Part shown: one piece after another, positions 1 to 39,048 of the stretch
Numbering within the stretch: position 1 is the stretch's first letter
Layout of the letters: each line of letters opens with the position of its first letter
Assembly (NCBI GenBank): GCA_947449035.1
Contig: CANFQC010000023.1
Location: 1 to 39,048 of the forward strand
Length of the DNA stretch: 39,048 nt
Direction of reading: 5' to 3'
Source: Actinomycetota bacterium
GTDB taxonomy: Bacteria > Actinomycetota > Actinomycetes > S36-B12
Made by a program: the position numbers and the translations under genes
Notes under the pieces: generated by a model
What the model was told of the DNA's origin: nothing
Database searches by the model: none
What the model saw: only the letters and a program-made list of their open reading frames with translations

Positions 1-40
1 CCGTCGGCGAGGGGCAGAAACGAACTCGAACGTCAGACAC
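1..40 (-). CDS. gltX: glutamyl-tRNA synthetase, N-terminal fragment (cut by window edge)
   Basis: Only the first 13 codons are in the window. Starting at the GTG at 38-40 on the minus strand the reading is MSDVRVRFCPSPT, which matches the conserved beginning of class I glutamyl-tRNA synthetases (VRVRFxPSPTG). The start overlaps the end of the upstream FAH-family gene by 8 nt, so the two are probably translationally coupled. The FAH-gltX adjacency is common in Actinobacteria. The identification rests on a short but distinctive motif plus the expected gene order; the rest of the gene lies left of the window. Confidence 0.85.
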   Translation of the reverse strand, partial: MSDVRVRFCPSPT

Positions 41-824
41 GATCCACCACCGGGTTGCTCAGGATTCCAATTCCCTCAATGGCGACCGCAACTTCCTGGC
101 CGGCCTTGATCGGGCCTACACCGGCAGGAGTGCCGGTCAAGATCACGTCACCAGGCAGCAAGGTCATCACCGAGCTGATCCAGCTCACGAGCTCAGCCAC
201 ATTGCGGATCATGTCGCCGAGTTCGCCGTTCTGTCGCACCTCACCATCCACGATGCAGGCGATACGCGCGTCGTCGAGGTCTACTTCGGTCGAGATCCAC
301 GGACCGAGCGGGCAGAAGGTATCGAAGCCTTTGGCTCGCCCCCACTGCCCATCTGACTTCTGCAAATCGCGCGCGCTGACGTCATTGGCACACGTGTAGC
401 CGAGGATTACCTCAGGAACGCGCTCGATCGGCACATCTCGGCAGAACCGACCGATCACGATGGCGAGTTCGGCCTCGTGGTCGACGTGCTCGGACTGCCA
501 CGGAAGCTGAATCGCCTCATCGGGACCGATGATCGAGGTACTGGGCTTGAGAAAGATCATGGGCTCAGCGGGAACTTCGCTTCCCATCTCGCGCACGTGA
601 TCCACGTAATTACGGCCGACAGCGATGACCTTGCTGGGCATGACCGGGGCGAGGAGCTTGGCCCGAACAAGGGGGAAGACGTCACCTGTGGGTGACACCT
701 CGCCGAAAGGGTGGCCATGCAAGGTGGCGACCATGGTCTCGTCGGTGATGTCACCCGTCTCGGAGACTCCTTCGACAACCCCGTAGAGGATCTCGTCATT
801 GATCAGCACTCGACAAATTCGCAC
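33..824 (-). CDS. fumarylacetoacetate hydrolase (FAH) family protein
   Basis: This 263-aa protein has the FAH fold core: a GRNYVDH segment near 70-76, the metal-binding acidic residues E117 and E119 in HEAELAIVIG, D148 in NDVSARD, a conserved lysine K165 in RAKGFDTF, and the GDVILTGTPAGVG segment near 225-237. Family members are Mg2+-dependent and act on acyl-pyruvates, oxaloacetate or 2-hydroxyhepta-2,4-diene-1,7-dioate-type diacids; the substrate cannot be read from sequence. The start is a GTG with no Shine-Dalgarno; a TAGGCT box ends 6 nt upstream, so the mRNA is probably leaderless. The gene overlaps gltX at its 3' end, the usual actinobacterial neighbour. Confidence 0.9.
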   Translation of the reverse strand: MRICRVLINDEILYGVVEGVSETGDITDETMVATLHGHPFGEVSPTGDVFPLVRAKLLAPVMPSKVIAVGRNYVDHVREMGSEVPAEPMIFLKPSTSIIGPDEAIQLPWQSEHVDHEAELAIVIGRFCRDVPIERVPEVILGYTCANDVSARDLQKSDGQWGRAKGFDTFCPLGPWISTEVDLDDARIACIVDGEVRQNGELGDMIRNVAELVSWISSVMTLLPGDVILTGTPAGVGPIKAGQEVAVAIEGIGILSNPVVDRV

Positions 825-830
825 ATCCTC

Positions 831-836
831 AGCCTA
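831..836 (-). promoter_or_regulatory. -10 box of the FAH-gltX unit (leaderless)
   Basis: TAGGCT on the minus strand, 6 nt before the GTG start of the FAH-family gene, fits the actinobacterial TANNNT -10 consensus. No Shine-Dalgarno lies between, so the transcript likely begins at or next to the start codon. No convincing -35 was seen. Confidence 0.5.
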
Positions 837-940
837 CCGACGCCCCAGATCGCCCCCGTCGCCTCGGTGTTTCGGGGTGCTGTCAGCACGTGGCACCAGG
901 ATGCGGGAATATATGCGCATCCATCGACAGGAGAGGCACC

Positions 941-2845
941 ATGCCAACGAAGTTCACCATGCGGCAGCGCCTGAGGTACCGCTTCGATGCGGGTCTCGCC
1001 CGAGGTATCTGGGTAGTCCTGGTGTGGCTTGGCGCCCTCACGGTGGTGGCCATCGTGCTCGCTGCCGCGGTGATGTGGCTGCTGCGCCTAGGCCCTGACG
1101 ATCAGCCCACGAGCTTCGCAAATGGCATCTGGCTGGCCTTCGGTCGCTATATCGACGCCGGAACCTTTACCGGTGATTCGGGCTCGAACTTCCGGTTTCT
1201 CGCCATCCTCGTCACGATTCTCGGCCTGTTCATCGGAGCCGCAATCATCGGCCTTATCTCGAGCGGCATCGACTCCCGAGTCGAGGCGTTACGTCGCGGA
1301 CAGTCCCCCGTGGTCGAGACTGGCCACACTCTCATCCTCGGAAACAGCGACAAGCTCGCTGTGATCATCGCCGAACTCGTCGAAGCTAACCGAAGTGAGC
1401 GCGGTCGCGCCATCGTGGTCCTCGCTGACGAAGACGCAGTCGAGCTCACCGAATGGATCCGCGGCGAGGTGACTGATCTCGCGACGTCAAAGCTCGTCAT
1501 CCGACGCGGAAATCCCAATCGTCTTGCCGATCTCACTCGGGTGAACCCGACTGGGGCACGCGCTGTCATCGTCCTGAGTCCCGAAAGTTCGGAGTCAAGC
1601 GCGACCGTCGTCAAGACTGTGCTGGCCCTCGCGCAACTTCTCGATGAAGAATCGACGACCGGCATCGTCGCGGAGATTGAGGATGACGACACTGCCGATG
1701 CTCTCGCTGAGGCAGTCGGCTCGCGTTTGGTCATCGTGAATCCGACGAAGACGGTGGCACGAGTGACTGCTCAGGTCTCCCGTGCATCCGGACTCGGAGC
1801 CATCTACGAGGAGCTCCTCGACTTCGACGGCGATGAGATGTACCTGAAGGCAGTGCCGTCCGACTGGGTCGGACGCACATTCGCTCAGGCGCTCCTTGCC
1901 AGTTCCGCGTCCACCATCATCGGAATCCGAGAAGCGCAAGGTGCAGTTCGTTTGAGCCCTGGCCCGACAACTGTCCTCGGCGAGGGCGATGCACTGATCG
2001 GCATTGCCGAAGACGACTCCACTTTCGTCCTCGATCTGCCCCCCACCGATTGGGTTCCAAGTCAGGCTCGCCCGTGGATCCCCGTGGAGCGCCACGCCGA
2101 ACGCACACTCATCATCGGCTGGAGTTCGATGGGGCCACTCATCATTCGCGAAATCGAGAATCACGTACTGCCCGGTTCCGAGCTCGTGGTGCTCATCGAC
2201 GATGAGCACCAAAACCCGGTGCTCATCGAGGCTCGAATCGCCTTGTTGGGCCTCGTAAACCAGTCCGTGCGTATCGAGATCGGCGACACGATCTCCCGTT
2301 CAGTCATCGGCGGGCTCGTCGCGAATTCCCCCTTCGATCACTACATGCTGTTGTGCGAGCGACATTCCTTCGGCGTCGACGAAGCGGATGCTCGGGTCCT
2401 GCTCGCCCTCATGCACCTGAGGTCTTTCGAATCCGTCACCGACGGCAACATCGTCTCCGAGCTTCTTGACCCCAATGACGTCGAGCTCGCAAGTAAGGCC
2501 ACTGGCGATGACTTCATCGTGAGCCAGCGATTGGTGAGCCTGCTCATGACCCAGTTGAGCGAGAGTCCGCATCTCTCCGATGTCTTCACCGACCTCTTCG
2601 ACGCGAATGGCCCCTCGGTCTCCATGCACGCCTTTGAGCGGTTCACGGACTCCCCCACAATCACCTTCGGCGACCTGGTCGCCGAAGCACGCAACTGGGG
2701 TGGCGTGGTGATCGGCTACCGAGCGGCAAGTGCAATCGGCAAGCCCGGCTGCCTGGCCGATGGTCTGCGCGTGAACCCGCCCAAGTCAGAAGTTATCGAG
2801 TTTGCACCCGGCGACATCGTGGTGGCCATTACCCCCCGCGGCTAA
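941..2845 (+). CDS. CASTOR/POLLUX-like ion channel with tandem RCK-type NAD-binding domains
   Basis: The protein has 634 aa from the ATG at 941, which is preceded by a good Shine-Dalgarno (aggagagg at about 930-937); the open frame extends upstream to 890 but lacks a ribosome site there. Two hydrophobic segments (about 23-48 and 86-108) flank a loop with FGRYIDAGTF near 68-76. Two Rossmann-like regulatory domains follow, starting near residue 129 (HTLILGNSDK) and near residue 394 (ERTLIIGWSSMG). This is the architecture of the CASTOR/POLLUX/DMI1 family, whose plant members form nuclear-envelope cation channels with an ADAG or ADSG filter; the DAG triplet here sits where the filter should be. 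It likely forms a tetrameric ligand-gated cation channel in the cytoplasmic membrane. It is convergent with cimA (6-nt gap) and divergent from the FAH-family gene. Actinobacterial homologues are often annotated only as TrkA or NAD-binding proteins. Confidence 0.85.
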   Translation: MPTKFTMRQRLRYRFDAGLARGIWVVLVWLGALTVVAIVLAAAVMWLLRLGPDDQPTSFANGIWLAFGRYIDAGTFTGDSGSNFRFLAILVTILGLFIGAAIIGLISSGIDSRVEALRRGQSPVVETGHTLILGNSDKLAVIIAELVEANRSERGRAIVVLADEDAVELTEWIRGEVTDLATSKLVIRRGNPNRLADLTRVNPTGARAVIVLSPESSESSATVVKTVLALAQLLDEESTTGIVAEIEDDDTADALAEAVGSRLVIVNPTKTVARVTAQVSRASGLGAIYEELLDFDGDEMYLKAVPSDWVGRTFAQALLASSASTIIGIREAQGAVRLSPGPTTVLGEGDALIGIAEDDSTFVLDLPPTDWVPSQARPWIPVERHAERTLIIGWSSMGPLIIREIENHVLPGSELVVLIDDEHQNPVLIEARIALLGLVNQSVRIEIGDTISRSVIGGLVANSPFDHYMLLCERHSFGVDEADARVLLALMHLRSFESVTDGNIVSELLDPNDVELASKATGDDFIVSQRLVSLLMTQLSESPHLSDVFTDLFDANGPSVSMHAFERFTDSPTITFGDLVAEARNWGGVVIGYRAASAIGKPGCLADGLRVNPPKSEVIEFAPGDIVVAITPRG

Positions 2846-2851
2846 ACCGGC

Positions 2852-4429
2852 CTACTTCGCCACTGACTTCAGGAGTCCGAAGTTCACTGCGTCCTCAAGT
2901 GCCATCCATGACGCTGCGATCACGTTCTCGTGGACGCCAACCGTGGTCCAGTCGGTATCACCATCAGTAGTACTCACTAGCACGCGCGTGACCGCACCAG
3001 TACCTGAGCCTGCGTCGAGAATGCGCACCTTGTAGTCGATCAGGTGCAGCTGGGCAAGATTCGGGTACAACTGAAGTACCGCGCCACGAAGAGCGTTGTC
3101 GAGGGCATTGACCGGGCCGTTGCCCTCAGACGTTGAGATCACTCGCTCTCCGCCGAGATGCACCTTCACGGTGGCCTCGCTCTTCACGCTGCCGTCAGGA
3201 TGCTGTTCGACGATCGTGCGCCACGACTCAACCTCGAAGGTTCGCTCGAGGCCGCTTTCAGCCCGGAGGAGCAATTCGAATGACGCGTCGGCGGCCTCGA
3301 AACTCCAGCCCTTGTTCTCGAGCTCCTTGACCTTCTCGACTACGCGAGTAACCAGTGCAGGATCCGAGGCAACTTCGTAGCCGAGTTCACGGCTCTTTAA
3401 CTCCACCGTGGCACGACCTGCCATCTCCGTGACGAGCACGGCCTGGTCGTTACCGACGATCGCCGGGTCGATGTGGTTGTACAGATCCGCATTGACCTTC
3501 AGCGCCGAGGCATGAAGTCCTGCCTTGTGTGCGAAGGACGCCCAGCCGGCGTAGGGCTGATGCGTATTAGGTGCAATGTTGGCGAGTTCGGCGAGTGCGT
3601 GTGAGATGCGCACTGTCTCGCGAAGTGCACCCTCAGGGAGGCAGTCGATCCCGAGCTTGAGCTGCAGGTTCGGCACGACGACAAAGAGATCAGCGTTTCC
3701 GGTGCGCTCGCCGTAACCATTGGCGGTGACCTGCACGTGGGTGACGCCGGCCTCCACTGCAGATACCGAGTTCGCAATCGCGCAGCCAGTGTCATCCTGG
3801 CAGTGAATCCCCAGTCGAACTCCCGAGCGCTCGCGGACATCTGACACCACTTCATACATTCCGTGCGGGAGCATGCCACCGTTGGTGTCGCATAACACTC
3901 CCACAGAGGCGCCGGCCTCTGCCGCAGCCTTGAGCAGCCGCACACCGTAATCGGGATCATGCTTGTAACCGTCGAAGAAGTGCTCCATATCGACGAATAC
4001 ACGGCGCCCCTCGGCCACAAGGTAGGCGACGGTGTCGGTGACCATGTCGACGTTTTCGTCGAGCGAAGTCTTGAGCGCCTCGATCACGTGGCGCACATCT
4101 GACTTCGCGACCAAGGTCACGACCGGCGCCTGCGAGTCGAGAAGGGCGCGAACCTGGAGATCGTCGGTGACTTTCACTCCTGCCTTGCGTGTGGCACCGA
4201 AAGCGCAGAGCTCAGCGTTGTGGAGGGTCAGCTCCTTGCGAGCCCGCTCGAAGAACTCGGTGTCCTTGGGCATGGCTCCGGGCCAACCACCCTCGATGAA
4301 GCCCACGCCGTACTCGTCGAGAAGCCGGGCGACCTTGAGCTTGTCCTCCACGGAGTAGGAAATGCCCTCACGCTGGGCACCGTCGCGCAGCGTCGTGTCA
4401 TACACATGGAATGCATCCGGGCGGCTCAT
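2852..4429 (-). CDS. cimA: (R)-citramalate synthase
   Basis: The 525-aa protein belongs to the DRE-TIM homocitrate/isopropylmalate synthase superfamily. It has YDTTLRDGAQREG at 10-22, the metal-site region HCQDDTGCA, the NGYGERTGNADL motif and a C-terminal LeuA-type allosteric domain (about 400-525). The HCQDD form and the overall sequence fit the CimA group rather than LeuA, and a genuine LeuA is encoded at 6976-8727. CimA condenses pyruvate with acetyl-CoA to citramalate, giving 2-ketobutyrate for isoleucine without threonine deaminase. The ATG at 4429 is chosen because agaagga lies a few bases upstream; an in-frame ATG at 4450 lacks this. The gene has its own promoter and an isoleucine-codon attenuator between it and ilvE, which supports the isoleucine assignment. 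Confidence 0.92.
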   Translation of the reverse strand: MSRPDAFHVYDTTLRDGAQREGISYSVEDKLKVARLLDEYGVGFIEGGWPGAMPKDTEFFERARKELTLHNAELCAFGATRKAGVKVTDDLQVRALLDSQAPVVTLVAKSDVRHVIEALKTSLDENVDMVTDTVAYLVAEGRRVFVDMEHFFDGYKHDPDYGVRLLKAAAEAGASVGVLCDTNGGMLPHGMYEVVSDVRERSGVRLGIHCQDDTGCAIANSVSAVEAGVTHVQVTANGYGERTGNADLFVVVPNLQLKLGIDCLPEGALRETVRISHALAELANIAPNTHQPYAGWASFAHKAGLHASALKVNADLYNHIDPAIVGNDQAVLVTEMAGRATVELKSRELGYEVASDPALVTRVVEKVKELENKGWSFEAADASFELLLRAESGLERTFEVESWRTIVEQHPDGSVKSEATVKVHLGGERVISTSEGNGPVNALDNALRGAVLQLYPNLAQLHLIDYKVRILDAGSGTGAVTRVLVSTTDGDTDWTTVGVHENVIAASWMALEDAVNFGLLKSVAK

Positions 4430-4466
4430 GTTCCTTCTTCCCTGCTTCAACTTCTGTATCTCAATG

Positions 4467-4495
4467 AAAAAGCCTCCCGTGGGGCACGGAAGGCT
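4467..4495 (-). terminator. attenuator terminator in the cimA leader
   Basis: On the minus strand GCCTTCCGTG, a CCC loop, then CACGGGAGGC form a 10-bp stem with one G-U pair, extended by one A-T pair, followed directly by five T residues. It is a textbook intrinsic terminator placed between the isoleucine leader ORF and cimA, about 40 nt before the cimA start. Confidence 0.85.
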
Positions 4496-4519
4496 GCGCG
4501 TCGAGGTAAGTCGACGCGC
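4496..4519 (-). promoter_or_regulatory. 9-bp hairpin between Ile leader stop and terminator
   Basis: GCGCGTCGA and TCGACGCGC form a perfect 9-bp stem with a 6-nt loop. The 5' arm begins at the last base of the leader-peptide stop codon, and the 3' arm abuts the terminator stem. A ribosome that finishes the leader would mask the 5' arm; a ribosome stalled at the Ile codons would not. I found no obvious classical antiterminator pairing with the terminator arm, so how stalling is coupled to termination is open. Confidence 0.7.
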
Positions 4520-4545
4520 TACGTAATGATGATGGTGCTGGTCAC
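4519..4545 (-). CDS. isoleucine leader peptide of cimA (MTSTIIIT)
   Basis: A GTG-initiated 8-codon ORF reads MTSTIIIT and ends with TAG. Codons 5-7 are ATC ATC ATT, three consecutive isoleucines, directly before a hairpin, a terminator and cimA, whose product commits carbon to isoleucine. A TAACTT box ends 7 nt before the GTG and there is no Shine-Dalgarno, so the leader mRNA would be leaderless. It is too short for normal gene calling. Its layout (M, three residues, three end-product codons, T) matches the valine leader of ilvB. Confidence 0.82.
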   Translation of the reverse strand: MTSTIIIT

Positions 4546-4552
4546 GAGCTCT

Positions 4553-4558
4553 AAGTTA
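4553..4558 (-). promoter_or_regulatory. -10 box of the cimA leader transcript, overlapping the ilvE stop
   Basis: TAACTT on the minus strand lies exactly 7 nt upstream of the leader GTG. Its first three bases are the TAA stop codon of ilvE. The -35 region is not recognisable (ACAACT at a 17-nt spacing is a weak candidate). Confidence 0.6.
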
Positions 4559-5674
4559 GCAGATCGGGTGGAGCCAGTTGTGGGTGTCAGGGCTGGCCCC
4601 GGTCTGGATATCGAGGAGGGCCTGGCGCAGGGCCAAGGTGACCGGGCCGGAATCGCCTCGATTGATCTCCCAGGTGCCGCTTTCACGGCTCTTGACCTCG
4701 CCCACAGGCGTGATAACGGCCGCGGTGCCACAGGCGAAGACCTCAGTGATCTCCCCCGAGGCGCAGCCCTCGCGCCACATTTCGACGCTAATGCGGCCCT
4801 CGTCGGCCCGGATGCCGAGATCCTCTGCCACCTGGAGAAGGGAAGAACGAGTGATGCCAGGAAGCAAGGATCCCGTCAGTTCGGGGGTCACCAGGCGGGC
4901 TGAGTCTCCTGAGCCGTACACGAAGTACAGGTTCATACCGCCCATCTCCTCGATCCAGGCGTGCTCACTGGCATCGAGCCAGACGACCTGGTCGCAGCCA
5001 TGCTGAGCAGCCTCAGCCTGAGCAATCAGCGAGGCGGCGTAGTTGCCGGCGCACTTGGCCTCACCGGTGCCACCCTTCGCGGCACGCACATAGTCGTCAG
5101 AGAGCCACACGCTCACGGGCTTTACCCCGCGTGGGAAGTAGGCACCTGCCGGTGAGGCGATCAGGTAATAGTCGTACTGATTTGCCGGACGCACACCCAG
5201 GCCGACCTCGGTGGCAATCATGAAGGGGCGAAGGTAAAGCGACTTTTCCTGACCTGCGGGAACCCAATCGCGCTCCTGTCGTACGAGAGCCTCGACTGAG
5301 CCGAGGAAGAGCTCCTGGGGAAGCTCCGCCATCGCGAGTCGACGAGCAGACGCCGCGAAGCGCTGGGCATTACGCAGCGGACGGAAGGTCTTCACGCTGC
5401 CATCAGCGTGGCGGTAGGCCTTGAGCCCTTCGAAGATCGCTTGGCCGTAGTGCATGAAGTTGGTTGCAGGATCCAAGGTGATCGGGCCGTAGGGCACGAG
5501 CTCGGCGTCGTGCCATCCCTCATCAGTGGTCCAGCGAGCGTGGACCATGTTGTCGGTGAAGAAGCGACCGAAACCAGGGTCCGCCAAGATTGCATCGCGC
5601 TCAGCGGCGGACTTTGGATTCGACGACGGGTTGAGAGCGATCGGCCACAGGGCGGTACCGGTGTCGAGCGTCAT
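4556..5674 (-). CDS. ilvE: branched-chain amino acid aminotransferase
   Basis: This 372-aa fold-type IV PLP enzyme performs the last, reversible transamination for valine, leucine and isoleucine with glutamate as donor. K207 in GTGEAKCAGNY is the expected Schiff-base lysine; the HYGQAIFEGLKAY segment near 75-87 and the EMGGMNLYFV segment are typical of the actinobacterial IlvE subgroup. The ATG has a Shine-Dalgarno (aaggag, 7 nt upstream). It lies 29 nt downstream of leuB and is probably cotranscribed with it. Its stop codon doubles as the start of the -10 box of the cimA leader promoter. Confidence 0.95.
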   Translation of the reverse strand: MTLDTGTALWPIALNPSSNPKSAAERDAILADPGFGRFFTDNMVHARWTTDEGWHDAELVPYGPITLDPATNFMHYGQAIFEGLKAYRHADGSVKTFRPLRNAQRFAASARRLAMAELPQELFLGSVEALVRQERDWVPAGQEKSLYLRPFMIATEVGLGVRPANQYDYYLIASPAGAYFPRGVKPVSVWLSDDYVRAAKGGTGEAKCAGNYAASLIAQAEAAQHGCDQVVWLDASEHAWIEEMGGMNLYFVYGSGDSARLVTPELTGSLLPGITRSSLLQVAEDLGIRADEGRISVEMWREGCASGEITEVFACGTAAVITPVGEVKSRESGTWEINRGDSGPVTLALRQALLDIQTGASPDTHNWLHPIC

Positions 5675-5703
5675 CTGGACTCCTTGCGAGTGCGAGTAAT
5701 GAA

Positions 5704-6759
5704 TTACTTGGACAGTGCGACAGCGCCGGCCGCGAGGGCATCGCCGATCTGGCTGGTCGAACGAACTGCCGTGCCACGTGTGGCGAGGTCGTTCGCGACC
5801 GCGCCCTCAACCCACTGCGATGCCTCGGTGGCACCGACGTGATCGAGCAGCATCGCTAGCGACAGCGCAGTGGCGGTGGGGTCAGCCTTGCCTTGGCCTG
5901 CAATGTCGGGTGCAGAGCCATGCACAGGCTCGAACATGCTCGGATTGTTGCGGCTCGGATCGATATTGCCGGAAGCGGCGAGACCAATGCCACCGACGAT
6001 CGCGGCACCGATGTCGGTGATGATGTCGCCGAACAGGTTGTCGGTGACGATGACGTCGAAGCGCTCGGGGTTGGTCAGGAAGAACATCGAGGCTGCGTCG
6101 ACATGGCAGTAGTCGGTCTGCACGCCCGGGTACTCCTTGGCGACCTTGTCAAAGGTGCGCTGCCAGAGATCACCGGCGTAGACCAGCACGTTGGTCTTGT
6201 GCACGAGGGTGACCTTGTTGCGTCGACGAGTAGCGCGCTCGAAAGCGTCGCGGATGATGCGCTCGGCACCAAACTCCGTGTTGATGCTGACTTCGGTCGC
6301 GACCTCATGAACAGTGCCCTTGCGCACGGTGCCGCCGGCGCCAACGTACGGGCCCTCGGTGCCCTCGCGGCAGACGACGAAGTTGATGTCCTCGGGACCC
6401 TTGCCGGCAAGCGGACCGGTGACACCGGGGTACAAGCGCACTGGGCGCAGGTTCACGTGCTGGTCGAGGATGAAGCGCAGCGGGAGCAGCACGCCGCGCT
6501 CGAGGATGCCCGACTTCACGGACGGATCGCCGATCGCGCCCAGCAAGATCGCGTCAGCGCCGCGGAGCTCTTCGACCACAGAATCGGGCAGCAGTTCACC
6601 GGTCGCGTTGTAGCGACGGGCGCCCAGGTCGTACTCATTGGTGGCAATGGTCAGGCCGGCCGCGGGCGAGATCGCCTCAAGGACCTTGATGGCCTCGGCG
6701 ACGACCTCGGTGCCGATGCCGTCGCCGGGGATGAGGGCAAGATTTAGGGTGCGTGACAT
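5704..6759 (-). CDS. leuB: 3-isopropylmalate dehydrogenase
   Basis: The 351-aa protein oxidatively decarboxylates 3-isopropylmalate in leucine synthesis. It has [10 protein letters not shown] at the N-terminus, [10 protein letters not shown] substrate-side arginines, [14 protein letters not shown] (family lysine), the metal-binding aspartates in [10 protein letters not shown], and [13 protein letters not shown] near the NAD site. The sequence follows the actinobacterial LeuB type. The ATG has no Shine-Dalgarno; TAGGGT ends 7 nt upstream, suggesting a leaderless leuB-ilvE mRNA. It is divergent from leuA, with about 215 nt between the start codons. Confidence 0.95.
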
Positions 6760-6766
6760 GGGAAGA

Positions 6767-6772
6767 ACCCTA
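6767..6772 (-). promoter_or_regulatory. -10 box of leuB-ilvE (leaderless)
   Basis: TAGGGT on the minus strand, 7 nt before the leuB ATG, matches TANNNT with the spacing expected for transcription starting on the A of ATG. No clear -35 was seen. Confidence 0.55.
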
Positions 6773-6839
6773 CCGACGCTCCGCTCCCATGAGGGAAAAG
6801 GGTGAGGCAGGTCACCGCCCCGGACTAAGGGGCCACTGC

Positions 6840-6845
6840 TACCCT
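6840..6845 (+). promoter_or_regulatory. -10 box of leuA leader transcript
   Basis: TACCCT lies 9 nt before the ATG of the leucine leader ORF. With a usual 6-8 nt offset the transcript would start 1-3 nt before the ATG, so the leader would be nearly leaderless. No good -35 is seen in the upstream G+C-rich sequence. Confidence 0.45.
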
Positions 6846-6854
6846 GGGAGCATC

Positions 6855-6899
6855 ATGACGTCAGCGCGCCTCCTCCTTCGCTGCCGCAGCGGGGCCTAA
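6855..6899 (+). CDS. leucine leader peptide of leuA (MTSARLLLRCRSGA)
   Basis: The 14-codon ORF reads MTSARLLLRCRSGA and ends in TAA. Codons 6-8 are CTC CTC CTT, three leucines in a row, 98 nt before leuA. The 3' half of the ORF overlaps the 5' arm of a strong hairpin, so ribosome position would decide its folding. Leader peptides with leucine runs ahead of leuA are known in Actinobacteria. The ORF is too short for standard callers. Confidence 0.82.
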   Translation: MTSARLLLRCRSGA

Positions 6900-6951
6900 C
6901 ACCGGCCTCCCCGCTGCGGGATTCGTCGTTGCCGGTTTCCCCCAGACGAAT
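6884..6951 (+). promoter_or_regulatory. LEU-type structured leader of leuA with loop-loop (pseudoknot) pairing
   Basis: Hairpin A pairs 6884-6894 (CCGCAGCGGGG) with 6909-6919 (CCCCGCTGCGG), 11 perfect bp. Hairpin B pairs 6921-6927 (ATTCGTC) with 6945-6951 (GACGAAT), 7 bp. ACCGGC at 6901-6906 in loop A is complementary to GCCGGT at 6931-6936 in loop B, so a pseudoknot or kissing loop can form. There is no U-tract, so transcription termination is unlikely; the structure ends about 25 nt before the leuA start and may control translation. A conserved pseudoknot upstream of actinobacterial leuA (the LEU element) has been described, and I infer this is an instance. Confidence 0.75.
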
Positions 6952-6972
6952 AAGCCCCAGCAGCAGGAGTAA

Positions 6973-9289
<2,317 letters not shown>

Positions 9290-9293
<4 letters not shown>

Positions 9294-11251
9294 AGCGACT
9301 GCTCCGGCTCAGCGAACTGGCTCTGATAGAGGTCGTAGTAGAAGCCATGCGCGGCCATCAACTGCTCGTGGTCTCCCTGCTCGACGATCGAGCCGTCACG
9401 CATCACGACAATGACATCGGCATTGCGAATTGTCGAGAGCCGGTGCGCGATAACGAAACTCGTTCGACCCTTGCGTAGCTCGGCCATGGCGCGCTGGATG
9501 AGTACTTCGGTGCGGGTATCGACTGAGCTGGTGGCCTCATCAAGAATGAGCACCGCGGGGTCTGCCAAGAAGGCACGGGCAATGGTGAGTAGTTGTCGCT
9601 CACCCGCGCTGATGTTCGCCGCCTGCTCAGTGAGCTTGGTGGCAAAGCCATCGGGCAGGGTGCGGATGAAGTGCTCGGCGAAGGACGCGCGAGCGGCTCG
9701 CTCGACATCCGCCGGGGTAGGCGCATCGGCCCCGTAGGCGATGTTGTCGTAGATCGTGCCTTCGAAGAGCCAGGTGTCCTGCAGGACCATGCCGAAGCAG
9801 CGTCGCACATCGGCACGAGTGGCATCGCGTGTATCGACACCGTCGATCAGGATTCGACCTGCCTGAATCTCGTAGAACCTCATGAGCAGGTTGACCAGGG
9901 TGGTCTTGCCGGCGCCTGTTGGGCCGACGATCGCAATGGTCTGGCCGGGCAGCACGTCGAGGCTCATGTCCTCGATCAGTGGGGTGTCTTCGAGATAGCG
10001 GAAGCGCACGTTCTCAAAGCTGATCCGCCCCGAAGGATCCGAGAGCGGGATCGGCGTCGAGGAGTCAGGTGCCTGATCTTCTGCGTCGAGAAGCTCGAAT
10101 ACCCGCTCGGCTGAGGCCGCGCCTGACTGCAGAAGATTTGCCACGCCGGCGATCTGGGTGATCGGCATCGTGAACTGACGCGAGTACTGGATGAAGGCCT
10201 GGACATCGCCGAGGGACATCGACCCACTCGCCACTCGCAAGCCGCCGAATACCGCGATGGCAACGTAGTTCAAGTTTGAGATGAGCATCAGTGCCGGCTG
10301 GATGATTCCCGAGATGAACTGGGCCTTGAAGCTGCTCTCGGCCATCACCTCATTGGTGCGATCAAAGTCCGAGATCGCCTTATCGCGGTGTCCGTAGAGG
10401 CGCACCAGCTCGTGCCCGGAGAACATCTCCTCAACGATGGAGTTGAGCTCGCCCGTGGACTTCCACTGGGCGGCGAAGTGAGGCTTGGAGCGCTTTGCGA
10501 TCACCATGGTGACCAGGAATGACAGCGGAACTGTCAGCACGGAGATCAACGCCAGGATCGGTGAGATCCAGACCATCATCGCCAGTACGCCTATCACCGT
10601 CAGCACGGCTGTCACCAATTGAGTGAGAGTCTGCTGAAGGGTCATCGAAATGTTGTCGATGTCATTGGTCACTCGGCTGAGGAGATCGCCCCGAGATGTT
10701 CTATCGAAATAGCTCAGCGGTAGGCGCCCCAACTTGGCGTCGACCTCTTCGCGAAGGCGATACATCGTGCGCTGGGTGACCCCGGCCATGAGGTAGTTCT
10801 GGGCCCACGAGAGAACGGAGGCCAAGAAGTAGACGACCGCAACAAGGGCCAGGAGCTGGGCGAGCGCGGTGAAGTCGACGCCTTGACCTGGGGTGATGGT
10901 CATCGCCGCGAGCATGTCGGCCTGACGTGACTCCCCTGCCGCGCGCAGATTCTCGACCGCTTGCGCCTGGGTAACCCCAGCGGGGATCTTGGCGCTCAGG
11001 ACTCCATCGAAGATCAGGTTTGTGGCATTGCCGAGCAGTTTCGGTCCGAGCACGGTCAAGAAGACGCTTGCGATGCCAAGCGCGAGAACGAGCACGGCAA
11101 TGCGTCGCTCCGGTCGAAGCCTCGACGAGAAACGGCGAAGCGAGCCACGGAAGTCCTTGGCCTTCTCCGCGGAGGGCACCATCGCCATGCCGGGAGGGCC
11201 GCCACCCATCGGGCCACGAGCCGGCGGCGCACCTGGCCGCTGAACACTCAT
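9290..11251 (-). CDS. ABC exporter subunit, catalytic half of a heterodimer
   Basis: This 653-aa membrane-fused ABC protein has a Gly/Pro-rich N-terminal tail (1-30), six predicted transmembrane segments between about 50 and 345, and an ATPase domain. Walker A is GPTGAGKT (443-450), Walker B is LILDE with the catalytic E572, and the switch histidine is H603. The signature is degenerate: NISAGERQ (546-553) instead of LSGGQ. Its start overlaps the stop of the partner gene by 4 nt. Together they fit the TM287/288, LmrCD and BmrCD class of heterodimeric exporters, usually multidrug or lipid exporters. The cargo is unknown. Confidence 0.9.
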
Positions 11252-12981
11252 GACGCAGCCCCCACTTCAGCCTGGGAGTCCACGATCTCGCGGTAGGTCT
11301 CGCAACTGAGCAGGAGTTCGTCATGCGTACCCCGACCGACAATCACTCCTTCATCCATCACCAGGATCTGGTCGGCAGTCGTGATTGAGGCGACGCGTTG
11401 GGCGACGATGATGACAGTGGCGCCTTCGACGGAGTCGCGAAGCGCTCGACGCAGACGCGCATCGGTGGCGTAGTCAAGGGCGGAGAAACTGTCATCGAAG
11501 ACGTAGATGGCGGGGCGTCGCACGAGGGCTCGCGCAATCGCCAGGCGCTGACGCTGCCCACCAGAGAAATTCGCACCACCTTGTTCAACCACTGAGTCGA
11601 GTCCGTCTGGTAGAGCGCGGACGAAATCAGCAGCCTGAGCGATCTCCAATGCCCCCCAGATATCGGTTTCAGTTGCTTCCGGGAGCCCGAAGCGCATATT
11701 GCTGGCGATGGTGCCGGTGAAGAGGAAGGCCTTCTGCGGCACCAGTCCGAAAGCCGCCCAGAGTTCCTCCTGGGGGGTCTCCCGGACGTCGATGCCGCCG
11801 ATGCGCACCGATCCCTCGGTGACATCGAGCAGGCGTGGGAGCAGGTTGACCAAAGTGGTCTTGCCCGAGCCTGTGCCTCCGATGATCGCGGTCGTACTTC
11901 CTGACGGGATCTCGATGTCGATGCCTCGAAGAATCGATTCCTCGGCTCCGGGATACCTGAATCCCACGTTAATGAACTCAACATGACCGAGACGCTCGCC
12001 ATCGGGGCGTTGCTGATGTGCCGGATCGATGATGTCGGGAACTGTATTCAGCACCTCATTGATGCGGTCAGCGGAGGCAGCTGCCCGCGGCACCATCATC
12101 AAGGTCATCACTGCCATCATCACCGAGAAGAGAATCTGCATGATGTAGGCGAGGAATGCGGTTAGGTTTCCGATTGGCATCGAACCATCAGCCACCAAGT
12201 GACCCCCGAACCACAGCACCGCGACCGAGGACAGGTTCATCACGAGCAGCAGCATCGGCAGCACCATGGCAAAGATGCGAGTCACCTTGAGGGTTGTGTC
12301 AGTGAGATCGTCGTTCGCCTCGGCAAATCGGAGCTCCTCAATCGGAGTTCGATTGAAAGCGCGCACCACGCGAATACCTGTCAAGTTCTCGCGCAACACC
12401 TGATTCACTCGATCGATCTTGACCTGCATCACTTTGAAGAGCGGGATCGCCTTGAAGATCATGATGGAGATAACACCGAGCATGAGCGGGATGATCACGA
12501 TAAGCAGGAGCGAGAGTTGGGCGTTCTCGCGCACGGCCATGATCACCGCACCGACAGCCGTGATGGGGGCAAGCACCATCATGGTCAGTCCGGTCATCAC
12601 CAGCATCTGAATTTGCTGCACATCGTTCGTATTGCGGGTGATCAGGGACGGAACACCTAGTGCATTCACCTGGCTGAGCGAAAGAGACTCAACCCTCCTG
12701 AACACATCTCCGCGAATATCTCGCCCTAGTCGCATCGCTGTTCTCGCACTGAAGTAGACCGCAATGATGGACGAGATGCCGAGGATCACGGAGAGGAGCA
12801 GCATGATGCCGCCTGCCCGCACGATGTAGCCGATGTCTCCGGTGATCACGCCCTGGTTGATGATGTCGGCGTTCAGGTTCGGGAGATAGAGGTTCGTGAC
12901 CACCTGGATCAGCAGAAGGAAGGCGATGAGGAGAAGCACTAGTCGATGGGGTCGCAGATAGCGACCGAGCAGTGCATTCAC
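11248..12981 (-). CDS. ABC exporter subunit, degenerate half of a heterodimer
   Basis: The 577-aa protein has six transmembrane segments (about 12-300) and an ATPase domain with Walker A GGTGSGKT (368-375) and an intact signature FSGGQ (472-476). Walker B reads YVFDD, so the catalytic glutamate is replaced by D497, and the switch histidine is replaced by Q528 in VAQRVAS. These changes mark the degenerate ATP site of heterodimeric exporters such as TM287, and they complement the normal Walker B and odd signature of the partner. The GTG start lies 6 nt after a TAGAGT box with no proper Shine-Dalgarno, so the mRNA is probably leaderless. This is the first gene of a two-gene operon. Confidence 0.9.
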   Translation of the reverse strand: MNALLGRYLRPHRLVLLLIAFLLLIQVVTNLYLPNLNADIINQGVITGDIGYIVRAGGIMLLLSVILGISSIIAVYFSARTAMRLGRDIRGDVFRRVESLSLSQVNALGVPSLITRNTNDVQQIQMLVMTGLTMMVLAPITAVGAVIMAVRENAQLSLLLIVIIPLMLGVISIMIFKAIPLFKVMQVKIDRVNQVLRENLTGIRVVRAFNRTPIEELRFAEANDDLTDTTLKVTRIFAMVLPMLLLVMNLSSVAVLWFGGHLVADGSMPIGNLTAFLAYIMQILFSVMMAVMTLMMVPRAAASADRINEVLNTVPDIIDPAHQQRPDGERLGHVEFINVGFRYPGAEESILRGIDIEIPSGSTTAIIGGTGSGKTTLVNLLPRLLDVTEGSVRIGGIDVRETPQEELWAAFGLVPQKAFLFTGTIASNMRFGLPEATETDIWGALEIAQAADFVRALPDGLDSVVEQGGANFSGGQRQRLAIARALVRRPAIYVFDDSFSALDYATDARLRRALRDSVEGATVIIVAQRVASITTADQILVMDEGVIVGRGTHDELLLSCETYREIVDSQAEVGAAS

Positions 12982-12987
12982 CTTTCG

Positions 12988-12993
12988 ACTCTA
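12988..12993 (-). promoter_or_regulatory. -10 box of the ABC exporter operon
   Basis: TAGAGT on the minus strand, 6 nt before the GTG of the 577-aa subunit. It fits TANNNT and a leaderless start. No -35 was recognised. Confidence 0.45.
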
Positions 12994-13050
12994 ACCCGCC
13001 ACCACACCCCAATGCGCACCACTCCCCTGCGAGCGAACACCCCCGGAAAC

Positions 13051-13083
13051 GCAAGAACCCCGGTCAATGACCGGGGCTCTTGC
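13051..13083 (-). terminator. terminator-like hairpin after serA
   Basis: GCAAGAGCCCCGGT and ACCGGGGTTCTTGC form a 14-bp stem with one G-T wobble and a 5-nt loop, starting 11 nt after the serA stop codon. A U-tract is lacking, which is common for actinobacterial terminators. Confidence 0.75.
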
Positions 13084-13094
13084 AGGAGATTGTG

Positions 13095-14681
13095 TTAGCC
13101 GACGAGATCGACCGACTCTGCCCAGTTCGCGCCAATGGCGGTCGAGATGCCCTCGAGGGTGGCCTTGTCGACCGCGGAGTCAACGGTCAAGACGACGAGA
13201 GCTGAGCCGGCGTTATCGGGGCTGACCTGCATGCCGCCGATGTTGATACCTGCCTCGCCGAGCTTCTGGCCAATGGTGCCGACCACGCCGGGACGATCGC
13301 TGTAGTTCAGGAAGATCAGGTGATCGCTGACCTGCACGTCAACATCGTGCCCATCGACCTCGACCAGCTTGGCGATATGTCGCGGACCTGCGACCGTGCC
13401 GGCAACACTGACCGACTTTCCGTTGGTGAGGGTCAGCGTGACGCGCACCAAGGAGCGATGATCGGGGCTGACGGTGTCAGAGGTCAGCGCGACCTCAACA
13501 CCGCGCTGCTGCGCGAGCACGGGAGCATTGACGAACGAGACCGGGTCATTGACGAGCACCTGGAAGACACCCTTGAGCGCCGAGAGCTCAAGAACGCGAA
13601 CATCTTCTACCGCGGCCTCACCCAGCACCTGCACATCGACACGCACAACCGCGTCGGTGGCAAGGCCGCAGGCGATGGAACCCAGTTGCTCGGTCAGCGG
13701 CAGGAGCGGCTTGATGATCTGAGCGAGCTGCCCACCTTGAACGTTGACCGCATCGGGAACGAGTTCACCTGCGAGGGCGAGACGTACCGAACGAGCCACG
13801 GCAATGCCGGCCTTCTCCTGCGCCTCATCGGTCGAGGCACCCAGGTGCGGGGTTGCGACAACCTGCTCAAGAGTGAACAGCGGAGAGTCGGTGCAGGGCT
13901 CCTTGTTGAACACGTCTAGGCCGGCGCCGGCAACGCGACCGTCGACGAGTGCCTGGTACAGAGCGGCTTCATCGACGATGCCACCGCGAGCGGCATTGAT
14001 GATGTGCACAGTCGGCTTGACCTTGTGCAGCGCCTCGTCGCCGATCAGGCCCACGGTCTCGGGGGTCTTGGGAAGATGAACGGTAATGAAGTCGGCTTCG
14101 GCGAGCAGGTCATCGAGACTGACCATGCGTACGCCCAGCTGAGCAGCACGCGCCGGCTGCACGTAGGGGTCATAGGCGATGAGCTTCACGCCGAATGCGG
14201 AGAGGCGCTGAGCGACGAGCACGCCGATTCGACCGAGGCCGACCACACCCACGACCTTGTCAGCTACCTCCACGCCGGTGTACTTCGAGCGCTTCCACTC
14301 ACCATTGGCGAGTGCTGCGGCTGCGGGCACCACATTGCGCGCCGAGGCGAGCAGGAGGGCAACGGCGAGCTCGGCTGCCGAGACGATGTTTGAGGTCGGC
14401 GCATTGACAACCATCACACCGGCCTGAGTGGCCGCCTTGACGTCGACATTGTCGAGTCCGACACCCGCGCGGGCGATCACCTTCAGGTTCTTTGCTGCGG
14501 CAATGGCCTCAGCATCAACCTGGGTCGCCGAGCGCACGAGGATGGCGTCGACATCGGCGATCGCGGGAAGCAGCTCGGCGCGGTTGGCGCCATCGCACTT
14601 CACGATCTCGAAGTCAGGGCCGAGGGCCTCGACGGTGGCGGGAGAGAGCTCTTCGGCGATGAGTACACGGGGCTTGGTCAC
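13095..14681 (-). CDS. serA: D-3-phosphoglycerate dehydrogenase
   Basis: The 528-aa enzyme catalyses the first step of serine synthesis, oxidising 3-phosphoglycerate with NAD. It has the NAD motif VVGLGRIG (G148, G150, G153), catalytic R232, E261 and H279, an intervening domain of the long mycobacterial type, and a C-terminal ACT domain (about 455-528, SDRPGVVGTIG) where serine feedback acts in homologues. The length equals that of the long-form actinobacterial SerA. The GTG start has no Shine-Dalgarno; TAGGAT ends 6 nt upstream. It is separated from ilvC by a strong hairpin, so it is transcribed from its own promoter. Confidence 0.95.
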   Translation of the reverse strand: MTKPRVLIAEELSPATVEALGPDFEIVKCDGANRAELLPAIADVDAILVRSATQVDAEAIAAAKNLKVIARAGVGLDNVDVKAATQAGVMVVNAPTSNIVSAAELAVALLLASARNVVPAAAALANGEWKRSKYTGVEVADKVVGVVGLGRIGVLVAQRLSAFGVKLIAYDPYVQPARAAQLGVRMVSLDDLLAEADFITVHLPKTPETVGLIGDEALHKVKPTVHIINAARGGIVDEAALYQALVDGRVAGAGLDVFNKEPCTDSPLFTLEQVVATPHLGASTDEAQEKAGIAVARSVRLALAGELVPDAVNVQGGQLAQIIKPLLPLTEQLGSIACGLATDAVVRVDVQVLGEAAVEDVRVLELSALKGVFQVLVNDPVSFVNAPVLAQQRGVEVALTSDTVSPDHRSLVRVTLTLTNGKSVSVAGTVAGPRHIAKLVEVDGHDVDVQVSDHLIFLNYSDRPGVVGTIGQKLGEAGINIGGMQVSPDNAGSALVVLTVDSAVDKATLEGISTAIGANWAESVDLVG

Positions 14682-14687
14682 CCAAGA

Positions 14688-14693
14688 ATCCTA
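14688..14693 (-). promoter_or_regulatory. -10 box of serA (leaderless)
   Basis: TAGGAT on the minus strand ends 6 nt before the serA GTG. It matches TANNNT, and no ribosome-binding site lies between. Confidence 0.55.
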
Positions 14694-14778
14694 TCGGGGA
14701 CCGTGAGGAGCGCTCACCGCGCAGGTGGGGCTGTGAACGAGGTCACCTCCCCCACAAGGACGGCACCCCGAGCATGCG

Positions 14779-14807
14779 AATGGCCCGCCGGATTCCGGCG
14801 GGCCATT
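14779..14807 (-). terminator. terminator hairpin after ilvC
   Basis: AATGGCCCGCCGG and CCGGCGGGCCATT form a perfect 13-bp stem with a 3-nt loop, 9 nt beyond the ilvC stop. It has no U-tract. It should end the ilvBNC transcript before serA. Confidence 0.8.
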
Positions 14808-14816
14808 CACGGGGTA

Positions 14817-15878
<1,062 letters not shown>

Positions 15879-15898
15879 CTAATGGTTGAGGGTATCGG

Positions 15899-15915
15899 CC
15901 CGCTCCTCAGGCGGG
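15899..15915 (-). other. small hairpin in the ilvN-ilvC gap
   Basis: CCCGC and GCGGG pair around a 7-nt loop that holds a purine-rich TGAGGA-like stretch. The 93-nt ilvN-ilvC gap is otherwise relatively A+T-rich and includes TACCCT and TTAATAC stretches that could serve as an internal promoter. Function is uncertain. Confidence 0.3.
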
Positions 15916-15938
15916 TAATTCGGCAGGGAACCGGGCGC

Positions 15939-16463
15939 TCAGGCTCCCTTGTCGGCCGGACGAGCGGCCCGGTCGGTGATGGACCGGGCGCCACGGCCGA
16001 CAGCGACCATGCCTGACTGCACGAGCTCCTTGACCCCGAAGGGCTCAAGAACCTTCAGCAGGGCGGTGAGCTTGTCGTTGTTTCCGGTGGCCTCAATCGT
16101 CAAGGCGTCGGGTGCAACGTCGACCACTTTGGCCCGGAACATCTGGACGGTCTCCAGGATGCTCGAGCGCGACTCATTGTCGGAGCGCACCTTGACGAGC
16201 ATGATCTCGCGCTGGACCGATGACTCCGCATCGAGTTCAACGATCTTGAGCACGTTGATCAACTTGTTGAGCTGCTTGGTCACCTGCTCGAGCGGGGAAT
16301 CCTCAACATTGACCACGATGGTCATGCGCGAGATATCCGAGATCTCGGTCGGGCCGACCGCGAGCGACTCGATGTTGAATCCGCGGCGGGAGAACAACGA
16401 GGCCACGCGTGCGAGCACGCCGGGCTTGTTCTCGACTAGTACGGACAGTGTGTGCCTGGACAT
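15939..16463 (-). CDS. ilvN: acetohydroxyacid synthase small (regulatory) subunit
   Basis: The 174-aa protein has an N-terminal ACT domain (about 4-80: NKPGVLARVASLFSRRGFNI) that binds valine in homologues, and a C-terminal domain (about 85-160). It activates the large subunit and confers feedback inhibition. Its ATG overlaps the ilvB stop as TGATG, so the two are translationally coupled. Confidence 0.95.
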   Translation of the reverse strand: MSRHTLSVLVENKPGVLARVASLFSRRGFNIESLAVGPTEISDISRMTIVVNVEDSPLEQVTKQLNKLINVLKIVELDAESSVQREIMLVKVRSDNESRSSILETVQMFRAKVVDVAPDALTIEATGNNDKLTALLKVLEPFGVKELVQSGMVAVGRGARSITDRAARPADKGA

Positions 16464-18205
16464 CAGTCGTCACTTCCCCACTCGGGCGCCAAGTCGCGCG
16501 CAATCTGAATGTCATCGTTACTTGCACCGGCTGCGACCATCGGCCACACCATGGCATCGCGGTGGACGATGAAGTCGATGACCACCGGTGCATCGTTCAG
16601 GCTCAAAGCCTTTTCGATTGTCGCGTCGACCTCATCGGGTGACTCGCAGCGCAGGCCGTGGCAACCGTAGGCATCGGCCAGCTTCACGAAGTCGGGGATG
16701 CGGTACGAGTGCAGATCGGTATTCGAGTAACGGGAGTTGTAGAACAGGGTCTGCCACTGGCGAACCATGCCGAGGCTGGAGTTGTTCATGAGTGCGACCT
16801 TGATCGGGATCTCGTTGATGGTGCAGGTGACGAGCTCCTGATTGGTCATCTGGAAGCAACCATCACCATCGACGGCCCAGACGGTCTTGTCGGGAGCACC
16901 GACCTTTGCGCCCATCGCGGCAGGAACTGCGAAGCCCATGGTTCCGAGGCCACCGGAGTTGATCCAGGTGTTGGGCTTCTCGTAGTTGATGAACTGCGCT
17001 GCCCACATCTGGTGTTGACCCACGCCCGCGGCGAAGATCGAGTCGGTGCCGGAGATCTCGCCGAGGCGCTTGATGACGTACTGCGGTGCGAGTGAACCGT
17101 CGTCGGGTGTCTCGTAACCCAGCGGGTAGGTCTCCTTCATCCGGGTGAGTTGCTGCCACCAGGCTCCGTAGTCACCGCGTCGACCTGCTTCGAACTCTGC
17201 CTCAAGAGCCACGATGAGCTCGGGAATGATCTCTGAAAGATCGCCCACGATCGGCACATCGGCGTGGCGGTTCTTGCCGATCTCGGCAGGATCAATGTCG
17301 GCATGAATGACAGCGGCGTTAGGCGCGAAGGTCGACAGCTTGCCGGTGACTCGATCGTCGAAGCGCGCGCCCAAGGTAATGAGCAGATCCGACTGCTGGA
17401 GTGCGCCGACCGCAGAGACCGAACCGTGCATGCCCGGCATGCCCATGTGCTGAGGATGAGTGTCGGGGAATGCGCCACGGGCCATCAGCGTGGTGACCAC
17501 CGGCAGGCCGGCAATCTCGGCGAGCTTTCGCAGTGACTCGGATGCGCCGGCGCGAATCACGCCGCCGCCGATGTAGAGCACCGGCGCCTTGGCATCGACG
17601 ATCATGCGGGCGGCCTCGCGCACCTGCTTGGCGTGCGGGCGAGTGACCGGGTGGTAGCCCGGGAGATCAATGCTGGAGGGCCACTCGAAGGTGGTCATTG
17701 CCTGCAGGGCGTCCTTGGCCACGTCGACGAGCACGGGGCCGGGGCGACCGGAGGACGCCAGGTAGAAGGCTTCCGCGATCGCGCGCGGGATGTCGTCTGC
17801 CTTGGTGACCAGGAAGCTGTGCTTGGTGATCGGCATCGTGATGCCGCGGATGTCGGCCTCCTGGAAGGCATCGGTACCGATGAAGGAGGAGGAGACCTGG
17901 CCGGTGATGGCCACCATCGGCACCGAGTCCATGTTGGCGTCAGCGATCGGGGTCACGAGGTTCGTGGCGCCGGGGCCTGAGGTCGCCATGCAGACGCCGA
18001 CCTTGCCGCTGGTGTACGCGTAGCCCTCGGCCGCATGCCCGGCACCTTGCTCGTGACGTACGAGGATGTGCCGGATTTGGCTCGAGTCCATGAGGGGGTC
18101 GTAGAGGGGCAGGATCGCCCCGCCCGGGATGCCGAAGATGTCGGTCACCCCTGCCGACTCCAGGGAGTGCACCAGGCTCTGTGCCCCGGTGATCTGCTCG
18201 CTCAT
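16463..18205 (-). CDS. ilvB: acetohydroxyacid synthase large (catalytic) subunit
   Basis: The 580-aa thiamin-diphosphate enzyme makes acetolactate and acetohydroxybutyrate, the common first step for valine, leucine and isoleucine. It has the catalytic glutamate E52 in [23 protein letters not shown], and the TPP-binding [12 protein letters not shown] with [12 protein letters not shown]. The ATG at 18205 has a gaagga Shine-Dalgarno. It is preceded by a valine leader peptide and terminator and is followed by ilvN and ilvC in one operon. Confidence 0.96.
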
Positions 18206-18236
18206 CAGTTCCTTCTTCTGCCGTGCCTATTCAATG

Positions 18237-18269
18237 AAAAACCCCCCGACCCGGCTGGGTAACGGAGGG
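18237..18269 (-). terminator. attenuator terminator in the ilvB leader
   Basis: On the minus strand CCCTCCG, a TT bulge and ACCC pair with GGGT and CGGGGGG around an AGCC loop (11 bp including one T-G pair), followed directly by five T residues. It lies between the valine leader ORF and ilvB. Confidence 0.85.
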
Positions 18270-18270
18270 C

Positions 18271-18303
18271 GCGCGTGGGGTGTATGCGTATCAGCCCACG
18301 CGC
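18271..18303 (-). promoter_or_regulatory. 9-bp hairpin between Val codons and terminator
   Basis: GCGCGTGGG and CCCACGCGC pair perfectly around a 15-nt loop. The 5' arm lies in leader codons 9-12 and the 3' arm ends 1 nt before the terminator stem, the same layout as in the cimA leader. A ribosome that reaches the leader stop would block it. A classical antiterminator is not obvious. Confidence 0.65.
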
Positions 18304-18329
18304 TCGGTAACTACTACATGCTGTGCCAC
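18291..18329 (-). CDS. valine leader peptide of ilvB (MAQHVVVTERVG)
   Basis: A GTG-initiated 12-codon ORF reads MAQHVVVTERVG and ends in TGA. Codons 5-7 are GTA GTA GTT, three valines. It is followed by a hairpin, a terminator with a U-tract and ilvB. Its GTG lies 7 nt after a -10 box with no Shine-Dalgarno, so the leader is predicted to be translated from a leaderless 5' end. Leader peptides with terminators before ilvB are known in Streptomyces, Mycobacterium and Corynebacterium. Confidence 0.85.
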   Translation of the reverse strand: MAQHVVVTERVG

Positions 18330-18336
18330 GAGAAGA

Positions 18337-18365
18337 ACCTTACCCAGCCCGCTCACTCCTGTCAC
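18337..18365 (-). promoter_or_regulatory. promoter of the ilvB leader and ilvBNC
   Basis: The -35 GTGACA (18360-18365) and -10 TAAGGT (18337-18342) are separated by 17 nt, and the -10 ends 7 nt before the leader GTG. This is the best-formed sigma-70-type promoter in the window. Confidence 0.7.
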
Positions 18366-18396
18366 CCCCTAATCACGTGAGCCAGGCCACGAAATC

Positions 18397-18422
18397 GACC
18401 CCCGTCAGCAGGGACGGGGGTC
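18397..18422 (-). terminator. terminator hairpin after ilvD
   Basis: GACCCCCGTC and GACGGGGGTC form a perfect 10-bp stem with a 6-nt loop, about 20 nt past the ilvD stop. There is no U-tract. It isolates ilvD from the ilvB promoter just beyond. Confidence 0.75.
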
Positions 18423-18442
18423 AATTCGGGTGAAACAGGTCG

Positions 18443-20290
18443 TTAGCCCAGGCGGGAGACGTCGCGCACGGCACCGGTATCGGCCGAGGTGACCATGGCG
18501 GCGTAGGCCTTCAGCGCATCCGAGACCTGGCGGTCACGACCGATCGGGGTGTAGGCCTGCTTGTCGAGAGCCTCCATGGCCGCTCGGCGGCGAGCAAGCT
18601 CGGCGTCAGGAATATCGACCCGAATGGAGCGAGCCGGAATATCAATGACGATGGTGTCACCCTCCTCGACGAGAGCGATGGTGCCGCCCGAGGCCGCCTC
18701 CGGGGAGACATGGCCGATCGACAAGCCCGAGGTGCCACCTGAAAAGCGCCCGTCGGTGACGAGTGCGCATGCCTTGCCCAAGCCCTTGGCCTTGATGTAC
18801 GAGGTCGGGTAAAGCATCTCCTGCATGCCGGGGCCGCCGCGCGGACCTTCATAACGGATGACGACGCAGTCGCCTTCCTTCACTCGGTCGTTGAGGATTC
18901 CCTCGACTGCTTCGTCCTGCGACTGGAAGACGCGAGCCGGGCCGCTGAAGGTCAGCAGCTCGGCATCAACGCCCGCGGTCTTCACAATGCAGCCGTCTTC
19001 GGCGAGATTGCCGTACAGCACGGCAAGGCCGCCGTCCTGCGAGAACGCGTGCTCGAGATCGCGGATGACACCCTCGCTCGCATCGGTGTCGACGGTCGCG
19101 TAACGACGGTCCTGCGAAAATGCGACCTGAGTGGGCACCCCGCCGGGAGCCGCGCGGTAGAAGTCGATAACAGCCGGGTCAGAGGTCTGTGCGATGTCCC
19201 AGTGCTTGAGCGCATCCGCCATCGAGGGCGAATGAACCGTGGGCAGGTTCGTGTGCAGCTTGCCCGCACGGTCGAGCTCGCCGAGGATTCGCATGACGCC
19301 GCCGGCACGATGGACGTCTTCCATGTGCACGGTCTGCAGCGACGGTGCGACCTTGCACAGATGCGGAATCTGGTGCGACAGCCGATCGATATCTGCCATG
19401 GTGAACTCGACCTTGGCCTCCTGCGCCGCAGCGAGAAGGTGCAACACCGTGTTCGTCGAACCGCCCATGGCGATATCGAGTGCGACGGCATTCTCGAAGG
19501 CATCGAAGGATGCGATTGAGCGCGGCAGTACAGAGTCATCGTCGTTCTCGTAGTAGCGCTTTGCGATCTCGACAATCAGTCGACCCGCGTTCAGGAAGAG
19601 CTCGCGTCGATCGGCGTGAGTGGCGAGCACCGAGCCATTGCCCGGCAGAGAGAGACCGAGCGCCTCCGTGAGGCAGTTCATCGAGTTCGCGGTGAACATG
19701 CCCGAGCACGAACCGCAGGTCGGGCAGGCAGAGCGCTCCATCGCCTCGACATCCGCATCGGAGTTCTTCGAGTCGGCGGCCTCCACCATCGCGTCGACGA
19801 GATCGACAGCGCGCTCGGAGCCGTGCCACTGCACCTTGCCGGCCTCCATCGGACCACCGGAAACAAAGACAGTCGGGATGTTAAGGCGCATGGCGGCCAT
19901 CAACATGCCGGGCGTGATCTTGTCGCAGTTCGAGATGCACACCATGGCGTCGGCTGTGTGCGCATTCACCATGTACTCGACGGAGTCGGCGATGAGATCG
20001 CGACTCGGAAGCGAGTAGAGCATGCCGCCGTGGCCCATCGCGATGCCGTCGTCGACGGCTATCGTGTTGAACTCCTTGGCGACGCCGCCTGCTTCCTCGA
20101 TCTCTCGGGCGACGAGCTGGCCAAGATCCTTCAGGTGCACGTGACCCGGCACGAACTGCGTGAAGGAGTTGACCACGGCGATAATCGGCTTACCGAAGTC
20201 ACCGTCCTTCATTCCCGTGGCACGCCACAGGGCGCGGGCGCCGGCCATGTTGCGGCCATGGGTCGAGGTGCGAGAGCGATACATCGGCAT
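18443..20290 (-). CDS. ilvD: dihydroxy-acid dehydratase
   Basis: The 615-aa iron-sulfur enzyme dehydrates 2,3-dihydroxy acids to the 2-keto acids of valine and isoleucine. Cluster cysteines appear in [11 protein letters not shown] and in [18 protein letters not shown]; the C-terminal [20 protein letters not shown] is diagnostic. The N-terminus [20 protein letters not shown] is the standard DHAD start. ATG codons at 20290 and 20284 are both possible; a GAGG motif precedes the first. It is a monocistronic gene upstream of the ilvB leader. Confidence 0.95.
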
Positions 20291-20321
20291 GGGGAAACCT
20301 CACGGGTAGATGACTACGACC

Positions 20322-20327
20322 AGTGTA
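20322..20327 (-). promoter_or_regulatory. probable -10 box of ilvD
   Basis: TACACT on the minus strand, 31 nt before the ilvD ATG. It would give a short 5' UTR of roughly 25 nt containing the GAGG ribosome site. Evidence is only consensus and position. Confidence 0.35.
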
Positions 20328-20387
20328 AGCCGCGCCCATGCCTTCGCCGAGGGGGCTGATCCCGCTGCGGACGGGGCACTTCTCCCC

Positions 20388-20393
20388 TAGCCT
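20388..20393 (+). promoter_or_regulatory. -10 box of the alpha/beta hydrolase gene (leaderless)
   Basis: TAGCCT lies 6 nt before the ATG at 20400 with no Shine-Dalgarno between. It fits the leaderless pattern seen elsewhere in the window. Confidence 0.5.
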
Positions 20394-20399
20394 GCCGCC

Positions 20400-21290
20400 A
20401 TGTCCATCAACGAACCCACGACGATCACCTTGTCCGACGGGCGCACCCAGCAAATCTTTCTCGACGACCGCGCACCTGAGGACAGTGCCCTGCTCGTCTA
20501 CCACCATGGAACCCCGGCTGCCGGACCCATGGATCCGGACTTCATCGAGACAGCCCGCGAGCACGGATTCCGGATGCTGGAGATCGTGCGCCCCGGCTAC
20601 GGCCTCACGACGAGGCAGCTCGGACGCACCGTGGCCGACGTTGCCCCGCTCGTGGCCGAGATCGCTGACCTCTTCGGTCACGAGCGATTCGTGAGCATCG
20701 GCTGGTCAGGTGGCGGGCCGCACACTCTCGCGACGGCAGCACTTCTGCCCGATCGCTGTGTCGCGACGCTATGCATCGCAGGTGTCGCTCCCTGGAATGC
20801 CGAAGGCCTGGACTTCATGGCCGGCATGGGCCAGGACAACATCATCGAGTTCGGCGCAGCACTCGAGGGCGAGAAGCAACTCATCGACTTCCTGACTCCT
20901 GCCGCTGAGGGACTCTCGAAGGCCACCGGAGCCGAGATCATCGCCGAACTCGACTCACTGCTTCCGGAAGCAGACCGCGCCGTTCTCTCGGCTGGGCGCG
21001 CGGAAGCTTTTGCCGCGACCTTCCGCTGGGCGGTCTCCTCAGGCATCGCCGGTTGGTACGACGATGATCGCGCATTCCTTGCCGACTGGGGTTTTGCTCC
21101 AGAGTCGATCACCGTGCCGACCTTCGTCTACCAGGGCTCCGACGACCTCATGGTGCCGTTCGCACACGGACAGTGGCTTGCTGCGCATCTGCCCACAAGT
21201 ACCGCGACATTGGTCGAGGGTGAAGGCCACCTGTCGATCGACGCCTACCTGTCCGAAGGACTTACTGCGGCACGCGCGCTCCTGACCTAA
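20400..21290 (+). CDS. alpha/beta-hydrolase fold protein
   Basis: The 296-aa protein has the oxyanion-side HHGTP segment (residues 35-39), the nucleophile elbow GWSGGG with S103, an acid in YQGSDDLMVP (D248 or D249) and H277 in GEGHLSID, so the catalytic triad is complete. No signal peptide is seen; it is likely cytoplasmic. The family includes esterases, epoxide and haloalkane hydrolases and C-C hydrolases, and the substrate cannot be assigned. It is divergent from ilvD and its stop overlaps the convergent MFS gene by 4 nt. Confidence 0.85.
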   Translation: MSINEPTTITLSDGRTQQIFLDDRAPEDSALLVYHHGTPAAGPMDPDFIETAREHGFRMLEIVRPGYGLTTRQLGRTVADVAPLVAEIADLFGHERFVSIGWSGGGPHTLATAALLPDRCVATLCIAGVAPWNAEGLDFMAGMGQDNIIEFGAALEGEKQLIDFLTPAAEGLSKATGAEIIAELDSLLPEADRAVLSAGRAEAFAATFRWAVSSGIAGWYDDDRAFLADWGFAPESITVPTFVYQGSDDLMVPFAHGQWLAAHLPTSTATLVEGEGHLSIDAYLSEGLTAARALLT

Positions 21291-22510
21291 TCAGCCAGCA
21301 CCCGGCCGTCGAGGGCCGGCGTGAGTCTCCTTCGCAAGCCGAACGCCATGGCGCCGGCCAGCATGCAGCCGACCACGAGCACCGCAATCCATTCCCAGTT
21401 CAGTCCTGCCCCGAGCATGAGTCCCGCTAGCCCTGGGCCGATGATGCTGGAGATCGACCACACCAGACCCATCGTCGAGTTGTAACGACCCCGCAGATGC
21501 GCAGGAGCAAGATCGTTGACGAGCGCGGGAGCAACCGGCGCCCACAGGGTCTCACCGAGTGCAAAGACACTGGAGGCGGCTAGCAAAAGAACAAGTGCGA
21601 TCACTGACGACGTCATCAGGCTCGAGCCGGTCATCAGCCAGGAGAGTCCCCACAGAGCAGCAACACCGGCCATGACGTAACTACGCGACCGTCCCTTGAT
21701 CGCCTTCAGCACGAACAGCTGGGCAATGACGATCGTGAAGGTATTTATCGCGAACTCGACTCCGATCCACTTCACATCGAAGCCATTGATCACGGTGACG
21801 AAGATCGGCAGACCGACCTCGAGAGCTCCGTAACCACTCATCAGCAAAACGATGGCCATGATCAGCACTCGACGAAGGAGCCGATCACCGAGAACCTCGC
21901 GATATCCGCCGACACCGGCTGGTTCTGACTCATCGCGCGGAACCGGGCCTACTCCAACGCCACGCAGGAACACGAGAAGGACCAGGAAGTACAGAAGGAA
22001 TGTGGCCGCATCGACGAGATACAGCACCTGGAAGGTATGGATGTCGGTAATGGAAACCGACACGGCAGCAATCAGGCCCCCGACTCCAAGGCCGAGGTTA
22101 AGAAGCATGAATTGGATTCCGAATACACGCTCGCGCTGCTCGGGATCAGACACGCGGCCGAGCAGTGCCGATTGCGACGGCCAGGTCATCGCTCCACCCA
22201 ATGACACGAGGGTCGTCACCGCGAAGGCACGCGGAACTGAATCGACAACTCCGTAAAGCGCGACACCGATTGCCTCAACCAGCAAGCCGACCAGCAGCAC
22301 CGGTTTCGGTCCGAAGCGATCGGCCGCCCAGCCGACCGCAGGAAACACCACGAGGGACGCAATCGCTGTATAGGCAACAACGATGCCGGCAACCCCAGTG
22401 CCCAAGTGGCGTACCTGGCTGAGGTAAATGATCAGAAGCGGGAAGGTCAGGCCGCCGCCAATGGCCGACAAGGCCACACCAAGAAGGATGCGGCGCGCCT
22501 GCGGGGTCAT
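21287..22510 (-). CDS. MFS transporter, probable drug or metabolite efflux
   Basis: About 407 aa from the ATG at 22510. It has around 12 hydrophobic segments, the loop 2-3 motif A (GWAADRFGPKPV) and a central cytoplasmic loop (GPVPRDESEPAGVGGYRE). The open frame continues upstream to 22846, but that part is the out-of-frame shadow of the dehydrogenase gene and has no membrane character. The start is 7 nt after the dehydrogenase stop, so the two are likely cotranscribed. The cargo is unknown; an exporter of the DHA1 type is a guess. Confidence 0.85.
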   Translation of the reverse strand: MTPQARRILLGVALSAIGGGLTFPLLIIYLSQVRHLGTGVAGIVVAYTAIASLVVFPAVGWAADRFGPKPVLLVGLLVEAIGVALYGVVDSVPRAFAVTTLVSLGGAMTWPSQSALLGRVSDPEQRERVFGIQFMLLNLGLGVGGLIAAVSVSITDIHTFQVLYLVDAATFLLYFLVLLVFLRGVGVGPVPRDESEPAGVGGYREVLGDRLLRRVLIMAIVLLMSGYGALEVGLPIFVTVINGFDVKWIGVEFAINTFTIVIAQLFVLKAIKGRSRSYVMAGVAALWGLSWLMTGSSLMTSSVIALVLLLAASSVFALGETLWAPVAPALVNDLAPAHLRGRYNSTMGLVWSISSIIGPGLAGLMLGAGLNWEWIAVLVVGCMLAGAMAFGLRRRLTPALDGRVLAD

Positions 22511-22517
22511 GCTGGCA

Positions 22518-23411
22518 TCAGAGCACGAGCGGCACGACCGCGTCCAGCGGCTGGCCGCCAGCCCAGCGACCGAATTGCTCGAGCACCAGCCGACGAGCCC
22601 GCGGAACGAAGGCACTTGTATTTCCGCCCAGGTGCGGGGTGATGAGCACATGGGGCGAGGACCACAGCGGATGATCCGCCGGAAGTGGTTCAGGATCGGT
22701 GACATCCAAAGCGAAGCGCAGTCGACCGGCCTCGGCAAGCATCGCCTGAGTGTCGACCACGGCACCGCGCGAGACGTTGACCAGGAGTGCGCCATCGCGC
22801 ATTTGCGAGAGGAACTCCGCGTTGACCAGGTGACGGGTCGTGTCATCGAGGGGCACCGCGATCACGACGATGTCGCATTGCGGTAGCAGCACAGGAAGTT
22901 GATCGGGGGTGGCAATGCCATCGCGAGAGGCGCGCGCCATCATCCGAATGGTGACTTCGAAGGGCAGGAGCCGATCATGAATGGCGCGGCCGACTCCCCC
23001 GGCACCGATGACCAGCACGCGGCGATCGGCCAGCGACTCATGCGGGTGGTGATCCCAGGTGCCGGACGCCATGGCACGCGCAGCGTCATCGATCCCACGC
23101 TGGCTCGCAAGAATCAGTCCGACAGCGAGTTCCGAGGTACTCGCATCGTGGACGCCCTTCGCATTGCAGAGCGTGACGCCCGAAGGCAAGAACTGCCTCG
23201 CGTGCTCGAATCCAGCGGTAAGCAATTGGCATACCTCGAGGTTCGGCATCCGTGCCATGAGATGCGTATTTGGTTCTGCCCCCATGTAGTGCGGGACGAA
23301 GAATCCGCATGACTCGAGCTGCTCGTCACTTAGGCGCTCATCCTCGCCGTAGATCATGACACCCGGGCCGGGAGTGCCGACGATTTCAGGAATCAGGGCG
23401 ATCTTCTGCAT
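22518..23411 (-). CDS. D-isomer-specific 2-hydroxyacid dehydrogenase family protein
   Basis: The 297-aa NAD(P)-dependent dehydrogenase has the Rossmann motif VIGAGGVG (G136, G138, G141), catalytic R215 (SRGAVVDT), E241 (DPEPLP) and H260 (TPHLGG), all as in the family. It is shorter than SerA and has no ACT domain, so it is not a second phosphoglycerate dehydrogenase of the long type; glyoxylate or hydroxypyruvate reductase activity is possible. It starts 15 nt after gatB and is followed by the MFS gene, apparently a tail to the gatCAB operon. Confidence 0.88.
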   Translation of the reverse strand: MQKIALIPEIVGTPGPGVMIYGEDERLSDEQLESCGFFVPHYMGAEPNTHLMARMPNLEVCQLLTAGFEHARQFLPSGVTLCNAKGVHDASTSELAVGLILASQRGIDDAARAMASGTWDHHPHESLADRRVLVIGAGGVGRAIHDRLLPFEVTIRMMARASRDGIATPDQLPVLLPQCDIVVIAVPLDDTTRHLVNAEFLSQMRDGALLVNVSRGAVVDTQAMLAEAGRLRFALDVTDPEPLPADHPLWSSPHVLITPHLGGNTSAFVPRARRLVLEQFGRWAGGQPLDAVVPLVL

Positions 23412-23426
23412 GCCTGCACCGCCTCA

Positions 23427-24965
23427 CTACTCAGTGACGCCCAGGCGCTCCAGAAGCAAGGTGCGCACCTTGGCAGCGTCAGCCTGACCCTTAGTGGTCT
23501 TCATGACCGCACCGACGATGGCACCGGCGGCCTGGATCTTGCCGCTCTTGATCTTCTCGGCGACATCAGGAGATGCAGCAAGGGCTTCATCGATTGCGGC
23601 GAGCAATGCACCATCGTCGCTGACGACAGCCAGACCGCGCTTGGCCACGACCTCATCGACCGTGCCCTCGCCGTTGATGAGACCGTCGAATACCTGGCGG
23701 GCAAGCTTGTCGTTGAGGCTGCCTGAGGCGATTAGTGCCTCAACCTGCTTGATGTCGTCAGGTGTCACGGTCAGCGAGTCGAGCTCAACACCGGTCTCGT
23801 TAGCGACGCGCAGCAGTTCACCTGTCCACCACTTACGGGCCGCTGCCGCATCGACACCTGCAGCAATAGTGGCTTCGACAAGCTCGATTGCGCCCGCATT
23901 GGCCAGGGATTGAAGTTCAAATTCATTGATGTTCCACTCGGCCTGGAGACGAGCGCGCTTGACCGCAGGCATCTCCGGCATGGTGGCGCGAAGTTCCTCG
24001 ACCCATTCACGACTCGGCGCGACCGGCACGAGATCAGGCTCGGGGAAATAGCGGTAGTCCTCGGCCTGTTCCTTTGAGCGACCACTGGTCGATCGGCCCG
24101 TATCTTCGTGGAAGTGTCGGGTCTCCTGGATGATGCGGCCGCCGTTATTGAGCACAGAGGCCTGTCGTTCAATCTCACTGCGCACCGCGCGTTCGACTGA
24201 TCTCAAGGAGTTCACGTTCTTCGTCTCCGAGCGCGTACCCCACTCAGCGCCGGGCTTTGCAATCGAGAGGTTGACGTCGCAGCGCATGGATCCTTCTTCC
24301 ATGCGTGCGTCGGATACCACGAGGGCGATGATCACGTTCCGCAATTCGGTGACGTAAGCACGCGCTACTTCAGGTGCAAGACGGCCAGTGCCCGTTACCG
24401 GCTTGGTCACGATCTCGATCAGGGGAATGCCCGCGCGGTTGTAGTCGACGAGTGAGTAGTCGGCGCCGTGAATGCGACCGGTGGCTCCACCCGCGTGAGT
24501 GAGCTTGCCGGTGTCTTCCTCCATGTGCACGCGCTCGATCTCGACGCGGACGACCTGCGGTCCGTCAGGCGTCTCGACTGTGACATCGAGATAGCCGTCG
24601 AAGCACAACGGCTCGTCGTACTGACTGATCTGGTAGTCCTTGGGCATATCCGGATAGAAGTAGTTCTTGCGAGCAAAACGGCACCACTCGGCGATCGTGC
24701 AGTTAAGTGCGAGACCGATGCGAATGGTCGACTCGACCGCTGCGCGATTGACGACGGGCATTGAGCCGGGCAGGCCGAGACACACCGGGCACACCTGCGT
24801 GTTGGAATCTGCGCCAAAGTTCGTGGAGCAGCCGCACCACATCTTGGAGTTGGTACCGAGCTCGACGTGGGTCTCGAGTCCGATCACCGGGTCATAGCCA
24901 CCGATGGCCTCGTCATAGTCGAGGTAGACATCGACCTCGCCGTTGGTCATGTTCTGGGTGCTCAT
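23427..24965 (-). CDS. gatB: Asp-tRNA(Asn)/Glu-tRNA(Gln) amidotransferase subunit B
   Basis: The 512-aa subunit binds and phosphorylates the misacylated tRNA. It has [13 protein letters not shown], zinc-type cysteines C44, C46, C59 and C62 (CGC and CPVC), [16 protein letters not shown]-like catalytic region, HMEEDTGK, and a C-terminal YqeY-like tail domain. The ATG at 24965 overlaps the gatA stop (ATGA) and is preceded by aggagg; an in-frame ATG at 25001 lies inside gatA and is less likely. Confidence 0.95.
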
Positions 24966-26455
24966 AGTGCGGGTGCCTCCTCGATCAGCAGGTGACCCCA
25001 CTTGTCGGTGAGCGCTGCCTCGAGCGCACCGCCGGCGAGGTAGAGACGGTCATCAGCCATGGCAGGGGCCATGATCTGCATGCCTACAGGCAGGCCATCT
25101 TCGGGAGCAAGACCGATCGGCAGGCTCATCGCGCCGATGCCCGCGAGGTTCACCGGGATGGTCGCAACATCGTTGAGGTACATCGCGAGGGGATCATCGA
25201 GCTTCTCGCCGAGCTTGAACGCAGTCGTCGGCGCAGTTGGCGACACGAGTACGTCGACTTTCTCGAATGCGGCATTGAAGTCACGAGTGATGAGCGTGCG
25301 CACCTTTTGAGCTTGCCCGTAATAGGCATCGTAGTAACCGCTCGACAGCGCATACGTGCCGAGCATGATGCGGCGCTTGACCTCCGGGCCGAAGCCAGCC
25401 TCACGCGTGATGGCCATGACCTGCTCGACGGAATTCTTGCCGTCGTCGCCAGCACGAAGCCCGTAACGCATGCCATCGAAGCGAGCAAGGTTGCTCGAGG
25501 CCTCGGACGGAAGGATGAGGTAGTAAGCGCCGAGTGCATACTCGAAGTGCGGACACGAGACTTCAACAATCTCGGCACCGAGTTCGCGCAGGATGTCGAG
25601 TGCCTCGGCGTAGCGCTGCGAGACACCAGCCTGGTAGCCGTCGCCCGAGAGTTCGGTCACGACTCCGATGCGCATGCCGCGTACGTCAGCCTTCTTCGCG
25701 GCTGCGACGACATCGGGCACAGTCGCATTGATCGATGTGGAGTCGCGCGGGTCATGACCGGCGATCGCGGCATGCAGAAGCGCAGTGTCGAGCACGCTGC
25801 GGGCGCACGGGCCAGGCTGGTCAAGTGACGAGGCGAGGGCGATCTGCCCGTATCGAGAGACTCCACCGTAGGTCGGCTTCACGCCAACAGTGCCAGTGAC
25901 AGATGCGGGCTGGCGGATGGAGCCGCCGGTATCGGTGCCGATTGCGAGCGGTGCCTCGAAGGCCGCGAGGGCTGCAGCAGAACCGCCACCTGATCCACCG
26001 GGGATGCGATCGAGATCCCAGGGGTTATGTGTCGGGCCGTATGCAGAGTGCTCGGTAGAGGAGCCCATGGCGAATTCATCCATGTTGGTCTTGCCGAGAA
26101 TCACGATGTCGGCGGCGCGAAGGCGCGCGACGACTGTTGAGTCGTATGGCGGACGCCAGCCCTCGAGGATCTTCGAGCCCGCGGTCGTGGGCTCCCCCTT
26201 CATCGCGAGAACGTCCTTCAGGCCCAAAGGAACGCCGGCGAGTGCCCCGAGCGGCGTACCTGCGGCGACCTTGGCGTCAACGGCCTTCGCCTGCGCGAGG
26301 GCTGAGTCCGCGGTGACATGCAAGAAGGCGTGCACCTTGCCATCGACAGCGGCGATGCGATCGAGGTGCGCTTGGGTTACCTCGACGGCAGTGACCTCCT
26401 TCGAGGCGATGGCATCAGCAAGAACAGCGGCGGACTGGCGAGTGAGGTCGTTCAC
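24962..26455 (-). CDS. gatA: Asp-tRNA(Asn)/Glu-tRNA(Gln) amidotransferase subunit A
   Basis: The 497-aa amidase-signature subunit releases ammonia from glutamine and channels it to GatB. The Ser-cisSer-Lys triad is present: K80 (GLKDVL), S155 (GGSGGGSA) and S179 ([11 protein letters not shown]). The GTG start has gaggag just upstream and lies 2 nt after the gatC stop. Together with gatC and gatB it forms the full GatCAB complex. Confidence 0.96.
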
Positions 26456-26457
26456 GA

Positions 26458-26754
26458 CTACTCCTCGTCCAGGATGCGCGGCACGCGGAAGCGGTCATCC
26501 TCTTGGGCAGGTGCAGCAGCGAGAGCCTCGTCACGAGTGATTCCAGGGGTGACAACATCGTCGCGGAAGACATTGACCATGGGGATCGGGTGCGACATCG
26601 GCGGGATGTCGTCGGCGGCAACCTCGGAGATGCGGGCGACTGACTGCAAGATCACGTCGAGCTGCTCGGCATAGTGGTCGAGCTCTTCGGGAGCTAGGTC
26701 GAGGCGGGCCAGCCGCGCCAAGTGCGCGACCTCAGGCCGAGTGATCGAGGACAT
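26458..26754 (-). CDS. gatC: Asp-tRNA(Asn)/Glu-tRNA(Gln) amidotransferase subunit C
   Basis: The 98-aa subunit stabilises GatA in the complex. It starts [18 protein letters not shown], typical for GatC, and has [11 protein letters not shown] near the end. The ATG has no Shine-Dalgarno; TAGGAT ends 6 nt upstream, so the gatCAB mRNA is predicted to be leaderless. Confidence 0.95.
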
Positions 26755-26763
26755 GCCCCAATC

Positions 26764-29940
<3,177 letters not shown>

Positions 29941-29941
<1 letters not shown>

Positions 29942-31026
29942 CACGGCCTCTTGTGCGTGCGATCGACAGTGCCGGAGCCGATTACGCGATCGCCGTCGTA
30001 GAGCACGACTGCCTGGCCGCTCGCGAGTCCTCGGATGGACTGCAGCAGTTCAACGTGAATGCGACTTCCGTCGAAAGAAGCCATGGCGGGTACAGGAGTC
30101 GCATGGGCGCGCACCTGAGCCATGACCGACACGGGCTCGTGGGTGAGTGGCAGGTTTGCCCACGTGGGCTTGATTGCCTCGATACCGATGACATCGAGTC
30201 GTTCCGGTGAGCCAACCATCACTCGGCGAGTATCGATGTCGACGTCGACGACATAACGAGGCTCGCCACCTCCACCGGGATTACCCAGCCCGAGACCGCG
30301 GCGCTGTCCGATCGTGAACGCGTAGGTGCCGGTGTGCTCACCGAGAACCTCACCGCTCTCGATATCAACGATCTCACCGGGAAGTTCACCGAGGCGACGA
30401 GAGAGGAAGGCTGCAGTATTTCCGTCAGGAATGAAACAGATGTCATGACTGTCGGGCTTTTGCGCCGTCAACAGGCCCAGTTTCTCGGCCTCTGCACGGA
30501 CATCACCCTTGAGGTCATCGCCCAGTGGGAAGAGTGAGCGTTCGAGCTGCCATTGCTCGAGAACGCCCAGCACATACGACTGGTCCTTGGCGGGGTCAAT
30601 CGCCCGATGAAGCTCTGCCCCGTTGGGGCCGTCGACCCGACGCGCATAGTGGCCCGTTGCAACAGCGTCGAAGCCGAGCGCGACTGCCCGATCAAGCACT
30701 GCAGCGAACTTGATGCGCTCATTGCAGCGCAAGCACGGGTTTGGGGTTCGGCCGGCTTCGTACTCCGCGTAAAAATCCTCGATGACATCATCCGCGAATC
30801 GTTCGGCGAAATCCCACACGTAGAACGGAATGCCGAGCATGTCGGCCACTCGACGTGCGTCGCGCGCATCGTCAAGGGTGCAACAACCGCGCGCGCCCTG
30901 CCGCGAGGATTCAGGCTTGCGCGCGAGCGCCAGATGCACGCCTACGACGTCGTGTCCTGCCTCGATCATGCGCGCAGCCGCGACAGAGGAATCCACTCCG
31001 CCCGACATTGCCGCGACAACCCTCAT
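29941..31026 (-). CDS. mnmA: tRNA-specific 2-thiouridylase
   Basis: The 361-aa PP-loop ATPase thiolates U34 of tRNA(Lys), tRNA(Glu) and tRNA(Gln) with sulfur from a cysteine desulfurase. It has the PP-loop SGGVDSS (8-14), the catalytic cysteine C101 in NPCLRCN and the second catalytic cysteine C197 in [10 protein letters not shown]. The start overlaps the desulfurase stop as ATGA, which fits direct sulfur transfer between the two products. Confidence 0.96.
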
Positions 31027-32198
31027 CGCCTCACCGCCGATCCGGCACGCGATGCGCGCTCTACCGCGGCCGGAAGCGCCGCCAGCAACGCCTCGACATC
31101 GCTCTCGCTCGAGGTTCGTCCGAGGCTAAAGCGCAATGATCCGCGAGCAGTTGGCTCATCGACACCCATGGCGAGCAGCACATGACTGGGCTCAGGGATT
31201 CCCGCGGAGCATGCCGAACCGGTCGACACGTCGACGCCAGCGGCGTCAAGGAGCATCAAGAGTGCATCTCCCTCGCACCCTGGGAAGCTGAAGTGGGCGT
31301 TGCCCGGAAGTCGGTCAGCCGGATCGCCATTGAGCACTGACGTGGGCACCGCCTCCGCAACTCCGCTGACCATGCGCTCGCGAAGAGCGCGAAGACGTTC
31401 GGAACTTGCCGCCTGCTGAGTGACCGCATGATGGACAGCAACGGCGAATGCTGCGATACCTGGTGCATCGAGAGTGCCTGAGCGAACCTCGCGCTCCTGC
31501 CCTCCGCCATGCTGCACCGGAACAAGCCCGAGATTTGTTTCGGCAATTAAGGCGCCAACACCGAAGGGTCCGCCGATCTTGTGTCCGGTGATGGTGACGG
31601 CATCGATACCAGCAAGGTCGAGTGGCAGCGAACCGAGCGCCTGCACGGCGTCCGTGTGGAACGGTACGCCCGCAGCACGGCACACAGCGGCGATCTCGTG
31701 CACAGGCTGCACTGTGCCGATCTCGTTATTGGCCCACATCACCGTGACAAGTGCTGCACGACCGTCAGCCACCGCGATCGCCGACTCGACGTCAGCGGCA
31801 TTCACGCGACCGACAGAGTCGACTGGCAGCCAGGAGATCTCAGCGCCTTCATGCTCGGCCAGCCAGTTCACCGGATCGAGCACTGCATGATGCTCGATGG
31901 GCGACGCAATGATCACTGGTGCGCCCGTGATTTCTTCGCGACGCTTCCAGAAAAGCCCCTTGACCGCGAGGTTGTCGGCCTCGGTGCCGCCTGAGGTAAG
32001 GATGACCGCGCTCGGACGCACCCCGAGATCAGCCGCGATGGATTCGCGTGATTCCTCGACTATGCGGCGCGCGGAACGCCCAGAGGCGTGCAGGGATGAG
32101 GGATTGCCCAGGATTCGTGAATTCTCGAGCCAGGCCTCACGGGCCTGGTCGAGCATAGGAGTCGTGGCTGCGTGATCGAGATATGCGCGGTTAGCCAC
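31023..32198 (-). CDS. iscS: cysteine desulfurase (NifS/IscS family)
   Basis: The 391-aa PLP enzyme takes sulfur from cysteine. K207 (TGHKIGG) binds PLP and C330 (GSACSAG) is the active-site cysteine; YLDHAATTP starts the protein. The short active-site loop fits the NifS/IscS group rather than SufS. Operon position before mnmA suggests a tRNA-thiolation role. The GTG start lacks a Shine-Dalgarno; TACGAT ends 8 nt upstream. The symbol is by family only. Confidence 0.93.
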
Positions 32199-32206
32199 AG
32201 CACCCG

Positions 32207-32212
32207 ATCGTA
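32207..32212 (-). promoter_or_regulatory. -10 box of the desulfurase-mnmA-metE-like-ligA operon
   Basis: TACGAT on the minus strand, 8 nt before the GTG of the desulfurase, in the 24-nt gap after etfA. It is a weaker instance of the leaderless pattern. Confidence 0.4.
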
Positions 32213-32222
32213 GTGCCCGAGA

Positions 32223-33179
32223 TCAGGAGGTGCGCTTCTTGATCTCTTCGGTCAGCTGCGGAACCACCGCGAACAGATCTCCGACGACGCCGTAGTCAGC
32301 GAGCTCGAACATGGGCGCCTCGGCATCCTTGTTCACCACGACGATGGTTTTGGATGTCTGCATGCCCGCGCGATGCTGGATGGCACCGGAGATTCCATTG
32401 GCGATGTAGAGCTGCGGTGAGACGGTCTTGCCGGTCTGGCCCACCTGGTACTGGTGCGGGTACCAGCCTGCGTCAGTAGCGGCACGCGATGCGCCGACCG
32501 CTGCGCCCAGGGAGTCAGCGAGAGACTCGATGACGCCGAAGCCCTCGGCTGCGCCGACTCCACGTCCGCCAGAAACCACGATCGCGGCCTCGGCAAGCTC
32601 GGGGCGGCCGCCCTTCGCTGCGACCGTACGACCGGTGACCTTGGCCTTCTTGGCGGAATCACTCAGAGCAACCGAGACGGCAACCTTGGTCCCTGCACCT
32701 GCAGCGGCCTCGGGAGCAACTGAGTTCGGACGCACGGTGATGATCGGGGTACCCTTGGTGACCTTCGAGTGCACGACGGTCGAGCCGCCGAAGACACTTT
32801 GCGTGGCAACGAAACCTGAGTCGACAGCGACAGCGTCGGTGATGACACCGGAGTTCGCCTTGACTGCCAAACGACCGGCAACTTCCTTGCCCTCGGCATT
32901 GGAGGCGATGAGCACGGCGGCCGGGCTCTTCTCGGCGACCAGCTGCGCGAGCACCTCGGCCTTGGGCGCGACAGCGAATTCACTGAGATCAGCGCTGTCG
33001 GCGACGTAAATGGTCGCCGCACCGAACTCGGCAAGGGATGCGGCAGCGGCGTCATCGAGACCGCCACCTACCCAGACGGCGGAGGGCTCGCCGAGTGAAC
33101 GAGCGAGTGTCAGCAACTCGGAAGTGACCTTCTTGACGGAACCGTCAAGCTGCTCAACGAGAACGAGAACTTCAGCCAT
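32223..33179 (-). CDS. etfA: electron transfer flavoprotein alpha subunit
   Basis: The 318-aa subunit carries FAD in its C-terminal domain, with [36 protein letters not shown] and GISGAIQH all present. With EtfB it passes electrons from acyl-CoA and related dehydrogenases to an ETF-quinone oxidoreductase. It starts 15 nt after etfB with an aagagg Shine-Dalgarno. Confidence 0.96.
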
Positions 33180-33194
33180 GATCGGGACCTCTTC

Positions 33195-33977
33195 TTAGAT
33201 GAACTTCTGGGCGGACAGGAATTCGGCGATCTTGACGCCGCCGTCGCCGGCTTCGTCGGTGACGACAGTGCCGGCAGCCTTCGGCGGGCGCACAGCAAAG
33301 TCGTTGACTCCGGACCACGCTGCCGACAGGCCGATCTGGCCGCCGTCGATGCCGGCGTCGCCTGCACCGAGGGACTCAACCGGCTTCTTCTTCGCGGCCA
33401 TGATGCCCTTGAAGGAGGGGTAGCGCGGCTCGTTGATCTTCTCGACGACGCTGATGACAGCCGGAGTGGATGCCTCAACAGTGTCGTAGCCGTAATCGGT
33501 GGCGCGCTCAACAGTGACGGTCGAGCCTGCGACGGTCACCTTCTGCGCGAAGGTGAGCTGCGCGACGCCCAGGCGCTCGGCGACCATTGCCGGCACCACG
33601 CTCATGCGTGCATCGGTCGACTCTGAGCCGAAGATGATGAGATCGAAACCGCGACCCTCGAGCACCTTCGCGAGTGCGTAAGAAGTAGCGATCGCATCAG
33701 AGCCATGCAGGCTGTCGTCAACGAGATGAATGCCAGCGTCGGCACCCATGCTCAGTGCTTTGCGCACGGTCTCGGCTGCGCGGTCGGGGCCCATCGTGAC
33801 GATGGTGACCTCGCCACTGTTCGCCTCGGCGATCTGGAGTGCCTCCTCGACTGCGTACTCGTCGAGCTCGTTCATGACTCCATCGGCGGACTCGCGGTCC
33901 AGCGTCGAATCGTCGGAGCGAAGCTTCTTCTCAGCCCAGGTATCCGGGACCTGCTTGACGCAGACTGCGATCTTCAC
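33195..33977 (-). CDS. etfB: electron transfer flavoprotein beta subunit
   Basis: The 260-aa subunit begins MKIAVCVKQVPDT, as in EtfB, and carries the family helix RLGVAQLTFAQKV and the AMP-side region DGVMNELDEYAVEEAL. The GTG start has a good Shine-Dalgarno (aaggaagg). It is the first gene of the etfBA operon; its upstream region holds a palindromic operator candidate. Confidence 0.95.
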   Translation of the reverse strand: MKIAVCVKQVPDTWAEKKLRSDDSTLDRESADGVMNELDEYAVEEALQIAEANSGEVTIVTMGPDRAAETVRKALSMGADAGIHLVDDSLHGSDAIATSYALAKVLEGRGFDLIIFGSESTDARMSVVPAMVAERLGVAQLTFAQKVTVAGSTVTVERATDYGYDTVEASTPAVISVVEKINEPRYPSFKGIMAAKKKPVESLGAGDAGIDGGQIGLSAAWSGVNDFAVRPPKAAGTVVTDEAGDGGVKIAEFLSAQKFI

Positions 33978-34045
33978 GGGTGGCCTTCCTTATGTCTTCC
34001 GCTCGCGGTGCGATGCGGAGAACGGTTGGGGTGATCGGACACCCA

Positions 34046-34051
34046 ATATTA
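34046..34051 (-). promoter_or_regulatory. possible -10 box of etfBA
   Basis: TAATAT on the minus strand lies in an A+T-rich island (34041-34075) about 70 nt before etfB, just downstream of the 10-bp palindrome. The -35 is not clear, so this is tentative. Confidence 0.35.
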
Positions 34052-34052
34052 A

Positions 34053-34062
34053 TGGACGTCCA
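34053..34062. promoter_or_regulatory. palindromic operator candidate upstream of etfBA
   Basis: TGGACGTCCA is a perfect 10-bp palindrome immediately upstream of the possible -10 box, in the etfBA promoter region. A dimeric repressor such as a TetR-family acyl-CoA-responsive regulator could bind here; the regulator is unknown. Confidence 0.45.
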
Positions 34063-34129
34063 AGTAATAATCGTAGCCCCTGCAGGCAGTTCGGCAATCC
34101 GTCAGTGGGTGATCCCTGCCACTCTCGAC

Positions 34130-34909
34130 CTAGCGGCCAGTGAACGTCGCCTTGCCCGGCCCGTTCTCAATAAAGGAGTCCATGCCGATCTTGCGGTCAT
34201 CGGTGGCGAAGAGCGAGGTGAAGGCCATCCGCTCGATCTCCAGACCGGTGACGAGATCTACCTCGAGGCCACGATCGATGGCCTCCTTTGCTGCACGCAG
34301 GGCGAGCGCCGGCCCCTTGGCCAGCTTGGTCGCGAGCTTGACGGCTTCGGCGTAGACCTCGGCGGCCGGGACAACCTTGTCGACCAGGCCCATGGTCAGC
34401 GCCTCGGAAGCAGGGACGAAACGGCCGGTGAATACGAGGTTCTTGGTCTTCGACGGGCCGATCAGTCGAGCGAGGCGCTGAGTGCCGCCGGCTCCGGGAA
34501 TGATGCCCAGCAAGATCTCCGGCTGACCGAGGGTCGCGTCATCGGCAGCGATGCGAATGTCGCAGCACAAGGTGAGCTCGCAGCCACCGCCCAGGGCGTA
34601 GCCGGTGATCGCTGCGATAGTCGGCTTGGGGATGCGGGCCACGGAGGTGAAGGCATCCTGCAAAGGGCCGGAGGTCAGCACCATCTGCTGGTAGTCCATG
34701 ACGGCCATTTCCTTGACGTCGGCGCCGGCCGCGAAGACCTTCTCGCCGCCGTACAGGATGACGACCTTGACGTCATCGCGCTCAGTTGCCTCATACGCAC
34801 AGGCCTTGATCTCTTGTTGCACCTGTAGGGACAGCGCATTCATCGGGGGGCGGGCAAGTCGAATCGTTCCGATGCCGTCTGCAACCTCGAGGCTGACGAA
34901 CTCGCCCAT
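34130..34909 (-). CDS. enoyl-CoA hydratase/isomerase family protein
   Basis: The 259-aa crotonase-fold protein has the oxyanion-hole segment AAGADVKEM (60-68) and both catalytic glutamates at hydratase spacing, E111 (GGGCEL) and E131 (PEILLGIIPGAGGTQRL), so true enoyl-CoA hydratase activity is likely. The ATG has a strong Shine-Dalgarno (aaaaggag). It sits upstream of etfBA on the same strand, with a 152-nt gap. The functional link is beta-oxidation: ETF takes electrons from acyl-CoA dehydrogenases that make this enzyme's substrate. Confidence 0.9.
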   Translation of the reverse strand: MGEFVSLEVADGIGTIRLARPPMNALSLQVQQEIKACAYEATERDDVKVVILYGGEKVFAAGADVKEMAVMDYQQMVLTSGPLQDAFTSVARIPKPTIAAITGYALGGGCELTLCCDIRIAADDATLGQPEILLGIIPGAGGTQRLARLIGPSKTKNLVFTGRFVPASEALTMGLVDKVVPAAEVYAEAVKLATKLAKGPALALRAAKEAIDRGLEVDLVTGLEIERMAFTSLFATDDRKIGMDSFIENGPGKATFTGR

Positions 34910-34984
34910 GATGACTCCTTTTCCCGTGCCGATTGTGAACTCGCCGCGAGCCTACTGACCGTCAGGGCCACGAGGGCCAGGCGA

Positions 34985-34990
34985 TAGCCT
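34985..34990 (+). promoter_or_regulatory. -10 box of glgX
   Basis: TAGCCT lies 9 nt before the glgX ATG with no Shine-Dalgarno between, the same spacing as at the leucine leader. It implies a 5' UTR of 1-3 nt. Confidence 0.4.
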
Positions 34991-34999
34991 CCCTTCATC

Positions 35000-37096
35000 A
35001 TGCATGCGTTTTCATTGAGTCGCCCCGATCCGCTCGGAGTGAGCGCTGACAGCAGCGGCGGCGCCAATGTCGCTCTCTGGGCAGCCGGCGCAACAGGTGT
35101 CGAGCTGTGTACCTTCGACGACGCCGGTGTTGAGACGCGCATCCCCCTTACCGAGCATGTGTTCGGCGTCTTCCACAAGTACATCGAGAATCTGCCCGCC
35201 GGCACCCACTACGGATTCAGGGTCGATGGCCCGTGGGAGCCCCAAAACGGGCTTCGCTGGAACCGAAACAAGCTCCTGCTCGATCCCTACGCCAAGGCCA
35301 TCGACGGCGAGTTCATCTTTCATTCGGCTCTGTTCTCACACACCGGCACCGACGCCCTGATGATGAGCACCATCGACAGTGCGCCCTTCGTGCCTCGCAG
35401 CGTGGTGGTGGACTACGACTTCGACTGGATGGGCGTTACTCCCCCGCGCACGCCGTGGCGTGACACCGTCATCTACGAAGCCCATGTCAAAGGCTTGACG
35501 ATGCTGAACCCCGAAGTCCCGGAGGAGATTCGGGGAACGTATGCAGGCGTCGGCCACCCCGCGACCGTTGAGTACCTGACTTCGTTGGGCATCACGGCGA
35601 TCGAGCTGCTGCCCGTGCACCACTTCGTCGATGAGTCTCATCTGACTCACTTCGGGCTCACCAATTACTGGGGATACAACTCCATCGGGTTCTTTGCCCC
35701 TCATGCGAACTACGCCTCGACCGGTACACGCGGCGAGCAGGTTCAGGAATTCCGCAACATGGTGAAGGCGCTCCATGAAGCCGGAATCGAGGTGATCCTC
35801 GATGTGGTCTACAACCACACGGCTGAGGGAAACCAGATGGGCCCGACCCTGTGCTTCCGTGGCATCGACAACGATGACTACTACCGCCTTGCCGAGGACA
35901 AGCGTTTCTACATGGACTTCACTGGCTGCGGTAACACCCTCAATGCGACGAATCCCCACGTGGTCCGGATGATCATGGACTCACTTCGCTACTGGGTTAC
36001 TGAGATGCACGTCGATGGATTCCGATTCGACCTGGCTTCCGCACTGGCGCGCTCTGCTCATGATGTCGACATGATGGGCACGTTCATGACAACCATCTCT
36101 CAGGATCCAGTACTGCGAAACGTGAAACTCATCGCTGAGCCCTGGGACGTTGGGCCAGGTGGCTACCAGGTGGGTGAGTTCCCGCCGCTGTGGACCGAGT
36201 GGAATGACAAGTACCGCGACTGCCTGCGCGATTTCTGGCGCGGCGCCACCGGCATCGGCGAACTCGGATGGCGGCTGACCGGGTCTGCCGATCTCTACGC
36301 GAGTGAGGGTCGACGCCCGTATGCGTCCATCAATTTCATCACCGCGCATGACGGATTCCCGATGCGCGATCTCACCACGTATGAGCACAAGCACAACGAG
36401 GCCAATGTCGAGCAGAATCGCGATGGCACCGACAACAACCGCTCAGCAAATTACGGTGTCGAAGGTGAGACCGACGATTCCGCGATCAATGCAGTCCGCC
36501 ACAGGCAGATCCGCAACATGATGACCTCACTTCTCCTGTCGACCGGCGTGCCGATGATCACTGCCGGAGACGAGATCGGTCGCACTCAGGGCGGCAACAA
36601 CAACGCCTACTGTCAGGACAACGAGATCTCGTGGCTTGATTGGGAACTCGCCGATTGGCAGGGCGACCTCCTCGAGTTCACCCGAATGCTGATGCGCATT
36701 CGATCAGAGCACCCTGCCTTCCGGCAGAGATACTTCTTCGATGGCCGACCGTTGCACGAAGGTGGCCCGAAGGATCTCGCCTGGATTGCAGCCGATGGCA
36801 GTGAAGTCTCCGACGAAGATTGGCACTCGGCCGACTCACGCACCCTCGGAATGTTCATCGCCGGCGACGTGAACACTCACGGCGAGGAGATCGTGCACGA
36901 TGACTCGTTCCTACTGATCGTGCATGCCGGCACCGACGACATCGAGTTCACCTTGCCGGGCGCTCTCTATGGGCGTGAGTTCAGGCGAGTTCTCGATACA
37001 GCCGACATGACGCGTTGCGACGGCGTAATTCTTGGCAACAGCGATCCCACTGCCGTCGACGCTCGCAGCAGCGTCCTGTTTCAGATCACGCGTTAG
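35000..37096 (+). CDS. glgX: glycogen debranching enzyme (isoamylase type)
   Basis: The 698-aa GH13 enzyme hydrolyses alpha-1,6 branches of glycogen limit dextrins. An N-terminal CBM48-like domain (about 1-110, LPAGTHYGFRVDGPW) precedes the barrel. Catalytic residues are D344 (FRFDLASAL), E380 (IAEPWD) and D451 (ITAHDGF), with DVVYNHTAEG as the first conserved region. GDEIGRTQGGNNNAYCQDN is diagnostic for GlgX/TreX. Convergent with malQ, with an 18-nt gap, which suggests joint glycogen and maltodextrin turnover. Confidence 0.95.
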   Translation: MHAFSLSRPDPLGVSADSSGGANVALWAAGATGVELCTFDDAGVETRIPLTEHVFGVFHKYIENLPAGTHYGFRVDGPWEPQNGLRWNRNKLLLDPYAKAIDGEFIFHSALFSHTGTDALMMSTIDSAPFVPRSVVVDYDFDWMGVTPPRTPWRDTVIYEAHVKGLTMLNPEVPEEIRGTYAGVGHPATVEYLTSLGITAIELLPVHHFVDESHLTHFGLTNYWGYNSIGFFAPHANYASTGTRGEQVQEFRNMVKALHEAGIEVILDVVYNHTAEGNQMGPTLCFRGIDNDDYYRLAEDKRFYMDFTGCGNTLNATNPHVVRMIMDSLRYWVTEMHVDGFRFDLASALARSAHDVDMMGTFMTTISQDPVLRNVKLIAEPWDVGPGGYQVGEFPPLWTEWNDKYRDCLRDFWRGATGIGELGWRLTGSADLYASEGRRPYASINFITAHDGFPMRDLTTYEHKHNEANVEQNRDGTDNNRSANYGVEGETDDSAINAVRHRQIRNMMTSLLLSTGVPMITAGDEIGRTQGGNNNAYCQDNEISWLDWELADWQGDLLEFTRMLMRIRSEHPAFRQRYFFDGRPLHEGGPKDLAWIAADGSEVSDEDWHSADSRTLGMFIAGDVNTHGEEIVHDDSFLLIVHAGTDDIEFTLPGALYGREFRRVLDTADMTRCDGVILGNSDPTAVDARSSVLFQITR

Positions 37097-37114
37097 AACT
37101 TCACGCTCGACAGA

Positions 37115-38968
37115 TCACAGATGACGCGTAGCTCGCGCAGTCGCAGCGATCGACACAGCAAGCGGACCTCGAAGTAGTTCATCTGCGTCAACGGGCAGTG
37201 CCCATCTCCAGTTCGGCCATTGATCGATCGTGCCGGGCATATTCGGGCGCTCACGTACTGCGGCGACGTCTTCGAGATTGAACACGACTACGCGGGAAGC
37301 GGAGTTGGCTACCGAGGCACACCGAGCAACGACAGCAGTCGCGATCTCCTCGTCGGAGTAGTGATCTTTGACCTCAAGACCTGCCTCAAGGGCAAGGGTG
37401 TGCTTGCGCTGTTCCTCGGCATCAGGATCAATGGACTTGCCGACCGACACCATGTCGCGCGGATCTTGGCCCGTGAGAATTCCCGCGATAGTTGCATGAT
37501 CATGGGTGCCGGTCGCGCCAAGTGTGTTGACGGTGAACATCGAGATCGGGACACGGCATGCAGCGCGATAACCGAGCATGTCGATGTCGGCCATCATCGG
37601 CTGGACGTTCTCGGGCACGGTGCCCATGTCCTCGCCCACGACCCAGGCACCGGCTCGGTCGGCCTCGATGCGCAAGATCGCGAGCAGGGCATCGTGCGGG
37701 TACCGCACGTAACCACCAGCAGCAGGGCTGCCGGACTGCGGGACCCAGAAGAGTCGCCACAACTGCATCACGTGATCAATGCGCATTGCCTTGGCGTGAC
37801 GAAGGCTGGCCCGCACCATCGCAATAAACGGAGCAAAGTCTGCCTGCACGAGTGCAGCAGGGTTGAAAGCAGGAAGACCCCAGCGCTGACCGTCGCGATT
37901 GTGTCGATCCGGTGGGCATCCCACCTCGGCATCGAAGACCAGGAGATCCTGCCAGCACCAGGCATCGGCGCCGCCGCCGTCGAATCCGACCGCGATATCG
38001 GCAACCAGGTCGATTCCCTGGCGCGATGCCTCGGCGAGCTGCTGGTCAGCAAGCCACTGAAGCCAGCAGTGGAAATCGATGCGCTCGGCGTTCGAAGGTT
38101 CTGCTGCCCAGCGCGCCACCAATTCGGAGGCGGGGTGGCGCAGATCCTCGGGCCAGGTTTGCCACGGCAGCCCATGAGTGTCGGCGAGGGCCATGAAGGT
38201 GGCGAATTGCGTGAGGCCTTCGCCTTGACTGTCGACCCAGTGGCGGTACGACGGTCCGGCGTCGCGGCCACATGCATCCCAGATGCGATGAAGTGCCTCG
38301 GACTTAAGCGCCCAGACGGCGCTGCGATCGATGATTCGCTCGTCGTTGAGTGAGAGTCCCGCAGTTCGAAGATCAGCGAGATCAACCAACTCAGCGCCAG
38401 GAACGTCGTCAATGGCGATGTACAGAACCTGGAGCCATTCGCGCGAGGTCGGAGAGTATGGCGACGACATCGGGTGCATACCGAGGTTTCCGGCATGCAG
38501 CGGACAGATAAGAAGGAAGCCCGCGCCCGTCTCGGTTGCTACGCGTGCGATGGACGCCAGATCTGCGTAATCGCCAATTCCCCACGAGCGTTCCGTGCGT
38601 GCCGCATAGAGCTGGACCGACCAGCCGAAGGATCGGCGTGGCACTCGGAATCGATCGGGTGCGCAGAGCACGAGTCGTTCCTTGCCGAGGGGTTCACGCA
38701 GGCGCTGATAGCCCACCGAGTCGAGGGGCAAGGCGCCTTCGACGTGCAGGAAGCGACCGTCGTCGAACTCGACGACGCCATGCAGCTCGGGGTGCCAGCG
38801 ACCTGGAGTCGCGATGATCGGCTGCTCCATCGGGCCTTGGCCGGCGAACTCACCCGCCAGCCACTCCAAGGTGGTGTCGGGGAGTTCCTTGACCACCTGA
38901 AAGGCATCGACATAGGACGGCTCCACGCCGTAAGCGGTTACTTGAGCCAGGAGCTCTTCCCTGTTCAC
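37115..38968 (-). CDS. malQ: 4-alpha-glucanotransferase (amylomaltase)
   Basis: The 617-aa GH77 enzyme disproportionates maltodextrins. The catalytic nucleophile D398 (MRIDHVM), acid/base E446 (VGEDMGTVP) and D490 (GTHDHAT) are present. An N-terminal extension of about 110 residues precedes SWGIGDYADL, as in actinobacterial MalQ, but the protein is shorter than many homologues of about 700 aa. The GTG start lies 7 nt after TAATCT without a Shine-Dalgarno, and a LacI-family operator lies just upstream. Confidence 0.93.
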   Translation of the reverse strand: MNREELLAQVTAYGVEPSYVDAFQVVKELPDTTLEWLAGEFAGQGPMEQPIIATPGRWHPELHGVVEFDDGRFLHVEGALPLDSVGYQRLREPLGKERLVLCAPDRFRVPRRSFGWSVQLYAARTERSWGIGDYADLASIARVATETGAGFLLICPLHAGNLGMHPMSSPYSPTSREWLQVLYIAIDDVPGAELVDLADLRTAGLSLNDERIIDRSAVWALKSEALHRIWDACGRDAGPSYRHWVDSQGEGLTQFATFMALADTHGLPWQTWPEDLRHPASELVARWAAEPSNAERIDFHCWLQWLADQQLAEASRQGIDLVADIAVGFDGGGADAWCWQDLLVFDAEVGCPPDRHNRDGQRWGLPAFNPAALVQADFAPFIAMVRASLRHAKAMRIDHVMQLWRLFWVPQSGSPAAGGYVRYPHDALLAILRIEADRAGAWVVGEDMGTVPENVQPMMADIDMLGYRAACRVPISMFTVNTLGATGTHDHATIAGILTGQDPRDMVSVGKSIDPDAEEQRKHTLALEAGLEVKDHYSDEEIATAVVARCASVANSASRVVVFNLEDVAAVRERPNMPGTIDQWPNWRWALPVDADELLRGPLAVSIAATARATRHL

Positions 38969-38975
38969 GCCCCGA

Positions 38976-38981
38976 AGATTA
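38976..38981 (-). promoter_or_regulatory. -10 box of malQ (leaderless)
   Basis: TAATCT on the minus strand, 7 nt before the malQ GTG. A TTGACT element at 39003-39008 is a -35 candidate but its 21-nt spacing is long. Confidence 0.5.
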
Positions 38982-38986
38982 GCGGT

Positions 38987-39000
38987 TGTAAGCGCTTGCG
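38987..39000. promoter_or_regulatory. LacI-family operator upstream of malQ
   Basis: TGTAAGCGCTTGCG matches the LacI/CcpA-type consensus TGNAANCGNTTNCA at every fixed base except the last. It lies between the -10 box and the TTGACT element, so a bound repressor would block the malQ promoter. Maltose-responsive LacI-family regulators use such sites in Actinobacteria. Confidence 0.7.
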
Positions 39001-39048
39001 CCAGTCAAAATTGAGGCATTTCCGACATGAAGTCGCAAATATCTTGCA

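Follow-up and report, generated by a model that had tools for sequence, protein, structure and literature searches.

Does isoleucine control cimA, the gene for citramalate synthase, through a short leader peptide, and do leucine, isoleucine and valine each have such a leader at their own branch point? These questions are raised by contig CANFQC010000023.1 of the actinobacterial assembly GCA_947449035.1, whose 39,048-nucleotide stretch we refer to as the window. A preliminary description had proposed small leader ORFs with LLL, III and VVV runs before leuA, cimA and ilvB, respectively, and all three were present when the translations were read in place. The cimA leader ORF (4519..4545, minus strand) reads GTG ACC AGC ACC ATC ATC ATT ACG TAG, is conserved in relatives, encodes the 8-residue peptide MTSTIIIT and has its isoleucine control codons ATC ATC ATT at 4525..4533 (minus strand). 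It precedes cimA (2852..4450, minus strand; TIGR00977, 621.4 bits against a cut-off of 450). The ilvB leader ORF (18291..18329, minus strand; GTG GCA CAG CAT GTA GTA GTT ACC GAG CGC GTG GGC TGA, encoding MAQHVVVTERVG before its stop) carries, as claimed, a valine run, GTA GTA GTT, at 18309..18317 on the minus strand; GTA has a share of 5% among the valine codons of 18 long window ORFs. It stands before ilvB, encoding the acetolactate synthase large subunit (16463..18205, minus strand). The leuA leader ORF, MTSARLLLRCRSGA, with its LLL run (6855..6899, plus strand), lies upstream of leuA, encoding 2-isopropylmalate synthase (6976..8727, plus strand). Both the III and the VVV leaders begin with GTG.

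The start of the cimA leader lies 10 nt after the ilvE stop codon in the window. No threonine deaminase gene, ilvA, scored above the cut-off of TIGR01127, the sole model used for this enzyme, in the window's genome and its two congeners, and cimA is therefore probably the sole way into isoleucine synthesis in these genomes. No Rfam family matched the window over its gathering score, and the only match up to E = 1 was ffh, with 26 bits against a gathering score of 35.

One possibility is that the three runs are tripeptides that arose by chance in small ORFs. By single-sequence chance, ATCATCATT is expected 0.34 times in the window and occurs once, which is not remarkable on its own; GTAGTAGTT occurs once (0.02 expected) and CTCCTCCTT twice (0.27 expected). 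Since such single-window statistics are too weak for ATCATCATT, we used comparative counts as evidence instead. We compared the regions upstream of cimA in 160 relatives (161 with the window): the best 80 of 266 loci in one scan, plus 60 class-level and 20 order-level stretches chosen by hand by family, these last 80 coming from 28 families. The contig-derived and genome-search sets can overlap in their genomes, as with L008 and G001, and thus are not fully independent.

An ORF with an isoleucine doublet, starting at most 9 codons upstream of it, was found in 119/161 cimA upstream regions, as compared to a mean of 4.85 and a maximum of 9 in 20 dinucleotide shuffles, and in 105/161 the doublet was followed by a terminator-like T run 15 to 90 nt past the stop; both sense counts rest on a rule tuned on the same loci. 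The initial scan (ORFs up to 40 amino acids, 300 nt) had missed Streptomyces-like leaders about 170 to 260 nt upstream, and the rules were then widened. The shuffles, other amino acids, antisense strands and ilvB loci are checks free of this tuning. With the same doublet and T-run rule, other amino acids gave far fewer loci (Arg 23, Ser 18, His 11, Val 6 and Leu 2 of 161). On the antisense strand an earlier isoleucine-doublet rule found the doublet in 9/161 regions and the doublet with terminator in 1/161, as compared to 122/161 and 107/161 on the sense strand. At the control site itself, an isoleucine codon was present in 137/137 full-length matches to the covariance model described below (19 of them read by eye) and a doublet in 118/137; one of the 138 sense matches, the partial match L151, was omitted. 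The doublet rule applied to the model matches also returned His (43/75) and Ser (39/75) doublets in near relatives, and 9 and 9 among the 62 others, because ATCATC is read out of frame. We took the isoleucine frame alone as meaningful because only this frame runs to the stop of the leader. The frequency of the doublet against its shuffles and the unbroken presence of an isoleucine codon at the control site contradict chance tripeptides, an explanation that we regard as virtually excluded.

The isoleucine codons vary synonymously in their third positions. The preliminary description had further held that each run is three codons long and closes with a T-ending codon, and this did not hold as a conserved rule: the 105 cimA runs have 2 to 4 codons (2 being the minimum of our rule) and end in ATT in 80 cases and in ATC in 25. 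For comparison, ATT accounts for only 19% of isoleucine codons in the 18 long window ORFs taken as genes. The stop is UAG in 80/105 leaders, and the ORF mostly ends at the base of the first hairpin. Outside the isoleucine codons the peptides vary (VTSTIIIT, VLSTAIIIA, MTFCLIIP, MSPQAIIIVRRAG). Counting from the third codon ahead of the run as far as the stop, 54/105 leaders contain a valine or leucine codon, of which the window's leader has none. As only 51/105 lack both, the putative cimA sensor may not be strictly for isoleucine in all loci. Comparison with relatives bears out the cimA leader: its frame, its codons, its start and its structure are kept at most of the loci examined.

Downstream of the codons lie two adjoining hairpins, both recognized by folding and covariation. 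The first, hp1 (4496..4519, minus strand), is a GC hairpin with the arms GCGCGTCGA/TCGACGCGC; it begins at the last base of the TAG stop, 5 nt after the isoleucine run. It is abutted by an intrinsic terminator, AGCCTTCCGTG...CACGGGAGGCT followed by a T run (4467..4495, minus strand). This layout recurs in relatives: hp1 starts 4 to 5 nt past the run in 85/105 leaders, and the spacer between hp1 and the terminator is 0 to 2 nt in 104/105.

We built a covariance model of hp1 and the terminator, R1, whose E-values are rough, from 27 cimA leaders and that of the window. The 27 loci (16 near relatives and 11 of class or order level) came from 55 non-redundant references selected for an isoleucine run and a simple layout, and their matches therefore hold by construction. 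The window, with 63.3 bits at 4467..4524 (minus strand), is likewise one of the 28 training sequences. R1 matched 75/80 near-relative cimA loci (59/64 outside the training set) and 63/80 loci from the 28 families (52/69 outside it). There was no match at 22/160 loci, including every locus of families f23 (five) and f31 (three). In the covariation analysis 92.4% of cells were paired (83.7 in shuffles, 42 to 57% in slid controls) and 10 of 17 pairs had changed on both sides (7.0 in shuffles), while the number of further pair types, 24 as compared to 22.1, showed no clear excess, 89 of 500 shuffles being as high.

A putative -10 box, TAACTT (4553..4558, minus strand), lies 7 nt before the cimA leader start, overlaps the ilvE stop codon and predicts a leaderless transcript. 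The motif [CT]ANNNT occurs at a gap of 6 to 7 nt in 88/105 leaders and at most 5 times at any other gap from 2 to 24; by this rule 17/105 leaders have no -10 box. Before the ilvB leader, TAAGGT (18337..18342, minus strand) also stands 7 nt from the start, and the same spacing test on ilvB leaders gave a gap of 6 in 19/55, a gap of 7 in 16/55 and at most 4 at other gaps. In C. glutamicum, ilvB transcription begins one nucleotide away from the start codon of the leader (PMC11857589). From sequence, then, the ORF, the promoter spacing, the isoleucine codons, hp1 and the terminator, with their covariation and conservation, are established.

It could be speculated that the two hairpins, as a double terminator, simply end transcription of the ilvE (leuB-ilvE) unit upstream and that the small ORF is incidental. 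The 10-nt distance from the ilvE stop to the leader in the window, the presence of ilvE upstream of cimA in 69/80 near relatives and the absence of a visible antiterminator are in keeping with this. However, R1 matched 34 of the 41 class-level loci (of 60) in which the fetched stretch had no match to the ilvE C-terminus. Furthermore, a double terminator would not conserve isoleucine codons, a frame or the -10 spacing, and the same structure stands before ilvB with a different codon run. We consider a double terminator highly improbable.

The ilvB arrangement in the window is as follows. An hp1, GCGCGTGGG...CCCCACGCGC (18271..18303, minus strand), begins 5 nt after the valine run and is abutted by a terminator with T run (18237..18270, minus strand). 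R1 matched the two together at 18237..18308 (minus strand) with 30.9 bits, this sequence being outside the training set. Overall the model, although built on cimA leaders, matched 54/60 ilvB loci, and in the window's genome it had two matches only, cimA and ilvB. Across 20 relatives, 27 of 30 returned loci had cimA or ilvB behind or beside the match by tblastn; the others were L263 (at a contig end, with an ilvB-like leader), L274 and L275, and two weak rows had no locus. In the 43 ilvB loci (of 61) where our rule found both elements, hp1 starts 4 to 5 nt past the run in 33. The structure upstream of cimA, a branched-chain codon run followed by a GCGC-based hairpin that abuts a terminator, is that of the actinobacterial ilvB cassette. 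Since a model derived from cimA also finds ilvB, sequence comparison indicates that the two genes share one common hairpin-plus-terminator cassette. One difference is that the cimA ORF mostly stops at the base of hp1 while the window's ilvB leader has GAG there and reads on.

The codons of the ilvB leaders are mixed. In the window's family 8/10 ilvB leader tails contain isoleucine codons and 7/10 leucine codons; outside the family these numbers are 37/47 and 43/47, typically as ILVL or LILVL. The proposal that each arm senses its own amino acid therefore fits cimA best, and even there 54/105 leaders include valine or leucine.

On the other hand, the leuA leader does not belong to this cassette. 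Folding of 6855-6990 paired the leucine-codon region with the leuA Shine-Dalgarno region (AGGAG, 6965-6969), giving a LEU element at 6867..6969 (plus strand). ACCGGC (6901-6906) and GCCGGT (6931-6936) are complementary, and similar CCGG arms were seen by eye in relatives. R1 had no match in 6855-6976 up to E = 1 and no T run was seen by eye after a hairpin, which indicates a leader without terminator. A leucine leader on leuA had been correctly anticipated, and a LEU element before leuA was already known (PMC1262725): the leucine run, the base stem with the Shine-Dalgarno region and the absence of a terminator are the same, the complementary arms could form its pseudoknot, and we saw no essential difference. 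The three leaders are therefore not the single uniform scheme that had been suggested; cimA and ilvB share a cassette, and leuA carries the published, dissimilar element. Elsewhere in the phylum, in another class, leuA is preceded by the cassette with LLL or LLLL and ilvB by the cassette with valine-rich codons, which lends support to the idea of codon-swapped leaders, though in a different arrangement from that of this window. In four genomes of the class of G464, three of which have the cassette upstream of leuA or ilvB, no cassette was found before cimA either by R1 at E up to 0.01 or by the isoleucine-doublet leader rule. A phylum-wide R1 search gave at least 13 of 149, a lower bound because stricter filters were applied and 36 candidates were scored per genome.

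What would this leader do? We think it quite likely, judging from conserved sequence and structure, that the cimA leader attenuates transcription by way of the ribosome in response to isoleucine, as one use of the actinobacterial branched-chain cassette. The leader and its two hairpins stand before cimA in many actinobacteria and would probably switch the gene on when isoleucine is short. The proposed order is a leaderless start codon, the control-codon run, about 5 nt, the GC hairpin hp1 and the abutting terminator. Given the -10 spacing, the RNA would start at the leader GTG. With charged tRNA-Ile, the ribosome would reach the stop and cover the 5' arm of hp1, and the terminator would end transcription before cimA. 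With uncharged tRNA-Ile, the ribosome would halt at the isoleucine run, hp1 could fold and transcription would go on into cimA. We infer translation, stalling and the direction of the response; the last agrees with what has been published on ilvB attenuation in C. glutamicum, C. ulcerans and M. tuberculosis.

Folding calculations are consistent with hp1 as the part that depends on ribosome position. For RNA up to the terminator loop, the mean minimum free energy was -20.0 when the A site was occupied by the first isoleucine codon, -9.9 for the last such codon and -4.5 for the stop; at the last isoleucine codon hp1 is already partly covered. In co-transcriptional intermediates of the 105 leaders we found no antiterminator that would compete for the 5' arm of the terminator. 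Nested pairing of this arm exceeded that of the stop state by more than 0.3 in 0/105 leaders with a stall at the last isoleucine codon and in 1/105 with a stall at the first; it fell below by the same amount in 4/105 and 16/105, respectively. Likewise, ribosome-masked folds of the window's leader kept the terminator in the minimum-energy fold of each stalled state and revealed no antiterminator.

In trp-type attenuation the control codons specify the end product, the leader stop lies near the hairpins and a terminator precedes the first gene. These three traits are common to the cimA leader, while the 2:3 antiterminator segment overlapping the terminator was not found. Similarly, the compact form on cimA shows no evident equivalent of the antiterminator pairings published for ilvB, between the P1 loop and lower P2 or through a shared GCC. 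In the ilvB-II motif the P1 loop can pair with the lower 3' side of P2; the loop of compact cimA hp1 is, by eye, often only 3 to 6 nt. An end-product codon run and a terminator between leader and gene are present; an exclusive antiterminator was not found among these folds. As only hp1 clearly tracks the ribosome, our claim is that the leader works like an attenuator, not that it fits the classical definition; in this proposal a folded hp1 would have to weaken a terminator with which it shares no bases.

Two candidate pairings were rejected. In ilvB, a 10-nt complement between GGCTGGGTAA (18349-18340) and TTACCCAGCC (18262-18253, within the terminator) was set aside on inspection by eye, since it runs into the -10 box and probably never enters the RNA. 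A pairing of hp1 that continues through the base of the terminator, which has been proposed for C. glutamicum, did not look general; the spacer is 0 to 2 nt and the next bases are mostly unpaired (judged partly by eye).

Another possibility is that the leader is an attenuator in which hp1 acts as an anti-antiterminator or pause hairpin, the antiterminator being a tertiary, pseudoknotted or protein-assisted pairing not found here. hp1 and the terminator coexist in minimum-energy folds, and the C. glutamicum model (PMC11857589) includes an anti-antiterminator and a pausing role. However, hp1 folds in the first-isoleucine stall, and if it protected the terminator, covering it at the stop in the presence of isoleucine would turn expression on, which is the wrong direction for an end-product switch. 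We regard this version as rather unlikely.

The leader could also act mainly on translation or mRNA stability, or through its peptide in trans, with the terminator secondary. One leader peptide, peTrpL, is known to act in trans. Moreover, when the presumed control codons of S. coelicolor ilvB were changed, regulation was unaffected (reported in PMC1262725), which counts against the codon-sensing model. Against such a role stand the conserved terminator followed by T's and the variation of cimA peptides outside the isoleucine codons, which argues against a trans-acting peptide. We consider it very unlikely, and prefer the isoleucine-sensing attenuator.

Leader-peptide attenuators of ilvB (ilvBNC) are documented in Actinobacteria, including the Corynebacterium ilvB-II motif (PMC1262725, PMC10272879, PMC11857589) and M. 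tuberculosis ilvB1 (PMC13236596), and the window's ilvB leader belongs with them. As in these, the cimA leader has a small ORF that carries branched-chain codons and is overlapped or followed by a hairpin, and a terminator with a U run; it is unlike them in that the control codons are for isoleucine and the gene encodes the isoleucine entry step. Passages of a study of leaderless leader peptides in S. lividans TK24 (PMC8079986) give eight (leu twice, trp twice, ala, ilv, met and thr), of which ilvL, MRTRILVLGKRVG, is similar to the ilvB leader of the window and leuL1, MRFGLLLLSCRGEGL, to its leuA leader; the word cimA occurs 0 times in that text. Genomes of family f24, taken for Streptomyces by their identical ilvL, have an MIIG or TIIG leader before cimA. 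In PMC13158618 (Methanothermobacter), cimA, citramalate synthase and leader peptide are each mentioned once. The preliminary description knew of no isoleucine attenuator on cimA, and our search of the main texts of freely available papers likewise showed, among those listed, no published description of a cimA leader. The LEU element before leuA and the ilvB attenuators were already described.

These data allow a broader and more tentative suggestion, which we hold to be possible rather than probable: that Actinobacteria have one movable branched-chain cassette in which the two hairpins are fixed and 2 to 4 control codons before them set the specificity (III for cimA, V-rich codons for ilvB and, in another class, LLL for leuA). 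It would have been copied between pathway genes and re-coded. No classical antiterminator would be needed, as hp1, gated by the ribosome, would itself weaken the terminator next to it. That no antiterminator is evident has a bearing on the old puzzle of the ineffective S. coelicolor ilvB codon changes (PMC1262725). With its codons swapped naturally between three pathway genes, a single hairpin-terminator module lends itself to comparing how leader specificity evolves and may be useful for re-coding amino-acid sensors in industrial producers. For isoleucine control of actinobacterial cimA, for which the literature searched describes no mechanism, the conserved leader offers one.

The preliminary description reported short leader ORFs with runs of leucine, isoleucine and valine codons ahead of leuA, cimA and ilvB. 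All three are present in the window, at 6855-6899 on the plus strand (LLL), and at 4545-4519 (III) and 18329-18291 (VVV) on the minus strand; gene names were assigned by NCBIfam. The source genome is a 2.36 Mb draft that is 97.7% complete. Between leuA and cimA lie leuB and ilvE, with the ilvE stop codon 10 nt upstream of the start of the cimA leader. A weak Rfam ffh match (26 bits, under the gathering score) at 18384-18428 lies over a stem-loop behind ilvD that is probably the ilvD terminator.

Within the window alone the isoleucine run was not significant, and we therefore added the upstream regions of 160 other cimA genes: a genome scan supplied 80, and a further 60 and 20 represent 22 families of the class and 6 families of the order, respectively. 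The nearest cimA relatives (best 80 of 266 loci in the scan) were actinobacterial MAGs, several titled Candidatus Nanopelagicales. Six records titled Bifidobacterium breve (L011, L012, L014, L016, L043, L061) carry a cimA 72-81% identical to that of the window; these titles are probably wrong because the isolate names resemble environmental MAGs. The cimA of L054, titled Rubrivirga sp., is likewise near actinobacterial cimA (74%).

Comparison with relatives showed that the cimA leader is mostly kept: a short ORF with an isoleucine doublet was found in 119 of the 161 regions (window included), whereas 20 dinucleotide shuffles averaged 4.85 such regions and never exceeded 9. In 105 regions a terminator-like T run also followed 15-90 nt past the stop, while the same rule applied to other amino acids returned Arg 23, Ser 18, His 11, Val 6 and Leu 2. 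An earlier doublet rule gave 122 regions (107 with a terminator) on the sense strands and 9 (1 with a terminator) on the antisense strands. The third base of the isoleucine codons varies (ATC-ATC-ATT 28, ATT-ATT 24, ATC-ATT 12, plus others), as would be expected from selection on codon meaning. In the stretch that opens three codons ahead of the run and closes at the stop, Ile codons number 283 across the 105 leaders, against 42 for Val and 36 for Leu; 51 leaders have Ile without Val or Leu. The final Ile codon is ATT in 80 of the 105, compared to a share of 19% among the Ile codons of 18 long window ORFs. The control codons at 4525-4533 and 18309-18317 lean to rarer synonyms; GTA, in the latter run, makes up 5% of Val codons in the same 18 ORFs.

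Most of the 105 cimA leaders share a common anatomy. In 88, an in-frame start codon is preceded at a distance of 6 or 7 nt by a [CT]ANNNT box, which in 78 of these follows TGN (extended -10); at other gaps from 2 to 24 nt the count never exceeded 5. From this spacing, the transcript probably begins at the leader start codon, like those of S. lividans leader peptides and C. glutamicum ilvL (available text of PMC8079986 and PMC11857589, respectively). The control run is followed after 4-5 nt (85/105) by a GC hairpin, hp1. In 52 leaders the first base of hp1 is also the last of the stop codon, and the gap between hp1 and the terminator is 0-2 nt in 104. In the window, hp1 begins 5 nt past the run at both cimA (ATT ACG TA/GCGC) and ilvB (GTT ACC GA/GCGC). 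The ORF of some cimA leaders continues through hp1, as in ilvB leaders (IIIVRRAG, IIIRERVDV, ITIICERVG).

In 28 aligned cimA elements, 92.4% of cells were paired compared to 83.7% in shuffles, both-sided changes occurred at 10 of 17 pairs compared to 7.0, and sliding the partner as a control left 42-57% paired; further pair types showed no clear excess (24 versus 22.1). R1, a covariance model of hp1 and terminator trained on these elements, matched 75 of 80 cimA loci of the genome scan and 63 of 80 from class and order (49/60 and 14/20); minus the 27 training loci, these were 59/64 and 52/69. It found no match at, for example, all five f23 and all three f31 family loci. The control site holds an Ile doublet in 118 of 137 full-length matches and, by eye (start codons unchecked), one or more Ile codons in each of the remaining 19, mostly in CIT, LIT, AIT, IKI, IVI, ISI or MIMG. 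Five cimA leaders of family f24 (L123, L125, L126, L151, L152) show a single MIIG or TIIG doublet, a tail that is mostly SRRAGPQ and a long insert within hp1; two more f24 loci (L124, L150) have MIMG.

Although trained on cimA elements only, R1 matched 54 of 60 ilvB upstream regions in sense (E <= 0.01), and that of the window as well. The window's genome has exactly two matches at this threshold, cimA and ilvB (150 of 1762 first-look candidates scored), and in 20 relatives 27 of the 30 loci returned sit at one or the other. Among 51 genomes where both regions were looked at, 43 have both, 2 cimA only, 3 ilvB only and 3 neither. Codon -2 is Val in 45 of 55 ilvB matches. Most genomes mix the control codons of ilvB: in 14-residue tails, which may take in codons upstream of the true start, Ile occurs in 37/47 and Leu in 43/47 beyond the window's family, and within it the runs are Val-rich yet include Ile in 8/10. 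The pure VVV of the window's ilvB leader is thus local.

The three leaders do not follow one scheme in this genome: cimA and ilvB share a cassette, whereas leuA has another element. The window's leuA leader matches the LEU element described in 2005 (available text of PMC1262725): folding pairs its Leu codons with the Shine-Dalgarno region, ACCGGC is complementary to GCCGGT, and the leader has neither a terminator nor an R1 match. In contrast, R1 finds the cassette before leuA in another class of the phylum, at L276 (1501-1561; MSQNLLLT*, control codons LLL) and L285 (1501-1557; MTSTRIHRSALLLL*, LLLL), both downstream genes scoring above the TIGR00973 leuA cut-off. That class also has the cassette upstream of ilvB, with leaders MKTRTFARGTVVVFV* (L287) and MGFKDRTGLLVVVT* (L286); here ilvB starts about 0.5 to 0.65 kb past the match, so another small gene may intervene. 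In that class cimA is present in 4 of 5 genomes, with no R1 match at E <= 0.01. In other classes, L278 and L284 have the cassette with VLLIT* leaders and then a small ORF beginning MRFELYGRDRVGT or MKFEIYNGEHVGT, which in L284 sits before ilvB. The module matched by R1 therefore occurs with three types of control codon, Ile, Val-rich and Leu. We infer that it may have been copied between genes and then re-coded.

How would the cassette sense translation? When RNA up to the terminator loop was folded with a ribosome mask, mean energy was -20.0 kcal/mol for a ribosome whose A site holds the first Ile codon, and weakened to -9.9 at the last Ile codon and -4.5 at the stop codon. In these modelled folds, hp1 is the leader part whose folding would report ribosome position. 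In published work on ilvB attenuators a stalled ribosome permits an antiterminator, which a ribosome at the stop blocks (available text of PMC13236596). Masked folding of the 105 cimA leaders found no classical 2:3 antiterminator, and pairing of the terminator 5' arm exceeded its value at the stop codon by more than 0.3 in 0/105 (last Ile codon) and 1/105 (first). By analogy with the ilvB attenuators, hp1 would act as the ON-side element, putatively weakening the terminator that it abuts without overlap. Alternatively, hp1 could be a pause or protecting hairpin, a rival reading that we rate as less likely.

Attenuators at ilvB and the LEU element are already known. The preliminary description knew of no account of a separate isoleucine attenuator on cimA, and we likewise found none among the open-licence papers listed in our searches, although an older one elsewhere is possible; cimA is unmentioned in the available text of the 2005 survey (PMC1262725) and has 0 occurrences in PMC8079986, PMC4833913, PMC2965389 and PMC13236596.

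With TIGR01127 as the sole model, neither the window's genome nor those of its two congeners yielded a threonine deaminase above cut-off. In this genus isoleucine synthesis is thus probably entered by citramalate synthase alone, in keeping with an isoleucine switch at cimA. Among 16 genomes searched, 7 have ilvA above the cut-off, and R1 matches before cimA in six of these (G030, G052, G055, G082, G006, G009; not G007). The predicted isoleucine switch at cimA thus does not require ilvA loss.
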